Position numbers and translations under genes: made by a program
Source: Salinibacter sp. 10B
Lineage (GTDB): Bacteria > Bacteroidota > Rhodothermia > Rhodothermales > Salinibacteraceae
Assembly: GCF_002954405.1 (NCBI RefSeq)
Contig: NZ_MQWC01000004.1
Span: forward strand, 1,725,909 to 1,789,908
Direction: 5' to 3'
DNA length: 64,000 bases
Shown: one piece after another, positions 1-64,000 of the stretch
How positions within the stretch are numbered: the first letter of the stretch is position 1
Layout: every line of letters begins with the position of its first letter
Notes under the pieces: generated by a model
Database searches by the model: none
What the model was told of the DNA's origin: nothing
What the model saw: the letters and a program-made list of their open reading frames with translations, nothing else

Positions 1-2793
1 GGAGAAGTCGGCGTGCGGACTGCCAAGGTGCACGCGGTCCTCATCCGTAATCTGGTTGTCGCCATTCGTATCCACGTAGCGGAAGCGGCCCGGGGCGGCC
101 CCGTCCATGTACGTCGCACTGGAATTTCCGGTCGCCTCCTGTGCCTGAGCATTGGCCTGATCGATCTCCTCCTGGTTCTGCCAGAAACCCTCGATCTTGA
201 ACCCATAGAAGGAGGAAATGGGGTGTCCCACCTCATTTCGAATGATGGGCAACCCAAAGCGACGGAAATCCTGACTGAAGAAGTCTTGTCCCTCGGCGAT
301 GGACTCGATCTCGTTGTTGTACGTCGTGAACGTCAGGCGTCCACTCAACGAGATGTCGTCGGAGAAGTCCTGAGAGCCCCGAAGGGAGAGGTCGATGCCC
401 CGATTGCGCATGCTCGCCACGTTGCGGAAGGGCGCATCCGCCGCACCGGCCGTCGCGGGCAGTGAGGGGTTGTACAGAAGATCCTCAATACTCTTCTGAT
501 AAAAGTCGACCGTACCCTCCAACTGACCGTCCAGGATGGCAAAGTCGACGCCGATGTTGATGTCCTCATTGCGTTCCCACTTCGCATCCGGGTTTCCAAT
601 CCGCACCTGCCGGAAGCCCTGCTGGACGCTGTTGTTGGTGCCCCCGATCGCGTAGTACGAGTTGTTGATCGTCCCGCCGTAGAGGGTGTAGGCGTTGTTG
701 GGATCAACGTTCAGCTGATTCCCCATGACGCCGTATCCTCCACGGAGCTTCAGGTCGGTGAGCCACCCGATGTCCTGCAGCGGCCCGAGGTTCGACAACC
801 GCACGCCCGCCGTCGCGGCAGGGAAGGTACCCCACTGATTGTTCAGAAACTTCGACGAGCCGTCGCGTCGAACGGTGAGGCTCAAGAGATACGTGCTGTC
901 GTAGTTGTAGTCGACATTTCCGACAATGGAGAGCAACTGGTTAATGGAGCGGTCGGACCCGTTGATGGTCGTCGTCCCCGATCCCGTCGCCAGCTGCGTG
1001 TAGTCCGGATTGAAACTGAAGTATCCCTGTCGCCCCACGGCGTCGAACCGCGTGACGTTCTGAACGGCTTCAGCGGCCGCCAGCACCGTCACGTTGTGAT
1101 TCTCCGCAAAGGTCCCGTCGTAGGTGACCTGATTAGACCACGTCCAGCTCCGGTCGTTGTAGACCTGCTCGGTGTACGCGTTGGTGGACGTGTTCTCGGA
1201 GTTCTCGTACGTCGGATAGGTAAAGTACTTGAAGTACCCCGAGTTGATGTCGGCGCCGAAGTTGGAGCGGGCCGTAAAGTCCTCGAGGAAGTCCACTTCC
1301 ATAAACACATTTCCGAAGAGGCGCCGATCCTCGTCGTCGTCGGTTCGGGCCCGGTGGCGAATGGCAACCGGATTGGACGCATTTCCGAGACTGGCATTCG
1401 CGACGGCCGTTCCGGCGAAGTTCCCCTGGATGTCCCGTACCGGAATAATGGAATGCTGGCGGTACGCCATCCCGAGGGCCTGGCCCTCCTGAAGCGTCCC
1501 CGCCTGCAGGTTTTCACTCACCGTAAACGCGAGGTTCTCTCCAATCCGGAAATTATCCGTAATATTGAACTCCGTGTTGGCCCGAATGGAGTACCGTTCG
1601 AACGAGGTGTTCATCACGGTTCCCTCCTGGTTCGTGTAGCTCACCGAGGTGAAGTAATTCCCCAGATCGCCGCCGCCGCCCACGCTCAGGTTGTGGGAGG
1701 TCTGCATCGCCGGATCGGTGATCTCGTCGAACCAGTTGGTCCCGTCTTGATTCGAGCGTACGTACTGCGTGAAGTTGCCGAGCGCGCCTGGATCCGTGTA
1801 CTGCGGGTTTACGAAGTAGTCGTCCGTGTTCGGATCCTCCGCCCCGACCGGCTCAAGCCACGTGGGCACTCTCGGCTCGTCGCCGTCGCCCCACACGGTG
1901 GAGGACGGGTCCTGGCCGGCGTTCCGCTGGGCCATGAAGACGAGCTCGCCCTGCTCCTGCGGAGACAGAATATCGTACACGTTGCCCGACTCCGGAACCT
2001 GGTAGCCAACACTGGCACTGTAGTTGACGGAGACATCCTCGTCACCCCCGCCCTGACTGGTCGTAATCACGACCACGCCGTTGGACGCACGAGCACCATA
2101 CTGCGAGGCAGCTCCGGCATCCTTCAGTACCTGAAGGGACTCAATGTTCTGCGAGTTTAAGAACGAGATGTCCTGCGTCGGCACCCCGTCGACCACAAAC
2201 AGTGGCTGGTTGTTGCCGAAGGTGTTGAAGCCGCGAATGTTAATCTGCGGCTCGTCGCCCGGCTGGCCCGACGTCCGAACCGTCACCCCGGCGAGCTGCC
2301 CCTGCAGCTGTTCGGTCACCTGCGCGGAGCTTAGCTCCTGCATCTCGCCGACGTCGGCCACATCGACCGATCCCGTGAGGTCGGCGCGACGCTGCTCGCT
2401 GTACCCAACCACGACAATTTCCTCACCGGTCAGGGTCGACGGCTGCAGGGTCACGTCAATCGTCGTCCGCCCCTCCACGTCAACGGTTCGCGTATTGAAT
2501 CCGACGAAGGAAAACTGAAGCGTCGAATTCTCGCTGGGTACCGTGATCTCGTAGCCTCCATCCGCTCCCGTGGTCGTTCCGATTTGCGTTCCCACGACCT
2601 GAATGTTTACCCCCGGAAGCGACTCCCCGCTCTCCGCATCGGTGACCGTCCCCGACACTGTGGGACCATCCTGCGCCCGGACGGCACTCGGCACTGTACA
2701 AAAGGCAAATAAAACCGCGATCCCGAGGAGCAAGACCCCGCCCCCTCGCGAAGCGGCTTTGAATGAAAGGAAAGGTTGTAATAATTGCTGCAT
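1..2793 (-). CDS. SusC/RagA-family TonB-dependent outer membrane receptor (3' end cut by window)
   Basis: An open frame of 931 codons runs from an ATG at 2793 to the window edge without a stop, so the C-terminus is missing; SusC proteins usually have about 1000-1050 residues. Residues 1-40 form a signal peptide ending in VRA before QDG. Residues 45-125 resemble the carboxypeptidase-regulatory-like domain at the N-terminus of SusC proteins. The text EEIVVVGYSEQRR near residue 140 is the characteristic entry to the plug domain, followed by a long beta-barrel with alternating aromatic residues. The last visible residues resemble the conserved GxPHxDF segment near the end of the family. The protein should import a glycan, peptide or other large substrate with a SusD partner, which would lie to the left of the window. 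The substrate cannot be told from this sequence. Confidence 0.93.
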   Translation of the reverse strand, partial: MQQLLQPFLSFKAASRGGGVLLLGIAVLFAFCTVPSAVRAQDGPTVSGTVTDAESGESLPGVNIQVVGTQIGTTTGADGGYEITVPSENSTLQFSFVGFNTRTVDVEGRTTIDVTLQPSTLTGEEIVVVGYSEQRRADLTGSVDVADVGEMQELSSAQVTEQLQGQLAGVTVRTSGQPGDEPQINIRGFNTFGNNQPLFVVDGVPTQDISFLNSQNIESLQVLKDAGAASQYGARASNGVVVITTSQGGGDEDVSVNYSASVGYQVPESGNVYDILSPQEQGELVFMAQRNAGQDPSSTVWGDGDEPRVPTWLEPVGAEDPNTDDYFVNPQYTDPGALGNFTQYVRSNQDGTNWFDEITDPAMQTSHNLSVGGGGDLGNYFTSVSYTNQEGTVMNTSFERYSIRANTEFNITDNFRIGENLAFTVSENLQAGTLQEGQALGMAYRQHSIIPVRDIQGNFAGTAVANASLGNASNPVAIRHRARTDDDEDRRLFGNVFMEVDFLEDFTARSNFGADINSGYFKYFTYPTYENSENTSTNAYTEQVYNDRSWTWSNQVTYDGTFAENHNVTVLAAAEAVQNVTRFDAVGRQGYFSFNPDYTQLATGSGTTTINGSDRSINQLLSIVGNVDYNYDSTYLLSLTVRRDGSSKFLNNQWGTFPAATAGVRLSNLGPLQDIGWLTDLKLRGGYGVMGNQLNVDPNNAYTLYGGTINNSYYAIGGTNNSVQQGFRQVRIGNPDAKWERNEDINIGVDFAILDGQLEGTVDFYQKSIEDLLYNPSLPATAGAADAPFRNVASMRNRGIDLSLRGSQDFSDDISLSGRLTFTTYNNEIESIAEGQDFFSQDFRRFGLPIIRNEVGHPISSFYGFKIEGFWQNQEEIDQANAQAQEATGNSSATYMDGAAPGRFRYVDTNGDNQITDEDRVHLGSPHADFS

Positions 2794-2997
2794 GTCATCG
2801 TTGCTGGCTGGAAGAAAACTAGATGGCCCCCGACGAACACGGCGAGGCATTTGTGCAACCGGTTTCAGCAGGAAGAGCCGTCCCGACACGTCCTTGGGAC
2901 CGGTTCCAAATGTCCTCCGTCCAAAAGGGAATACCTCTTCCGCTTGAGATGGGAAATTCCCGTTTTTATGGACGAAGAATATTCAACCAGGGTGTGA

Positions 2998-3009
2998 GAA
3001 ACCGTTTTC
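2998..3009. promoter_or_regulatory. LacI-type operator-like palindrome upstream of susC
   Basis: GAAACCGTTTTC fits the LacI-family half-site scheme GAAA-N-CG-N-TTTC, with one mismatched pair. It lies downstream of the candidate susC promoter, where a bound repressor would block transcription. The neighbouring LacI gene and the other two similar sites (5930-5943 and 6099-6114) make it a plausible operator. A separate palindrome, GGGAAATTCCC, lies at 2951-2961. Confidence 0.35.
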
Positions 3010-3061
3010 AGTTGCACCGCGCTCTAAATGAACGTATGAAGTTACGCAAACTCAACGCTTT

Positions 3062-3093
3062 ATTATAACAATATATGAAGTTTTATCGAACAA
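3062..3093 (-). promoter_or_regulatory. Possible promoter of the SusC gene
   Basis: In a strongly AT-rich patch the minus strand carries a perfect TATAAT at 3067-3062. A weak TTGTTC lies about 20 bases upstream, which is longer than the usual spacer. The resulting leader would be about 260 nt. The same TATAAT occurs upstream of the tRNA gene in this window, which supports use of this -10 type. Confidence 0.35.
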
Positions 3094-3336
3094 AAGGAGG
3101 GTAGTGTCATTTTCCGCCCCTCCAGGGTCGGTATTTTCTCCCGGTTCTGCCCCTTCTGCCGTCCGTTTCTCCCCAGTCCAATTTAAACCATCCCTTCCAG
3201 TCACTGTAGAGTCCTCACGACTCTGACCCTCAAAGGATCGACGCTTTCATTCCGATGTTACTTTCACTGTCGTGCTTTCTCCATATAGGGTCTTTGACCC
3301 GCGAAACCGATTTCTTTTGACTTCTGCTGGAGACCG

Positions 3337-4887
3337 ATGCGCCTGCATTCTCTTCTCTTCCTTCTTTTCCTGCTCTCCTGTACCCAGCCAGATCCCTCCG
3401 CCAACGAATCACAAAGCGTGCGGGACGGCCGTCGGCTCGCCAATCAGCATTGCTGGACCTGCCATACGCCGGCCTCTCCTTCCACCCTGGACAAGGAGAC
3501 GTGGACAAACGGCGTGCTCCCCGCCATGGCCCCAAAGTTGGGCATTCAGGTGATGTGGGACGATAACTACTACAAGCCCGACGCCCGCCCCGACAACACC
3601 CCCCGCGACTCGGTCCTCAGCCTGCAAGAATGGCGCAAGATCGTAGCGTACTTTCGTGCCCAGGCCCCCGACTCGGTCACCCTTCCTCCTCCCCCCGCCA
3701 CCCTGCGCCGCTCTCTTCCGCTCTTCTCCATACGGACACCGCCTCCCAATCGCCGCCGCTCGCCGTCCACGGCAATGGTCGCAATCGACACCGCCCGGCA
3801 CCGCCTGTACACCAGCACCGTGTCGGCTGGACGTCTGGCCCGGTGGAGCCCGTCGTTTGAGCGCACCCCCCTGGAACTCCCACCACTGAAGGGGGTCGAA
3901 ACGCAGTTCGTCCGGGACTCGACGGGGGCCCGGCAAGTCGTGTTTACGGGCATCGGTACCATGCGCGCCGTCAACTCTGCCCGCGGACGCGTCGAAAGAC
4001 TGAACGTGGAAACGGGACGTCACCACACCATTGCCGACCAGTTGCCGCGGCCCGTCTGTGCGCGTCCTGGCGACTTCAATCAGGACGGACGCCGGGACTG
4101 GCTGGTCTGCGGCTTCGGCCACGACCGCGGTGGACTCTACCTCTTTGAGCAGCAGCCCGACGGGACGTACCGGAAACGTGTGCTTCGCTCCGTCCCTGGA
4201 GCCGTTGACGCCCAGATCGGCGATTTCAACGACGACGGGTGGACGGACGCCATGGTCCTCTTTGGCCACTCGAAGGAAGGCGTCTGGCTCTTTTTGAACG
4301 ACGGCACAGGCCACTTCGTGCAGAAGAGCGTCGTGCGCTTTCCGCCACACTATGGGTCGTCCAGCCTTCAGGTCGTCGACTTCAACGGCGACGAGCGCCC
4401 AGATCTGCTATACACGAGCGGAGACAACGCCGACTACTCCACCATTCTCAAGCCCTTCCACGGCGCGTACATTTACATCAACACCGGAGATTTCCAGTAC
4501 GAGAAGCGATTCTTCTACCATTTCAATGGAGCCACCGAGGCCGTTGCCCGAGACTTTGACGAGGACGGCGACCTAGACATCGGGATGATCGGGTTTTTTG
4601 CCGATCTCCGATCGGACGCCGCGCAGGATTTCGTGTATTTGGAGCAGGATGGCCCCCTGGAATTTACTCCGCATGCCCCCCCTATTGCGCACAAAGGACG
4701 ATGGATCAGCATGGATGCCGGCGATTACGATGGCGACAACGACGTGGACCTCGTCCTGGGCAATTTCCCTCGACGCTATTCATCCTCACGCCGCACGACC
4801 GACTCCACATCTTCTCGTCCTCCCTTCCTCATTCTGGAAAATCAACTCCGGGCCCCCACCCCAACCGACGCCCCGTCGGCCGAATAG
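3337..4887 (+). CDS. Lipoprotein with a c-type heme motif and FG-GAP/VCBS repeats
   Basis: This 516-residue protein has a lipoprotein signal with LLSC (Cys15). A single CxxCH heme c motif, CWTCH, lies at residues 39-43, with a possible Met ligand at residue 64. From about residue 230 there are at least five FG-GAP/VCBS units with acidic calcium-loop signatures such as GDFNQDGRRD, GDFNDDGWTD, RDFDEDGDLD and GDYDGDNDVD, which would form a beta-propeller. It is expected at the outer membrane or in the periplasm. Cytochrome-propeller proteins of this kind occur near polymer-uptake genes, but their reaction is not established. It is convergent with the LacI gene, only 4 bases apart. Confidence 0.75.
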   Translation: MRLHSLLFLLFLLSCTQPDPSANESQSVRDGRRLANQHCWTCHTPASPSTLDKETWTNGVLPAMAPKLGIQVMWDDNYYKPDARPDNTPRDSVLSLQEWRKIVAYFRAQAPDSVTLPPPPATLRRSLPLFSIRTPPPNRRRSPSTAMVAIDTARHRLYTSTVSAGRLARWSPSFERTPLELPPLKGVETQFVRDSTGARQVVFTGIGTMRAVNSARGRVERLNVETGRHHTIADQLPRPVCARPGDFNQDGRRDWLVCGFGHDRGGLYLFEQQPDGTYRKRVLRSVPGAVDAQIGDFNDDGWTDAMVLFGHSKEGVWLFLNDGTGHFVQKSVVRFPPHYGSSSLQVVDFNGDERPDLLYTSGDNADYSTILKPFHGAYIYINTGDFQYEKRFFYHFNGATEAVARDFDEDGDLDIGMIGFFADLRSDAAQDFVYLEQDGPLEFTPHAPPIAHKGRWISMDAGDYDGDNDVDLVLGNFPRRYSSSRRTTDSTSSRPPFLILENQLRAPTPTDAPSAE

Positions 4888-4891
4888 GAGA

Positions 4892-5896
4892 TTAGCGCGT
4901 GCTCGACGCCCGAATGCGGAGAACCGGATCCAACTGCTTCACCCGGCGTGCCGATTGACCATCGTCCGACGTTTTGATGAGATCGAGGAGCATGGTAATG
5001 GCCTCGGAGCCGAGATCCCGCATCCGGGCATCGATCGCCGACAGCGACGGGGTGAAGTACTCGGCGCTCGGGACATCGTCGAACCCAACAATTGCCATAT
5101 CGTCCGGCACGTGGAGGCCTCGCTCTCGGAGAACACGAACGGCTCCCATCGCCATGTAGTCGTTCGATGCGAACACGGCTGTCGGCCGCGGATCCGCCTC
5201 CAGCACTTCACAGATGGCCTCCCCGCCCGACTCCCGCGTGAAGTCGCCGGTCGCAATCCACTCGTCCCGCCCCGACAAACCCGCTTCCGCCATCGCCGAG
5301 TGGTATCCGCCCAGACGCTCGCGGGCCTCATAGTTGGCGAGGCTCCCCGTCAGGATCCCAATCCGTTCGTGACCCTGCTCAATGAGATGGCGCGTCGCCA
5401 TCCGCCCCCCTTCGTGGTTGTCAATCGAGAGCACGTGGAATTGGTGTCCCCCGGGAGCACAGTTTAGGAGTACGACCGGGAGATCGTCCGAAAGGTAGGC
5501 CTCAAAGTCCGACGCCGAAAGCTGTGGGAGCATGAGGACGAGGCCGTCCACACGTCCATACATGGAGCGAAGTGCCTGCTGGAGATCCTTGGACGTATGA
5601 TGAGAACTCGAAAGCAGGAGAAACCGGTCGTGTCGCTGGGCTTCCTCATCGAGGCCCCGAATCACCTCGGGAAAATACTCCCCCGTTAAGTACGGCATCA
5701 ACACCCCAATCGTCGCCGTCTCTTTGATGCTCAAACTTCGAGCCGTTGCGTTCGGCACGTAGCCCAGTCGCTCGGCGGCGTCGAGAATGCGCTCCCGAGT
5801 AGACTCCTCGACAGGCGCTGTATCGTTAAAAACACGGGACACGGTTGCAGGCGATACATCGGCTTCCTCTGCCACCGCTCGGATGGTTGCCGCCAT
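4892..5896 (-). CDS. LacI-family transcriptional regulator
   Basis: The 334-residue protein has a classic LacI helix-turn-helix at residues 1-55 (VSPATVSRVFND, then the hinge-helix region), followed by a periplasmic-binding-protein-like sensor domain to the end. Length and arrangement are typical. It should bind palindromic operators with a central CG and respond to a sugar or nucleoside. It is divergent from the symporter gene at 6203; that intergenic region holds two LacI-type palindromes, so autoregulation and control of the transporter are likely. The ligand is unknown. Confidence 0.93.
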   Translation of the reverse strand: MAATIRAVAEEADVSPATVSRVFNDTAPVEESTRERILDAAERLGYVPNATARSLSIKETATIGVLMPYLTGEYFPEVIRGLDEEAQRHDRFLLLSSSHHTSKDLQQALRSMYGRVDGLVLMLPQLSASDFEAYLSDDLPVVLLNCAPGGHQFHVLSIDNHEGGRMATRHLIEQGHERIGILTGSLANYEARERLGGYHSAMAEAGLSGRDEWIATGDFTRESGGEAICEVLEADPRPTAVFASNDYMAMGAVRVLRERGLHVPDDMAIVGFDDVPSAEYFTPSLSAIDARMRDLGSEAITMLLDLIKTSDDGQSARRVKQLDPVLRIRASSTR

Positions 5897-5929
5897 AGCA
5901 TCGATGGTTTTCGTTTGCCTTCACTGGGC

Positions 5930-5943
5930 TGAAATCGATTTCA
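5930..5943. promoter_or_regulatory. Perfect 14-bp LacI-type operator upstream of the lacI-like gene
   Basis: TGAAATCGATTTCA is a perfect palindrome with the central CG typical of LacI-family operators. It lies 34 bases before the start codon of the regulator at 5896, a position suited to autorepression. Confidence 0.6.
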
Positions 5944-6098
5944 TCTATCGCTTGCAGAAAATATTGTTCTCCTTTTTCACCATTACCCCTCGTTTTCTAT
6001 TTCTTTTGGAAGATAAGAGAGTCGCCGCTCTCCCTCCTCCCCATACTCACATTTCAGATTATTGCAATGGTGAACGAGCCCGAAACGCTCCACTTCGG

Positions 6099-6114
6099 TT
6101 GAAAGCGCTTGTAG
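6099..6114. promoter_or_regulatory. LacI-type operator-like site upstream of the symporter gene
   Basis: TTGAAAGCGCTTGTAG contains the perfect core AAGCGCTT (6103-6110) and fits GAAA-N-CG-N-TT. It lies about 90 bases before the symporter start at 6203. Confidence 0.5.
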
Positions 6115-6202
6115 AGGAGGGAATCCTTTCTTAACGTATGGGGTCCGGCGTTATTCATGCGATTTCCCACCCTCGCGTTATTCATAGACTCCCTATCCTC
6201 TT

Positions 6203-7492
6203 ATGAATCGTACGATTCAGGCTCGCCTCAGCGCGATGATGTTTCTGGAGTTCTTCGTCTGGGGGGCGTGGTACACCACCGTCGCGGTTACGATGACAGC
6301 TCACGGCATGGAGGGACTCACCCACTGGCCCTTCACCGTGAACCCCATTGCGGCGCTCGTCGCTCCCTTCTTCGTGGGCCTCGTGGCCGATCGGTACTTT
6401 GCCACGCAGCGTGTGCTCGGGGTTCTTCACCTCCTGGGAGCTGCCTTTATGTTTGCGGCTCCGTCCGTCATTGGATACCCCACGATCTTCATCCTGCTCC
6501 TGCTGGCGTACAACCTATGCTACATGCCCACCATGAGCCTGGCAAACACGCTGGCGTTCCACAACATGACGGACCAGGAGTCGCAGTTTCCGGTGATCCG
6601 CGTCTTTGGAACGATTGGCTGGATCGTCGCCGGGCTGCTCGTCAGCTTTGCCGGAGCCTACTTCGTGCCTGAAGGGGTCATTCCGGAAGAAACGACCTTC
6701 CCGCTCTACCTCACGGCAGGTGTAAGTGCCATCTACGGCCTGTACAGCTTCACGCTCCCCCACACTCCTCCCCCCGCCAAGGGCGAAGAGGTGTCCGTCC
6801 GGAGCATTGCCGGCATTGATGCCCTGAAGAAGCTTGGAAGCCCCTCGTTCTACGTCTTTCTCGCCAGCTCCTTTCTGATTTCCATTCCCCTGGCGGCGTA
6901 CTACAACTTCACGCAAACCTTCCTCGCCAACTCGGGCTTTCAGGACGTTGCGGCCGTTCAAACGGTCGGGCAGGCCTCCGAGGTCATCTTCATGCTCCTC
7001 ATGCCGATTTTCTTCATCCGGCTGGGCGTAAAGTGGATGCTGGGTGTAGGCATGCTCGCGTGGGTCGTCCGCTACGGGCTCTTCGCGCTCGGCGCTCCGG
7101 ATGCCGTCACGTGGATGATTATCTCCGGCATTGCCCTGCACGGCATCTGCTACGACTTCTTCTTCGTCACCGGGCAGATTTACGTCGACAAGAAGGCAAG
7201 CGATGACATTCGGGGACAGGCGCAGGGCCTCATTATCCTCCTCACCTACGGCGCTGGCATGCTGATCGGCGCCCAGCTCGCGGGCTGGCTCTTCAACTTC
7301 ATCCGCACCGGCGAGCAGCTGTCTCCCGACCAGTGGCTGACCTTCTGGTGGGTCCCGGCCATCTTTGCGGGCATTGTCTTCCTGCTCTTCATGTTCTTCT
7401 TCGACGACGAGGTGGAGGTGTCCGACCAGTCCGTCGCCTCCGTGATGGGCGCTGAATCCGAAGAGGAGACAGAAAAAGAACCGGCGGCCTAA
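6203..7492 (+). CDS. MFS permease of the nucleoside:H+ symporter (NHS) type
   Basis: This 429-residue protein has about 12 hydrophobic segments. Its N-terminus (LSAMMFLEFFVWGAWYTT) is characteristic of the NupG/XapB-like nucleoside:H+ symporter family, found widely in Bacteroidota. The C-terminal tail is short and acidic. It should sit in the inner membrane and import nucleosides or a related sugar by proton symport. Its divergence from a LacI regulator, with two operator-like palindromes between them, suggests substrate-inducible expression. The real substrate may be a sugar rather than a nucleoside. Confidence 0.85.
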   Translation: MNRTIQARLSAMMFLEFFVWGAWYTTVAVTMTAHGMEGLTHWPFTVNPIAALVAPFFVGLVADRYFATQRVLGVLHLLGAAFMFAAPSVIGYPTIFILLLLAYNLCYMPTMSLANTLAFHNMTDQESQFPVIRVFGTIGWIVAGLLVSFAGAYFVPEGVIPEETTFPLYLTAGVSAIYGLYSFTLPHTPPPAKGEEVSVRSIAGIDALKKLGSPSFYVFLASSFLISIPLAAYYNFTQTFLANSGFQDVAAVQTVGQASEVIFMLLMPIFFIRLGVKWMLGVGMLAWVVRYGLFALGAPDAVTWMIISGIALHGICYDFFFVTGQIYVDKKASDDIRGQAQGLIILLTYGAGMLIGAQLAGWLFNFIRTGEQLSPDQWLTFWWVPAIFAGIVFLLFMFFFDDEVEVSDQSVASVMGAESEEETEKEPAA

Positions 7493-7535
7493 CAAGCCAG
7501 TAGGGAGGTCCCCTCGATTCCAAATTCGTACCTCG

Positions 7536-7572
7536 GCGGCGGCCTGCTTCACGGCGGGTCGCCGCTTTTTTT
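7536..7572 (+). terminator. Rho-independent terminator after the symporter gene
   Basis: A stem of about 12 pairs (7536-7547 with 7554-7565, two or three of them G-T) with a small loop is followed by seven T residues. Confidence 0.85.
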
Positions 7573-7681
7573 GATTCCCGTGGCCTGATTCTCGAAGGAG
7601 CGTCGGGCAGCAAACACGTGTCTCTGTGCCGCGTGTCTCTTCTTCGCATATTGCCGTGATCGTCGTCTTCGCGTCCCCGAA

Positions 7682-8701
7682 ATGACGCCTCCCGACCGTT
7701 TTCGCTCGGCCACATTCGACACGTATACCCCCATCACGCCCAGCCAGGCCGAGGCCCTAAGCACCGTGCGCTGGTTTACCGCTCGCGTTCTCACCTCCCC
7801 GACGCTCTACGAACGGACCAAACGGTTCTTCGGGCTATCGGCTGCGTCGGCGCCGAACGGGCTCTATCTGGTCGGCCCCGCCGGAACGGGCAAAACGCAC
7901 CTGCTCGCCGCCACCTACCACGCACTCTCCCCTGAGGTGTCCTGCGCCTTTCTGCACTCCAGCACTCTCTTTCGGCAAACGGAGCCCCCGGCCGATTTCG
8001 CGCACGCACTGGCCGACCAGCATACGGTCTGCTGTCTCGATGAGGTCGAGATCGACGATCCCGCCAATGAGATGCGCCTCGTGCAGTTCATGAAGACGCT
8101 CGCCGCGCGCAACGTCCCCCTCCTGGCCACGAGCAACATTACGCCGGACACGTCCCTGTCGTCTCAGCTCAGCAGCGGTCGCCTGCATCGGTTTCTCCAA
8201 TCGGAATTTTCGGAGCGGTACCACATCGTGGAGGTGAAGGGCGCGGACTATCGACGGACACAAGACGTTGAGCGGACTGGGGAAGGATGGGTCGGCCCTC
8301 CAGAGCATACCCGCCCTGCGATGCAGCAGGCCTACCGGGCAACCGACGATGCCTCCCGCTGGTGGTCGTTCGATGACCTTCGGCGGGCGTCGACCGAAAT
8401 GTCCCACCCTCGGCTTATCGATACCCTCTCGGCAGTCGACCACCTCTTCATCGCCGACATCTCGATCTCGAACACCGACGACGCATTGCGATTGCTCCGC
8501 GTGATCGATGCGCTTTACCTCCGCGAGGACGCCCCTGCACTGTACTTTACAGCGACAGCCGCCCCTGATGCCTGGTTTGCCCCCGATGCCCACGCCGGCG
8601 TCGCGCAGGCTGTGGCCGAAAAATTTGCACGAACCGTGTCCCGCATCTATGCTTTGTGCTCGGTCCACACGGTCGACCCCACGCCGTCTGAAGCCTGCTG
8701 A
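7682..8701 (+). CDS. zapE: ZapE/AFG1-like P-loop ATPase
   Basis: The 339-residue protein has Walker A GPAGTGKT at residues 65-72 and Walker B CCLDE near 117-121, followed by a sensor-like segment LLATSN. This is the order of the AFG1/ZapE ATPase family. In Proteobacteria ZapE acts at the Z-ring, and mitochondrial AFG1 serves protein quality control; the role in this phylum is not established. It stands alone, with a terminator before it. The ATG at 7682 is chosen because the family's conserved N-terminal region begins soon after it. Confidence 0.82.
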   Translation: MTPPDRFRSATFDTYTPITPSQAEALSTVRWFTARVLTSPTLYERTKRFFGLSAASAPNGLYLVGPAGTGKTHLLAATYHALSPEVSCAFLHSSTLFRQTEPPADFAHALADQHTVCCLDEVEIDDPANEMRLVQFMKTLAARNVPLLATSNITPDTSLSSQLSSGRLHRFLQSEFSERYHIVEVKGADYRRTQDVERTGEGWVGPPEHTRPAMQQAYRATDDASRWWSFDDLRRASTEMSHPRLIDTLSAVDHLFIADISISNTDDALRLLRVIDALYLREDAPALYFTATAAPDAWFAPDAHAGVAQAVAEKFARTVSRIYALCSVHTVDPTPSEAC

Positions 8702-9858
8702 GGCCGTTTTTCAGATGAGTCATCTGAGACACTCAGTGCACTCACGTCTGAAGGGGATACCGAGTCCTGCTGCAGACTTCAAATAGGAGGTACAGCGGTG
8801 CAATACGCAACTCCCTCTCGTATCGTCGGCGCCGTCAAGGAGGGCACCAGAAGCGTCGTTGGACTCCACCGGCGATACGGACGCCTGCGTCCTACCTGAA
8901 TAGAGAGAGTTCCCGGAGTTGGTATGAAGCCTCCGCTTTGCCGTATCGAACACGTTTCGAGACGAACCCGCCGCGAGGTGTCCCTCGGGGCGGGGATTCC
9001 CAACTCCGACCAAGGGACTCCTTTCGATCCCGACGGTTGCTGTTGCCATCCCGTAGTACCGGCAAGAAACTCATCCCAGATGCCGAGGATGGTTATGCAG
9101 TTTGCTGGAAGAGTTTCGAAACGAAAGGGTCACGAGACGTGCCTCGTGGCAGACTTCCGTTTTGAACGGGGACATCGATCCTTCGGAGATGGTATCAGTC
9201 CGAAAGCATCACGCCCCCTCTTGTCGCCTTTTGCCTAGTGAACGTCGCACCTACGACAACCGCAGCGGCTCCCGTACACAGCTCGCCATATTGCAAAGAG
9301 ATAATCGCGCTGATCCCTCCACTTTTTTCTTCAATTTGATGTACCCCCGAAGAGGAAATGAACCATGAGGAAACAGGAACCATCTCACTCTAGCTCCTTC
9401 GGGTAGCAGCCACACGGCGTCAGATCGACTCATTTTGGTTCGTCTCGCCGCTCCCAATTCGGCGTCCAACCGCCTTTAGCCCAACAGAACGACGGTACAG
9501 CCCGGATTTTGGCCTTCGAGCGGACGGTTACTGCCGAACAGAAGAGATGCCTTTTCCCTGTCCCCTGCCCGGACATTCGACCAGGGCGGCTCCCCTTTCT
9601 CTAGGTGTTCTCTTCAGGCTCATTTTTTCGATTCAAACGGAAAAGCATGTTCTGATTTTTCGCTGGCGTGCCTGTAAAATTCCTTGGGATAGACGTGTAT
9701 TGACTATTGGCCCAAAGATTGCAAAATAATCCAGAGGATTCACACCAGAACAGGGAGGGCTGCTTGCCTTTCCCTTCGTTCTTGGGTTACGTATCGACAC
9801 TATATGCATGTGAACGTCTCCAGCATCGCTCTTTCTGCAATCAAAGAACAGTTTACCC
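8702..9858. other. Gene-free intergenic stretch with repeats
   Basis: No convincing coding region is seen. It holds a perfect palindrome at 8711-8727 (TCAGATGA arms around one base), a copy of a dispersed repeat at 8797-8925, and a related pair of segments at about 8951-8992 and 9111-9152. Each of these two contains TTTCGARACGAA followed by a short CGAG/CTCG hairpin. From about 9160 to 9858 I see nothing distinctive beyond the upstream region of the next gene. Confidence 0.6.
8797..8925 (+). repeat. Dispersed repeat C, short copy
   Basis: The left part matches 26828-26880 closely, including CTCTCGTATCGTCGGCGCCG, and the right part matches 27060-27108 (GGACGCCTGC then CCCGGAGTTGGTAT). Compared with the longer copy, the central section with the large palindrome is missing. 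No terminal inverted repeats are evident. Confidence 0.75.
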
Positions 9859-10548
9859 ATGAAATTCAACTCTCGCCTCCTTCCAACAGGGTTGTTTTGC
9901 GCGGTCCTCGCCTTGTTTTTAGCAACTCCTGCGAGTGCCCAGATCCCGACCGGACAAGTGGGGGTTTCCATCGGTGGAAATTTTGAAACGCTCGATGACG
10001 TTAGTGGAGGAAATACCGAGGCATCCTTCAACAGTGCGGTCGGATTTCACGCTGGCATTACGTACGATCAGCCTGTTTCTACTACGGAGCCGCTCAGCAA
10101 CCTAAGCGTGCGCCCGGGTGTGTTTGCCCGTCGGGTGGGCCAGTATGGATTCCCTGGCTCAATTGAGGGCAGTGGGGCCGGCCTTCTCGAGAACGAGGAG
10201 TTCACCCTCTGGATGTTCGAGGTGCCCGTCGACCTCCGGTATCAGATTCCAGTCGAGACCGGCCCGGTTTCTCTTTACGGTCTGATTGGGCCCCAAATCT
10301 CGATTCCGCGGGCGGACAGCGACTTCGAAGCCACGCTGAACGACGTCTCCTACGCAGTGAATCTCGGCGTGGGTGGGGAAATCAGCCTTCCCGCAGGCCT
10401 CACGCTTATGCCGGAGCTCCGCTATGAGCTCGGCGTGACCAATGCCTTCAAAGACGAGTTCACCTATCGATTTCGGGAGTTCTCGATCGAGGACTCTCCC
10501 AGCTTCGGTGGACCGCAGCTTCGCGTTCACCTGACGTATGGGCTTTAA
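9859..10548 (+). CDS. Outer membrane beta-barrel protein (OmpW/PorT-like size)
   Basis: The 229-residue protein has a clear signal peptide ending in ASA before QIPTG, and then alternating hydrophobic and polar strands rich in Gly, Tyr and aromatic residues. It ends in VHLTYGL, typical of an outer-membrane barrel. It resembles the generic beta-barrel family with 8-10 strands. The function is unknown. A strong terminator follows, so it is probably a single-gene transcript. Confidence 0.75.
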   Translation: MKFNSRLLPTGLFCAVLALFLATPASAQIPTGQVGVSIGGNFETLDDVSGGNTEASFNSAVGFHAGITYDQPVSTTEPLSNLSVRPGVFARRVGQYGFPGSIEGSGAGLLENEEFTLWMFEVPVDLRYQIPVETGPVSLYGLIGPQISIPRADSDFEATLNDVSYAVNLGVGGEISLPAGLTLMPELRYELGVTNAFKDEFTYRFREFSIEDSPSFGGPQLRVHLTYGL

Positions 10549-10572
10549 TCCTCTCACTCCTCTTCTCAAAAA

Positions 10573-10610
10573 GGCAGCACGAGCCGACGATCGGCTCCGT
10601 GCTGCCTTTT
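10573..10610 (+). terminator. Rho-independent terminator after the beta-barrel gene
   Basis: GGCAGCACG-AGCCGA pairs with TCGGCT-CCGTGCTGCC with one bulge and is followed by TTTT. Five A residues precede it, so it could also work on the other strand. Confidence 0.85.
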
Positions 10611-10659
10611 GTATGTAAACAGCTTTTTTCGTCGACCCAGCTCTAGTCCAATTATTCGA

Positions 10660-11373
10660 TTGACTCGGTCTCTTCTTTCCATCGTCTTCTGTTTGTGCCT
10701 AATTGGGAGCGGGCCCGTCTCTGCCCAAGAGGTGTCTCCGGATACCACGGAGGAGAAGAGAAACACAGCGTACGTAGCCGCTGGAATTGCGCATCCCCGC
10801 ATTGTCCTTCTCAACCAAACCCTAAACAGGGCAGGATACCCTATCTTCAGCGCAACCGCTCCTTCGGTGGGCGTACGGGTCGACCGCAGAATCGGCCCTC
10901 ATACTCGCGTCGGGGCAACGGGGCAGGCGTACCTGTGGGGAAGTGGGATAAGCCAAACCGGACGGGCCACCACGTTGCAGGGAGGATATGGACTCTTGAC
11001 GGTCGGATACGAGTTCCGTCCGCTCTCCGCCCTTCCAGCGCTCCGAATCACACCACGGGTGGGCGCTGGGGCCGGCCTCTTGCAGCTCCGCATCTCGGGC
11101 GTGGCCTCCTCTGTTACGGAGGCCCTTCTGTCTCCAGAAAGCAGCTCCGGAAGCACCATCCGCCGACGAAGTCTGCTCGTGTCCGCAGGGGGCACCGTCG
11201 AATACCATCTGTTCCGCAACACGGCCGCCCACCTCCGCCTCGGCCTCGAGGGCGGCTACCTGGCGGCCCCGTCGTCAACGGCATGGGGTATCGATGGCCG
11301 CACAAGCTCTCCCGGCCCCGACGCCGGGCTTGGCGGACCGTTCGTGCATCTCGTGATTGGACGCAGCTGGTAG
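10660..11373 (+). CDS. Predicted outer membrane barrel protein with signal peptide
   Basis: The frame contains no ATG near its start. The only upstream alternative is a TTG at 10609, inside the T-tract of the preceding terminator. The TTG at 10660 gives a well-formed signal peptide (TRSLLSIVFC..., cleavage after VSA before QE), so it is preferred; the product has about 237 residues. The mature part has repeated Gly-rich amphipathic strands and ends HLVIGRSW, consistent with a small outer-membrane barrel. No family could be named. Confidence 0.6.
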   Translation: MTRSLLSIVFCLCLIGSGPVSAQEVSPDTTEEKRNTAYVAAGIAHPRIVLLNQTLNRAGYPIFSATAPSVGVRVDRRIGPHTRVGATGQAYLWGSGISQTGRATTLQGGYGLLTVGYEFRPLSALPALRITPRVGAGAGLLQLRISGVASSVTEALLSPESSSGSTIRRRSLLVSAGGTVEYHLFRNTAAHLRLGLEGGYLAAPSSTAWGIDGRTSSPGPDAGLGGPFVHLVIGRSW

Positions 11374-11840
11374 TCGGACCTGCCAACCCTGAACCGATCC
11401 TGTGGGGCAGTGGCGCAGGGGACACAGATGAATAGCCGGTGCTATTGGATCCGGCTTGGAAGAACCCAAAAAATGTTAGACACGGTATCGTCGCTCTGAG
11501 CGTAACTCAGGGTCTACCTGACGATCGCCGAGTCCTCCTCATTCGGCTGCAGGGACTCTGCAATCTAGATTGCCTAGATCAAGTCTGGACACCTGAGATG
11601 TCCAGGAGCGACGATGATGGCCGTTTCTGGCGGCTGAAAGCAGATACACGTGCAATCCACACGTAGCACAGCCCGTTCTGAGACGAACGGTGAAGCACAA
11701 ACGATAGGAGCCGCTCTTCGAGGCATTGCGGGCCGAAGCGCAATGCCCGTAAGCCTCGGACGTCCGGTCCATTCCCTTACGCTCACAGAAAGGCCGTCAA
11801 ACGTCGAACGCCCCCAATGTCCAGCCAATTGCAGGGGGGG
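11374..11840. other. Intergenic stretch with a repeat relic
   Basis: No gene is seen. At 11560-11613 there is a reverse-orientation relic of the central hairpin found in the CTACCGGACA elements (GGACA-CTGAG-TGTCCAGGAGCGACG). The remainder shows no recognisable feature. Confidence 0.5.
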
Positions 11841-12353
11841 TTATTGCTGAGTGGACCGAAACACCGTAAACTGAACGAGTGTGGAGTCCGCCTCTGTGTT
11901 TTGGTATTGCTGGTCCAGTGTCCCGCGCACCCGAATGGAGTCGCCCCCTGCAACGGTGTCCCGCCCGAGCCGAAACTGGTACTCCGTCTGGAACGAGTCG
12001 GCGTCGACGGACACAAACGGGGTTACCAGGGTATCGGTCGTCATTTCTTTCGGCTCGCCCGTCGTTCGGGCGCCGCGAGAAGCTCCGTTCTCTTCCCAGG
12101 ACAGCTCAAGCGGCTTGAGCGATGAGTCGCGGACCCCAACGGTAAGGGTGGGTTCGATGTCGATGGGCGCACTCGACCGCGGTCCGTAGTAGTCCGTCTC
12201 CTGGCCGGTGCCGTCATACGTGCCGGTCCAGGCCACGGCCAGAGGCGACGCCCCACCCGGCCCGTCGCCCTCACTTCCCCCAAAGGCGTCGCAGCCTGCG
12301 AGAACAAGTCCAATGCCGAGAAGGAAAAGCAGAGGGAGTCGTACGCGATCCAT
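11841..12353 (-). CDS. Hypothetical lipoprotein
   Basis: The 170-residue protein has a lipoprotein signal peptide with LAGC (lipobox Cys about residue 20) followed by a Gly/Ser/Asp-rich linker. The body looks like a small beta-sandwich with Thr-rich strands and many acidic residues. No family or catalytic motif was recognised. The acidic composition fits a halophile surface protein. It stands alone on the minus strand. Confidence 0.65.
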   Translation of the reverse strand: MDRVRLPLLFLLGIGLVLAGCDAFGGSEGDGPGGASPLAVAWTGTYDGTGQETDYYGPRSSAPIDIEPTLTVGVRDSSLKPLELSWEENGASRGARTTGEPKEMTTDTLVTPFVSVDADSFQTEYQFRLGRDTVAGGDSIRVRGTLDQQYQNTEADSTLVQFTVFRSTQQ

Positions 12354-12647
12354 TGGACGAGTAAGGTCTGATATGAAACCGAGGGGCTCTCCTCTTGAAA
12401 AGAAAGGAGCGACATGAGACTAGAGAAAGCGTACGGCTCACGACAACACGGTTCCTCATGGACGCCATACCCCGACCGGACAGGCCCGCAAAATCTTGAA
12501 AAAACGGCCCCGGCTACTTCTCGCTTCCGAACGGAGGAGACATCGGAATGCTCAGAAAACGCCTACGAGCCTGTAAGCAGGCGAAAATGAGCGCCGCGCG
12601 TCGCCTCCAAGGCGCGCGAAACAGGCGATGCGAAGCAAGTGCTTTTA

Positions 12648-12789
12648 GAGACTGTTTTGACACACGATGGCAGTTCGGGGCGAGCGCGACGACCACCCAC
12701 CGGGATCCCCTGCTGAACAACGGACGGCCATCCACTCCCTGCGACATATCTCGTCGACTCTCAACCCGCTCAACAATCAAAACAGTCTC
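12648..12789. mobile_element. Non-autonomous insertion element (GAGACTGTTTTGA ends), copy 1
   Basis: The 142-bp element begins with GAGACTGTTTTGA and ends with the exact reverse complement TCAAAACAGTCTC. It is flanked on both sides by TTA (12645-12647 and 12790-12792), as a 3-bp target duplication. It has no coding capacity. Ends starting with GA and TNA duplications are known for the ISL2/IS1031 groups of IS5-family elements, so a related transposase elsewhere may mobilise it. Confidence 0.75.
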
Positions 12790-12878
12790 TTAGAGTGCGG
12801 AATGATGGAAGCGCCGTGCAGAGCCATTTGCAGCCTTTCCGATTCTGTTTGAATACAGGCTCTACATCCCCCATAAAC

Positions 12879-12913
12879 AAAAAAAGGGCCTGAGCCGGCG
12901 ACGGCTCAGGCCC
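12879..12913 (-). terminator. Rho-independent terminator of the large lipoprotein gene
   Basis: GGGCCTGAGCC pairs perfectly with GGCTCAGGCCC. On the minus strand it is followed by seven T residues. It lies about 55 bases beyond the stop of the gene at 12968. Confidence 0.88.
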
Positions 12914-12967
12914 TTAGTCGTGTACTGTTTACTGAACGGAGACATCCCGCTCAGACGGATGGGAGGT

Positions 12968-14962
12968 TTAGAGGTCCACCGCGTTGTCGTCGTCGCCGGT
13001 CGTCGACGGGTCATTATCACCAACCTCAACCGGGGTGCCGGAGAGATCCGTCACACCGGTGTCGACGATCACGCGGTCATTGGCAGTGTTGCTACCGTCG
13101 TCGGTAACCTCAACGACAACCGTGGTTCCACCATCAACCTCAAGGACATCACCAATCGAGGTCGCGGTCCCGCTACCGGTCTCGTTGATCGTGAAGTAGT
13201 CCGAGGCGGAATCACCGCGCCGGATGTCGGCAACCGGCTCATCGAACTCCACAACGAGCTCATCGCCGTCAACCTCGCTATTCTCGTCGCGGTACTCGGT
13301 GCTGGCATCGACAACACCCAGCGAGTCGGTGTCCGAAAGCGTCTCGGTCGCCAGCGAGCTCTCAACCTCGTTCAGGCTTGTAACCTTCGCGGCGATCTCG
13401 ATGTCTCCGTACTCGTCCGCGTCGGCCTGGAAGGGGAAGCCACTGATGGTCACCGACTGAACGGAAGACTCACCAAAGTCCATGTCGGATGCGGGGATCG
13501 TCGCCACCGACGTAAACTGATTATCTCCCGCCGCCTTGTAGAGAACCTCGGCGGCCGCTCCGGTCTGCTTGAGATCAATGTCGGAGGTGTTGTTCACCCG
13601 GACATCAAGACTGACCGATCCGTCGGTAAAGTCGAGGGGTGTGTTTTGCACGTTCTCAATCACGAGCTCCGCGCTCGGCTGCCCCATCTCTTCTCCAACA
13701 TCAAAGGCAATCGTGTTGTAGCCGCCGAAGTTGTTGAATGGAGGCACATTAGGAACTGTCGGGGACACCCCATACTTCGCATCCACGGCAGCATTGAGAA
13801 GGTCTTGCAAGCCCTGCAGCTGGTAACCTTCCGTACCATCGGAAAGCGATTCGGTGGCCGTCAGGGTGAGCGTGTCCCGATCCGCATCGAAGCTTGCTTC
13901 GAGCGTCGGGTTCCCGTTTTCGTCGAAGGCCTTCTCTGTTGCACCCGCGACATTGAGAGAGACGATTTCCTCAACCGTTTCGGCCGTAACCGCCTCCGAA
14001 ATCGGACGGTTGAACCCATGGACGAACTCGGGGGTCGTGCTCTTGTTCTCGAACGTAGGCGGCACCACGAGTTCGAAGGCCGGCACGCTCACAGAAAGCT
14101 CTCCGAGTGAAATGTCCGGATTGCCCGCGTTGGAGAACGGTACGGGCTGAAGGCTGGGGCTAGAGTTGAACGTCGTCTCCGCTCCTTCGACGTTGAAATC
14201 AAGCGTGTAGTCGTTTGCTTGAAGTCCCTCCGGAACCGCATCGAAAGCAAAAGAGCCGTCCGCAGCTGTCGTCGTGGAGTCGACTACAACATTACCCTCG
14301 GTGTCGCTCACACTTCCGGAAGCGTTGTACTCAATATCGAGGTCTCGCTTGAGCGCGACGGACGCCCCCTCGATGGGTACCTCTCCAAACGAGAGAGCCA
14401 TACCGGAAATCGACCCACTGAGCTCGGCGAGGGGAATCGTCACGCTGGCACTAATGCCGGTGGCGTCCCCGTCACCGCCTGCTTCATTCTGAGGATAATA
14501 CAGCGTAGCCTCAGCCCGAAAGTTTTCCGGATAATTACCGTCGGCTTCTGCCGTATTGAAGTGAATGGAGTAGTCACCCGATGCACCGATAAAAGAACCC
14601 TCCTCTGACTGAGCCGGAACGTCCGTAAAGACAAACTCGCCGGCCTCGTTCGTCGAGTCCGAGAGCGGCTCGCCGTCGGCGTTCACGGCGTCGATGGTCA
14701 CGGCCACGTCGGCAATCGGTTCGTTAGAGGCCTTATCGACCAGACGGCCCGTGATGTTGCCGGTGACGTCGTACGGCCCCGGCGGCGGATTATTAATGGT
14801 TGTCGATGCATCGGTTGAGTCACCCGCAACCGATACGGGGTCGCCTTCCTCGTTCACCGTCGTGTCGCACCCGGTGAAGACGAGAGACGCCGCAAGCACA
14901 AAGAGTCCTACCGTCGTCCCAAGACGACCGAGGACCTGCTTGTCTGGTGAGCGTAATCTCAT
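12968..14962 (-). CDS. Large acidic surface lipoprotein with carboxypeptidase-regulatory-like domains
   Basis: The 664-residue protein has a lipoprotein signal peptide with FTGC (Cys32) followed by an acidic linker. Residues about 65-140 (VTGNITGRLVDKASNEPIADVAVTI) and 180-260 resemble carboxypeptidase-regulatory-like beta-sandwich units. The rest is Thr/Asp/Glu/Val-rich beta structure ending in a very acidic tail. No catalytic motif is seen; a structural or ligand-binding surface role is likely but unproven. A strong terminator follows, and the upstream 1.8 kb is gene-free. Confidence 0.72.
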   Translation of the reverse strand: MRLRSPDKQVLGRLGTTVGLFVLAASLVFTGCDTTVNEEGDPVSVAGDSTDASTTINNPPPGPYDVTGNITGRLVDKASNEPIADVAVTIDAVNADGEPLSDSTNEAGEFVFTDVPAQSEEGSFIGASGDYSIHFNTAEADGNYPENFRAEATLYYPQNEAGGDGDATGISASVTIPLAELSGSISGMALSFGEVPIEGASVALKRDLDIEYNASGSVSDTEGNVVVDSTTTAADGSFAFDAVPEGLQANDYTLDFNVEGAETTFNSSPSLQPVPFSNAGNPDISLGELSVSVPAFELVVPPTFENKSTTPEFVHGFNRPISEAVTAETVEEIVSLNVAGATEKAFDENGNPTLEASFDADRDTLTLTATESLSDGTEGYQLQGLQDLLNAAVDAKYGVSPTVPNVPPFNNFGGYNTIAFDVGEEMGQPSAELVIENVQNTPLDFTDGSVSLDVRVNNTSDIDLKQTGAAAEVLYKAAGDNQFTSVATIPASDMDFGESSVQSVTISGFPFQADADEYGDIEIAAKVTSLNEVESSLATETLSDTDSLGVVDASTEYRDENSEVDGDELVVEFDEPVADIRRGDSASDYFTINETGSGTATSIGDVLEVDGGTTVVVEVTDDGSNTANDRVIVDTGVTDLSGTPVEVGDNDPSTTGDDDNAVDL

Positions 14963-15938
14963 AATTCAAGTCGTAGATGTGTTTTCAAGAAAAGCGAGTG
15001 TAAGGAAAGAGCTAAGAGGAGTGAAGGGCGTGCCCCCCTCTTGGTCGTTCCCTAATGGAGCATGTCCCAATATTCCCGAAACGGAAGCTATTGTCAACCA
15101 AGCATAGATGTTCTTCTGCGAAGAGTACAGAAAATGAACATTAATGTAGCGAGGAAAAATCTCTCCTCTGTGCATCGCCGTCCATTTTCGCGGCCGGGAA
15201 CAAAACCAGGCAATGTCCTCGCATGATGATCCTCGCGTCCGGGATTCGCTACTGGGACTACACAACTGCTCGGTACTATCACGTATCAAACTTTGCGCCA
15301 AACCGATTCTTTCGTGCTCCTCATAGAATGGCCTTTTTTAAGAAAACGATTTGGGTGTCGAATATGCGACATAACCGACCCAAAATGCGCCTCACATCCA
15401 GAGACTTTTCGTCCCATCGGGTTTTGGCAATGTCTGGAGTATTCTCCTATCGGCCCGCACGCGTTATAAAGACGGATTTTGCAAACGCGACCAGCATATC
15501 CGATGTGCGCCACCCCGAGTCGTTGTCCCCTTCTGTACTCTCGTCCATTCTAACCGGTTTTTTTGACACTAATCGTTTCGAATACTCATGGAGGCCCCGG
15601 AGCCCTGACCTGTAGAAACTGACGCTTCCTGGCATCGACTTGTAACATCCCTGTTGCCTTTCCCCGAACGGGCGACCCCCTTCCCAGAGGGCACCGCTCG
15701 GATCCTCCTTCGTCCTAGATGCTTCCCTCATCACCTCATATATACTGTCTGCGCCCGTAGGCGTATATTCGCGACTCAATATTTCTCTGTGACTGTCCGT
15801 CGTTTCTGTTCGGAAAATCCCGAAGCCCCTCAGGTCGCCCTTTGCCTCCGCCAGCCATGCATCCCTGTATAAGTCCCTCTGTGAACCGTCTCCATGAGAC
15901 GGATGTCCACGCCTGCTGAAACCGTCTTCTCGTACTTA

Positions 15939-16098
15939 GAACCTGTTTTAATTTACACCCGTCTCCACATCCGATGCCGATATTTTCGTAGACCAAAAGC
16001 ACATCGGAGCGTATACGCCTGCATCCCCGGCGGGGAGAAACGGGTCCGCAGTCGTAGCGTCCTGCCGAACTCACAGCGTGTGAAATTAAAACAGCTTC
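15939..16098. mobile_element. Non-autonomous insertion element (GAACCTGTTTTAATTT ends), copy 1
   Basis: The 160-bp element starts GAACCTGTTTTAATTT and ends AAATTAAAACAGCTTC, an inverted repeat with one mismatch, flanked by TTA on both sides (15936-15938 and 16099-16101). Its interior closely matches, in reverse orientation, the element at 34959-35116 (for example CATCGGAGCGTATACGCCTG). Confidence 0.78.
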
Positions 16099-16580
16099 TT
16101 AGAGTCCCCGCTTCTTCGCCAACCGCGCACTAGTTCACGCCGGCTCGGAGACCCCAGACAGAACCGGAGACTCGTTCTGCGTCAGGATTACCACAACTGG
16201 GTAAAACCTTCTCACTGTCCTAGCTTCGGCTGCCACCAGAAGTCCCGAATTGCCTGCCCTCCCTGAAGCAACCCTTAGTCTTCGTCGACGTTGAAGCATA
16301 ACCCTTCCGCTCGCGATGTACTTGACCTCTCCGGTACACATCCAGGCGAGGTCGACCTCGCTCAAAACAAACGTTTCCTCTCCCTACCAAATGTCCACAG
16401 TCTGTCTCCGCTGATCTCCCCAATTTTGAGCTCCCAAACAACGCTGCTCTTGAATCCAATGCCCTCGGACATCACTGTTGGTCTCCAGACGTCGCGGACC
16501 GGTGCTCGGCCCCTCTCAGCACCGTTGTGCCACGTATCGATGACATGTGCGGCCCCCTGACCACGAAAACACACCACGTT

Positions 16581-16616
16581 CGTCACTCCTGGACATCTAG
16601 ATGTCCCAAAGCGACG
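16581..16616. repeat. Relic of the CTACCGGACA-element core hairpin
   Basis: CGTCACTCCTGGACATC followed by GATGTCC and AGCGACG matches the centre of the elements at 20664 and 41993. The element ends were not found. Confidence 0.4.
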
Positions 16617-16820
16617 ATATGGCAAAATTTCGGGGATGGCGACAACTTCATAGACAGACCCTCAGATGGCCTGGGCAACGAGAATGATGGTTTTTATTTT
16701 TAAGGACTGCACATCTCAATACTGGACAGGGACTGAAGGACGCCCCCACTGCGATAATTGATGTCGAGGATTCGACATTTTCTCCTCGTCTCGTTCACTC
16801 CGCTTTTTCCCTTCCCGCTC

Positions 16821-17879
16821 ATGATATTTCTCACCGGCGTCCCCGGCTTCCTCGGCACCCGTCTCCTCCGCTCGCTCGCGGCTGAATATCCGGACCGATC
16901 CCTCGGCCTCCTCGTCCAGCCCAAGTTCGAGAGGACCACTCGGCAGGTTCTGCGCAATCACGCCCTTGCAGACCGCACCACCGTCCTTCCGGGCGACATC
17001 ACCGAACCGGACCTCGGCCTCGGGGACCGCTACGACGATATTGCCGACCGGATCACGATGGCGTGCCACCTGGCCGCCGTGTACGACCTCAGCATTCCGC
17101 GGGACGTGGGGTGGCGCATTAACGTGGACGGCACGCGCCACGTCCTCGACCTGCTCGCCCAGTGCCCCAACCTAGAGCGATTCGGCTACGTGAGTACTGC
17201 CTACGTCTCCGGGCAGCGAACAGGCACGCTCTACGAGAACGAGCTCATCCACAACACCGGATTCAAGAATTTCTACGAGGAAACGAAGTACCACGCCGAG
17301 GTGCTGGTGCAGGACCGCATGGACGAGATCCCGACGATGATCTTCCGTCCGAGCATCGTGGTCGGAGATTCAGAAACTGGAGAGACGGACAAGTTCGATG
17401 GACCGTACTTCGTGCTCCATGCCCTACAGCAGTTGCCACGCTACACGCTCATGACGCGGATCGGCTCTGGCACCGAGCCGGTCAATCTCATTCCAGTCGA
17501 CTTTGCCATCGCGGCCATGAGCCATCTCTTGGGTGAGGACGACGCCATCGATACGGTTTTTCACCTCACGGACCCGCAGCCACTCACGACCCAGGCGATT
17601 CTGGAGCTCTTCAGCGACCTGCTAGACAAGAATGTGGCCTATGTGCCTGTGCCCTCCAGTGTCGCACGCACTCTCATGGGAACGGGAATTGGGCGATATC
17701 TCGGCATTGCACCGGAACTGATCGATTACTTCGACCATCCCTCTCGCTACGACAACAGCAACACCCAGTCGGCACTCGCGGGAACCGGCATTTCGTGTCC
17801 TCATCTCCCGGACTACGCACCGAAAATGGTCGAATACATGCACCGACACGCAGACGTGCGATCGGAAGCCATGTACTAG
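16821..17879 (+). CDS. NAD(P)-dependent SDR reductase/epimerase (thioester-reductase-like)
   Basis: Starting at the ATG at 16821 puts the Rossmann motif TGVPGFLG at residues 5-12, as usual; an upstream in-frame ATG at 16758 would add 21 unlikely residues. The product has 352 residues. The extended-SDR catalytic YxxxK appears as YEETK, preceded by a conserved Ser/Thr region (VSTAYVSG). This combination resembles the male-sterility/thioester reductase branch (NAD_binding_4), which reduces fatty acyl or peptidyl thioesters. The substrate cannot be deduced. It is transcribed alone. Confidence 0.78.
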   Translation: MIFLTGVPGFLGTRLLRSLAAEYPDRSLGLLVQPKFERTTRQVLRNHALADRTTVLPGDITEPDLGLGDRYDDIADRITMACHLAAVYDLSIPRDVGWRINVDGTRHVLDLLAQCPNLERFGYVSTAYVSGQRTGTLYENELIHNTGFKNFYEETKYHAEVLVQDRMDEIPTMIFRPSIVVGDSETGETDKFDGPYFVLHALQQLPRYTLMTRIGSGTEPVNLIPVDFAIAAMSHLLGEDDAIDTVFHLTDPQPLTTQAILELFSDLLDKNVAYVPVPSSVARTLMGTGIGRYLGIAPELIDYFDHPSRYDNSNTQSALAGTGISCPHLPDYAPKMVEYMHRHADVRSEAMY

Positions 17880-18206
17880 TGGTCAGTCAAGCTGAGGGGG
17901 TCGGGTGCTGAATTGAACACGGTGTGTTGCATACGGCATTCTGCGGCCTGAATACAGTCCACTGGCCCATCGGTCTCCCCGACATGGAAAACGTGACGCA
18001 TCACTAGCGCGCCTTTCCGGCAGGATTCGTGCACACAAGGGCATCGGCAATCTAGAGGAACGAGTGTGATGCCCTTCGATCGGATGTCGCCCCTCCCCCT
18101 CGCCTAATCACGCACGAGAGATCTCCCACAAATCTCTTCTCTTTCAGGGCCGCCCCTCCCAATGAATTCGTGATAATTGTTTACATTACACGAAGAACCC
18201 AGCGGT

Positions 18207-18240
18207 AAGCGCTTCCGAACGTTTTGGGAGCGCTTTTCTT
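18207..18240 (+). terminator. Terminator-like hairpin in the amtB leader (possible attenuator)
   Basis: AAGCGCTTCC pairs with GGGAGCGCTT (10 pairs with one G-T) and is followed by a T-rich run. It lies about 90 bases before the amtB start and over 300 bases after the previous gene, so it is more likely to act within the amtB leader than to end the upstream gene. Confidence 0.55.
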
Positions 18241-18283
18241 TTCCCGCAACTTTTGAGTCTTTTCTCTCAATTTACTAGAGTTG

Positions 18284-18326
18284 CTGTCGTCGAATGCGCC
18301 AAAACCAAAAAAATAGCCGACGACAG
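18284..18326 (+). promoter_or_regulatory. Hairpin next to the amtB start codon
   Basis: CTGTCGTCG (18284-18292) is exactly complementary to CGACGACAG (18318-18326), ending one base before the ATG. Such a hairpin could limit ribosome access. Confidence 0.4.
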
Positions 18327-18327
18327 A

Positions 18328-19683
18328 ATGCGTACAGCCACGTTGTTCTTGCTCGCGATCGGATCTCTTCTCACTCCGATGAGCGCAGAAGCACTCCCCG
18401 TCGCGGCTCCGGCCGACCCGTCCCTCCCGCAAGCCGCTTCGGAGGTGCAAACGAATCTCAACTACGTGTGGACGATTCTCGCAGCGGCCCTGGTGTTTTT
18501 CATGCAGGCGGGCTTTGCCCTGCTGGAGGCCGGCTTCTCCCGCGCCAAAAACGCGGTCAACATTATCATGAAAAACGTGATGGACGCCTCCGCCGGGGCG
18601 CTGGTCTTCTACTGCGTTGGCTTCGGGATCATGTTCGGCACCTCCTGGCAGGGGCTCGTCGGCACCGACGGCTTCTTTCTTACCGGCACCGGCGAGCAGC
18701 CGACCACGTGGGTCTACGCCTTCTACTTCTTCCAGGCGGTCTTTGCGGCCACGGCGGCCACCATCGTGTCCGGGGCCGTCGCCGAGCGGATCCAGTTTAG
18801 CGGCTACCTGATCTTTTCGGTCCTCATCACGGGGCTGATCTACCCGGTGTTCGGGGCCTGGGCTTGGGGCGGGCTCTTCAACGGCAGCGGCTGGCTGGAG
18901 GGGCTCGGCTTCATCGACTTTGCCGGCTCGACGGTCGTGCACTCGGTTGGGGGCTGGGCGGCCCTCGCCGGCGCGCTGGTCGTGGGGCCCCGCGTGGGCA
19001 AGTACGCGGCGGACGGCACCCCGCGGGCCATTCCTGGGCACAGCCTTCCCCTCGCGGCCCTGGGCGTGTTCATCCTGTGGCTCGGCTGGTTCGGCTTCAA
19101 CGCCGGCTCGACGACCGCCGGCTCGACCGCCATCGCCCTCATCGCGATGAACACCTTCCTCGCCGCCGGGGCGGGCGCGGCCACGGCCATGGCCGTCACC
19201 TGGATCGACACCGGCACGCCCGACGCCACCATGACGCTGAACGGCGTGCTCGGCGGCCTAGTCGGCATCACGGCCGGCTGCGCCACCCTCACCGGGCCGT
19301 TTGCCATCCTCACCGGCGCGGTCGCGGGGCTGCTGGTCGTCTACGCCACGCGCTTCATTGAAACGTACGTCGACGACCCGGTGGGCGCCATCGCGGTGCA
19401 CGGCGTCTGCGGCGCGTGGGGCACGCTCGCGGCCGGCCTCTTCGACAGTAGCGGCTTCAGCCTCTCGCAGGTCGGGGTGCAGGCCCTCGGCATCGCCGCC
19501 GCCTTCCTCTGGACGTTCCCCGTGAGCTACGTCGTCTTCTCCGTCGCCGACGCCCTCGTGGGCGGCCTCCGCATCAACGGCGAAAAAGAACAGCTCGGCC
19601 TCGACCAGCTGGAGCACGACGTCGACGCTTATCCGGAGTTCGGACCAAACGACAACGCAAAAACTCCGACTCCTGCAGTCTAA
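18328..19683 (+). CDS. amtB: Ammonium transporter AmtB
   Basis: The 451-residue protein begins with a signal-peptide-like segment (MRTATLFLLAIGSLL to AEA), as in many Amt proteins, then has about 11 transmembrane helices. Family motifs include FMQAGFALLEAGF near the N-terminus and the Gly-rich helices with VHGVCGAWGTLAAG. It conducts ammonium across the inner membrane. The ATG at 18328 is preferred over the frame's upstream extension because it begins the signal peptide. The gene is followed after 38 bases by a TorF-like porin, probably an operon; no PII gene is adjacent. Its GC content, about 70% in sampled lines, is above that of the neighbours. Confidence 0.93.
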   Translation: MRTATLFLLAIGSLLTPMSAEALPVAAPADPSLPQAASEVQTNLNYVWTILAAALVFFMQAGFALLEAGFSRAKNAVNIIMKNVMDASAGALVFYCVGFGIMFGTSWQGLVGTDGFFLTGTGEQPTTWVYAFYFFQAVFAATAATIVSGAVAERIQFSGYLIFSVLITGLIYPVFGAWAWGGLFNGSGWLEGLGFIDFAGSTVVHSVGGWAALAGALVVGPRVGKYAADGTPRAIPGHSLPLAALGVFILWLGWFGFNAGSTTAGSTAIALIAMNTFLAAGAGAATAMAVTWIDTGTPDATMTLNGVLGGLVGITAGCATLTGPFAILTGAVAGLLVVYATRFIETYVDDPVGAIAVHGVCGAWGTLAAGLFDSSGFSLSQVGVQALGIAAAFLWTFPVSYVVFSVADALVGGLRINGEKEQLGLDQLEHDVDAYPEFGPNDNAKTPTPAV

Positions 19684-19721
19684 CCGTTTTGTGCCTCTTC
19701 TTTCCCCCCTCAACCGGACCC

Positions 19722-20447
19722 ATGAACATGACGCCTTCTCCTATGACCACGTATGCCCGCGTTTTTCTCCTCCCGCTCATTGCACTCTGTCTAGGCGTCT
19801 TGCCCCCCGCCCCCGTCCAGGCACAGTCGTTCGATCTGGGAGCGACCCTCACCAATCGGTACGTCTGGCGGGGCCTGGACTTTGGGGACGCAGCCGCCGT
19901 ACAACCCAGCCTCTCGTTCTCTCATGCCGGATTGACGATTGGCGCCTGGGGCTCTTTTGAGATGAGTCCACAGGCCGGATCAGCGGTGAACGAGAATGAC
20001 CTGTATGCGAGCTACGCTGTCCAGACTTCCGCCGGCACCTTTTCGGTAAGTGTCACGGATTTCTATTTCACAAACCCTGGAAGTGACTTCTTTGACTACA
20101 GCGACGACGGCTCGCACGTAATCGAGCCAGGGATTGGTTACAGTGGTCTCGTATCGCTGTCGGCCTCCCTCAACGTCCATGGAGCCGACCGCGAGGTCTG
20201 GCTGGAGGCCAGCTATCCGTTCACCGTCGAGGAGGTCGACCTTGCCCTTGCGGTCGGCGGCACCCCAAACGACGGCTCTGGATATTACGGCACCGACGCG
20301 GATACGGATGCGGCCATTACTAAACTCAGTCTGTCGGCCTCGAAGAGCGTTGAGATTACCGATTCGTTCTCACTGCCTCTTCGTGCATCGTACTACGTGA
20401 ATCCGTACCTGGCCCGGAGCTACTTCCTCTTCGGCATCAGCCTGTAA
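19722..20447 (+). CDS. TorF-family putative porin
   Basis: The 241-residue protein has a signal peptide ending VQA before QSF. It continues with LGATLTNRYVWRGLDFGD, the typical opening of the TorF/TIGR02001 family of putative porins, and has many amphipathic strands ending in a Phe-containing C-terminus (YFLFGISL). Members are often beside ammonium transporter genes, as here, and may let ammonium or other small solutes cross the outer membrane. The exact start is uncertain: ATGs at 19722, 19728 and 19743 are all possible. Confidence 0.8.
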   Translation: MNMTPSPMTTYARVFLLPLIALCLGVLPPAPVQAQSFDLGATLTNRYVWRGLDFGDAAAVQPSLSFSHAGLTIGAWGSFEMSPQAGSAVNENDLYASYAVQTSAGTFSVSVTDFYFTNPGSDFFDYSDDGSHVIEPGIGYSGLVSLSASLNVHGADREVWLEASYPFTVEEVDLALAVGGTPNDGSGYYGTDADTDAAITKLSLSASKSVEITDSFSLPLRASYYVNPYLARSYFLFGISL

Positions 20448-20476
20448 CTGATGGCCTTGCATTCGCTTTCAGCCAA

Positions 20477-20514
20477 ACGACCGGCTCCAGGGCAACTGCT
20501 CTGGGGCCGGTCGT
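20477..20514 (+). terminator. GC-rich hairpin after the TorF-like gene
   Basis: ACGACCGGCTCCAG pairs with CTGGGGCCGGTCGT (one G-T) about 30 bases after the stop codon. There is no T-run, so termination may be weak or the structure may protect the mRNA end. Confidence 0.5.
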
Positions 20515-20663
20515 ACGTGCATGACCCGGCTCATACCGGGTCCGGATGTAGACGTCAGCTATTGGGCGGAACGTCAGCATGAGCGTTCAGACGTCGAATG
20601 CTGCTCCTTCCTTCAAGAGAAGGCCACTGGATTCCAACGGTACTACGGATTGGATTCTCATAC

Positions 20664-20909
20664 CTACCGGACACTTTTCAATTTCGCGGTCGTCGGCACC
20701 GAAAAATCCCTGGCGATTCCGCGATCTTCCCTTCGAAGTCGCTATTTATGGGCGAAACTGCTGAAAATGCACCAACGATTTTCCATTTTTCTAACGTCGC
20801 TCCTGGACATCCGAGATGTCCAAACTGGATTTGGGCAATCTAGATCGGGGTCTGGAGCGACGGTTGGAGAAGATTTTTCAGTGCCCTGAGCAAACTGTCC
20901 GGTAGCTAG
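20664..20909. mobile_element. CTACCGGACA insertion element, copy 1
   Basis: The 246-bp non-coding element starts CTACCGGACA and ends TGTCCGGTAGCTAG. It is flanked by perfect 9-bp direct repeats TTCTCATAC (20655-20663 and 20910-20918). The interior closely matches 41993-42276, including a central hairpin TGGACATCCGAGATGTCCA. A 9-bp duplication is known for several transposase families, so the mobilising enzyme cannot be named. Confidence 0.8.
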
Positions 20910-21178
20910 TTCTCATACACAACAATGCGGAAGGATTTAGCATCAGGACCATCCCCTCCGGGCTTCGGTGACATCCGGTTGCAGGGGAATACATGCCCTC
21001 CTCGGAAGCCGATGTATCGAATGTCCTTCCACACTCACCCCGAGAACGTTCGAGAGCGGAAGAGGGTACAGCTTAATCAACAGATCGGCCCAGACGGACT
21101 GCTCGCAGGGCCGTCCGGGGCCATCGTTGCCGACGGCTGTTCTCCCGGTTCCGGCCCCCAGCGGGAGCCGCGGCGCGG

Positions 21179-21937
21179 CTAGTGCACGTAGCTGCCGGCA
21201 TTTACATCGATCGTAGCCCCGGTTGCGTGATCGGCCTGGCCGCTGGCCAGGAACACGACGAAGGGGGCTACATCTTCGGGCACGGTGAGATTATTGAGTG
21301 CGAGATCGCTCGTCGCGTGCGCCTCCCCGTACTCATCGATAAAGTCCTGCGCCATGTCCGTGCGCACGAAGCCCGGCGCAATCGTGAACGCCCGGACGCC
21401 GTCCTCCCCAAAGCCGCGCGCCACCGAGCGGGTAAGGGCTACGAGCCCGGCTTTCGAGGCCGCGTAGGTCATGTACGCAGGGGTATCGCCCCGGAAGGCT
21501 GCACGGGAGGCAATGCTGATGAGGCGCCCCCCGCCATGCTGCCGAAAGTGCGGGAGGGCGTGACGACAAAGGAGCTCCGGCGCCCGCAGATTGACGTGCA
21601 TCGTGTCCGTCCATGCCGCGTGCCACTCGTCCGTATCGGCCTCCAGCGGCGTCGGCTCAGCCACGCCGGCATTGAGAACAAGAGCGTCGACCGGGCCAAG
21701 GACATCTACGACCCTACCGAACAACCGGTCAGTGGCGGTCAGGTCCGTAAGATCGGCCTGGATCGGCTGAGCCCCGTGCCCGCACTGCTCCGCCACTTCC
21801 GCGGCCGCGTCGCGGCTCTGCCCGTAATGGACGGCCACCGTCGCCCCCACATCGGCCAGGGCAAGAGCTGTGGCTCGTCCAATTCCGCGGCTGGCGCCGG
21901 TGACGAGGATGGTGTGATCGGAAAGATCAAGCCTCAT
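21179..21937 (-). CDS. SDR-family oxidoreductase (FabG-like)
   Basis: The 252-residue protein is a classical short-chain dehydrogenase. It has the TGASRGIG cofactor loop at residues 13-20, LNAGV near 90, a catalytic Ser in SIASRA, and YxxxK as YAASK. It ends in the usual DVNAGSYVH segment. It should reduce or oxidise a keto/hydroxy substrate with NAD(P)H; whether this is 3-oxoacyl-ACP or another compound is not visible. The DUF2914 gene lies upstream on the same strand about 100 bases away. Confidence 0.85.
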   Translation of the reverse strand: MRLDLSDHTILVTGASRGIGRATALALADVGATVAVHYGQSRDAAAEVAEQCGHGAQPIQADLTDLTATDRLFGRVVDVLGPVDALVLNAGVAEPTPLEADTDEWHAAWTDTMHVNLRAPELLCRHALPHFRQHGGGRLISIASRAAFRGDTPAYMTYAASKAGLVALTRSVARGFGEDGVRAFTIAPGFVRTDMAQDFIDEYGEAHATSDLALNNLTVPEDVAPFVVFLASGQADHATGATIDVNAGSYVH

Positions 21938-22042
21938 GGTCAGAGCTAAATGCGATTGGTGTACAGAGCAAAAGAGACGTAATCAAACGTGAGGCGCACC
22001 GCGCGATTGTCTTCTCTCCCCTCAGGTCTTCTAGATCACTCA

Positions 22043-23209
22043 TCACCGGTAGCGCCGGGTCGTGTAGTGCAGCCCTTCCGACGTGTCGGCTTCCACCACG
22101 TCGAAGCGGATGCGGGCAATCGGGCGACGATCGACCGTTTCGACCGTCACGCGCCACTCGCCGGGGTGCACGTGCCGCTTGAAGGTCACCCCCCGATAGC
22201 CGTTGCGCCGCCCCCCTACCACCTCATACCCAATGCGGTCCGTGTCCACCCAGACGTCTCGCTCCTCGTTGTAATACTGCCAGTGATGGTAGACTTTGGT
22301 CTGAAGATCTGTCGGCGCAAAGACGGCAGCAAAGCAGTGAACGGTGTCGCCCGGCGCGTATCGGAAGGGATCGTCGTCATTCTTCCACGGCCAGTACCAG
22401 GCCGGCTCTTCGTACCGAAGGACAAATGCCCCATTGTCCCGTTCCACGTCATGGTACACCCCGCCCTCCTTCATCGCAAGCGGCACCGGGGGTATCCAGT
22501 GATTCACGTAGAAAAGAACGACGAGTCCCAGCAGTCCCAGCACCGTGCCCACGGCCCCGCTGAACGCCCACGAAGTCTCGAATACGTCGTGCGTGTCGAG
22601 ATATAGGATGAGACTGATGACGAGCCCGGCACTCAGGAAACCGCTGGTAAGAAAAACCCCGAAGCCCATCTTGCCCAATACGGTGGGCAAGAAGAAGGTA
22701 AAGTAGCAGAAGACGGCCAGAAAGTAGACGCCGAGAAGCAAGTAGGAACTCAACACCCGACTCCAGAGCAGTTCGTTGGCCACCAACAGAGCCACCAGCA
22801 CGAGCAAGAAGAGCGACGCCGTGCTAAAGGAGGCACTTCGGGTATAGTAGATCACGTAGGCACTGAAAAGCCCCCCCGCCAAAAACTGAATCATCCCCGG
22901 CGCCCATCGGCTCAGCTTCTGCAGAGGCCCGGGCATGGGACGATCATTGCGGTCCAGTGTGGCGATCACCACAAAGCCCCCGAGCAGGACGAGGTAGGCC
23001 CCCAGAATGAGGTTATCCAGCACCGCGTCGATGCGCTGGAGCGTGAGAACATCCCAGGTCACGCCGCCCAGAAACAAAGAAGGAGGCACGGCGTGCTCGT
23101 GACGATGGAGAAAAAGCCGTGCCCATCGGTAGCGCCGGTTGTGCTCCAACCAGTCCAACAGTGTCCCCAGCCACTCTGTGAGACGAGTGGTCCAAGCCGC
23201 CGTGCTCAT
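22043..23209 (-). CDS. DUF2914 membrane protein
   Basis: The 388-residue protein has about seven hydrophobic segments between residues 60 and 240, followed by a soluble C-terminal domain of about 140 residues with aromatic/charged strands (WYWPWKND, HWQYYNEERDVWV, GEWRVTVET). The latter resembles DUF2914, an extracytoplasmic beta-domain. The function is unknown. It follows the DUF2480 gene after about 90 bases on the same strand and may be co-transcribed with it. Confidence 0.75.
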   Translation of the reverse strand: MSTAAWTTRLTEWLGTLLDWLEHNRRYRWARLFLHRHEHAVPPSLFLGGVTWDVLTLQRIDAVLDNLILGAYLVLLGGFVVIATLDRNDRPMPGPLQKLSRWAPGMIQFLAGGLFSAYVIYYTRSASFSTASLFLLVLVALLVANELLWSRVLSSYLLLGVYFLAVFCYFTFFLPTVLGKMGFGVFLTSGFLSAGLVISLILYLDTHDVFETSWAFSGAVGTVLGLLGLVVLFYVNHWIPPVPLAMKEGGVYHDVERDNGAFVLRYEEPAWYWPWKNDDDPFRYAPGDTVHCFAAVFAPTDLQTKVYHHWQYYNEERDVWVDTDRIGYEVVGGRRNGYRGVTFKRHVHPGEWRVTVETVDRRPIARIRFDVVEADTSEGLHYTTRRYR

Positions 23210-23301
23210 AAAAGCGGTGCGTGATGCGTAATGAGTGAAGCGTGAAGGGAAACGGCTACGTCGACTTCACGCCCCACGAATCGCGACTCACGAATTCCGG
23301 C

Positions 23302-23877
23302 TCATGATCCCGGCGACGGCAAATCGGGCTTCTTCACCCCCACCGCCTCGGCATCAGGCTTCGTCTCCTCCTTCTGCGGACGGCGCCAGAGAGGGACGGA
23401 CGAACAGGGCTCGCCGTACATCAGCTTCCGCGCCACCTCCTGCAGCTTCTGCGTGGCCCGCACGTACGCCATTTCCGGCACCACGTCGCTCCCACAGCCC
23501 TTAATGACGACCGGCCGATCCTCGTAGACGGACCAATCGACCGTGTCGAGCGCCTGCACGTAGTACTCCCGCCGCAGGTCGTCCGCACGCCCAAACGTCG
23601 TCGATGCGGCCACATCTTTCAGCTTTGAGGCAATGAGCATGTAGCCCCAGGTGGGGACGATGGCATCCGTCGAACAGTACAGGGCCACGTGCTCATCGTC
23701 ATATTGCGACCAGTCGTGCTCCTTCACTCCCTCCCGAAACGATTTTTCCTTCAGCATGAGGCCCTCGACTAGGAAGGTGCTGATGTCGAATTCCGTCACG
23801 ACTCGGTCGTCCCAGAGATCGGCGAGATTAAAGACCTGAATCTCACTGTCGGCGACGCTATTCTCAATGGGCTCCAT
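23302..23877 (-). CDS. DUF2480-family protein
   Basis: The 191-residue cytoplasmic protein matches the style of DUF2480, a family restricted mostly to Bacteroidota: an IDL/NLADLWD-type opening (here VFNLADLWDDRVVTEFDIS), VALYCSTDAIVPTWGYMLI, and VIKGCGSDVVPEMAYVRATQKLQEVARKLMYGEPCS near the end with conserved Cys residues. The C-terminal tail is Pro/Lys/Glu-rich and poorly conserved. Function unknown. Confidence 0.8.
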   Translation of the reverse strand: MEPIENSVADSEIQVFNLADLWDDRVVTEFDISTFLVEGLMLKEKSFREGVKEHDWSQYDDEHVALYCSTDAIVPTWGYMLIASKLKDVAASTTFGRADDLRREYYVQALDTVDWSVYEDRPVVIKGCGSDVVPEMAYVRATQKLQEVARKLMYGEPCSSVPLWRRPQKEETKPDAEAVGVKKPDLPSPGS

Positions 23878-24009
23878 GGTCGAGCACAGGATTCTGTAAA
23901 AGGAGCTCGGATCGCTATCATGAACCCGTACGGCAAGAGGTGGGTTTCCTACGGGCCTACGCTACGGCCCCGGGAACGCCTCGCCGCCCAGCACAAGTCT
24001 CATCCGTCC

Positions 24010-24678
24010 ATGACCGCCGCCCCCACGCCTTCGCTCTCCTCTCTCCAGGTCCCCCGAACTGCACGCATCGCGACTCTTGGCTCGCCGGAAGAGGCATCCG
24101 TTTGCTGGATCGTGCTCCACGGATACGGCCAACTGGCAGCGGACTTCATCGAACCGTTTGGGCCCAGTGTTACGGCCCACCGGTGCGTCGTGGCTCCTGA
24201 GGCTCTTTCTCGCTTCTACGTCGATGAGATGGATGCCCACGAAGAGGTCGGCGCCTCCTGGATGACTCGAGAAGCCCGTGAGGACGACATTCAGGACTAT
24301 CTACGCTATCTCGACCGCGTCGTTGAGCACCTGTACGCCGGCTCGACCACGCCCTCCATTCGCGTGCTCGGATTCTCGCAGGGCACCGCCACCGCCAGCC
24401 GATGGGCCCTGCTGGGCAACACGACGGTCGATCGCCTCGTGCTCTGGGGAGGCGCCCCGGCCCATGACCTCGACCTGGAAACACACGCCCCCGCCCTGCG
24501 CCAATTGGATCTGACGATCGTTCTGGGCACAGAAGATCCGTATGTGACGGACGACCATCGGTCGGCCGTACGGGCTCAACTCGCCCGACACGACATCCCC
24601 GTCACTGTCCACACCTACGAGGGGGGACACCACCTGCACCGAGACACTCTTTCCCAAATGCTGAGGGCAGACCACTGA
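24010..24678 (+). CDS. Alpha/beta-hydrolase, phospholipase/carboxylesterase type
   Basis: The start at 24010 gives 222 residues; the upstream in-frame region to 23920 does not look coding. The alpha/beta-hydrolase oxyanion strand IVLHGYGQ, the nucleophile elbow GFSQG, a late Asp (GTEDPY) and a C-terminal His (GGHHLH) are in the expected order for the esterase/phospholipase family (Abhydrolase_2). It probably hydrolyses a small ester. It is convergent with the sulfate permease gene. Confidence 0.8.
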   Translation: MTAAPTPSLSSLQVPRTARIATLGSPEEASVCWIVLHGYGQLAADFIEPFGPSVTAHRCVVAPEALSRFYVDEMDAHEEVGASWMTREAREDDIQDYLRYLDRVVEHLYAGSTTPSIRVLGFSQGTATASRWALLGNTTVDRLVLWGGAPAHDLDLETHAPALRQLDLTIVLGTEDPYVTDDHRSAVRAQLARHDIPVTVHTYEGGHHLHRDTLSQMLRADH

Positions 24679-24714
24679 CCTTTCGGGGATCCACGCCCTC
24701 CCACTCTCACAATA

Positions 24715-26493
24715 TCACGACGCTGCGGGCGTCGCCTCTTTCTTCTCCGGCTCCGTCGTTGCAAAATATCGCTCCACCCGGTTCTCGTCGTCCTGGGCGT
24801 CCCATCGCTCCAACACCCCCACCACTGCTTCGTGCGGATCGAGGTGAAAATGATCTTCCCCCAGAAGCCCGTAGAGTCCCGACCGCCGCACCACCTCCCG
24901 GACCGGCCCGATGAGGCCGGTGATGTGGAGCTCAATGCCCATCTCCTCCAGCGACTCAACCACCGAGAACAGGGCCCCAATGGCCGTCGTGTCGAGATCG
25001 TTGATGCTACTGCCATCTACCACCACGACCTCGACGTTGCGTCCCTCTCGCTCGCTCTTCTCCAGAATGAAGTCCTTGAAATACTCTGCGTTGGCAAACG
25101 AGAACGAAGCATCTACCCGCAGCACCATGATGTCTTTCAGGCGCACGGCCTGTTCAAACCGCTCCATGTCGCGGAAGAGGCGAGTGCCAGGCACGTGTCC
25201 CAGCTCCGCCACGTTGGGCCGACTAATGCGAAAGAGCACCACGATCACCGACGCCCCGATGCCGAGCAGGATACCTTCCTGCAACCCGATAAAAAGGATG
25301 CAGGACGCCGTAAAGAGGGCAATGTAGCCATCCCGACGGCGGGCCCGGAAGAGGTTTCGCAGTTCGTGAAGGTCAATGAGCCCTAGGCCCGCCACAATGA
25401 TGATCGCCGCGAGGGCAGGCACAGGTAAGTAGTAAAACAGCGGCGTCAGGAAGAGCAGCGTGAGCGCGATGATGATCGCCGCAAAGATGTTGGCCAGGGG
25501 GGTTTGGGCGCCCGCCTGGTCGTTCACCGCGGAGCGGGAAAAGCTTCCGGACGTTGGAATGCTTTGAAAGAGACTGCCGAAGAAGTTGCTCGCCCCCACC
25601 CCCACCAGTTCGCGATTGGCGTCAATGGTGTATCCGTGCCGCGCCGCAAAGACCCGTCCCAGCGACACGTTCTTCATGAACTGCACCAGTGCAAGAGTGA
25701 TAGCGACCGGAAGAAGTGCATTGAGGTCCGAAAAGCTCGACGCCCACACCTCCGGACGGGGCAACCCAGTGGGAACAGCCCCAATGATCTCGACCCCGTA
25801 CTCGTCGAGCTCAAAGAACCAGCTTGCCAGCGTGGACCCGCCCACCACAACCAGCGCTTCGGGCACCAGCGGCATCCAGCGCGGCAACAGGATGAGGGTA
25901 AGAATGCACACTCCTCCGATGCCGAGCGTGAGCAGATGTGTGCTCGCCACATTCTGAAGGGCTTCCTGCAGAAGCACGTGCACGTACTGCGATCGGCCCA
26001 GCTCCATGCCCAGCAGATTGCCGAGCTGACTCGTACTAATGATGAGGGCCGCGGCGGACGTAAGTCCGGCAATGACAGGTCGTGAAAGCAGATTGGCCAC
26101 GAAGCCCAACTGCATCATCCCCATCATCATCTGCATGAGGCCCACCATCGCCGTCAGCAGAATCGCAAGGGCCACGTACCGCTCCGTTCCAGCCTGCGCC
26201 AGCGCCCCAATGCCCGCGCCCACAATCAGCATGTCGATGGCGACGGGGCCGAGGGCCAGGTGCTTCGAACTTCCAAAGAGGGGATACGTGAGAAGCGGGA
26301 CGAGGCCGGCGTAGAGCCCGTAAATGGGCGGCATGCCTGCAATTACGGCGTAGGCCATGCCTTGTGGAATCAGCATAACCCCCACCGTGAGGCCCGCCAT
26401 TGCATCGGCTCGGAGGGTATCGGTCGTGTAGTCCGACAACCACTCCGTGATGTAGAGTGCGTTTTCCAGGGTTGCCCACACTCGTTGCCACAT
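24715..26493 (-). CDS. SulP-family anion permease with STAS domain
   Basis: Starting from the ATG at 26493 the product has 592 residues; a longer in-frame extension to 26664 is rejected because family similarity starts at WQRVW...ITEW. The Sulfate_transp motif AGLTVGVMLIPQGMAYAVIAGMPPIYGLYA is present near residue 35, followed by about 10-12 helices, and then a C-terminal STAS domain (about residues 440-560, with DGSSINDLDTTA). The protein should import sulfate or another anion such as bicarbonate. The downstream hydrolase gene converges on it. Confidence 0.9.
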   Translation of the reverse strand: MWQRVWATLENALYITEWLSDYTTDTLRADAMAGLTVGVMLIPQGMAYAVIAGMPPIYGLYAGLVPLLTYPLFGSSKHLALGPVAIDMLIVGAGIGALAQAGTERYVALAILLTAMVGLMQMMMGMMQLGFVANLLSRPVIAGLTSAAALIISTSQLGNLLGMELGRSQYVHVLLQEALQNVASTHLLTLGIGGVCILTLILLPRWMPLVPEALVVVGGSTLASWFFELDEYGVEIIGAVPTGLPRPEVWASSFSDLNALLPVAITLALVQFMKNVSLGRVFAARHGYTIDANRELVGVGASNFFGSLFQSIPTSGSFSRSAVNDQAGAQTPLANIFAAIIIALTLLFLTPLFYYLPVPALAAIIIVAGLGLIDLHELRNLFRARRRDGYIALFTASCILFIGLQEGILLGIGASVIVVLFRISRPNVAELGHVPGTRLFRDMERFEQAVRLKDIMVLRVDASFSFANAEYFKDFILEKSEREGRNVEVVVVDGSSINDLDTTAIGALFSVVESLEEMGIELHITGLIGPVREVVRRSGLYGLLGEDHFHLDPHEAVVGVLERWDAQDDENRVERYFATTEPEKKEATPAAS

Positions 26494-26827
26494 GGCATTC
26501 GGCCCGTCGAGCGAGCCCGATTCGCAAAAGAATCTCGCAGTGCCCCCAGCACCAATTTGGGTCCGAAGGCGCGTTTCGATTATGCGAGGAGAAGTGCAAA
26601 TTGTTGAGGACCGGAAAACCGGCGGGACCGTCGTTGATCCCGTTTTCGTGTGAAGTGGGTGCAAGAAATCTACACTTTGAGTCGACTATCACACTTCATT
26701 TTGGCCTTACGCGATCTCAAAATCCCCAAAGTACGGCACGTCATGTCGAGCACGGGGATCTCGACTTTCCATCGTCGAGAAATATCCCCAAGAGAGTTGC
26801 TGGCCTCTGAACGGCTCCTCACCCCCC

Positions 26828-27108
26828 GGTGCAATCTGCACCCCCCTCTCGTATCGTCGGCGCCGTCAAGGAAGACACCAGAAGTGCCGTTGGAGTGTGC
26901 CTTTGCGAAATAACCGCAGGAGCGACACACCCCAGCACTGAATTTACCGTCTTCTGCAAAGGTCAATATTCTCTGTGTAGCGTCGTTGGACTCCAACGAC
27001 GCTACACAAGGGCATCCATCACGTCCGGTGGACAATCTCGCAATCCTATAGTCCAACGGCGCTACGGACGCCTGCTTCCTACCGGAATAGAGCTCCCGGA
27101 GTTGGTAT
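26828..27108 (+). repeat. Dispersed repeat C, long copy
   Basis: Its ends match 8797-8925, but it contains about 150 extra bases in the middle, including several GTTGGA/TCCAAC units and the palindrome at 26974-27008. Either this copy gained material or the other copy lost it by recombination between the short units. Confidence 0.7.
26974..27008. repeat. Palindrome with perfect 17-bp arms
   Basis: The arms TGTGTAGCGTCGTTGGA (26974-26990) and its exact complement (26992-27008) surround a single C. There is no T-run. It could be a cruciform, an RNA hairpin or a joined pair of inverted ends. Confidence 0.85.
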
Positions 27109-27224
27109 TTGGGCCGTGAGAAACGCCGGCGATGATGCCTGACATGCCTGCTTGGATCCGTCCGTGCATTTTGGCGGTATCCTGTGATGAGGCATTGTGT
27201 TACACCAAATCGGATTGCGGTTTC

Positions 27225-29138
27225 ATGAGCTTCGACCTTCTTCTCACGCTGGGGGTACTGGGGGCTATTTTCGTCGCGCTCCTGTTCGACGTTCTCAGTG
27301 CCGACGTGGTGCTCCTCAGTGGATTGATGGTGGTCATCCTCGGGGGCGTCGTGGACCTAGAGCGAGCCCTGCAGGGATTTGGCAACTCTACCCTCCTCGC
27401 TCTTGGCTCCCTCTACGTAGTAGCAGCGGGCCTCCGAGAAACGGGCGCCCTCGACCGGGCGAGCAATTACGTGCTGGGAGAACAGACAAACATCCGCCGT
27501 CTCCTGCTTCGGATGTGCCCCTCCGTCACGGTGTACTCCGCCTTTCTCAACAACACACCCGTGGTCGCAATGGGCATCCCCGCCATCCGGGGCTGGTGCC
27601 GCCGCCACGGCGTCTCTCCCTCGAAACTGCTCATGCCACTGTCCTTCGCTGCCATTCTCGGCGGAATCTGCACCCTGATCGGCACCTCCACCAACCTGGT
27701 GGTCCACGGCCTTCTGCAGTCGCACGGCATGAAGGGATTCAGCTTCTTCGAGCTGGCGTGGGTCGGGGTGCCCTGTGCTGTCATTGGCCTGCTCTACGTC
27801 ATTTTCGTCGCGCCGATGCTAACGCCCGAGCGTGCCGACATTCGGGACGAGGAGGAGGACGAGCGAGCAGATCTGATCGAAGTGGAGCTGGCGGCGGACT
27901 CGCCACTGGTGGGCGAAACGGTACAGGATGCAAACTTCACGCTCCTGCCCGGCCTCACCCTGGTACGGATTGAGCGAGGGGCCGAAACGATTGCTCCGGT
28001 CCAAACCAGCGAATCCTTGCATGCGGGCGACCGCCTCTTGTTTACGACGACCCAGATCGATGAGGAAAAACACAGCTCGTCCATTGAGCCTTCCCCCCTT
28101 GAGACAAACAACAACGGAGGCCCCCGCGGTTTGGACAAACACGAGCGTCTCCAGGCGTCTCCTCGACGCGACCTGGACCTCAGCGCGTTTCCGGGCCTGC
28201 GTCTTGCGTACACGGACGTCGAGCAGACGCGTGACCGGGAACTGCATCAGGTAGTGGTGCGAGAAGGGTCGTCGCTCATCGGAGAAAACATTGGCGAGAT
28301 TCCGTTTCGTGAACGCTTCGGGGCTGCGCTCACAGGCCTCCGCCGCGACGGCCGGCGCCTCGATCCTCCCTTTACCGACGTGAACATCCATCCAGGTGAC
28401 GTGCTCCTGTTGGATACCCGGCAGGGCTTTCGCGAAGTGCACGAGGAAACGGAGGAGTTTTTCGTGACGAGCGAGGCCGGAGGCGAGGCCGATAAGACGG
28501 AAGAGGAAGCGCGCCAACAGCGCGAGGCGATGCGACAACACGGAGGGGGATGGGAGCTCCGGCTTGCCGTGGCTGTGATCATCAGCATCGTTGGTCTTGT
28601 GGGCTCCGGCCTCCTACACGTGGCCGTCGCCGGCCCCCTGGGCGCATTTGTCATTATTGCCGCCGGTATCCTCTCTCCCGGCCAGGCCCGCGAGGCCGTG
28701 GACTGGAATGTCCTCATTGTGATTGGGGCGGCCCTGGGGCTCGGACAGGCAATGGAAGTGAGCGGCGCCGCCCGGATGATTGGACGAGGCATCGTAAACA
28801 TCACGAAAACGTTCGGCCCGTACGGCCTCCTGTCCGGGGTCGTCCTGGCCACCGCCCTTCTCACAAATATTGTCACGAACAATGGCGCGGTGGCCCTCAT
28901 GTTTCCGATCGCCCTCTCCGTTGCGGAGAGCCAACAGATGGCCCCGCGTGCCTTGATGGTAAGCATCACACTGGCGGCCTCAATGGCCTTCATCACCCCC
29001 ATTGGCTACCAGACCAACCTCATGGTCTATGGACCCGGCAACTACCGCTTTCTCGACTTTGCGAGGGTCGGGGGCCTGCTTCAGGTCGTGCTGTGGATCG
29101 TGATTCTCGTCGTCGCTCCGCTGGTCTGGCCGCTGTAG
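27225..29138 (+). CDS. SLC13-type anion permease with two TrkA-C domains
   Basis: The start at 27225 gives 637 residues; the upstream frame to 27132 is not protein-like. Residues 1-215 hold hydrophobic helices with the TNLVVHG/NNTPVV features of the SLC13/CitM group. The central soluble part has two TrkA-C-like units (about 230-300 and 345-430, LTLVRIERG and REGSSLIGENIGEIPFRERFGAAL). A second membrane block from 470 ends with TNIVTNNGAVALMFPIAL. This split arrangement is typical of DASS-like transporters for sulfate or dicarboxylates. It is divergent from the SulP gene, so sulfate is a reasonable but unproven substrate. Confidence 0.85.
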   Translation: MSFDLLLTLGVLGAIFVALLFDVLSADVVLLSGLMVVILGGVVDLERALQGFGNSTLLALGSLYVVAAGLRETGALDRASNYVLGEQTNIRRLLLRMCPSVTVYSAFLNNTPVVAMGIPAIRGWCRRHGVSPSKLLMPLSFAAILGGICTLIGTSTNLVVHGLLQSHGMKGFSFFELAWVGVPCAVIGLLYVIFVAPMLTPERADIRDEEEDERADLIEVELAADSPLVGETVQDANFTLLPGLTLVRIERGAETIAPVQTSESLHAGDRLLFTTTQIDEEKHSSSIEPSPLETNNNGGPRGLDKHERLQASPRRDLDLSAFPGLRLAYTDVEQTRDRELHQVVVREGSSLIGENIGEIPFRERFGAALTGLRRDGRRLDPPFTDVNIHPGDVLLLDTRQGFREVHEETEEFFVTSEAGGEADKTEEEARQQREAMRQHGGGWELRLAVAVIISIVGLVGSGLLHVAVAGPLGAFVIIAAGILSPGQAREAVDWNVLIVIGAALGLGQAMEVSGAARMIGRGIVNITKTFGPYGLLSGVVLATALLTNIVTNNGAVALMFPIALSVAESQQMAPRALMVSITLAASMAFITPIGYQTNLMVYGPGNYRFLDFARVGGLLQVVLWIVILVVAPLVWPL

Positions 29139-29185
29139 CCACCCCATGCTTCTGCGCGAGCACAGTCATTCCGGTTTCTGCACCC

Positions 29186-29866
29186 ATGCTGCTGTTCTAT
29201 CCTGTCCCCCCTGCCCTCAACCTCGACACCGTCTGGACGCAGGGCCTTCGCAATGCCAACGACGCCCCTGTTCATCTGCACGTGTCGCTCGACGCCGCAC
29301 AGCAGGAAACCGACGGACCGATTCTGGTCGTTGACGCTACGGCTCTTCCCTCCGTGCCTTCTGATCCGATCACGAGGGACGGTCTCGTCCAGGTGTCTCA
29401 CGTGCCATCGGCTGCGGTTCAAAACCTCGATCCGTATCGGCCGCCCCATCCCGTGGCGGCGGGCGGGGGATATGTCACCCGCTCGCTGCCTGAGGACATT
29501 GCCGTGCTCTTGATTCATCGGCGTGGCGTGTGGGACCTGCCTAAGGGCCACCAGGACCCAGGCGAAGACCTCGAAACCTGTGCCCTGCGCGAGGTGAAAG
29601 AAGAGGTTGGCATCAAAACGCTGCACCTGCGCCGCCCTCTTGGCACCACGCAGCACGGATACCCGGACGGGGACATGTACGCCGTAAAGACCACGTATTG
29701 GTATCTTATGCAAACGCCGGAGCGCTCGTTTTCCCCGGAGCAGAATGAAGGCATTCGGCGTGTAGCCTGGGCACGATGGTCCGTGGCGTCTCAACACATC
29801 GGATACGAGACGCTGCGCCGACACATGGCACACGTCGAATCTGCTGTGCGAACAGCGCTCGGCTGA
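29186..29866 (+). CDS. NUDIX hydrolase
   Basis: The ATG at 29186 gives 226 residues. The first half is divergent and of unknown fold. The second half has a complete Nudix box beginning GHQDPGEDLE and continuing REVKEEVGI (GX5EX7REUXEEXGU), preceded by WDLPKG. It should cleave a nucleoside-diphosphate-linked substrate such as an oxidised nucleotide, ADP-ribose or dinucleoside polyphosphate. It starts about 50 bases after the SLC13 gene and may be co-transcribed with it. Confidence 0.87.
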   Translation: MLLFYPVPPALNLDTVWTQGLRNANDAPVHLHVSLDAAQQETDGPILVVDATALPSVPSDPITRDGLVQVSHVPSAAVQNLDPYRPPHPVAAGGGYVTRSLPEDIAVLLIHRRGVWDLPKGHQDPGEDLETCALREVKEEVGIKTLHLRRPLGTTQHGYPDGDMYAVKTTYWYLMQTPERSFSPEQNEGIRRVAWARWSVASQHIGYETLRRHMAHVESAVRTALG

Positions 29867-30024
29867 GAGCTCCTCTCCAGCAGAGACGTAACGATTTATG
29901 TGCTCGCGCTACGCCAACGGCACTGGAGGTTTGCAATCCCCTGCGCCAATGATGAATATCGGGACACACGTGTTTATCTTTTCCTCACACCCTGCCGTTC
30001 CCTATCCAAGCGTTCCGTTCCTCT

Positions 30025-30564
30025 ATGCGACTCTCTCTCTCATCTCTTCTCGTCTTCTTTGCCCTGCTCGGCTGTCAGAGCAGTCCCCAGGAAAGCCGTC
30101 GGGGGTCGGTCGACTCGCTGCAGGCCGTGAACCAGAATCTGGAACGCCAGGTGCGCCTGCTCCGGGATTCCCTCCGCTCACTGAACCCCCCGGAGACCAC
30201 GCTCTCCCCTCCGGTGTACTTTCCCTCGGGCAGCGCGTGGCTCTTCAACGAGGCCAAGAAGCGACTCGACCAGCACGCCCAGACCCTAGAAGAGCAGTAC
30301 TCGAACGCCGACTTCCGCATTAAAGGGTACACCGACAACGTGCCCATTGGGCCAAGCCTGCAGGATACCTACCCGAGCAACTGGTACCTGTCGGCTCAGC
30401 GAGCAGCCGCGGTTGCCCACTATCTGGACGAGGAGCACGGCATTCGGACCGAGTCGCTTGAGATTGAGGCCTTTGGCCCCAAGGCGCCCGTCGCGCCCAA
30501 CGAGACCCCACAGGGCCGTCGCCAAAATCGCCGTGTCGAAATCGTGGTGGAGAACAGGCCCTAA
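30025..30564 (+). CDS. OmpA/MotB-domain lipoprotein
   Basis: The 179-residue protein has a lipoprotein signal (LLGC, Cys17), then a short coiled-coil-like segment (LQAVNQNLERQVRLLRDSLRSL). An OmpA-like peptidoglycan-binding domain follows from about residue 70: YFPSGSAWL, IKGYTDNVPIG, LSAQRAAAVAHYL and NRRVEIVV. It probably tethers the outer membrane to peptidoglycan, like Pal or MotB-type proteins. It stands before the tRNA-Pro gene, in convergent orientation. Confidence 0.88.
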   Translation: MRLSLSSLLVFFALLGCQSSPQESRRGSVDSLQAVNQNLERQVRLLRDSLRSLNPPETTLSPPVYFPSGSAWLFNEAKKRLDQHAQTLEEQYSNADFRIKGYTDNVPIGPSLQDTYPSNWYLSAQRAAAVAHYLDEEHGIRTESLEIEAFGPKAPVAPNETPQGRRQNRRVEIVVENRP

Positions 30565-30599
30565 AGAAAAATGGCTCCCGCCATGCGGCGAGAGCCATT
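30565..30599 (-). terminator. Terminator of the tRNA-Pro transcript
   Basis: On the minus strand AATGGCTC-T-CGCC pairs with GGCG-G-GAGCCATT, followed by TTTTCTTT. It may also slow transcription of the ompA-like gene from the other side. Confidence 0.8.
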
Positions 30600-30605
30600 A
30601 GTCAG

Positions 30606-30679
<74 letters not shown>

Positions 30680-30698
30680 AGGATTCGTAATTGCGTGT

Positions 30699-30704
30699 AT
30701 TATA
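30699..30704 (-). promoter_or_regulatory. -10 box of the tRNA-Pro promoter
   Basis: A perfect TATAAT on the minus strand 20 bases upstream of the mature tRNA 5' end. No good -35 box was seen at the usual spacing. Confidence 0.6.
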
Positions 30705-30886
30705 GCCGTCCCCTTCGATCGAGATCCGATCCCCCCGCCTGCTTCCGAACCGGTCTGCGGGGAGTTCAACGTGAATCCACACGGACGAATCCCGTTGGGG
30801 ACTATCGAATGGCGAACCTGGGATGCTGAACGTGCCGCCAACAACGGCTGCTCGCGTTCATTCGCCACTCGTCATTGCCCAAATTC

Positions 30887-32779
30887 TCATCGCCGAAATT
30901 CCTCGTACATCGCGTCAATGCGATCGGCGTAGCGCTCGGTAATCACGTTGCGGCGAAGCTTGAGGGTCGGCGTGAGCGTTCCGTCCTCTACCGTAAACGG
31001 CTCCGGCAAGAGGCGGAAGTTCCGAATCTTCTCGTGCGCCGCCGCTTCGTGGTTGAAGGCAGTGAAGATTTGATCCATGGCCTCCTGTACGTCCTCGTGC
31101 TCAATTAGCTCTTCGTCGCTGTAGGCAGACTCGTCGATGCCGTGGTCCCGGGCGCGCATCCGAAGGGAATCGAAGTCCGGAACCACGAGGGCCGACAAAA
31201 AGGGACGATCCTCTCCGATGACGATGATCTGATCGATCCAGGTCTTCGTCTTGAAGGTCTCCTCGATCGGACCGGGATAGATATTCTTTCCTCCTCGGGA
31301 GACAATCATGTGCTTGAGGCGGTCGGTGATCTTGAGGTATCCGTCCTCAAAACGTCCGACGTCTCCACTGTGGTACCAGCCGTCAGGATCAAACGCCGCT
31401 CTCGTTTCCTCGGGACGCTCCCAGTAGCCCTCCATCACATTCGGTCCCTTCACGAGAATCTCGCCCTCTTCGGTCGTGGGACGGGTAGGATAGTCGTTGC
31501 CATTCACCTCCGCGATGCGCGTCTCATCGTCCAGCGACTGAATCGCGACCGACACGCCCGGCAAAACGTGCCCCACCGTGCCGTACCGGGGGGCGTCAAG
31601 CGGATTGACGGAGAGAACGGGGGCCGTCTCCGTGAGCCCATAGCCCTCTATGATCGTCACCCCCGCCGCCTGGAAGAACGTGCCGATCTCTTCGGGCAGC
31701 GCCGCGCCCCCCGAGACGGCAAAGCGAAGGTTGCCGCCGAGCTTTTCGTGAAGCGTCGAGAAGACGAGCCGATGCGCCACCGCCTTCTGGGCCTTCAGCA
31801 GCGGCCCGGCCCCATCCCCCTGTTCGGCCTCAGCGTATTCCTCACCGGTACGCACGGCCCACTCGAAGAGCTTCTGCTTCACAGCTCCCCCTTCACCTAC
31901 CTTCTTCGTGACCCGGTTGTAGACCTTCTCGAACATCCGAGGCACAGAGATCATGACAGTGGGCTGCACCTCCTTCAGATTCTGACTCACCGCCTCTACA
32001 CTTTCCGCATAGCTGATCGTGGCGCCGGCAGCGAGGACGGCGATGTGCCCCGCGGTCCGCTCAAAAGCATGGGCAAGAGGTAGGAAGGAGAGGTGATGAT
32101 CGTCCTCGCCGAACGGCACGCGCTGGAGCGCCGCCTTTACGTTTGAGCAGAAGTTTCGGTTTGTGAGTACCACCCCTTTCGGCTCGCCCGTGGTCCCGCT
32201 GGTGTAAATGATGGCACTCGGGTCGTCGGGGGTCACCTCATCGGCCAGTGTGCCGAGGCGTCCTTCATGGGCGTCCCAGTACTCCCGGCCCGTGGCCAGT
32301 GCCTCGTCCCAGTGCTTCATGTACGATGGCGGATCATCCGGCAATTCGCTCATCACGATCACCGTGTCGAGCTGCGGACACTCATCGAAAATCTCCTCGA
32401 TCTTTTTGCGCTGCACCGGTACCGACACGATGCAGGCAGTAGCGCCCGAGTCGCGGAGAATGTATGCCACCTTGGACGGAGGCAGGGAGGTGTAAATCGA
32501 AACGTTGACGCCCCCAATCAGCTGCGCCCCGAAGTCCGTGATGGCCCACTCTGGACGATTCTCTGAGAGAAGCGCCACCCGGTCGCCTTTCCGCACGCCG
32601 CTTTTGTGGAGGGCTCCCGCAAGGGCCTCCGCTCGGGCCTCAACCTCGTCCCACGTGAGATCGTGCCACCCTTCCCCTCGCTCTTTGTACCGCAACATTG
32701 GGCGGTCTTGCCCTTCGTAGTGCGTACAAAGGCGACGAAAGAGCTGCGGAATGGTGTCGAATTCGACCTGCGCGGGCAT
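30887..32779 (-). CDS. Long-chain acyl-CoA synthetase (AMP-forming)
   Basis: The 630-residue protein is a full-length AMP-binding ligase. The P-loop-like motif YTSGTTGEPKGV lies near residue 190, GYGLTETAPV near 385, and WYHSGDVGRF with ITDRLKHMIVSRGGKNIYP after that. Length and motifs match the bacterial FadD15-type long-chain fatty-acid CoA ligases. It activates fatty acids for beta-oxidation or lipid synthesis at the inner face of the membrane. It is on the same strand as pyrD but over 120 bases away. Confidence 0.92.
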   Translation of the reverse strand: MPAQVEFDTIPQLFRRLCTHYEGQDRPMLRYKERGEGWHDLTWDEVEARAEALAGALHKSGVRKGDRVALLSENRPEWAITDFGAQLIGGVNVSIYTSLPPSKVAYILRDSGATACIVSVPVQRKKIEEIFDECPQLDTVIVMSELPDDPPSYMKHWDEALATGREYWDAHEGRLGTLADEVTPDDPSAIIYTSGTTGEPKGVVLTNRNFCSNVKAALQRVPFGEDDHHLSFLPLAHAFERTAGHIAVLAAGATISYAESVEAVSQNLKEVQPTVMISVPRMFEKVYNRVTKKVGEGGAVKQKLFEWAVRTGEEYAEAEQGDGAGPLLKAQKAVAHRLVFSTLHEKLGGNLRFAVSGGAALPEEIGTFFQAAGVTIIEGYGLTETAPVLSVNPLDAPRYGTVGHVLPGVSVAIQSLDDETRIAEVNGNDYPTRPTTEEGEILVKGPNVMEGYWERPEETRAAFDPDGWYHSGDVGRFEDGYLKITDRLKHMIVSRGGKNIYPGPIEETFKTKTWIDQIIVIGEDRPFLSALVVPDFDSLRMRARDHGIDESAYSDEELIEHEDVQEAMDQIFTAFNHEAAAHEKIRNFRLLPEPFTVEDGTLTPTLKLRRNVITERYADRIDAMYEEFRR

Positions 32780-32901
32780 AGGACAACAACAAATCGGGAC
32801 AACAAAATCGGGGTGCGCATTCGGCTACGCGGATCTACAGACGAGCCCGAGCGCTGTTTCTCTCTCCCACCACTCCCGCGGCTTCCCCCAATGCAGACGG
32901 T

Positions 32902-34002
32902 CTACGTCTTCTCCCCAACCGCATCCTCAATGGAAACGTGCCCGTCTTCTCGCAATCGCTTGACGAGCCCTTCCTTGATGCGCTTCACGAGCCCCGGCCC
33001 CTCATATACAAGCGCCGTGTAGAGCTGTACCAGAGACGCCCCCGCCTGAATCTTTTCGTACGCAGAGGCGGCGTCCCGTACGCCTCCCACTCCAATGATT
33101 GGGACCTCCCCGTCCGTCGCCCGATAGAGATAGCGAACCAGACAGGTGGCCCGGTCGGCGAGTGGCGCCCCACTGATACCGCCGTCGCCGAGAGCGTCGA
33201 GGGTCGACTGCGGCGTGTCCAACCCCTTGCGGTCCGACGCTGTATTGGAGACAACAAAACCGTGTACCCCGTAGGCCTGAGCCACCGATATGATGTCCTC
33301 CGTCCAGGTATCGAAAATGACTCGCTCACTCACCGGAGGGCTGAGCTTCACGAGCACGGGGATTTCCAACCCCGGCGCCTTCTGCTCGGAAAAAATGGTG
33401 GAGAGCAACTCATCGAGCGCATGCGGCTCCTCAAAGGTCTTCCCGTCGCTCGTATTGGGACAGGAGACGTTGAGGACCACATAGCTGGCGTGCGGGGCCA
33501 GCAGGCGAAAGCTCTCCCGAAAATCTTCGAGCGCCGCCTCGCCCATCACCCCTGGATCGTGCGTCTTCACGAGGTTAATGCCCAGCGGACGCGTCCGGTC
33601 GTTGCCCCCTGCCTCCAGCCGCTCGGCCATCGACGCCGCCCCCTCATTGTTGAGCCCCATTCGATTCAGAAGCGCACGGTCGTCCGGCAGACGAAAGGCG
33701 CGGGGCTTCGGGTTGCCGCTGGCCGCCATGGCACTCACAGATCCCACCTCGACAAAACCAAACCCCACGGCCTCCCAGAACGGCACGAGCTTCGCGTTTT
33801 TGTCCACCCCCGCCGCAAGGCCCACGGGATTCGGAAAGACCGTGCCCCAAAGGCGCTGCTTCAACCGCTCGTCTTCGTAATGGTATTGCGGCTCTATGAA
33901 CGACGGCGCCACATTCTGCACGAGCGTAGCCGCTCGAAGGCTGATGTCGTGCGCCCGCTCGGCGTCCATTCGAAAAAGGAGGGGACGGAGGAACCGGTAC
34001 AT
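32902..34002 (-). CDS. pyrD: Dihydroorotate dehydrogenase (quinone), class 2
   Basis: From the ATG at 34002 the product has 366 residues, normal for class 2 enzymes, with the N-terminal membrane-associating helices (YRFLRPLLFRMDAERAHDISLRA). FMN-barrel motifs include NPVGLAAGVDKNA, VEVGSVS, RMGLNNEGA, NVSCPNT, VLVKLSPP, FVVSNTASDRKG and IIGVGGV. The catalytic Ser lies in the SCPNT motif. It converts dihydroorotate to orotate in pyrimidine synthesis, passing electrons to quinone. The longer in-frame extension upstream overlaps the divergent PhzF gene and is rejected. Confidence 0.95.
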   Translation of the reverse strand: MYRFLRPLLFRMDAERAHDISLRAATLVQNVAPSFIEPQYHYEDERLKQRLWGTVFPNPVGLAAGVDKNAKLVPFWEAVGFGFVEVGSVSAMAASGNPKPRAFRLPDDRALLNRMGLNNEGAASMAERLEAGGNDRTRPLGINLVKTHDPGVMGEAALEDFRESFRLLAPHASYVVLNVSCPNTSDGKTFEEPHALDELLSTIFSEQKAPGLEIPVLVKLSPPVSERVIFDTWTEDIISVAQAYGVHGFVVSNTASDRKGLDTPQSTLDALGDGGISGAPLADRATCLVRYLYRATDGEVPIIGVGGVRDAASAYEKIQAGASLVQLYTALVYEGPGLVKRIKEGLVKRLREDGHVSIEDAVGEKT

Positions 34003-34152
34003 TCGCGTCTGGAGGCTCGACCTGGAAAAAAGGGACCGCAGATGAAAGGGCACACAATCCCATGTCCGCATTGTCTCTCTCTTGGACCCGGACCGAGGGC
34101 ATTTCGTTTCCCCCTGCCGTTGTTGCACCGCTCCAAAGATGCTCAGCCCCCC

Positions 34153-34959
34153 GTGTCCGTTTCCTTCTATCAGGTTGACGCCTTTACGAACACCCCGTTC
34201 GCCGGCAATCCTGCAGCCGTCTGCCTGCTCCCTGCGCCCCAGGACGACGACTGGCTCCAGAAGGTGGCCGCAGAAATGAATCTCTCCGAAACCGCCTTTC
34301 TGCATCCGCGCCCCGACGGCTCCTACCAGCTCCGCTGGTTTACCCCAACCCACGAGGTCGCGCTCTGCGGGCACGCGACTCTCGCCAGTGCACACGTGTT
34401 ATGGACGGAAGGCCTCCTTGCCCCAGAGGCGTCAGCCCAATTCAAGACCGAGAGTGGTCCCCTCGTCGCACGACGCGACGGATCCTGGATCACCATGGAC
34501 TTTCCCACCGATTCGGTCACGTCAATCGAGCTGCCCGCCTCACTGCTTGAGGGACTGGGCCTCTCCGCCCCGACATTCATGGGAGACACCGGCCGGGACT
34601 ACCTTGTGCACTGTGACTCCGCCGCCTCGGTCCGCCAACTTTCTCCCGACATGGCTCCCCTATCCGAGATCGACAGGCGAGGCGTCGTCGTCACGGCTCC
34701 CGCCGCAACGGAGGAGGCCGACTTTGTATCGCGATTTTTCGCCCCGGGCGTGGGCGTCCCTGAAGATCCCGTGACGGGCTCCACCCACTGTGCACTGGGC
34801 CCGTACTGGGCAACGCAAACCGGGCGCACCACTCTCGTCGGACATCAGATCTCTGCACGGGGCGGCACTGTGCGCGTCGACCTCGATGCGCCCGACGCCG
34901 ACCGAGTCACGCTCTCCGGACAGGCCACCACGGTGCTGCGCGGCCGCCTGGATCCTTAA
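34153..34959 (+). CDS. PhzF-family isomerase-like protein
   Basis: No ATG is in frame near the conserved start, so the GTG at 34153 is chosen, giving VSFYQVDAFTNTPFAGNPAAVCLL, the standard PhzF opening; the product has 268 residues. The family catalytic Glu lies in NLSETAF, and GCGHAT-like HEVALCGHATLA and DPVTGSTHCALGPYW are present. Members isomerise or epimerise small carboxylates; only some act in phenazine synthesis, and the substrate here is unknown. The stop codon TAA is formed by the edge of an inserted element (34956-34959), so the last residues may differ from the ancestral end. Confidence 0.88.
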   Translation: MSVSFYQVDAFTNTPFAGNPAAVCLLPAPQDDDWLQKVAAEMNLSETAFLHPRPDGSYQLRWFTPTHEVALCGHATLASAHVLWTEGLLAPEASAQFKTESGPLVARRDGSWITMDFPTDSVTSIELPASLLEGLGLSAPTFMGDTGRDYLVHCDSAASVRQLSPDMAPLSEIDRRGVVVTAPAATEEADFVSRFFAPGVGVPEDPVTGSTHCALGPYWATQTGRTTLVGHQISARGGTVRVDLDAPDADRVTLSGQATTVLRGRLDP

Positions 34960-35116
34960 GCTGTGTTCATTTCATACGCGGTGCGTCCGGCAGGACGCAC
35001 CGACTGCGAACCCGTTCCTCCCCGGCGGGGGGGCAGGCGTATACGCTCCGATGTGCGTTCGGTCTACGAACCCATCGGCATCGGATGTGAAGATGGACGA
35101 AAATGAAAACAGGGGC
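34959..35116. mobile_element. Non-autonomous insertion element (GAACCTGTTTTAATTT type), copy 2, reversed
   Basis: The 158-bp element is flanked by TTA (34956-34958 and 35117-35119). Its ends AGCTGTGTTCATTTC and GAAAATGAAAACAGGGGC match the inverted repeats of the 15939-16098 copy, with which it shares its interior in reverse orientation. It carries a perfect hairpin, GGTGCGTCC/GGACGCACC (34980-34988 with 34993-35001), that could act as a transcription or mRNA end for the upstream gene. Confidence 0.75.
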
Positions 35117-35160
35117 TTACTTCCCGATCGCAGGGCCTCCTTCTCATCCGGTCTCGCCAC

Positions 35161-38100
35161 TCACCATCCCGGTCGCAGAATGAGCCCAAAGTCCCAGGGC
35201 TGGGAGCGTTGGAACGTGCGAGCGTAGAACATCTCAAAGACAACCGCCCCCAGCAAATTGACGCGGGCCGACACCCCGGCACTCGTCACCGGCCGTGCCC
35301 GCCTCAGCTCGTTGACTCCGCCGTCCGTCCCCTGCGGCGTCACCTCGGACACACTGGTGCGAAGCGCAAGGTCTTCGATGCTCTCGTCGGTCCAGGCAAT
35401 CCCAGCATCCGCAAAGAGGACCAGATCGGTCGGGATATACTCAAACGTCGACAGCCCGAGCACCTCCGGCCCCAGCAGGGGCACTCGCACCTCTGCGCTT
35501 CCCAGTGCCACCCGCGTCCCGTAGAGCCGTTCGAGGCCACAGTTGGTTCGGTTGATCTGGCACGACCGTTGGCTGAAGATCGAATTGAAACTGTATCCCC
35601 GCACAAAAGCGAGTTGGTACGGATCCCCCAGCGTCTCCCGAACGAAGAGATCGCCGAACCCGCCCGTGAATCCATTCTGGGTTGCCCCGTAGTTCCCCTG
35701 ATGCAGTCCCCGAATGGCAAATGTGAACGGCTTCTGATAATAGTACCGCCGGTAATCGGCAAGAAAAGAGACGAAGTTTCGAGACCCGAACTGAGGCGTG
35801 ACCTGGAATCGGTAGCGCCCTCCCTGCAGAGGCGAGGTCAACCCCGAGCTCGAAAAGTCCCCTACGTACGCCAGTCCAACCTGACTAAGATAAAAGGGAT
35901 CGGGAAGATCGCCCCCTGTCCCCTGGATGGCAGACGGTGATATTTCTTGCCCGAACTGGTTGCGTACGGTGAGCCCAAACCCATACCGAGTTCCCCCCAC
36001 ACTGAGCTCAAACCGGTTGCGCTTTGAGAGCGGATAGCTCGCCTGCGTAATCACCTGTGATCGATAAATCCGCTGGACGAGCTGGACGAGCTGAACGGTG
36101 TTTCCACGGCCTTCGACGAAGCCGAGCTGTCCGTAGGCCGAGGGAATGTGCGACACTCCAACCCCGTAATTCAACCGACTATCCTGATTGGAGTAGAACG
36201 CTCCCCCCCCAATGTCCTTGACCGTACCGTTCGCCTGAACCACAACGTTCAGGTTCTGATCGCCCAGAATGTCGCTGAAGTAAAATCCGACGCCCCCCTG
36301 CACCTGCGTTCCAAAGGGACCGCCCACGGATGTCCCAATCGTCGGCGGGGCAATGCGGTCGAGGTAGAGCCGATCACTGGCCTGCGACACCTCGACCGAT
36401 CCTAGCTCCGGCAATCCCGTCAGGGGATCGTCGAGATAATTGCCCACAATGCCCGTTTCGGTGGTCTGCACGGGCGGAAGAAGCCCCGCCACCTCCGCCT
36501 GCTCGAAAGAACTCGGCGGGACCACCCGTTCGCCCTTCGTCTTCTCCGACGGCAGGGCGACAATGGAATACCCGCTGTTGGAGAAGACAGAAAACATCAT
36601 TCGCCCGCTCTGGCGCGCCACGGACATTGCCGGCGAGGTCGCGGTGATGCCACTGATGCCCGTCTTCACTTCCGTCACCCGGTAGAGCGCCTGATCGTCG
36701 AGACTGTACCGGTAGATGTCCTTGAATCCGTCGTGGTCGGAAATAAAATAGAGGCTCTGCCCATCCGGGCTGAACTGCGGATTGTGCTGCATGCCCCGAT
36801 TGAAGGGACGGACCGTGCGGATTTCCTTTGACTGAACGTCGATCAGGCCAAGGCGGTAGTCGCCGTACTCCAGCGTACCGAAATTCGTGCCCTCGGGCCC
36901 CCGATCCGTTGTGAATGCAAGCGTCTCCCCGTCGGGCGACCAGGTGGGCTGCAGCTCCGCATACCGGTCGTTGGTGAGCTGGCGGACTTGCTTCTTTTCC
37001 AGGTCGTACAGGTAGAGATCACTCACTCCGCCCTCCAGTCCCGAAAAGGCAATGTATCGTCCGCTGGGCGACCATGCGAGATTCTGGATCGCCCCAACGC
37101 CCTCCACGGCCGTTCGCATCTGAATCTCGCCCGACTGGACGTTGAAGGTGTTGATCTCGTTGGTCCCCTCCGCAAACGTGACAAACGCAAAGCGCTGCCC
37201 ATCCGGCGACCACGACCCGGCCGAATCGATAAACCGCAGCGCATCGAAGTGAGGATTAGAGCGCGTGCCTTCCAGCTCCTGCACGATTTTTCCAGTCTCC
37301 GTATCGGCCACGAAGAGGTTGGTGTTGAAGATGTTGCGGCGTGAAATGAAGGCCACGTAGCGCCCATCTGGGCTCACCGCCGGGGAAATGTTGAGTTCAT
37401 TATCCGCCCCCGGCGTACCAATCACCGCCCTGCCCACCGAGTCCACCGGCGTACGTCCCCTCATCTTCGGCAGATAGGTATCGCGAACGGACTGCTTCCA
37501 TTCCGCCGACAGCGAATCGGTTGTGATACCCAGCGAATAGACGAAGGCAGAGTCCACCCCCACTCGCCCGCTCAGCTTGTAAAGGTCTGTGACCGCCGCG
37601 TCGCCGTACTTGCCACCGACGTAGGCCATGTACGCCTGCCCGTACCGGTACGGAAAGTAGTCGCGCATATTGCGCGTCATCTGCCGAATGGTGGGGAGAT
37701 CCTCCCGCAATACCGCGTCGCGCAACCACATTGACGTGTGCGGGTCCCGGCTCCCAATCGAGAGATACTCGGCCATGCCCTCGACCATCCACAACGGCAG
37801 ATTGCGGAGGGAGAAGTTGCGCGTGTCCTTGCGGAGCGCAATGTCGTACTGAAAGGAGTGCACGAGTTCGTGCCCCAATACGTGATCGGTCTCCTTGTAG
37901 CTTCCGGTGAGGGGCATAATCACCCGTTCTTTGATGCTCTCCGTGACCCCGCCGGTTCCCTGCCCCAGCTGTCCACGAACGGCATTCGTTTGCTGAAAGT
38001 CTGCACTATTGGCGTAAAAAATCAGCGGCTTGCGCTTCCGAAACTCCCGCAAGAAGGTACGGGAGTGGCGCTGATACCACCGCTCGGCCATGCGACCGGC

Positions 38101-38292
38101 ATCCATCACGGCCTGCCGCTCCTCCGGATAGAAGTAGATGTCGAAGTTTTCCGTGTTAAATGTCTTAAACTCAAAATTATCGTACTGCACCTTGTTCTGC
38201 CCGAAGTACTGAGCCGAGGCAGGAGACACGGCCCCGAATGCCGTGAGCACGGCGAGAGCAAGAACGGCGGCACGGATCGTGAGACGTCGCAT
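35161..38292 (-). CDS. Fusion protein: HExxH peptidase-like domain, TolB propeller, surface-antigen beta-barrel
   Basis: The start at 38292 gives 1043 residues with a signal peptide cut after ASA near residue 27; the frame further upstream is not protein-like. Residues about 30-250 contain HELVH (141-145), the zinc-ligand motif of MA-clan peptidase-like domains, and a Tyr-rich context. Residues 300-620 hold PD40/TolB-type propeller repeats (SPDGRYVAFISRR, SPDGQRFAFV, SPSGRYIAFSG, SPDGETLAFTTD, SPDGQSLYFISD). The last 350 residues resemble a bacterial-surface-antigen (D15-like) barrel. It probably sits in the outer membrane with the propeller in the periplasm. Whether it cleaves proteins is untested. 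Confidence 0.8.
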   Translation of the reverse strand: MRRLTIRAAVLALAVLTAFGAVSPASAQYFGQNKVQYDNFEFKTFNTENFDIYFYPEERQAVMDAGRMAERWYQRHSRTFLREFRKRKPLIFYANSADFQQTNAVRGQLGQGTGGVTESIKERVIMPLTGSYKETDHVLGHELVHSFQYDIALRKDTRNFSLRNLPLWMVEGMAEYLSIGSRDPHTSMWLRDAVLREDLPTIRQMTRNMRDYFPYRYGQAYMAYVGGKYGDAAVTDLYKLSGRVGVDSAFVYSLGITTDSLSAEWKQSVRDTYLPKMRGRTPVDSVGRAVIGTPGADNELNISPAVSPDGRYVAFISRRNIFNTNLFVADTETGKIVQELEGTRSNPHFDALRFIDSAGSWSPDGQRFAFVTFAEGTNEINTFNVQSGEIQMRTAVEGVGAIQNLAWSPSGRYIAFSGLEGGVSDLYLYDLEKKQVRQLTNDRYAELQPTWSPDGETLAFTTDRGPEGTNFGTLEYGDYRLGLIDVQSKEIRTVRPFNRGMQHNPQFSPDGQSLYFISDHDGFKDIYRYSLDDQALYRVTEVKTGISGITATSPAMSVARQSGRMMFSVFSNSGYSIVALPSEKTKGERVVPPSSFEQAEVAGLLPPVQTTETGIVGNYLDDPLTGLPELGSVEVSQASDRLYLDRIAPPTIGTSVGGPFGTQVQGGVGFYFSDILGDQNLNVVVQANGTVKDIGGGAFYSNQDSRLNYGVGVSHIPSAYGQLGFVEGRGNTVQLVQLVQRIYRSQVITQASYPLSKRNRFELSVGGTRYGFGLTVRNQFGQEISPSAIQGTGGDLPDPFYLSQVGLAYVGDFSSSGLTSPLQGGRYRFQVTPQFGSRNFVSFLADYRRYYYQKPFTFAIRGLHQGNYGATQNGFTGGFGDLFVRETLGDPYQLAFVRGYSFNSIFSQRSCQINRTNCGLERLYGTRVALGSAEVRVPLLGPEVLGLSTFEYIPTDLVLFADAGIAWTDESIEDLALRTSVSEVTPQGTDGGVNELRRARPVTSAGVSARVNLLGAVVFEMFYARTFQRSQPWDFGLILRPGW

Positions 38293-38753
38293 GGCGCTGA
38301 GGGATTCGGGGGAGCTTAACGAAAAATACACGTCACAATGAGAAGTACGTACTAGTTGGGGCTGCGAAAAGTTCGTCTGAGGCGCCCCTCGGAGAAATCG
38401 CCCCCGGACGCTATTCGGCATTGCCCTTGCCCGTCCCGTAGAGGACCTGCATACGAGCACATCCGGCCCCCTCTACACACAACTAGATCTCCGCAAACAA
38501 CGGGACGTTCTCTCTCCGAGCAAGGGAGGCGCCTGCGGACTCGCTCGTTTTAATTTCCGCATCTTGCAGATGGTCCAGGCAAAATGGAACGGGTTTATTT
38601 CGGTCCTCTGCCTGATCTTCAACGAACTCCACGATTGTGCAACCCACGGCGGCTCCTTCCGTTCGTGAATGTACCTTCCAATCAATTTCCGTTCCTCCGC
38701 GGAGACGACTTCCCCAATCGGCATCACCGGTTCCGCCTGCACCTTTCCATCCC
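38293..38753. other. Intergenic region upstream of mrdA, with a possible broken small gene
   Basis: The elongasome genes mreC and mreD, which often precede mrdA, are absent here. A possible frameshifted small gene is listed at 38483-38742. No other feature is seen. Confidence 0.5.
38483..38742 (-). pseudogene. Possible frameshifted small gene
   Basis: On the minus strand, one frame from 38742 reads MPIGEVVSAEERKLIGRYIH and then loses protein-like character. The frame shifted by one base takes over with IVEFVEDQAEDRNKPVPFCL and LQDAEIKTSES, ending in LFAEI before a stop at 38483. Joined near 38650 they give a plausible acidic protein of about 86 residues. A one-base indel would explain it. 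No family was recognised and it could be chance. Confidence 0.3.
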
Positions 38754-40697
38754 ATGGATGAATATCGGATTCGAGTACGGATCTACGCTGGGGTCGTAAT
38801 CACGGTCTTTCTCATCCTTGGTGTGCGGCTGGCCCAGCTCCAGCTCGTCGGCCCGGCTGGGGAGTCGGCCGCCTCGGCCAATGCTGTTCGGGAGCGCCCA
38901 GTCGAGGCAGCCCGCGGAGCCATCTACGGTCGCGACGGCACGCTCCTGGCCGACAACCGGCCGTCGTATACGATCATGCTCACGCCCCGGTACTTCGACC
39001 CGTCGAAGGTGCCGCTGCTGGCCAACCTGCTCGGCGTGCCCGACTCGACCGTGCAGCGCAAGCTGGAAGAGGCTCGCGAGTGGAGTGCGTTCCGTCCCAG
39101 CCGGTCCTTCCGCGGCGTCTCGTTCGAAACGTTCAGTCGCGTGCAGGAGCACAAATACGAGCTTCCGGGCGTCTCCCACGAAATTGAGCTTCGACGCCGC
39201 TATCATACGACCGCCCATGCCACCCATGCCCTTGGCTATGTGCGCGAGATTGGGGATGCGACCCTTGCTCGGCTGAAGGACAAGGGCTACCGCCCCGGAG
39301 ATTACATCGGGAAAACGGGGCTGGAAAAGTCGTACGAATCGGCCCTGCGGGGCGAGCGTGGAAGCGAATTCGTTCTCGTGAATGTGCGCGGCACGGAGGT
39401 TATGCCGTACCGCAACGGCAATCAAGACGAGTCGCCCACCGGCGGCTACGACCTGCACCTCGCCCTCGACCACCAGGTGCAGGCCCTCGCCGAATCCCTC
39501 TTCGTAGGCAAACGCGGGGCCGCCGTCGCTCTCGACCCCGACAACGGCGAGATCATCTCGTTTGTGAGCAAACCGGACTTTCCCCCGTCTCTCTTTTCCC
39601 GTTCCGTGAGCGACACCGCCTGGGACAGCCTCCAATCGGTGCGCTCCGACCCGCTGTACAATCGGGCCACGCGGAGCGGCTTTCCCCCCGGGTCCACCTG
39701 GAAACCCTTCATGTCACTCGTGGCCCTTGAAACGGGTCAGATTACCAAGAACGAACGACTGGACTGCCCCGCCGGCTACCGCATCGGTCGGCGCATCTTC
39801 AAAAACCACGGGGGGCAGGACGAGGGCATGATCACGGTGCAGAAGGCAATCGAGGTGTCATGTAACACCTTCTTTTACAAGGTGATGGACGAAATGGATC
39901 TCGGCACCTGGCACAGGTGGGCCAACGAGTTCGGCTTCGGGAAGAAGGTGCCGCTCGACATCGGCGAGCAGGCCGCCGGCCTCATCCCCGACTCGTCGTA
40001 CTTCGACCGCATGTATGGACGCTGGACGGAGGGATACACCATCAACCTCGGCATCGGACAGGGCGACATGTCGACCACGCCCCTCCAGCTGGCCCGCTAT
40101 GCAGCTGCCCTTGGCAACGGTGGGACGCTCGTCAGCCCGCACTTCGTGCGCAAGATGGTGCACCCACAGACCGGCAACGTGCGTCGGCCGGACGTGCCGC
40201 CCCCCGAGCAGATCCCGATTGACTCGGCCCACTTCGCGACCGTGCAGCAGGGCATGCGCCGCGTAATGACTGACGGCACCGGCCGATGGGTGCAAATTCC
40301 GGGCATCCCGAGCGCTGGGAAAACGGGTACGGCCCAAAACCCCCACGGGGAAGACCACTCGCTCTTCATCATGTTTGCGCCGTACGACGACCCCGAAATC
40401 GCGATTGCCGTGGCCGTGGAGAATGCCGGATATGGTGCTACGGCCGCTGCCCCAATTGCCAGCCTAATGGCTGAGCAGTACTTGAAGGGAGAGATCGCGG
40501 ACGAGTGGATGCGGCAACACTGGATTCAGCGCCTGCGCGATTCGGTACGCAGTGCTCCCCCGAAAGGCTTCGGCGGCGGCTCCCCGGAAGATACGGCGGC
40601 GCCCTCCTCCCCACCCGACCGCATCAACACGGAGGCGCCCTCTGACGCCTCCCCCGATACGATGACGACAGCCTCTGCCGCCCGACGCAACGAATAG
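38754..40697 (+). CDS. mrdA: Penicillin-binding protein 2 (elongation transpeptidase)
   Basis: The ATG at 38754 gives 647 residues with one N-terminal membrane helix (VYAGVVITVF-like, residues 8-28), a dimerisation/pedestal domain with RGAIYGRDGTLLA, and a transpeptidase domain. The catalytic SxxK is STWK (Ser314, Lys317), the second motif is SCN, and KTG lies at 523-525. The family name PBP2 is supported by its pairing with rodA, 27 bases downstream. Together they build peptidoglycan during rod elongation. The upstream frame extension is rejected. Confidence 0.94.
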   Translation: MDEYRIRVRIYAGVVITVFLILGVRLAQLQLVGPAGESAASANAVRERPVEAARGAIYGRDGTLLADNRPSYTIMLTPRYFDPSKVPLLANLLGVPDSTVQRKLEEAREWSAFRPSRSFRGVSFETFSRVQEHKYELPGVSHEIELRRRYHTTAHATHALGYVREIGDATLARLKDKGYRPGDYIGKTGLEKSYESALRGERGSEFVLVNVRGTEVMPYRNGNQDESPTGGYDLHLALDHQVQALAESLFVGKRGAAVALDPDNGEIISFVSKPDFPPSLFSRSVSDTAWDSLQSVRSDPLYNRATRSGFPPGSTWKPFMSLVALETGQITKNERLDCPAGYRIGRRIFKNHGGQDEGMITVQKAIEVSCNTFFYKVMDEMDLGTWHRWANEFGFGKKVPLDIGEQAAGLIPDSSYFDRMYGRWTEGYTINLGIGQGDMSTTPLQLARYAAALGNGGTLVSPHFVRKMVHPQTGNVRRPDVPPPEQIPIDSAHFATVQQGMRRVMTDGTGRWVQIPGIPSAGKTGTAQNPHGEDHSLFIMFAPYDDPEIAIAVAVENAGYGATAAAPIASLMAEQYLKGEIADEWMRQHWIQRLRDSVRSAPPKGFGGGSPEDTAAPSSPPDRINTEAPSDASPDTMTTASAARRNE

Positions 40698-40724
40698 CCC
40701 GACGTTCACGCCGCCCTTGGTCCC

Positions 40725-41987
40725 ATGCGCAGTTCGAATCAAACGCTCGACGTCTGGACGCTGCTTACCTGGCTGGCCCTTGTGGCGATTGGGCTCGTTG
40801 CGCTGTATAGCACGACTCACGGCCCCGCCGCCGACTACTTGAGCCAAAGCGTACGGGACAACTTCTACCGCCAGCTGCTGTGGGGAGGACTTTCGGCCAT
40901 CGGCATCGGTATTATTCTTCTGCTCCCCGTCCGGGTACTGCGCACCCTCGCGTATCCCATTTACGGCGGCACCGTCCTGCTGCTCATCCTTGCCCTAATT
41001 TTTGGGGTGGAGGTGCACGGAACAAAGGCGTGGCTCGCCGTGGGTCCGTTCCGGCTTCAAGTCTCGGAATTTGCAAAGGTAGGCACTGTCCTCGCCGTGG
41101 CCCAACTCCTGTCGGAACGCCACACCCACGCCACACAAAACCTGAGCTATGCCCTAAAGGCCGCTGGTCTCATCGTCGTGCCAGCCATCCTCATTGTACT
41201 GCAGAATGATCTCGGGACGGCCCTCGTATTCTTCGGTCTCGTCCCCATCATGCTCTTCTGGAGCGAACTACCCATCCCGGTTATTTTGCTGCTCATCTCC
41301 CCCGCCCTCGCCGGCTACCTGTCTCTTCTTTCCATACCGGTGGCCATCGTATTTGCGATCGTGTTCACCCTCGGGTTGTGGTGGACGTCCGGGCAACGCC
41401 TTATCGGAGCCCTCGCGGCCACCTTCACCGGCGGCGTGACGGCCATCGTCTCGTTCGTCCTCACAAAAATCCTCCAGCCGTATCAGGTAGACCGCCTGCT
41501 CTCCTTCACGAATCCGAGTGCCGAGCAATTCCGACAGGGCGTGGGCTTTCACCTCGTCCAGTCCAAGGCCGCTGTTACGTCCGGGGGACTCTGGGGCATG
41601 GGCTTCATGCAGGGCACTCAAACGCAGGGCGCCTACGTACCAGAGCAGACAACCGACTTCATCTTCAGCGTCATTGCGGAGGAGTTTGGGTTCGTCGGTT
41701 CAATCATCGTCTTGCTCCTCCTGGCGACGCTCCTTCTGCGTCTCGTGAAACTGGGATCGGACGTGAAGCACCCCTTCGGAAGCATCGTCGCCGCTGGCGC
41801 CGTCGGGGTCTACCTCCTGCACATCTTCGTCAATGTCGGGATGGTGACGGGCATGCTTCCCGTCATTGGACTCCCGCTGCCCTTCCTGTCGTATGGGGGC
41901 TCGGCCATGCTCGCCAACACGGCCCTACTGGCCATCGTTCTCAACACCCACATGCGCCGCGACGACCTGTCGATTTATGGATATTGA
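40725..41987 (+). CDS. rodA: Rod-shape-determining SEDS glycosyltransferase RodA
   Basis: The 420-residue protein has about 10 transmembrane helices and SEDS-family motifs: GTKAWLAVGPFRLQVSEFAK, LQNDLGTALVFFG, and TDFIFSVIAEEFGFVGS near the end, with PFLSYGGSAM. RodA polymerises lipid II and works with PBP2, whose gene precedes it. The stop codon TGA (41985-41987) lies within the probable target duplication of the adjoining insertion element. Confidence 0.95.
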   Translation: MRSSNQTLDVWTLLTWLALVAIGLVALYSTTHGPAADYLSQSVRDNFYRQLLWGGLSAIGIGIILLLPVRVLRTLAYPIYGGTVLLLILALIFGVEVHGTKAWLAVGPFRLQVSEFAKVGTVLAVAQLLSERHTHATQNLSYALKAAGLIVVPAILIVLQNDLGTALVFFGLVPIMLFWSELPIPVILLLISPALAGYLSLLSIPVAIVFAIVFTLGLWWTSGQRLIGALAATFTGGVTAIVSFVLTKILQPYQVDRLLSFTNPSAEQFRQGVGFHLVQSKAAVTSGGLWGMGFMQGTQTQGAYVPEQTTDFIFSVIAEEFGFVGSIIVLLLLATLLLRLVKLGSDVKHPFGSIVAAGAVGVYLLHIFVNVGMVTGMLPVIGLPLPFLSYGGSAMLANTALLAIVLNTHMRRDDLSIYGY

Positions 41988-41992
41988 CCTAG

Positions 41993-42276
41993 CTACCGGA
42001 CACTTTTCAATTTCGCGGTTGTGGGTACCGAAAAATCTCTGGCGATTCCGCTGATCTTTCTTTCGAGATCGCTACCTATGAGCGAAACTGCTCAAAAGTG
42101 CACCAACGATTTCCCGGTTCCCTAACGTCGCTCCTGGACATCCGAGATGTCCAAACTTGATTTGGAGCCTATAAATTCGTAGGTCAGATAGGCTCTGGCC
42201 ATCTAGATGGCCTAGATCCGGGTCTGGAGCGACGGCTGGAGAAGATTTTCGGTGCTCTGAGCAAACTGTCCGGTAG
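41993..42276. mobile_element. CTACCGGACA insertion element, copy 2
   Basis: The element begins CTACCGGACA, preceded by CTAG from the long form of the inverted repeat, and ends TGTCCGGTAG. Most of its sequence matches 20664-20909; it has an extra segment around 42165-42215. The flanks GATATTGAC and GGTATTGCA match at six of nine positions, which fits an old 9-bp duplication spanning the rodA stop codon. Confidence 0.8.
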
Positions 42277-42406
42277 GTAGGGTATTGCACTGTTCAGCTG
42301 GAGCTTGTACGTTTTGGCATCGGGCGGCCCCATGAGACGGGCTGAGATACATGACACGTCCTGCGCCCAACTGACATTCCGACCGCTCGCTTCCGAACGA
42401 TTCTAA

Positions 42407-42567
42407 GAGACTGTTTTGGTTTCACACGATCGCATTTCAGGCTGAGCGTAACGACCGCAGGTCGTCGAAATCTCTCTGTGTTAGGGGCTTCCGAATTATG
42501 AACGGTCCCCTCAGGTCGGCGAAACACCTCTGTGATTTTCAATCCGGCCAAAAATCAAAACAGTCTC
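42407..42567. mobile_element. Non-autonomous insertion element (GAGACTGTTTTG ends), copy 2
   Basis: The 161-bp element starts GAGACTGTTTTGG and ends TCAAAACAGTCTC, flanked by TAA on both sides (42404-42406 and 42568-42570). Its ends match 12648-12789; its interior does not obviously match. Confidence 0.75.
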
Positions 42568-42570
42568 TAA

Positions 42571-42726
42571 GGAGCTGCTTCAATTTCAACCGCCGTGGCT
42601 CCGGCGGGGCGTAACGACTTCAGAACCGCCCGCTCAGCCATTCAAGTTGAGGAGAGCTCTCTGGCCCTTCCCCGGAAAAAACATCGGCCTCGAATGGAGA
42701 GATAATGACACACTGAAAGCAGGTTC
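42571..42726. mobile_element. Non-autonomous insertion element with related ends
   Basis: The 156-bp element starts GGAGCTGCTTCAATTTC and ends GCAGGTTC, flanked by TAA (42568-42570 and 42727-42729). Its ends resemble those of the 15939-16098 element, but its interior is different. It shares its left TAA with the right TAA of the preceding element, so one inserted at the edge of the other. Confidence 0.6.
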
Positions 42727-42946
42727 TAAACTACTACCAAGCCCCCCCCTCTCCCCTCCATTCTCTTCGTTGAGAACACCCTCCGACTGGCCCCCGGTGC
42801 CGAAGTACCGCCCCACTACAATTGAGACTGCCCCCACCAAAACGAGGGCGGAGTTCCGAACCAGCATTCAACCTGCGCTGAGCTACGCGCCGGATCACGC
42901 TCTCCAGTAGCGATATCGTTCCCCCTCCCTCCTGCACCTCGACTCA

Positions 42947-44674
42947 ATGCTCCGTTTCCGCCCCCGCCTAAGCGGCCTTCTCCTCTTCGTGCTGGTGTTC
43001 ATCTTCGGGGGCTGTAGCTCCTCCGCCCCCGACACGGATGCCTCCTCAACCGTCGCGAAGTGGCCGGAGCGCCCGAACATCGTCTGGATTTCCGTGGAGG
43101 ACATCGGGCCGCGGCTTGGGGCCTACGGCGACTCACTGGCCCGCACGCCCACGCTCGACCGCCTGGCGGAGCAGGGCATGCGGTTCACGAATGCGTTCAC
43201 GACCGCGGGCGTCTGCGCCCCCAACCGGGCGGCCATCATCACCGGGATGCACCAGTCCTCCATTGGCGCTCATCACATGCGGACGACGCATGAGGCTCCC
43301 GGCTTGCCCACCCCGTACTCGGCCGTACCACCACCGCACGTGAAAACGTTCACCGAGTACCTGCGGGACGCCGGGTACTTTACCACGAACGACGGCAAGA
43401 CCGACTACAACTTTGAGACGCCGGAAACGGCCTGGGACGTCAACCGCTACGACTCGACGGCCCACTGGCGCAACGAGCGCCGACGCGACGAGCAGCCCTT
43501 CTTTTCGGTCTTCAACATCAACACGACGCACGAGAGCCAGGACTGGCGAAGTGCGAGCGATACGCTCATCACCGACCCGTCGGCCGTGTCGGTGCCGCCC
43601 TACCTGCCGAACACCGACTCGGTACGCCGCCATTTTGCCCGGCACTACGACAACATTGCGGAGATGGACGCGCAGGTGAACCGCATTCTCCAGCAGCTGG
43701 AGGCGGACGGCCTGGCCGACGAAACGGTGGTCTTCTTCTGGAGCGACCACGGTGCCGGCTTTCCGCGACATAAGCGCTGGGTGTACGACTCCGGCATCCA
43801 CGTCCCTCTGCTGGTGCGGTGGCCGGACGTGATCGAACCTGGCCCCGTAAACGACGAGCTCGTGAGCTCGGTGGATTTTGGCCCGACGGTGCTGTCGCTG
43901 GCAGGCGTGGACGTGCCCCGCCACATGCAGGGACGGCCGTTCCTCGGCCCGCAAGACGAGGGCGAGCGCGACTACGTCTACGCCGCCCGTGATCGGTTCG
44001 ACGAATCGTACGACCGGGTGCGGGCCGTACGCGATGACCGGTACAAGTACATCCGCAACGACTTTCCCCAGAAACCCTACGTTCTCCATGTCCCCTACCG
44101 CAACCGAAACGTAACCATGCGGGCCCTCCTCCGCGGCGACCGCAACGGGACGCTCACGGACGTGCAAGAGCTCTGGATGCGCGACACGCGTCCGGCGGAG
44201 GAGCTCTACGACACGCAGGCCGATCCGCACGAGATCAACAACCTGGCCGACGATCCTGAACATCAGGAGGTGCTGCGGCGACTGCGGACCGAGCTGGACG
44301 ACTGGATGAATCGGATCGACGACCAGGGGCGGACGGCCGAAGACCAGATGGTGGCAGACCTGTACGCTCCGGGAACGGACGGCGAGCAACCCACGACCCA
44401 CACGCCGGTGGTGGTGCCCCGGATGAGTCAGGAGATTCCCGTGCCGGTACAGAATGAAATTCGCCTGCCCGGCCCTCGGAAGGTGCGGCTCTACTCCGGC
44501 ACGCACGGCGCCTCCATCGCCTACACGTTCGAGACCGGCGACAACCCGTACTGGAAGCTCTACGACGGTCCCCTCCGGATCGACTCTTCCACCACGATCC
44601 GCGCGAAAGCCATCCGCTACGGCTACGAGGAGAGCGACGTGCGGACGGTGGACCTCATCGTGAAGCAGGAATGA
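42947..44674 (+). CDS. Sulfatase, lipoprotein type
   Basis: The 575-residue protein has a lipoprotein signal (FGGC, Cys23). The sulfatase signature CAPNR follows at residues 90-94 (C-x-P-x-R, Cys90 converted to formylglycine), with metal ligands suggested by PNIVWISVEDIG and FFWSDHGAGFPRHKRW. The arrangement resembles type I sulfatases of the heparan-N-sulfatase-like group. A C-terminal segment from about residue 500 (VRLYSGTHGASIAYTFETGDN) looks like a chitobiase/hexosaminidase C-terminal-like beta domain. It likely removes sulfate from a surface or marine glycan. It ends convergently with the gene at 44714. Confidence 0.9.
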   Translation: MLRFRPRLSGLLLFVLVFIFGGCSSSAPDTDASSTVAKWPERPNIVWISVEDIGPRLGAYGDSLARTPTLDRLAEQGMRFTNAFTTAGVCAPNRAAIITGMHQSSIGAHHMRTTHEAPGLPTPYSAVPPPHVKTFTEYLRDAGYFTTNDGKTDYNFETPETAWDVNRYDSTAHWRNERRRDEQPFFSVFNINTTHESQDWRSASDTLITDPSAVSVPPYLPNTDSVRRHFARHYDNIAEMDAQVNRILQQLEADGLADETVVFFWSDHGAGFPRHKRWVYDSGIHVPLLVRWPDVIEPGPVNDELVSSVDFGPTVLSLAGVDVPRHMQGRPFLGPQDEGERDYVYAARDRFDESYDRVRAVRDDRYKYIRNDFPQKPYVLHVPYRNRNVTMRALLRGDRNGTLTDVQELWMRDTRPAEELYDTQADPHEINNLADDPEHQEVLRRLRTELDDWMNRIDDQGRTAEDQMVADLYAPGTDGEQPTTHTPVVVPRMSQEIPVPVQNEIRLPGPRKVRLYSGTHGASIAYTFETGDNPYWKLYDGPLRIDSSTTIRAKAIRYGYEESDVRTVDLIVKQE

Positions 44675-44713
44675 CAATGTCGCCTCCCTAACGACACCTG
44701 CTCATCAAGAGCG

Positions 44714-45415
44714 TCAGTACAGCGGCGTCGACATGAACGTAAGCCCGACCGTCGCCCACGTATTTCGATCGTCGAACGGCCCCCCGCGCGTCATCGACAC
44801 GTCCATCTCGATGCGGTCCGGCAGCAGCACGGTGCGGAATACGGCCTGAAGAGCAGGATCCGAGCGCCCCTCTCCGTACACCTCTCCAATCACCGCGAAC
44901 CGGTCGGCCAATGCCCAGTCGAGCCGCGCTCCCCACGTGAGCTGGTGGGGGCCGTTCTGTTCGTGAATCCAGCCGACGTTCTGGTAGGCCGTGAGCGTGC
45001 CGGGCACCAGTTCCTCACTCGCGATCCCGTAGCCGTAGACGGTTGACGGGCGTCCGCGCGGCACGCCGAGCTGTCGAAGGCCCGCCCCTCCTACCATCGC
45101 CACTCCGATGCGGTGCGTAGACCCGGGCCGCAGAAGGGCCTTTCCCTCTACGCTGTACTCAACCGTTCGTCGATCAGCAGGGCCGCCGGCCCGAAGAAAC
45201 GCCGCTCCCGCCGCCACCTCCACTGCCGAGTGCACCCGAACAGCAGGCGCAATCCAAGACTCTTCCGTGCTGTGCCACGCCTCCAGCTGCGCGGCCCCGG
45301 CGGCGACGCTCGTCGGATCATCGACGAGCACCTGTTGCGCCATGACGACCGGCCCCAGGGCCCAGCCGCAAACCAGTCCGAGGAGAAGACCCGTAAGCGA
45401 CAAGCGTCGAAGCAT
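44714..45415 (-). CDS. Predicted outer membrane protein of unknown function
   Basis: The 233-residue protein has a signal peptide with cleavage after MAQ or nearby. The rest has repeated Gly/Val/Ala amphipathic strands and ends in FMSTPLY, suggesting a beta-barrel or outer-membrane transporter-like protein. No family motif was recognised. It is convergent with the sulfatase gene and separated by 40 bases. Confidence 0.6.
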   Translation of the reverse strand: MLRRLSLTGLLLGLVCGWALGPVVMAQQVLVDDPTSVAAGAAQLEAWHSTEESWIAPAVRVHSAVEVAAGAAFLRAGGPADRRTVEYSVEGKALLRPGSTHRIGVAMVGGAGLRQLGVPRGRPSTVYGYGIASEELVPGTLTAYQNVGWIHEQNGPHQLTWGARLDWALADRFAVIGEVYGEGRSDPALQAVFRTVLLPDRIEMDVSMTRGGPFDDRNTWATVGLTFMSTPLY

Positions 45416-45559
45416 TGAACAACAGGTCGGTGATCAATGAGACGACCACGCGCCCTATTGCCATGCCCAGCAGCAGTTCCCCGTCTCGTTTGGCCTTCGG
45501 GCTGCGAGGCGTTTCCATTGAAGAGATGTTACATCTGCACGCCCCCGTCTTCGATCGAT

Positions 45560-46804
45560 CTATGACGCCTCCGACACAGCATCCACCGACGGACGGCGAA
45601 GCGCCAGCCAGGCACTCAGGCCTGCCCCAAGACCGGCAGTACCCGCCAATACGCTGAACAGAAGAAACTGCCCCGCATACTGGAGCAACGCCCCCGCAAG
45701 GGCGGCCCCCAATGCCCCTACCCCAAAAACGGCGAGGTACGTGTATCCATACGACAATCCTCGCGCCTCGGCGGGGCTATACTCGGCGACCGTAGCCTGG
45801 TACAACGGCTGTATAACGAACAGAGCAAATCCCAGCACAACGCTCGCCGCGAGCAAACCCACTGTCCCCGTTTGCGAGACCGGAAGAAAGCACAGTGCTA
45901 CAACGGAGAGTCCGGCAAAGGCGCCCGCCAATCCACGCTCCGGCGCCCCCCGCTCGGTCAGCCGCCCCCCCACATACTGCCCGAACACCCCGACCATTAA
46001 CAGGCCTGCGTACACGTATCGCCCAGCCTCGACATCAATCGGCAGATCGATCGTAACGAGCGGCGTGAGAAGGTCGGGCAAGAAGGTAAGTACACCGCGG
46101 TAGTAGAGCCCGGAGAGGGCAGCCGCTCCAAAAACAACTGCAAAGCTCACCGTGAAGAGGGTGGCTGTTCGCGCCCCGAAAGCCCGGAGGCCTACCGGAG
46201 ACGACGCTGGCGCTTCCGATTCGTCTGCGTCGGGCCGGACGGCAGCTCGTTCGTCGAAGGAAGCGCGAAGGGCCAAAGCGGTCCCTCCAAGGGCGGGCAC
46301 GGCAAGCATCCACGCCACGACCGACCAGTCGAAGGCGAGCAAGAGCAGAGCGGTAATGAGCGGTCCGCCGGCGATGCCCACATTCCCCGCAATTCCATGC
46401 CAGGCCAGACCTCGTCCCCGCTGCCGCACCCCGGTACTGATGAGCGAGAGCCCTGCAGGATGGTAGACGCTCGCTGCCGCTCCCCATAGCACGAGTGCCC
46501 CCGCTACGGCCCACACGTCCGGAGCCCATCCAAGCAATACAAAGGCTCCTCCCATGCCCGCAAGGCATCCGGCAATGAGGCGTCGCGCCCCAAACCGGTC
46601 AACAAGCACTCCCCCCGGCAAAGCCCCAACTCCGAAGAGAAAATACCCGGTTCCCACCAGGCTTCCAAGCACAGCCTCCGATACCCCAAACTCCGCGAGC
46701 CATACGGTCATGAAGATGGGAATGGACAACTCGTAGGTATGCACGAGGCCATGGGCCACCATCACAAGCCCGATAATGGACCGGTCATTCGAATTCATCG
46801 GCAT
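45560..46804 (-). CDS. MFS transporter
   Basis: The ATG at 46804 (or 46798) gives about 414 residues; a longer frame to 46843 is rejected. There are about 12 hydrophobic helices, with the loop motif GVLVDRFGARRLIAG typical of MFS proteins (G-x3-D-R-x-G-R-R). It resembles drug or metabolite exporters rather than sugar importers. The substrate cannot be told. The next gene starts divergently 255 bases away. Confidence 0.8.
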   Translation of the reverse strand: MPMNSNDRSIIGLVMVAHGLVHTYELSIPIFMTVWLAEFGVSEAVLGSLVGTGYFLFGVGALPGGVLVDRFGARRLIAGCLAGMGGAFVLLGWAPDVWAVAGALVLWGAAASVYHPAGLSLISTGVRQRGRGLAWHGIAGNVGIAGGPLITALLLLAFDWSVVAWMLAVPALGGTALALRASFDERAAVRPDADESEAPASSPVGLRAFGARTATLFTVSFAVVFGAAALSGLYYRGVLTFLPDLLTPLVTIDLPIDVEAGRYVYAGLLMVGVFGQYVGGRLTERGAPERGLAGAFAGLSVVALCFLPVSQTGTVGLLAASVVLGFALFVIQPLYQATVAEYSPAEARGLSYGYTYLAVFGVGALGAALAGALLQYAGQFLLFSVLAGTAGLGAGLSAWLALRRPSVDAVSEAS

Positions 46805-47059
46805 GACGAGGACGTCTATCCGGAGAATCGCACATCTGCCCAACGACCTCTCGTTCTTTCGGATCCCCCCTCTTCCTTGCGTCCGGGCCTCTGCCTCGAT
46901 GCCTCACTGAGAAGTGGCGCACGGTCCGCTGCGCCAAAAATCCCCACCGCCCAGCGCAATTTGCAATTTGCGTGTGCACTGAAAACTGACGGGAGGCCCC
47001 CAGCCAATCGATATTCTTTGTACGCGTCATACAATATTGTCCCCGACCTCCCCCTTCCC

Positions 47060-47776
47060 ATGTCCAACCGACTCCGTCCTTCTCCTGTACTCCTCGTGTG
47101 GCTTTTCTTGGGACTACTGGTCGTCCCGACCCGTGCGCAGGAGTGGCAACAAGAAGTCCAAATCATCACGACTGTTCGTCCCGGCGAGCCGACCTACGTG
47201 TTCCTCGACTCGCTCAGCGCCGTGCTCGACCGCACACCCGACGCTCGTCTCCGACGTTCCGCCGAACGCCTCGAAGCCCAGTCGTACGACGAGCTCCGTA
47301 ATGCTCTTCTAGATGAGGGAATGGACCTCACCAGCGCCTCACACGCATTCATCCGATACCGCTTTGTCCTTAACAATCAGGGGACTCGCCTTGTCGAATC
47401 CATAGAGGACATTTACTTCATCTCTCGGTTCGACGAGAATTACACGGACCTGCCGATTCTGTACGTCAGCACCCAGGACCCAATCGTGAGCGACGCGCTC
47501 ATGAAGCGGGGCATCCCGAACATCGTAAACCTGAAGTCGATCACGACCTTCCGGGAATTGCTGGCCTTCCCCCTTCTCCACAAGCAGCAGGAAACAGCAA
47601 TGGTTGAGTTCGGGGGGCGCCCTCTTCGAGACAACTTTCTCCCCCAGCGGGAGACACTGTTGGAGTTCCTCACCAACCACACGACCCTTGGATCGGGTGC
47701 CTACGACCTCACCACACGCTACGAGCAAACGATGCAGTCTGCCCTGAACACGACGACCGCTGCCTCACTCCAATAG
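47060..47776 (+). CDS. Secreted protein of unknown function
   Basis: The start at 47060 gives 238 residues with a signal peptide (LLVWLFLGLLVVPTRAQEW, cleavage after TRA). The mature part is mixed alpha/beta with LSAVLDRTPDARLRRSAERLEAQ and FISRFDENYTDLPILYV. No Cys residues and no known catalytic motif. It may be a small periplasmic or surface protein in Rhodothermota; I do not recognise the family. The upstream extension to 46739 has no signal-like sequence and is rejected. Confidence 0.6.
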   Translation: MSNRLRPSPVLLVWLFLGLLVVPTRAQEWQQEVQIITTVRPGEPTYVFLDSLSAVLDRTPDARLRRSAERLEAQSYDELRNALLDEGMDLTSASHAFIRYRFVLNNQGTRLVESIEDIYFISRFDENYTDLPILYVSTQDPIVSDALMKRGIPNIVNLKSITTFRELLAFPLLHKQQETAMVEFGGRPLRDNFLPQRETLLEFLTNHTTLGSGAYDLTTRYEQTMQSALNTTTAASLQ

Positions 47777-47822
47777 ACCAGGCCTCCTTCCGGTCCGATA
47801 CCAGCATGGGTGTACCCACCCG

Positions 47823-49454
47823 CTACGGCCGATACGTAATCCCAAGCTGAAACTGGCTTCGGGCAATGCGTTCTCGTACAAACGGGGGACCATCGGCGTA
47901 TGAAACAAACTCGTCGTCGAAGCGCTCCTGGAGCCAATTGACGTGAAGAGCCAACTGATCGTCGGGCGTGTAGCTAAGCCCCGCCGACAGGAAGAGTCGA
48001 TCTCCATTCGTCGTCTGCCCATCGATATCCTGAAAGTCCAGGGTTCGGGGATCGGGCCGATACGCCACCCCGGCGCGAAGGACCGCCTGACTAAGGGAAT
48101 ACGCCGCTCCAATCCGGGAATTGAAGGTCGCCTCCAGATCCTCAATCTGACGGTTGAGGGCCGTGAAACTAGCGTCGTCGGCACGCACTCGCGCCTGCGT
48201 CCAGTCTATCATCTCCACATCCCCTGCCACCGTGAGGTCAGCGAGACGGTACTGCAAGCCCACCCCAAGCCGCCAGGGCGTGCGAATCCGGTATTCCCGA
48301 TCGGCCCCGGTGAGATCTCCACTTTCCAGTCCCTCGATGCCCCCTTGCGGGCAGGCAGCCCCGGAAAGCGAAAAGTCGCAGTCAAAGTCCGTCTGAATGA
48401 GCGTGCCGTATGTTCTCGTCAAACTGAACCAGGTCGGCGACTCGATCCGGAGCCCTCCACGGAGCGCGGAGGTCATTTGTGCCGAAAGCCCGAACCGCAG
48501 GTTGACCCCATTGATTTCGGTGTCGATGCGCTCTTCCAGCCGAACCGTGCGGAATCCTTCGAGGGTCGTCCCCTCCAAGAAGTAGGGATCGTAGGGCGTC
48601 TGCGGATTGTTGGGATCTTCGGGCGGCAGGAGATCACTTGCGTCGGACTCCTGGTAAAAGCGCTCGAAGGTGTACGTGCCAAACTGGATATTGACGCCCC
48701 CTCCCAGCATAATGCCCGAAGCGACCTCCACCGCACCTCCGGTCGCCAGTTCGTTCACCTGTCCCGATCGACGAATATTTTCCTGCTGACGAAGCTCCAT
48801 TTGGCTGCTTACGGCCGGGGAGCGAGGGTTGGCCGCCGCAAAGAACGGATACTCCTCATTCTCAAAGACCGCCTGTGAGAAGTCGATGGCCCCGGCCTCG
48901 TAGGCAATGCGAGAACGCACGTCGTCAAAAACGATCTCGTTTCCATCCACCTCAAAACTGGTCGGCAGAAACGTGCCGGTAATGGAGGTAGACCGGTTGC
49001 TTCCGGATACGTCGCTGCCCCGTTCGAATGTGGTGATGGGATGGAGCGAAAGGCCCAGCACCAGGGATCCCCGCTCGGTAGGAAAGGAGTAGGCCCCGGC
49101 GAGCGATCCAAGCTGGTAGTCGCTCACGGTCCGCTCTGCCGATGTGCTGACACTAGGGGTGACGAACTCCGCGTTTGATCGTGCCCGCTGCACGGCAAAG
49201 TCGACCCCAAGCGCAGAACCCGACAGCCATCCAAGCCCGGCGGGATTGCCAAACAGAGCGCCCAGTTCCCCAACGCCTGCGAGAAGTCCCGCTCCCGCCA
49301 TGCCGGCCCGTTCGCCCCCAGCCGCAGGAAGCCGCTCCGAGTAACGGGTCACGTCGGTGAGCGTCACGTCTCCGGGGGTCTGTCCTGCGGCCGCTCCGGC
49401 CAAGAAGACTCCCAGAAGGAGAAGCAGCGAGCATCGGCAGAATCGGAGACACAT
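47823..49454 (-). CDS. FadL/OMPP1/TodX-type outer membrane transport protein
   Basis: The 543-residue protein has a signal peptide ending AAAG before QTP and the FadL-type N-terminal feature ERAGMAGAGLLAGVGELGALFGNPAGL (GNPAG motif) found in OMPP1/TodX family proteins. The remainder consists of repeated beta strands. FadL-type channels let hydrophobic compounds cross the outer membrane. Of the barrel genes in the window this is the best assigned. Confidence 0.82.
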   Translation of the reverse strand: MCLRFCRCSLLLLLGVFLAGAAAGQTPGDVTLTDVTRYSERLPAAGGERAGMAGAGLLAGVGELGALFGNPAGLGWLSGSALGVDFAVQRARSNAEFVTPSVSTSAERTVSDYQLGSLAGAYSFPTERGSLVLGLSLHPITTFERGSDVSGSNRSTSITGTFLPTSFEVDGNEIVFDDVRSRIAYEAGAIDFSQAVFENEEYPFFAAANPRSPAVSSQMELRQQENIRRSGQVNELATGGAVEVASGIMLGGGVNIQFGTYTFERFYQESDASDLLPPEDPNNPQTPYDPYFLEGTTLEGFRTVRLEERIDTEINGVNLRFGLSAQMTSALRGGLRIESPTWFSLTRTYGTLIQTDFDCDFSLSGAACPQGGIEGLESGDLTGADREYRIRTPWRLGVGLQYRLADLTVAGDVEMIDWTQARVRADDASFTALNRQIEDLEATFNSRIGAAYSLSQAVLRAGVAYRPDPRTLDFQDIDGQTTNGDRLFLSAGLSYTPDDQLALHVNWLQERFDDEFVSYADGPPFVRERIARSQFQLGITYRP

Positions 49455-49577
49455 GAATCGTTACGACGGAAAAATCAGGAGACAACGAACGACCCCGTAC
49501 CCGACAGACATACGACAGGTGTTGTTGTCGAGCCGGGATCGGAACGGAAGGAGAATGGAAGAGACGACGCGCAACGT

Positions 49578-50717
49578 CTACCGGGAGCCGTTGTCGTCGC
49601 TGTCCCCCCCTCGATCGCGAGAGCGGTCGGATGAGGACGAGCGCGAGCGGTCCCGAGAGGACGAGCGCGTCCGCGTCGTGGAGCGGTCCGATGACGATCG
49701 GACGCGTCGGGGAGATGTTGCGCGGGATCGATCATTCGACCGCCCCCGACCGACCGCCTGTCCCCTGTTCGAGGAGCGGGAGCGGTCGCGGATGCGTGAA
49801 TCGGAGCGGTTTGAGGGGAGCCGGTATCCCGAGCGACGGTCGTCATCAAAGGACCTCCGTACTCGGTCGTCCGAGCGCGTCCGGGATCGATCCATCGTTG
49901 CGCGACGGGAACGTCCAATACGCCCGTCCCCCATGCGCTCTAATCGATCAATCTCCCAGCTGCGAGCCGTGCGGTCTCCCACTCGCCCGCGCTGAGACAT
50001 AGACGCCTCCCGCGACCGGCCGATGCGCCCCCCAGAGGACGAAGAGTGACGCGCTCGCTCGACCGACGACGCCCTCGCAGTGGGACCCCGACTAGCGGAT
50101 TGGCCCGCATCCGTCGTGCCTCGAATCGTAGCCCGGCGCGAGAGGTAGTCTCGCTCGTCCTCCCGCCAATCCGCGTCGCCGTAGTAGTAATACTGGTTGC
50201 CGAAGTAGTAATTCGAGTACGGCCATCCCCCGTAGCGGTAGCCATACCACGAGGAGTAGTACCGCCGTCCCCATGGGCGGTGATGGTAGTACGGGGTCCC
50301 GAAATGAAACGAGAGAGAGAACCGGGAGCCGTAGGATGGCCCGCACTGAGAATAGTAGTACCACGGATCATGAAAAAAGGCATCGTCGCACCATCCGCCG
50401 TACAAAGAGCGGTATGGGGACAACGCTCCATACTTGTACTTGTATTGGTACTTGTACTCGTACAGGTCATTGTACCCCGCGTATCCGTAGTCGTCGGTCC
50501 CCTCCATTCGATACTCACGCCGGTACTCGTTGGCATACATCGGGGCCTCGGACGACCGCTGTGCTGCCTCCGCCTGGGAAGTCCGGGCCTCAGCCCCCGG
50601 GTCCGTCGTTTTGAGTTGCGTGTAACATCCCGTGAGCCCAATCCCTAGGAGACTTACCGCAAGAACAACAACCGCGTGAGGGACAGTGGATAATGCAGTG
50701 CGAGCTGAATCATTCAT
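49578..50717 (-). CDS. Lipoprotein with Tyr-rich domain and Arg/Ser-repeat tail
   Basis: The 379-residue protein has a lipoprotein signal (LTGC, Cys31). Residues about 60-190 are Tyr/Trp/Gly-rich with runs such as YEYKYQYKYKY, YYYSQ and YYYYGD. From about 190 to the end the sequence is dominated by Arg and Ser (SRSSNR, RDRSRSSSSDRSRDRGG), reminiscent of the RS domains of eukaryotic splicing factors by composition only. A strongly basic tail is unusual on a halophile's acidic surface. It may bind nucleic acid, polysaccharide or phosphate groups. Homology to splicing proteins is not implied. The opposite strand also has an open frame over the tail, which I take as a shadow. Confidence 0.7.
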   Translation of the reverse strand: MNDSARTALSTVPHAVVVLAVSLLGIGLTGCYTQLKTTDPGAEARTSQAEAAQRSSEAPMYANEYRREYRMEGTDDYGYAGYNDLYEYKYQYKYKYGALSPYRSLYGGWCDDAFFHDPWYYYSQCGPSYGSRFSLSFHFGTPYYHHRPWGRRYYSSWYGYRYGGWPYSNYYFGNQYYYYGDADWREDERDYLSRRATIRGTTDAGQSASRGPTARASSVERARHSSSSGGRIGRSREASMSQRGRVGDRTARSWEIDRLERMGDGRIGRSRRATMDRSRTRSDDRVRRSFDDDRRSGYRLPSNRSDSRIRDRSRSSNRGQAVGRGRSNDRSRATSPRRVRSSSDRSTTRTRSSSRDRSRSSSSDRSRDRGGDSDDNGSR

Positions 50718-51166
50718 GGGACTTGTGCCTCCGACCTTGATGAAGGGGGATCTACAGGAGGGTAGATGTCTTCCGTTGTACGTTCACCCTGTATAAAAGT
50801 TTAACTCCATCGAGTTATTCGGTCGGCGTGTCGATACGTGCTTCCATTCGATCCTGAGGCATATCGCCTACTTGGGCGGAGCGAAGCGGTGGTTTTTGGT
50901 ATACCGGCCCGGATCAACGCCGTAGAGGGCCCGCGGAGCACATTCGCCGAGCCAGAGTCTTCCCCACAACCTGTTGGTTTGCACTCGAGCGACCGGATCG
51001 ATCCCTCCCCCGGTCGCTCTCTCCATCGCCCACGCTCCCTCTTCACGTCTCGCGTCCCGGTTTGACAAACTTTCAATAACTCCGCCCCAGAGCAGGCATA
51101 GAATTCGTTCACATTGTGCGTTCTTCTACGCAAACGTGAGGACTTCCCCTCACAACGTCTGCCGCT
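50718..51166. other. Intergenic stretch of about 450 bases
   Basis: It separates the lipoprotein from the AhpD-like pair. No gene, terminator or repeat could be supported. Both divergent promoters should be here. Confidence 0.4.
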
Positions 51167-51742
51167 ATGTCTTCTTCCCTCACCGACGACGTGCGCCAGT
51201 CTGCGCAGACGGCGTACGGAGGCGTGCCCAACTTTTTGGATGCCATGAACGCCCACACCGGCGTGCCGGGGGCCGTATACGTGGCGGCCGATGAGGCCCT
51301 CATGGACGGGCTCCTCTCCCCAGCCGAGCAACAGGCCGTTCTTCTGACCATCTCGGCCCACCACGATAGCCGGTACGACAGCGTGGCACACGCCCGCCTT
51401 GCGATGGATGCAGGCCTTTCTCCCACGGTCGTGAACCGGCTTCTCGCTGGCAAGTTGCCCGAAGACGAGCGACTGCGCGCACTCGTCGAGGCCACGCGCC
51501 AGACCTACGATGAGCGCGGCTGGCTCGACCCAGAGATCGTGCAGAACCTCGAGGACCGAGGGGTTGGTCGCGGCGAGCTGTACGAGATCTTTGCGCTCTA
51601 CGGCATGAAAACCTTCAGCAGCTTTGTGAATCATATTGCGGACCCGGAGATCGACCCGTCCCTCAAGTCGACCGAGGACGCGCTCGACAATGTGCCGGAG
51701 AAGCCCTCAACCCTGGAAATGAGGCGACTCGTGATTGGATGA
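51167..51742 (+). CDS. AhpD-like carboxymuconolactone-decarboxylase-family protein without the catalytic cysteines
   Basis: The 191-residue protein aligns along its length with the next gene (EQQAVLLTIS, LPEDERLRALVEATR, LYEIFALYGMKTFSSFVNHIAD). The two cysteines of the AhpD-type CxxC are replaced: the aligned segment reads HDSRYDSVAH, so Ser68 and Asp71 stand in place of Cys, while His75 is kept. It can therefore not act as a thiol peroxidase of the usual kind. It may be a regulatory or structural partner of the second copy, 45 bases downstream. Confidence 0.8.
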   Translation: MSSSLTDDVRQSAQTAYGGVPNFLDAMNAHTGVPGAVYVAADEALMDGLLSPAEQQAVLLTISAHHDSRYDSVAHARLAMDAGLSPTVVNRLLAGKLPEDERLRALVEATRQTYDERGWLDPEIVQNLEDRGVGRGELYEIFALYGMKTFSSFVNHIADPEIDPSLKSTEDALDNVPEKPSTLEMRRLVIG

Positions 51743-51787
51743 CCCTCAACTCTGTCTCATGTCCCTGCGCATCACCCGTCTCGTCCC

Positions 51788-52309
51788 ATGGCCCGCGCTG
51801 CGTCTGCCTCCACCACACAAGAAGTCCAAAATTCGGCTCGTGAAGCCCTCGGGTTCTTACCCAACCTCATCAAAGAACTGAGTGAGCATAACCCTGCTGC
51901 TGCCAAGCTCTATCTCGCCACGACGAACCTTCTCGACGAGGGCGGCTCACTCACGACACCGGAGCAGGAGGTGGTGTTGCTCACCGTTTCCCGCTACAAT
52001 GATTGCCATTACTGCACCAGTGTACACGGCAAGATGGCCATGTCGGTGGGGCTCGACCGTGAAACCGTCGAGACCATCAACAGCGGCGGCCTTCCTTCCG
52101 ACGACCGGCTGCGGGTGCTCGTACAGGCCACGCGTCTAATGCTCGACAAGCGGGGGTGGCTCGACGACGAAGACCTCGATACCCTGAAGCAAAAAGGAGT
52201 CGACCGGGCTGAGCTCTACGAGATCAATGCCCTCATCGGCATCAAAACCTTTAGCAATTACGTCAATCACGTAGCTCAGACGGAAATCGACTCGCAGTTT
52301 GAATTTTAA
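51788..52309 (+). CDS. AhpD-like peroxidase-family protein (carboxymuconolactone decarboxylase fold)
   Basis: The 173-residue protein has the redox motif NDCHYCTSVH with Cys73 and Cys76 and His80, the hallmark of the AhpD-like alkylhydroperoxidase core. It probably reduces peroxides with a thiol reductant or acts in related redox chemistry. It is in tandem with a homologue that lost both cysteines and is probably co-transcribed with it. Confidence 0.85.
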   Translation: MARAASASTTQEVQNSAREALGFLPNLIKELSEHNPAAAKLYLATTNLLDEGGSLTTPEQEVVLLTVSRYNDCHYCTSVHGKMAMSVGLDRETVETINSGGLPSDDRLRVLVQATRLMLDKRGWLDDEDLDTLKQKGVDRAELYEINALIGIKTFSNYVNHVAQTEIDSQFEF

Positions 52310-52392
52310 CTTCGAGAAGACGGCGGAGTGGGTGCGCCTACACTCGGGACGAAGTGGGCTCATGCATCCGTTTCTCAACTCTCGCGTCTCTT

Positions 52393-52418
52393 TTGTATCT
52401 TAGCGGTGTATCTTAGCG
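52393..52418. repeat. 13-bp perfect tandem repeat
   Basis: TGTATCTTAGCGG occurs twice without a gap, about 40 bases before the glycosyltransferase start at 52457. The unit includes TATCTT, which resembles a -10 box, so it may be a duplicated promoter element. Confidence 0.75.
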
Positions 52419-52456
52419 GACACGCGTTATTTTCTCCGGAGCGGACCCGAAGTCGG

Positions 52457-53614
52457 ATGTCTGTGCGCTGCCTCTTTATCGTACAGGGGGAGGGACGGGG
52501 ACATCTCACTCAGGCCCTTTCCCTGCGTCGCCGGTTGAGAGTGGCCGGCCATCAGGTCGCCGAGGTCATTGTCGGGAAGAGTCAGTGCCGAACCGTACCG
52601 TCCTTTTTTCGGGACGGCTTTGACGCTCCGGTTTCCTTCGTGGACAGTCCCAGCTTTGTGCCCGACGAAGACGACCGCTCGGTCCGCCCCTGGGCGACGC
52701 TCGTGCACGAGCTCACCCGCACCCCCACCTTCCTCGACAGTCTCGCCACAATTCAAGCGGCGACGGAACGGCACGACCCGGACGTCATCGTCAACTTCTT
52801 CGAGCCCCTCGGCGGCTTTTTTGCGGCCCGCTACCGCCCCACGGTGCCCATGGTTGCCATTGGGCATCAGTACATGTTTCAGCATCCGGACTACCAGTTT
52901 CCGCCCGGTCGGTGGTGGAAGCGAATCGTGGCCCGCACCTTCGCCTCGGTGACAGCATGGGGAGCTGCTCGTCGGCTGGCCCTTTCCCTTTATCCGGTAC
53001 GCTCCTCTTCGAACGGACCGGTCGTGCTTCCCCCTCTGCTCCGGGAGGCCGTCTTCCAGCAATCGACTGAGCACACCGCTCCTTTCTTCCTCGTCTACAT
53101 CCTCAACAGTGGCTACGCCCGCGAAATTATCCAGTGGCACGAACAGAACCCAGCCGTGCCTCTACACTGCTTCTGGGATCGCCCCGACGCCGCTGAGGTG
53201 GACAAATACGACGATACCCTTACCTTCCACCAGCTCGACGACGAGAAATTTCTCTCGTTCATGGCCCGCTGCCGGGGCTTTGTATCAACGGCCGGGTTTG
53301 AATCCGTCGCTGAAGCCCGGTACCTGGGCACGCCGGTGCAGGTCGTTCCGGTCGAAGGTCATTTCGAACAGCTCTGCAACGCGTTCGACACGGTCCGTGC
53401 CCGCGCCGGCATCCGAAGCCGGCGCTTCGACCTCAGCCAGCTGCAGGCCTTTCTGCCCCACTACACCGTTGACCCGTCCGCCTTCCGGGAGTGGGTTAAG
53501 CATTCCCGAGACCGATTTGTGTGCCACATTGAGGCCGCCGCAGAACGCCGAACGGCGCCGCAGTCTCCGACGGTTCCGGACCGCGCCCTGTCGGTGATGA
53601 AGCCTGCTCCGTAA
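52457..53614 (+). CDS. Glycosyltransferase-like protein of the MJ1255/VC2487 type
   Basis: The ATG at 52457 gives 385 residues starting CLFIVQGEGRGHLTQALSL, the GxGRGHL signature of this family (TIGR00661-like); the upstream frame to 52328 is not coding. The C-terminal half has a UDP-glycosyltransferase-like donor site (FVSTAGFESVAEARYLGTPV, with VEGHFEQ). It likely transfers a sugar to a lipid or other acceptor. The ArsR gene follows after about 120 bases. Confidence 0.8.
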   Translation: MSVRCLFIVQGEGRGHLTQALSLRRRLRVAGHQVAEVIVGKSQCRTVPSFFRDGFDAPVSFVDSPSFVPDEDDRSVRPWATLVHELTRTPTFLDSLATIQAATERHDPDVIVNFFEPLGGFFAARYRPTVPMVAIGHQYMFQHPDYQFPPGRWWKRIVARTFASVTAWGAARRLALSLYPVRSSSNGPVVLPPLLREAVFQQSTEHTAPFFLVYILNSGYAREIIQWHEQNPAVPLHCFWDRPDAAEVDKYDDTLTFHQLDDEKFLSFMARCRGFVSTAGFESVAEARYLGTPVQVVPVEGHFEQLCNAFDTVRARAGIRSRRFDLSQLQAFLPHYTVDPSAFREWVKHSRDRFVCHIEAAAERRTAPQSPTVPDRALSVMKPAP

Positions 53615-53733
53615 CGGACCCATGCCTTCATCGATACAAAGGGCGACACGCAGCCTGCTTGGCATCCCACGGGAACGAAACTCCCCCCGGCTGTTTGACT
53701 GGTATCGAAATATATACACGAAAGATTTTGTCT

Positions 53734-54066
53734 ATGGAGGACTTAAGTCAGGCATTTAAAGCACTTGGGCATCCGCACCGACTGGCCCTGGTCCGTCGGC
53801 TCATCGATCAGGCGGTTACGTGCGAGGAACAGTCTGAGACGGACTGCGAGTTTGCCTCTAATTGCTGCGACTTCGGTGAGCTCGCCCAGGAAATTGGGGT
53901 CGGAAAGCCGACCGTCTCTCATCATCTGAAGGTCCTTCGGCAAGCGGGCCTGGTGGAGCGTGAACAGGACGGCCGTCGGGTGCACTGCCACGTCAATGCC
54001 GATCGGCTGAATGAGCTTCGCTCTTTTCTCGACCTCGAATCCACGCCCGCCCCCGAACCCGCATAG
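53734..54066 (+). CDS. ArsR-family transcriptional regulator
   Basis: The ATG at 53734 gives 110 residues; an upstream extension to 53659 is rejected because the family fold starts at LSQAFKALGHPHRLALVRRL. The winged helix includes GVGKPTVSHHLKVLRQAGLVEREQDGRRVHC. Several cysteines (CEEQSETDCEFASNCCDF) lie before the recognition helix and could bind metal or arsenite. It is followed after 30 bases by an ArsN2-like acetyltransferase, with which it is probably co-transcribed. A TTGACT box lies about 40 bases upstream. Confidence 0.88.
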   Translation: MEDLSQAFKALGHPHRLALVRRLIDQAVTCEEQSETDCEFASNCCDFGELAQEIGVGKPTVSHHLKVLRQAGLVEREQDGRRVHCHVNADRLNELRSFLDLESTPAPEPA

Positions 54067-54095
54067 ACGCACCGATCCTTTGCGTCTCCATCGCC

Positions 54096-54533
54096 ATGCC
54101 CATCGTTCCGGCAACCTCCGCCGACCGACCTTCCATTGTCGATCTGCTCAGCAGGGTCGGCCTCCCGCACGACGACCTCTCAAACAACCTGCTGTCCCAC
54201 TTCTGTGTGCTCCGAACGAACGGGGTGGTGCAGGGCACCGTGGGACTTGAACCCGTCGAGCGGGCCGCCCTGCTCCGGTCCCTGGCCGTTCACCCGAACG
54301 TACGCGGACAGGGACACGGCACGGCGTTGGTGCAGGCAGCAGAAGCACACGCGCGGACACAAAACCTCCACACGCTCTACCTGCTGACCACCACGGCGGC
54401 CCCGTTCTTTCGAGACCGAGGATACACTCCTCACCCCCGGAACGCTGTGCCCTCCCCAATCGCCCAGACCGACGAGTTTTCCCGGCTCTGCCCCGACTCG
54501 GCGGTGTGCATGCAAAAATCACTAATCTCCTAG
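54096..54533 (+). CDS. arsN2: ArsN2-like GNAT acetyltransferase
   Basis: The 145-residue protein has the ArsN2 signatures: a GLPHDDL motif near the start, the acetyl-CoA binding VRGQGHGTALV, LYLLTTTAAPFFRDRGY, and the C-terminal TDEFSRLCPDSAVCMQK segment. Characterised relatives acetylate organoarsenicals such as methylarsenite or arsinothricin. It follows an ArsR gene, as expected. No arsenite pump or reductase is in the window. Confidence 0.82.
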   Translation: MPIVPATSADRPSIVDLLSRVGLPHDDLSNNLLSHFCVLRTNGVVQGTVGLEPVERAALLRSLAVHPNVRGQGHGTALVQAAEAHARTQNLHTLYLLTTTAAPFFRDRGYTPHPRNAVPSPIAQTDEFSRLCPDSAVCMQKSLIS

Positions 54534-54613
54534 AGACCGGACTCGTTTAGAGGGTGTGTCTCAACACCTTGCAGGGACACGCCGCTCGCCTCCCCGAACC
54601 AGCAGGCCCATCC

Positions 54614-55723
54614 GTGATTTTTCTCCGTCGCACACTACGGGCGCTGGGCTGGGGCCTCTCGATTGTGCTCATTGCTGCGTTTCTCGTCGGGTACGCCGCA
54701 CCGTATCTCTCGCCCACTTCGTTCTGGTGGACCGATCTCTTCGCCGTAGGGGTGCCCGCCCTGAGTGTCCTCATCGGGCCATTAAGCCTTTTGATGTGCG
54801 GGTGGGGTTGGTATCATCGGACCCGAGGTCGTCTCCTGCTCGGCATCGGACTTCTCGTGTTGTTGCTCCTCCGCTTCGGTCCTCGCCTCGTCGCCTGGAC
54901 CGCATCGGAGTCGGAGCCGACAGCGCTCCGCATCATGACGTTCAATGTCCCTCGCGCATTCGCCCAAACGAACTCGGGGACCGCCATGGCCCGATTCGTG
55001 CGTGACGAAGCTCCGGGCGTGCTTGCCTTTCAAGAAACCCACCTCCACACAACCCGCCATTCTCCCGTTGCTCTCCGTCGGGTCTCCCCGACCATTCAGG
55101 GCATCCTCGATGATTCGATCGGCTACGAGCTTCCCCTTCTTCCACACTCCACCACCCTCCAACAACCCGTGCTCGGGCGGATCCCGCTCGACTCGATGAG
55201 TGTGCACCCGCTACCGCCAGACGGGAAACAGAACGCTCGATCGCGCTACACGCGCACCACGTTCACCTGGCGCGGACGATCGGCCGTACTCTACAATGTG
55301 CACCTGCACTCCGTGGGGGAGGCTCGTCCCTGGACCCTGCTCCCTGAGGAGTGGACCTCGTGGTCGCGCTGGAACACGTTCCTCCGAACCTACCGGGAGG
55401 GCGCGCTCCGACGCGCCCAACAGGCCCGGCTCCTCCGCCGCCGGATTGCCCGTGAGTCGCGGCCCGTATTGATCGTAGGAGACTTCAACAGTACGCCCCA
55501 TCAGTGGGCCTACCAACACCTTGCGGAGGGGCTGCAAAATGCGATCCTCCGACGCGTGCGCGGCTGGGGCGCCACCTTTCCCGCCCAGCGGCCCCTGGTA
55601 CAGATTGATCACATACTGGCGGGTCCAGCGTGGCAAATCACGGCCGCCCACATTCCCCCTCCCACGCCCCAATCTCCTCTCTCCGATCACCGACCCGTGG
55701 TTGCTCACCTCCAATGGAAGTAG
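54614..55723 (+). CDS. Endonuclease/exonuclease/phosphatase-family membrane protein
   Basis: The GTG at 54614 gives 369 residues beginning with three hydrophobic segments (about residues 5-90); a GTG at 54554 would add 20 residues without similarity. The soluble part has the EEP-fold order: IMTFNVPRAF, FQETHLHT, the NVHLHS strand, VGDFNSTPHQWAY and the C-terminal SDHRPVVAHL. It probably hydrolyses phosphodiester or phosphate bonds outside or at the membrane. The ArsN2 gene precedes it by 80 bases, so it may belong to that operon. Confidence 0.8.
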   Translation: MIFLRRTLRALGWGLSIVLIAAFLVGYAAPYLSPTSFWWTDLFAVGVPALSVLIGPLSLLMCGWGWYHRTRGRLLLGIGLLVLLLLRFGPRLVAWTASESEPTALRIMTFNVPRAFAQTNSGTAMARFVRDEAPGVLAFQETHLHTTRHSPVALRRVSPTIQGILDDSIGYELPLLPHSTTLQQPVLGRIPLDSMSVHPLPPDGKQNARSRYTRTTFTWRGRSAVLYNVHLHSVGEARPWTLLPEEWTSWSRWNTFLRTYREGALRRAQQARLLRRRIARESRPVLIVGDFNSTPHQWAYQHLAEGLQNAILRRVRGWGATFPAQRPLVQIDHILAGPAWQITAAHIPPPTPQSPLSDHRPVVAHLQWK

Positions 55724-55816
55724 TGCCTGCCCTGATTTGAAGCGGTTCGCCTCCCCGAACCCGCGTCATAGGCACCGGGGGCTCCAACTCTGCGAATCTG
55801 TTTCTGTGTTCGGGCT

Positions 55817-56512
55817 CTACCGGGACGAGACTTCTCCATCGCCGGTGGACGCTTCCTGAACGCCGGCGTGGCGGATATCGACTCCCTCAATAAGGAAAAC
55901 CACGCCCTTTGCGATGTTGATGGAGTGGTCGGAGATGCGCTCCACCGCCTTACTGGCCGTTATCAGATGGGCGGCCACCTCGGCGTGCTCGGGATGCTCC
56001 TGGATGTATTCAACGAGCGCCTGAAAATTCTTCTCGTGCAGGCGATCCACCTCGTCGTCCAGCTCCGGGATTCGCCGCGCCAGGTCGGCATCCTGATCCA
56101 GAAAGGCCTGCTTGGCATCATCGAGCATCCGCCGAGCGGTTTCGCTCATCTTCCGAAGGTGGAGGGAATTCAGAATGCTGGGCACCTCCGTTACGTGCTT
56201 CGTATTGCGCGCCACGTTGCGGCAGTGGTCGCCGATTCGCTCCAGATCGGTATTGATCTTCTCCACAGTAAGCAGGGTGCGCAGGTCGGTGGCCACCGGC
56301 TGATGACGCGCCATGATGCGCTCGCACGACTTGTCGACCTCCAGCTCCAGCCGATCCACTTCTCGATCGCGCACCACGACCTGCTCGGCAAGAGCCTCGT
56401 CGTGCGTCATCAGAGCCTCAACGGCGTCGGTGAACTGTTCGGCCACGATGGTGGCCATGTCGAGCAGACGACTGCGCAGTTCGGCAATCTCGCGGGTGAG
56501 GCGGGTGGGCAT
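55817..56512 (-). CDS. phoU: PhoU-family phosphate signalling protein
   Basis: The ATG at 56512 gives 231 residues, normal for PhoU. Two PhoU three-helix repeats are visible (LTREIAELRSRLLDMATIVAEQF and the EKINTDLERIGDHCRNVARN segment, then the second repeat with ASKAVERISDHSINIA). The metal-binding signatures ERIGDH and ERISDH are both present. It controls phosphate uptake with PstSCAB and PhoR, which are not in the window. A glycosyltransferase gene lies upstream, on the same strand, about 280 bases away. Confidence 0.93.
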   Translation of the reverse strand: MPTRLTREIAELRSRLLDMATIVAEQFTDAVEALMTHDEALAEQVVVRDREVDRLELEVDKSCERIMARHQPVATDLRTLLTVEKINTDLERIGDHCRNVARNTKHVTEVPSILNSLHLRKMSETARRMLDDAKQAFLDQDADLARRIPELDDEVDRLHEKNFQALVEYIQEHPEHAEVAAHLITASKAVERISDHSINIAKGVVFLIEGVDIRHAGVQEASTGDGEVSSR

Positions 56513-56792
56513 AGGCGAATCCCAAGTCAGACAGATGTGACAGCGAACAATGAGAGGAGTGTCCCTACGCCCCCGTCCGCCCAATTGTGCCGACGCATTT
56601 TCGGAAATCGTCAATTGCCTCTGAAACGACACAGACGGTGGCCCTCGTCCCCTTCCTCCAGACGACGGTTCCCTTCCCCCGGCCGTACGCCCATTTTTCT
56701 GTCGCTGCCTACCGTAGAAAACGGCTCAATGAACGGATCTGAACGACCCCCAATCGACACGCTCTCCCCGCCCCGCCATCGATTGCTCCCTT

Positions 56793-58010
56793 CTAGGTGG
56801 TGCTGGGCAAAGGGTCCTCCACAGGGGCCGACACCGATGGCGCCGGGGGCGTGCCGGACTCGTACAGCGTCCGGAGCGCAGAGACGTACAGATTGGCGAC
56901 CGACGGCCAACTGAACGTCTCGACCGTGTGCGTGAGCGCTCGCTGGGCAGCCTCGGCCAGGGCGTCCGGGGCCTGTCGGTACTGGAGAATGGCGTCGCGG
57001 AAGGCCGCCGGATCCTGTGGCTCTACGAGGTGCCCATTCACTCCATCCGTGATGACATCCTGGATCCCCTCAAGCCGCGCCGCAACGGCGGGCGTGGCGC
57101 ACTGTCCGGCCTCCAGAAGCACAATTCCAAAGCCCTCCAGGTCATCTTCGACAGGAATGTTGGGCATCACAAATAGGTCGGCCCCGCGGTACAAACGAGC
57201 CAGTGCCTCATTCGAAATGCGACCGAGGCGACGCACACGCCCCCCCAGGTCGTGCCGATCAATGGCGGCCTGAATCGCCTCGTCCTGCGGACCGTCTCCG
57301 GCAATCCAGTAGTGCACATCCGACGGGAGCGTGGGCATCACCTGATCCACAAACCACGCCGTTCCTTTTCGCTTCACCTGTCGCCCGACGCTGCAGAGCA
57401 GAAGAGCATCAGCCGGAGGAGGCGAATGTATGTCCTCCAGTGCCTCCCGAGCGGCGGCTCGGCCCTGAGGCGCGTCGAAGCGGTCGGTATCGATGCCATT
57501 GGGCACAACGTGCACCTGATTGGTCGAGGCGCTCCGCTGGAGACATGCTCGGGCCGTAGCCCGACTTACGGGAAACACAGCATCGAGAGCCTCGAAGACC
57601 TTTGGGACAAACCACTGGTACGGCGGGAAGGGAGTCGTGACGTCCAACCCGTGCACGATTGCGGCCGTCCGCACCCCGTGGCGCCGAAACACGCCCTGCA
57701 GCGGAGCGGCCAAGGCAGCGGTTACCATTGAGGAAAACAGAACCACGTCCACCTCGTCGCGACGAGCCGCCCGAACGAGACGAGCAGCAGTCCCGGCCAA
57801 GAAGAAGGGCGTGCGCACATGCACCCAACGCCAACTGCTCCGGAGCAGGAGTGAGTCGTAGTGAAACGAGTCGCTCGGGGACTGCTCCGCCTCACGAGCC
57901 TTGTCCGTCAGTGCGTCGTGGAGTTTGAGGGCCACGCGTTGCATGCCCCCGAGATTGGCCATGGGCCGGCCGACGGGCGGGATCGAATGAGAAACGAAGC
58001 AGAGGCGCAC
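56793..58010 (-). CDS. GT4-family glycosyltransferase (first)
   Basis: There is no ATG. GTG at 58010 is chosen (MRLCFVSHSIPP); a TTG at 58016 is the alternative. The 405-residue protein has a GT-B fold with the donor-site E-x7-E (EGFGIVLLEAG) and VVPNGIDTDRF, both GT4 hallmarks. It transfers a sugar to a glycan or lipid acceptor. The second GT4 gene ends 12 bases upstream, so the two are one operon. Confidence 0.88.
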   Translation of the reverse strand: MRLCFVSHSIPPVGRPMANLGGMQRVALKLHDALTDKAREAEQSPSDSFHYDSLLLRSSWRWVHVRTPFFLAGTAARLVRAARRDEVDVVLFSSMVTAALAAPLQGVFRRHGVRTAAIVHGLDVTTPFPPYQWFVPKVFEALDAVFPVSRATARACLQRSASTNQVHVVPNGIDTDRFDAPQGRAAAREALEDIHSPPPADALLLCSVGRQVKRKGTAWFVDQVMPTLPSDVHYWIAGDGPQDEAIQAAIDRHDLGGRVRRLGRISNEALARLYRGADLFVMPNIPVEDDLEGFGIVLLEAGQCATPAVAARLEGIQDVITDGVNGHLVEPQDPAAFRDAILQYRQAPDALAEAAQRALTHTVETFSWPSVANLYVSALRTLYESGTPPAPSVSAPVEDPLPSTT

Positions 58011-58022
58011 AGGCAAAAGTCG

Positions 58023-59270
58023 TTACGAGACGGCGTCGCGCGTGGTGGGAGCGGCAGCGGGAACCGCCACATGGCGGGCCTGCACCTCGTCGTAGTACTC
58101 GTTCATCCGTCCGAGGATTGCGTCCCACGTGTAGGCCTGCGCCCGCGTGTGTGCTGCGGTGCTCATGCGCTCCCGCAACTCCGTGTCGAGCACGAGTCGA
58201 CGCGTGGCCTGTACGAACGCATCGGTGTCGTCCGGAGGACAAAGAAGTCCCGTCGACTCATCATTCACAAGGTCGCGACTCCCCACGGCGTTTGCACAGA
58301 TGGTAGGAAGGCCCGAAGCCATCGCCTCCAGAGTTACGTTGCCAAACGTTTCAGTATCGCTGGGAAAGAGAAATACGTCGGAGGACGCATACGCTTGGGC
58401 GAGCTCGTCTCCTTCCAGGAACCCCGTAAAGACGGTGTTCGGAAGGCGCTCCTCCAGCTCGTCGCGAGCCGGCCCATCGCCCACTACCATGCTTCGGTGC
58501 GGAATTCCTTGTTGCTCCAGTCGCCGAATCACGTCGGCATAGACGTCGAGCCCCTTCTCCCACACGAGCCGACTCACGAAGGACACAACGATTTCATTGT
58601 CGTTGATTCCTTGTTCTCGCCGCCACTCCAGCGAGCGGCGCTCCGGGGAAAACCGATCCGTATTAACGCCTCGCTCCCACAGGCGCAGCCCGTCGGTGAT
58701 GCCGTGCTCCTTCAGAATCTCGGCCATGGCCGAGGACGGCACGTACACCTGTTCGCACTGCTCGTAAAAGCGACGCAGGTAGCTCCACAGGGCCGACTCG
58801 AACAGGTCGAGGTGGTAGTACTTCAGATACGAGCTGAAATGGGTGTGATACGATGCAACCACCGGCGTCCCGGTATCGTGAGCAACACTGAGCGCGTGGC
58901 GGCCCAGCAGGTCCGGGGTCGCGATGTGGTAAAGGGTGGGATCAAAAGCCTCCAGCTCCTCTCGCACCGATGGTGTGATGCCAAGGGTCAATCGGTAGTC
59001 CGACCTCCCAGGCAGCGACACAGAGGGAACCGGCACAAGGGTGCCCGCATGATCGATCGGGGGATTCTCAACAGTTGGCGCAAAGACGCGCACCGCAACT
59101 CCCTGCTGCTCCAGATAGTCCACCAACCGATTCAGCGTGAGGGACACGCCGTCGGCAATGTGGTTGTACGCCCCTGTAAAGAGTGCCACCCGCTTCGGGA
59201 CGGAAGGCCGCAAGCGATCCGACGAGCGGGGCGGACGGATCGTCTCGGAAAGGGAAGAGGCAGAAGCCAT
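58023..59270 (-). CDS. GT4-family glycosyltransferase (second)
   Basis: The 415-residue protein has the GT-B donor motif ETFGNVTLEAMASG (E-x7-E) and FVSRLVWEKGLDVYADV. The acceptor-side start VALFTGAYNHIADGVSLTLNRLVDYLE resembles glycolipid glycosyltransferases such as sulfoquinovosyl- or mannosyl-diacylglycerol synthases, but this needs a tree. It probably works with the next gene in glycolipid synthesis. Confidence 0.88.
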   Translation of the reverse strand: MASASSLSETIRPPRSSDRLRPSVPKRVALFTGAYNHIADGVSLTLNRLVDYLEQQGVAVRVFAPTVENPPIDHAGTLVPVPSVSLPGRSDYRLTLGITPSVREELEAFDPTLYHIATPDLLGRHALSVAHDTGTPVVASYHTHFSSYLKYYHLDLFESALWSYLRRFYEQCEQVYVPSSAMAEILKEHGITDGLRLWERGVNTDRFSPERRSLEWRREQGINDNEIVVSFVSRLVWEKGLDVYADVIRRLEQQGIPHRSMVVGDGPARDELEERLPNTVFTGFLEGDELAQAYASSDVFLFPSDTETFGNVTLEAMASGLPTICANAVGSRDLVNDESTGLLCPPDDTDAFVQATRRLVLDTELRERMSTAAHTRAQAYTWDAILGRMNEYYDEVQARHVAVPAAAPTTRDAVS

Positions 59271-59690
59271 CGGGAACAGTGCGCCGGTGGGAGAAAGTCA
59301 GAATGCCGGACGTCGTTGGAGCCAGATGCTAAATGTTCAGCAGCGCGCTCTATCGACACAAAAGGGGTGCTTCCATCATGTCGTCACGTAGCCGCAAAGA
59401 GGGTCGTCCGTGGTAACAGCAAATCGTGTGGGTTTTCTGTAAACAAACGATCCGGATCCGAACAAGCGCCGTACTGTTCATCCTCTATCGCCCTATAAAC
59501 ACAGTTCTGGGGGCGCACAGCAATAGCAAAGGCCTTGCGTGCACCATACGGCCGCAGAAACAGATGCCTACGCCATCGTTGAGATTCCTCTCTCACTCTC
59601 ATCCACGTGCTTTTCCAAGAATTTCGTCGACCAAGATCACGGGAAACGCCAACGACGCTTCAGACCTCGTGCAACTGACACTTCGCCTGC
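59271..59690. other. Intergenic stretch of 420 bases
   Basis: Divergent promoters of the GT4 pair and of the epimerase-fusion gene should be here. I see no repeat, terminator or gene. Confidence 0.4.
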
Positions 59691-61094
59691 ATGAACACCC
59701 TCACCTTCACGACTGAACTAGACGCCCCTGCCGAAACCGTCTTTGCATGGCATGCCCGTCCCGGGGCCTTTCAACGTCTTGCCCCTCCGTGGGCACCGGT
59801 GCGCCTCGAATCGTTTGAGGGCATTCAGGAAGGAGACCGTGCCGTGATCCGTCTCGGGCCTGGTCCCCTGGCCCTGCGCTGGGTCGCCGAACACCACGAT
59901 GTCATCGAGGGGCGGCAATTCTGTGATCGGCAGGTGCAGGGACCGTTTGCCCATTGGAACCACACCCACCGATTCGAGCCGTTAGACGAAGGGAGGTGCC
60001 GGCTTGTAGATCAGATCGAATATGCCCCGCCGGCGGGGACGGTGGGCGCGGCCGTCTCCCCGTATTTCCTTGAGCCGGAGCTACGCCGACAGTTTGCCTA
60101 TCGTCATCGCGTGACGCGCCGCGATCTGGCGCTACATCGTCGCTACAACTCGGACGAGCAGTCCCTCACAATCGCGGTCAGCGGCACGTCCGGCCTCGTC
60201 GGCTCGCAGCTCGTGCCCTTCCTCACGACCGGCGGGCACACCGTAAAGTCGCTGGTGCGGTCGCGTCCGGTAGGCAAAGACGACATTCTCTGGGACCCGA
60301 AGTCCGGAACCGTGGAGACGGACAAGTTGGAAGGGGTAGACGCAGTCATTCATCTCGCGGCGGAGAGCGTCTTCGGGCTCTGGACGGCCGCCAAAAAGCA
60401 GCGCATCTACGACAGCCGGGCCGCGGGCACGCGACTCTTGGCCGAGGCCCTTGCCACCCTCGACGATCCGCCGGATGCATTCGTCTCTGCCTCGGCGATT
60501 GGGTACTACGGCGACCACGGCACGGATGTCGTGACAGAAGAAAGCGAACCGCGCACGCCTGGCTTTCTCACAGAAGTATGCCGGGCGTGGGAGGCGGCCA
60601 CGGAGCCCGCAGCGGCATCGGACATTCGTACCATACAGGCCCGCATCGGCGTGATCCTCTCTCCGGCGGGCGGGGCCCTGCGCCTCATGCTGCCCGCCTT
60701 CTGGCTGGGACTTGGCGGCCGCGTGGGCGCACCGGACCAGTATTTCCCCTGGATCGCTCTGGACGACGTGATCGGCGGCCTCTACCACACGCTCTGGGCC
60801 GATGACCTCGATGGCCCCGTCAACCTCACCGCCCCCCACCCATCCCGAATGGACGACTACGCCCGCACACTCGGCGATGTCCTCAACCGTCCAGCGCCCC
60901 TCGCGGTGCCCGGCTCTCTACTCCGGTCTGTGGCCGGAGAGGTAGCCACCGAAATGGCCCTCAAGAGCGCGAGGGTCGTGCCAAAAAAGCTGCAGAAAAG
61001 CGGCTATGACTTCAGCTACGACACGCTGGACGATGCCCTTCGGCACCTCCTCGGCCGCACTGCCGAAACAGACGCTCCGTTCCTTATCCCGTAA
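59691..61094 (+). CDS. SRPBCC domain fused to a TIGR01777-type epimerase
   Basis: The 467-residue protein has an N-terminal SRPBCC (START/polyketide-cyclase-like) domain at residues 1-150 and a C-terminal SDR domain with the Rossmann motif SGTSGLVGSQL at about 165-175. The latter matches the TIGR01777/SDR39U1 family, whose substrate is unknown. Fused pairs of these domains occur in several phyla. The last 11 bases overlap the convergent mrpE gene (61084-61094). Confidence 0.85.
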   Translation: MNTLTFTTELDAPAETVFAWHARPGAFQRLAPPWAPVRLESFEGIQEGDRAVIRLGPGPLALRWVAEHHDVIEGRQFCDRQVQGPFAHWNHTHRFEPLDEGRCRLVDQIEYAPPAGTVGAAVSPYFLEPELRRQFAYRHRVTRRDLALHRRYNSDEQSLTIAVSGTSGLVGSQLVPFLTTGGHTVKSLVRSRPVGKDDILWDPKSGTVETDKLEGVDAVIHLAAESVFGLWTAAKKQRIYDSRAAGTRLLAEALATLDDPPDAFVSASAIGYYGDHGTDVVTEESEPRTPGFLTEVCRAWEAATEPAAASDIRTIQARIGVILSPAGGALRLMLPAFWLGLGGRVGAPDQYFPWIALDDVIGGLYHTLWADDLDGPVNLTAPHPSRMDDYARTLGDVLNRPAPLAVPGSLLRSVAGEVATEMALKSARVVPKKLQKSGYDFSYDTLDDALRHLLGRTAETDAPFLIP

Positions 61095-61626
61095 CGGGTG
61101 GAGAATGCCCCGTCCCCTCTGCTCCCAATGAACGGGCCCCGGCCGGCCCCCGCAGCAACGTCAGCACGCGGTGCTCCAGGGTCTCGTGGAGGGCCTCCCG
61201 CAACCCGTCGGGACCGCCGTCGGTCAGGTCCATCGCATGCACGTAAAGCGTGCGTCGATCCGGCGACACGTCGAGGACCAGCGTCCCCGGCGTGAGGGAG
61301 ATCAGATTAGAGAGGACCGTAATCTCCGCGTCGGACCGGGCCTGCGTGCGCACCCCCACGACGCCCGGTCGCACATTCAGTCGGGGCCGACACACGTCGA
61401 TCGCGACGAGCACGCTCGACCAGACGAGGCCCGCAAGGTAGAGGCCCACGAACCGAACGAAGCGGGCCACGCCGCCGACGTAAGCGGACGGCCCGAGCGC
61501 GGGCTGAATCGCCCAGATCACGCCGTAGCCCACGACGTAGCCGGCGGCCAGCGTGGCCGCATCGAATGAGCCCATGAGGGCGCCCCAGACCGTAGCCAGA
61601 CCGATGTTTAGCAGAAAGAAAAGCAT
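61084..61626 (-). CDS. mrpE: Na+/H+ antiporter subunit E
   Basis: The 180-residue protein has N-terminal helices (LFFLLNIGLATVWGALMG) and a cytoplasmic domain with VGVRTQARSDAEITVLSNLISLTPGTLVLDVSPDRRTLYVH, typical of MrpE/MnhE. It is part of the multisubunit antiporter in the inner membrane. The mrpD stop lies 13 bases before its start. Subunits F and G do not follow; they may lie to the right of the window or elsewhere. Confidence 0.92.
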   Translation of the reverse strand: MLFFLLNIGLATVWGALMGSFDAATLAAGYVVGYGVIWAIQPALGPSAYVGGVARFVRFVGLYLAGLVWSSVLVAIDVCRPRLNVRPGVVGVRTQARSDAEITVLSNLISLTPGTLVLDVSPDRRTLYVHAMDLTDGGPDGLREALHETLEHRVLTLLRGPAGARSLGAEGTGHSPPVTG

Positions 61627-61639
61627 GGGAGTGCAAACG

Positions 61640-63148
61640 CTATGGCTGTGTGGCAGCAACGGGGGCATCCGCGCCAAGGACAGCGGTGATGTAGGCGGAC
61701 GGGTCTAATAGCTCGGCGGCGGACCGCTCGGCCAGCACCGCCAGCGGCTCGGCGTAGAGGCCGATCGCTATCGTCACGGCGGCCAGCAGGACGACCGGCA
61801 CGAGAAGCCCGCGTACCGACACCGGAGCCCCGGTTGCCTCGACCGGCAGCGGCTTCCAGAACGCCTCACTCCAGATCTTGGTCATGGAGACGAGCGTCAG
61901 AATTCCGGCGATCAACGCCGCCCCCACAGCAAAATACGCTTCTGCCTCCAGCCCCGCTTGCAGAATGATGAGCTTTGCCCAGAAGCCGGAAAGCGGCGGC
62001 AGCCCGGCTAGCGACAAAGCTGGAACCAGAAACAGCACAGCTAGCAGCGGACGGCTTCGGTAGAGGCCGCCCATCTGTCCAAGGTCGAAATGACCAACGA
62101 TTCGCTCCGCCACCCCACCCACCAGAAAGAGATTCGTCTTCACCACGATGTGATGCACGATGTAGAAGATCGCGCCCAGCAGCGCCAGCGGGGTGAAGAG
62201 GGCCAACCCCATCACCATGTAGCCAATCTGGCTCACGATGTGGAAGGACAGGATCTTCCGCACGTCGGCCTGTGCCACGGCCCCCAGCACCCCCGTTACC
62301 ATCGTAAGACTGGCCACGACGAGGAGAATCGTATGCGTGTAGCCGACGTCCTGCGTAAAGAGCAGCGTGAACACCCGGATGAGGGCGTAGACGCCCACCT
62401 TGGTGAGTAGTCCGGCAAACAGGGCCGAGATAGCAATGGGGGGCGTGTGATACGCCGCCGGGAGCCAGAAAAACAGCGGAAAGACCGCGGCCTTGATGCC
62501 GAAGGCCACGAGGAACAGCATCGCAATGGCCGTTACGAGGCCCGGAGCGCCCACCTCCGGCAGCCGCACGGCCAGATCCGCAAGGTTGAGCGTCCCCGCC
62601 ATGCCGTAGAGCAGCCCCACGGCGAGCAAGAAGCAGAGCGATGCCACCAGATTCACGAGCACGTACGTCACGCTGCCCCGCACCTGCGCCCGGTCGGTGC
62701 CCAGCACCAGGAGGACGAACGAGGTGATCAGCAACACCTCGAACCAGACGTAGAGGTTGAAGAGGTCGCCCGCAAGAAAAGCCCCAGCAACTCCCATCAG
62801 CAACAGATGGTAGAGTGCGTGGAACCCGCTGCGCTCCCGCCCGGCGTCGATGGTCCCCATAGCGTAGAGCAGCACGGCGACGCCCATGAGGCCCGTCACC
62901 ACGAGCAGGACGGCACTCAAGAGATCAGCCACCAGCGTGATGCCGAACGGCGCCGTCCAGGTCCCCATTTGCACGTGCTGAATGCCGTGTCCCCACACGC
63001 CGTGGAGCAGGGCGATGGTCGCGGCGAGCAGGCCCACACTCCCGAGCAGACTCCACGTCCGCTGCAGCCGCGGCACGCGGGTGCTCAATAGCACCGCGAT
63101 GGCGGTCACGAGCGGAATCAGTATGGGAAGAACCAAAAGATGCATCAT
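61640..63148 (-). CDS. mrpD: Na+/H+ antiporter subunit D
   Basis: The ATG at 63148 gives 502 residues with about 14 helices and the proton-translocating antiporter core shared with NuoM/NuoN ([22 protein letters not shown], and [14 protein letters not shown]). MrpD is a proton-pumping-type subunit of the complex. It follows mrpC by 25 bases. Confidence 0.93.
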
Positions 63149-63173
63149 TGCGAGCAGAGAACAGGGGTGAACG

Positions 63174-63542
63174 TCAGAAACCCACAGCATCGCCGTCCTC
63201 GGACTCCTCCGAAAGGACGTCCACATCCAGCGTGCCAAAGGTGGCGTAGGTGCGGTACAGGAGCACGAGGGCAAACGCGACCAGTCCGAACCCGATCACG
63301 ATGGCGGTGAGGACCAGGGCCTGGGGCAGCGGATTTGCCATGGTCGCCTCAGGGGCAGAGAGCCCCTCCGGCACAATGGGCGGCGCGGCCCGCAGTGTGC
63401 GCCCCGCCACCAGCACGACCAGGTTTACGGCGTTCGATAGCAGAATGACACCGAACAGCATCCGCAGCATTGATCGCTGGAGCAGCAGGTACACCCCTGC
63501 CGCCGTGAGCACGCCGACCAGAAGAGCAAGAAGCGTATCCAT
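63174..63542 (-). CDS. mrpC: Na+/H+ antiporter subunit C
   Basis: The 122-residue protein has three helices and the NuoK-like motif [17 protein letters not shown]. The acidic C-terminal tail ([11 protein letters not shown]) is longer than usual. Twelve bases separate it from mrpB. Confidence 0.92.
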
Positions 63543-63554
63543 TTCAGAAGCGGG

Positions 63555-64000
63555 TTACAGTGAGGAAGAGGACGGAGCCCCTTCGATCTTGTGTGGAGAA
63601 GGAGGAACCGAACGACGGTCCGTTGGAGGGTCCGAGCCCCGCTCCTCCTCTGCCGGACGAGCATCAAGCACCCGATCCAGCGCCAGAATGATTGTGAGCG
63701 TGAAGCCCACGACGACACTGAACACGCCAATGTCGAACAGCAGCGGCGTGCCGAGTTTGATGCCGCCGAACGAAATCCACTGCCCCGTCAGGAACGGAAG
63801 GTTTGCAGTAAACACGCCGACGAGTCCGCTCGCGACGGCAATGGCGAGGCCCACGCCCAGCGCCGTTCGGGGCGATCCGCGCAACAGTCGCTCAGTGGCC
63901 GCCCGGCGGTGGGCCAGCAGGTAGAGCACGACGGCCGACGCCGCAAAGAGCCCACCGATGAAGCCGCCGCCCGGCTCGTTGTGGCCGCGCCAGAGCATGA
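63555..64000 (-). CDS. mrpB: Na+/H+ antiporter subunit B (start outside the window)
   Basis: The open frame reaches the right edge of the window. The segment RGHNEPGGGFIGGLFAASAVVLYLLAH is the MrpB signature and normally has about 30 residues before it, so the true start lies beyond 64000. The visible 148 residues include the family's C-terminal membrane part. MrpA is expected further right, either as a separate gene or fused to this one. Confidence 0.9.
   Translation of the reverse strand, partial: MLWRGHNEPGGGFIGGLFAASAVVLYLLAHRRAATERLLRGSPRTALGVGLAIAVASGLVGVFTANLPFLTGQWISFGGIKLGTPLLFDIGVFSVVVGFTLTIILALDRVLDARPAEEERGSDPPTDRRSVPPSPHKIEGAPSSSSL

Follow-up and report, generated by a model that had tools for sequence, protein, structure and literature searches.

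A predicted tyrosine-rich lipoprotein with an arginine/serine tail and a FadL-fold barrel as a conserved gene pair in Bacteroidota

Comparison of loci showed that a predicted lipoprotein of Salinibacter sp. 10B and the FadL-fold barrel encoded beside it form a conserved, putatively outer-membrane two-gene module, whose members occur together in many families with changing gene neighbourhoods. The key result lies beyond the coordinates of the lipoprotein gene: in all 18 homologous loci (18 of 18) the barrel gene comes next downstream, in the same orientation, and the two genes very probably act together. Because the pair is widespread in Bacteroidota, it appears to be a general envelope part rather than a Salinibacter oddity. 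The features concerned lie in the window, by which we mean the whole stretch of 64,000 nucleotides that was analysed:

49578-50717, minus strand: lipoprotein gene, 379 aa, with a Tyr-rich middle and an Arg/Ser tail (open reading frame and homologues)
50625-50717, minus strand: signal peptide and lipobox, residues 1-31, ending in LTGC and followed by YTQL (alignment)
50139-50537, minus strand: Tyr-rich middle, about residues 61-193, predicted to be disordered (sequence and model)
49581-50135, minus strand: Arg/Ser tail, residues 195-379, predicted to be disordered (composition and model)
49357-49995, plus strand: antisense open frame, 212 aa, not read as a gene (shadow of the Arg/Ser codons)
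47823-49454, minus strand: partner FadL-fold outer-membrane beta-barrel, 543 aa, 123 bases downstream of the lipoprotein gene

The upstream gene of the pair starts with ATG, and its product is predicted to be a lipoprotein with the lipobox sequence GIGLTGC followed by YTQL, in which Cys31 is the lipobox cysteine (called by eye and with a pattern; LTGC = residues 28-31). The mature head (164 aa) contains 34 Tyr, 6 Phe and 6 Trp, and the tail (residues 195-379, 185 aa) comprises 51 Arg, 41 Ser, 20 Asp, 18 Gly and 4 Glu with no Lys, giving a net charge of +27; the motif GRIGR appears in it at residues 230 and 265. The tail is therefore a polyampholyte with a positive surplus and not a pure polycation. 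A sequence-only reading of this DNA had described a stretch of about 190 residues in which Arg and Ser predominate, together with a Tyr-rich part, and both descriptions hold, the two parts being conserved together well beyond the window's relatives. As to its remark that such a protein is chemically odd for a halophile, 13% of the tail is acidic, so that it is not the simple opposite of a halophile's acidic proteins. No Pfam family exceeded its cut-off for the lipoprotein, NCBIfam gave no match up to E 1 and solved structures no relative up to E 0.1; five more distant homologues and one close homologue likewise had no Pfam match up to E 0.1. The AlphaFold2 model (23 sequences) was confident in the signal peptide region only, and because its mean pLDDT is 45, disorder is the simplest reading of the mature lipoprotein, although an inadequate alignment might produce the same low value. 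Eukaryotic SR proteins and FUS-type disordered proteins also have an RS-rich tail or a Tyr-rich segment. The likeness is one of composition only, since the window protein appears to be exported with a lipobox and has no Pfam domain, and we do not claim homology. Promoter and terminator scans gave results similar to those for shuffled sequence.

Using the lipoprotein alone as the query, we found matches in 18 of 59 other related genomes (19 of 60 including the window's own). All 19 aligned members, among them the window protein, share an unvarying GCYTQ and a tail rich in Arg and Ser; L28, G30, C31, Y32, T33 and Q34 do not vary in this alignment, and GCYT is also invariant in a wider alignment of 23 sequences. 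When the tail was compared with that of the closest relative over 166 codons, differences fell at 46 first, 39 second and 102 third positions, and the third position was likewise the most variable in six further pairs of relatives. Since variation is highest at the third position of the sense frame, an opposite-strand gene is unsupported and was rejected; long antisense frames such as 49357-49995 on the plus strand are taken to arise because Arg/Ser codons read antisense give few stops. Both doubts raised in the sequence-only reading, namely that the conserved frame might lie on the opposite strand and that homologues might lack a similar tail, are answered by these comparisons.

We further examined the surroundings of the pair. 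Of 13 other window genes searched, nine are present in the stretch from one genome (G008); the remaining 17 stretches, of 7-19 kb, contain none of the 13, and a local operon with other window genes is therefore unsupported. Of the 18 stretches, that from G008 alone has, next to the pair, the two tandem carboxymuconolactone-decarboxylase-family genes seen in the window (51167-51742 and 51788-52309, plus strand). When named genomes were searched with the barrel alignment, 61 loci emerged, including those of Salinivenus, Salinibacter altiplanensis, Roseithermus, Pedobacter, Mucilaginibacter, Algoriphagus, Spirosoma, Dyadobacter and Saprospiraceae. Among further genomes of the phylum, 210 of 296 had a barrel match at E 1e-10 or better, and 80 of the 210 were sampled, spread over families and mostly with the better-scoring matches. 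The resulting set comprised 160 barrel open reading frames in 159 loci (141 distinct after dereplication). Loci from the named genomes are labelled as Rhodothermales, Cytophagales, Chitinophagaceae, Saprospiraceae and the Pedobacter group. One barrel locus is labelled Alphaproteobacteria, which may be a binning error.

A filter for an upstream lipoprotein gene with at least 12% aromatic residues in the first half of its product was passed at 135 of the 160 barrel frames, and inspection of the 25 failures revealed the gene in 21, a short form in one and nothing in three. At the level of distinct loci, an upstream gene whose product is aromatic-rich and Arg/Ser/Gly-tailed is present in 137 of 141 (117 by the filter and 20 by a relaxed filter or by eye), and the remaining four consist of a short CYTQ lipoprotein (L160) and three loci without an upstream gene (L084, L162 and L173). 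In the named genomes, the upstream gene was found in 60 of 61 loci (for L078 its end only, at a contig end). As a control, a near-identical filter, tolerating a slightly wider end position, was applied at 20 BamG loci, where two genes passed, neither with an R/S-rich tail. The view that such a lipoprotein is rare in bacteria, also put forward from the sequence alone, thus fails within Bacteroidota, where this kind of gene is widespread. Literature searches, covering titles and the starts of abstracts, with subscription papers and preprints mostly outside their scope, gave no description of the lipoprotein or the pair among the matches listed. 'Vitellogenin II', which we take to be an old annotation of such proteins, led to nothing relevant in the literature.

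Several loci depart from the simple arrangement. One genome carries two lipoprotein-barrel pairs in tandem (L143; CYTQF and CVTQL), and the loci of Salinivenus lutea and iranica (L054 and L057) hold, about 2 kb upstream of the barrel, a second lipoprotein (CYTKLG, 460 aa) with an Arg/Ser-rich second half, apparently a tandem paralogue. A further small lipoprotein is encoded close upstream of the barrel at L153 (CMTYTVFSHPDV, 186 aa) and at L185 (CYTILVHPSI, 175 aa); the latter sits beside a CYTQI protein of the usual kind, and at L153 the filter may likewise have picked the smaller lipoprotein over the usual one. The upstream gene at L176 is split over two frames, one with the GCYTQF start and the other with the aromatic and Ser/Gly/Arg-rich part, suggesting a frameshift or a sequencing error, and that at L105 is partly masked. 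Beyond the pair, a gene that we take from its sequence to be proS was found in 101 of 159 loci (83 of 141 distinct), always upstream and in divergent orientation, and is the second gene upstream of the barrel in 48 of 51 loci of its main cluster. It was not found in the stretch examined from the closest relative or in a group of the same class (L128-L147) that we infer to be mostly Balneola-like.

To describe the tail across the family, we curated 135 distinct upstream proteins (window protein excluded; four Cys positions set by hand), in which an aromatic-rich first part and an Arg-over-Lys tail are kept together. Every one of the 135 tail halves carries a net positive charge (median +19, minimum +3), tail length is highly variable, and Lys is scarce (median 0.5%), with nine proteins above 5% and values of up to 19%. 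Over four classes of rising GC content, the median R/(R+K) was 0.89, 1.00, 0.97 and 1.00 in tails versus 0.50, 0.56, 0.82 and 0.94 in partner barrels, and the tail value lay above that of its own partner in 117 proteins, equalled it in four and fell below it in 14 (Wilcoxon, P = 3.6e-20; related sequences). Tails prefer Arg to Lys even in AT-rich genomes: below 50% GC, the preference exceeded that of the partner in 67 of 73 cases, and six go against it. Tail Arg nevertheless correlates positively with GC (Spearman 0.55), and the high Arg level in the window's own genome is therefore partly compositional; Ser and Gly are unrelated to GC. In an earlier, not curated, protein set, the window's genus and nearest genera (14 sequences) have 9-17% D/E in the tail half (median 13.6%, compared with 2.0% for other members of the order) and are also higher in Arg (28% vs 19%); net charge per residue did not differ (0.145 vs 0.179 in 31 sequences, P = 0.32). 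Two genomes from another genus of the same family (G024 and G026; L035 and L036), counted in the comparison group, have only 5% and 2% tail D/E, and salt adaptation is therefore only one possible reason for the acid-rich tail. Because all sequences share descent, these P values overstate independence.

The partner barrel, on which the sequence-only reading was silent, is assigned a FadL-type fold by its AlphaFold2 model (38 sequences, mean pLDDT 87), which aligns with E. coli FadL over 372 residues (VIA Z 34.3, rmsd 3.8) and has FadL, TodX and TbuX among the closest solved folds; Z scores were 30.8-31.8 against BamG chains and about 26 against a type IX translocon barrel chain. It carries NPAGLG at residues 70-75, of which NPAG is invariant across 19 aligned partner barrels, and matches PF03349 (FadL/Toluene_X) at 38.1 bits against a curated cut-off of 29.7; the same genome holds a separate and far better PF03349 match of 207 bits. 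With cleavage assumed at the conserved Gln, the position of NPA relative to that in E. coli FadL (N33, P34) would make the mature N-terminus longer than that of FadL by about 13 residues in the window barrel, 12 in the genome's own BamG and 7-9 in 30 of 37 measured relatives; for a BamG one would expect about 10-12. Fold, motif and PF03349 match are shared with the FadL/TodX/TbuX channels, from which the window barrel differs in this apparently longer N-terminus and in its fixed upstream partner gene.

We further compared the pair with known Bacteroidota systems. According to two papers, BamG-BamH joins a FadL-fold barrel and a lipoprotein in the BAM complex (PMC12611786, PMC12578637), and the N-terminal extension of BamG passes through its lateral opening (PMC12578637). 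The window pair resembles BamG-BamH in that its barrel has a FadL fold, an apparently extended mature N-terminus and a lipoprotein with which it would work. Identity of the partner with BamG was rejected, since it scores 24.2 bits with NF053685 against a cut-off of 250 and the genome has its own BamG candidate elsewhere (C4:3437574), at 228.5 bits just below that cut-off. BamH, as a folded carbohydrate-binding-like domain with a surface export signal, would differ from the window lipoprotein, which is predicted to be disordered, lacks that signal and has no NCBIfam match. Directly upstream of BamG, seven of the 20 loci encode a lipoprotein with a mature length of about 370-425 residues (L038 2-1348, G000 C4 near 3437574; L202, L203, L206, L208, L211, L212, L213), with at least one acid in the six residues after Cys (CSDLTG, CDSPGD, CSEDPT and similar). 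It could be a BAM lipoprotein subunit; for the one in the window's own genome, NCBIfam gave no match. PorV is reported to be a FadL homologue that binds substrates and shuttles them (PMC12578637). The window barrel is akin to PorV/PorQ of the type IX secretion system as a Bacteroidota FadL homologue and in its match to the translocon barrel chain, but we rejected it as a member because it is absent from the seven NF033709 matches of its own genome (E up to 10; cut-off 90 bits). Five of these exceed the cut-off (C4 3821703, 1613100, 2100043, 4198837 and 4085678), and three other partner barrels matched NF033709 below it.

The side of the membrane on which the lipoprotein lies bears on any function. 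Bacteroidota surface lipoproteins carry an export signal of at least two acidic residues among the six after Cys (PMC12578637); the rule comes from Bacteroidota such as Bacteroides and may not hold in Salinibacter. The window protein, with YTQLKT after Cys, has no acidic residue there; the number is zero in 116 of 127 distinct lipidated members, one in the other 11 and two in no member, compared with at least two in four of five readable SusD-like lipoproteins of the same genome (a sixth was unreadable), all five of which have Asp directly after Cys. Moreover, seven loci (L087, L095, L167, L168, L171, L179 and L183), and probably also the partly masked L105, encode a plain signal peptide with no lipobox, and these proteins keep the aromatic part, the Arg/Ser tail and the position beside the barrel. 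The lipoprotein would on balance face the periplasm, a placement we hold with some confidence because the export signal is absent and plain-signal-peptide members exist; both point that way and neither proves it. Surface display, which the matrix and glycan-binding ideas of the sequence-only reading had assumed, finds no support in the export-signal rule.

Our overall reading, which we put forward tentatively, is that the lipoprotein is a barrel-docked, periplasm-facing disordered tether, whose target may not be exactly as guessed. It would be attached to the outer membrane's inner leaflet and face the periplasm, with its anchor-proximal and Tyr-rich part docked on the periplasmic side of the barrel, a contact of which adjacency alone is no proof. 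The barrel would act, like BamG, as a scaffold and not as a channel for fatty acids, and the long disordered Arg/Ser tail would extend and hold an anionic envelope polymer by Arg contacts, making the pair a flexible tether of the outer membrane. Judging from charge and place, peptidoglycan would be the most likely target; that the tail binds peptidoglycan or another periplasmic polyanion is possible but doubtful. Against this reading, the lipid anchor is not universal, three of 141 barrel loci have no upstream gene, most barrel relatives show the shorter N-terminal extension of 7-9 residues and part of the Arg richness is compositional.

Other readings account for some of the same evidence. 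The lipoprotein may instead lie outside, bound to the barrel's extracellular loops much as BamG holds BamH, with its tail binding lipid A, acidic exopolysaccharide, DNA or other external anions. In its favour, the two BAM papers describe FadL-fold BamG as holding the surface lipoprotein BamH through extracellular parts (PMC12611786, PMC12578637) and FadL-like and BamH-like proteins with consecutive locus tags, Bt1785 and Bt1786 (PMC12578637). The consistently positive tail would suit this placement as well; however, the lack of the two-acid signal in every lipidated member, set against the SusD-like proteins, and the seven loci that lost the lipobox yet kept the pair make it unlikely. A channel for hydrophobic molecules, with the lipoprotein as periplasmic acceptor or gate, is suggested by the above-cut-off PF03349 match, the FadL, TodX and TbuX folds and the invariant NPAG. 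We nevertheless consider such an uptake system very unlikely, because a disordered low-complexity protein would be an improbable ligand carrier, the extended mature N-terminus resembles BamG (though it is shorter in most relatives) and the genome has its separate 207-bit PF03349 match.

The composition of the tail also admits two further explanations. Sticker-spacer models call for Arg over Lys together with Tyr. On this basis, Tyr and Arg could act as stickers and Ser and Gly as spacers, and self-association of the protein would then surround the barrel with a condensate or layer tethered to the membrane, as the co-conservation of the aromatic first part and the Arg-not-Lys tail in 135 members and the predicted disorder of the window protein might suggest. 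Composition alone is weak evidence for this, and polyanion binding accounts for the charge equally well, which leaves the idea quite unlikely. Its fullest form appears improbable: a phylum-wide membrane-tethered Tyr/Arg sticker lipoprotein with FUS-type logic, giving a condensed or gel-like outer-membrane layer nucleated by a dedicated FadL-fold barrel, in which the Salinibacter group has raised acids and Arg together at constant net charge. Finally, the tail could be unselected, functionless low-complexity drift in a GC-rich genome, given how much its length varies and how its Arg content tracks GC. Net positivity throughout the curated set, the Arg preference over the partner below 50% GC, the independence of Ser and Gly from GC and the equal charge per residue between groups that differ in D/E and Arg all argue against drift, which we hold to be highly improbable.

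Taken together, these findings suggest that the tether reading, if correct, would fit a wider pattern: Bacteroidota have rebuilt outer-membrane machinery around FadL-fold scaffolds and lipoproteins, as in BamG-BamH. The pair described here would add another module, one whose upstream protein is probably disordered and matched no Pfam or NCBIfam model where these were tried. An odd-looking protein of a halophile thereby leads to a general question, namely what role an Arg-based, positive and disordered tail may have at the Bacteroidota outer membrane.
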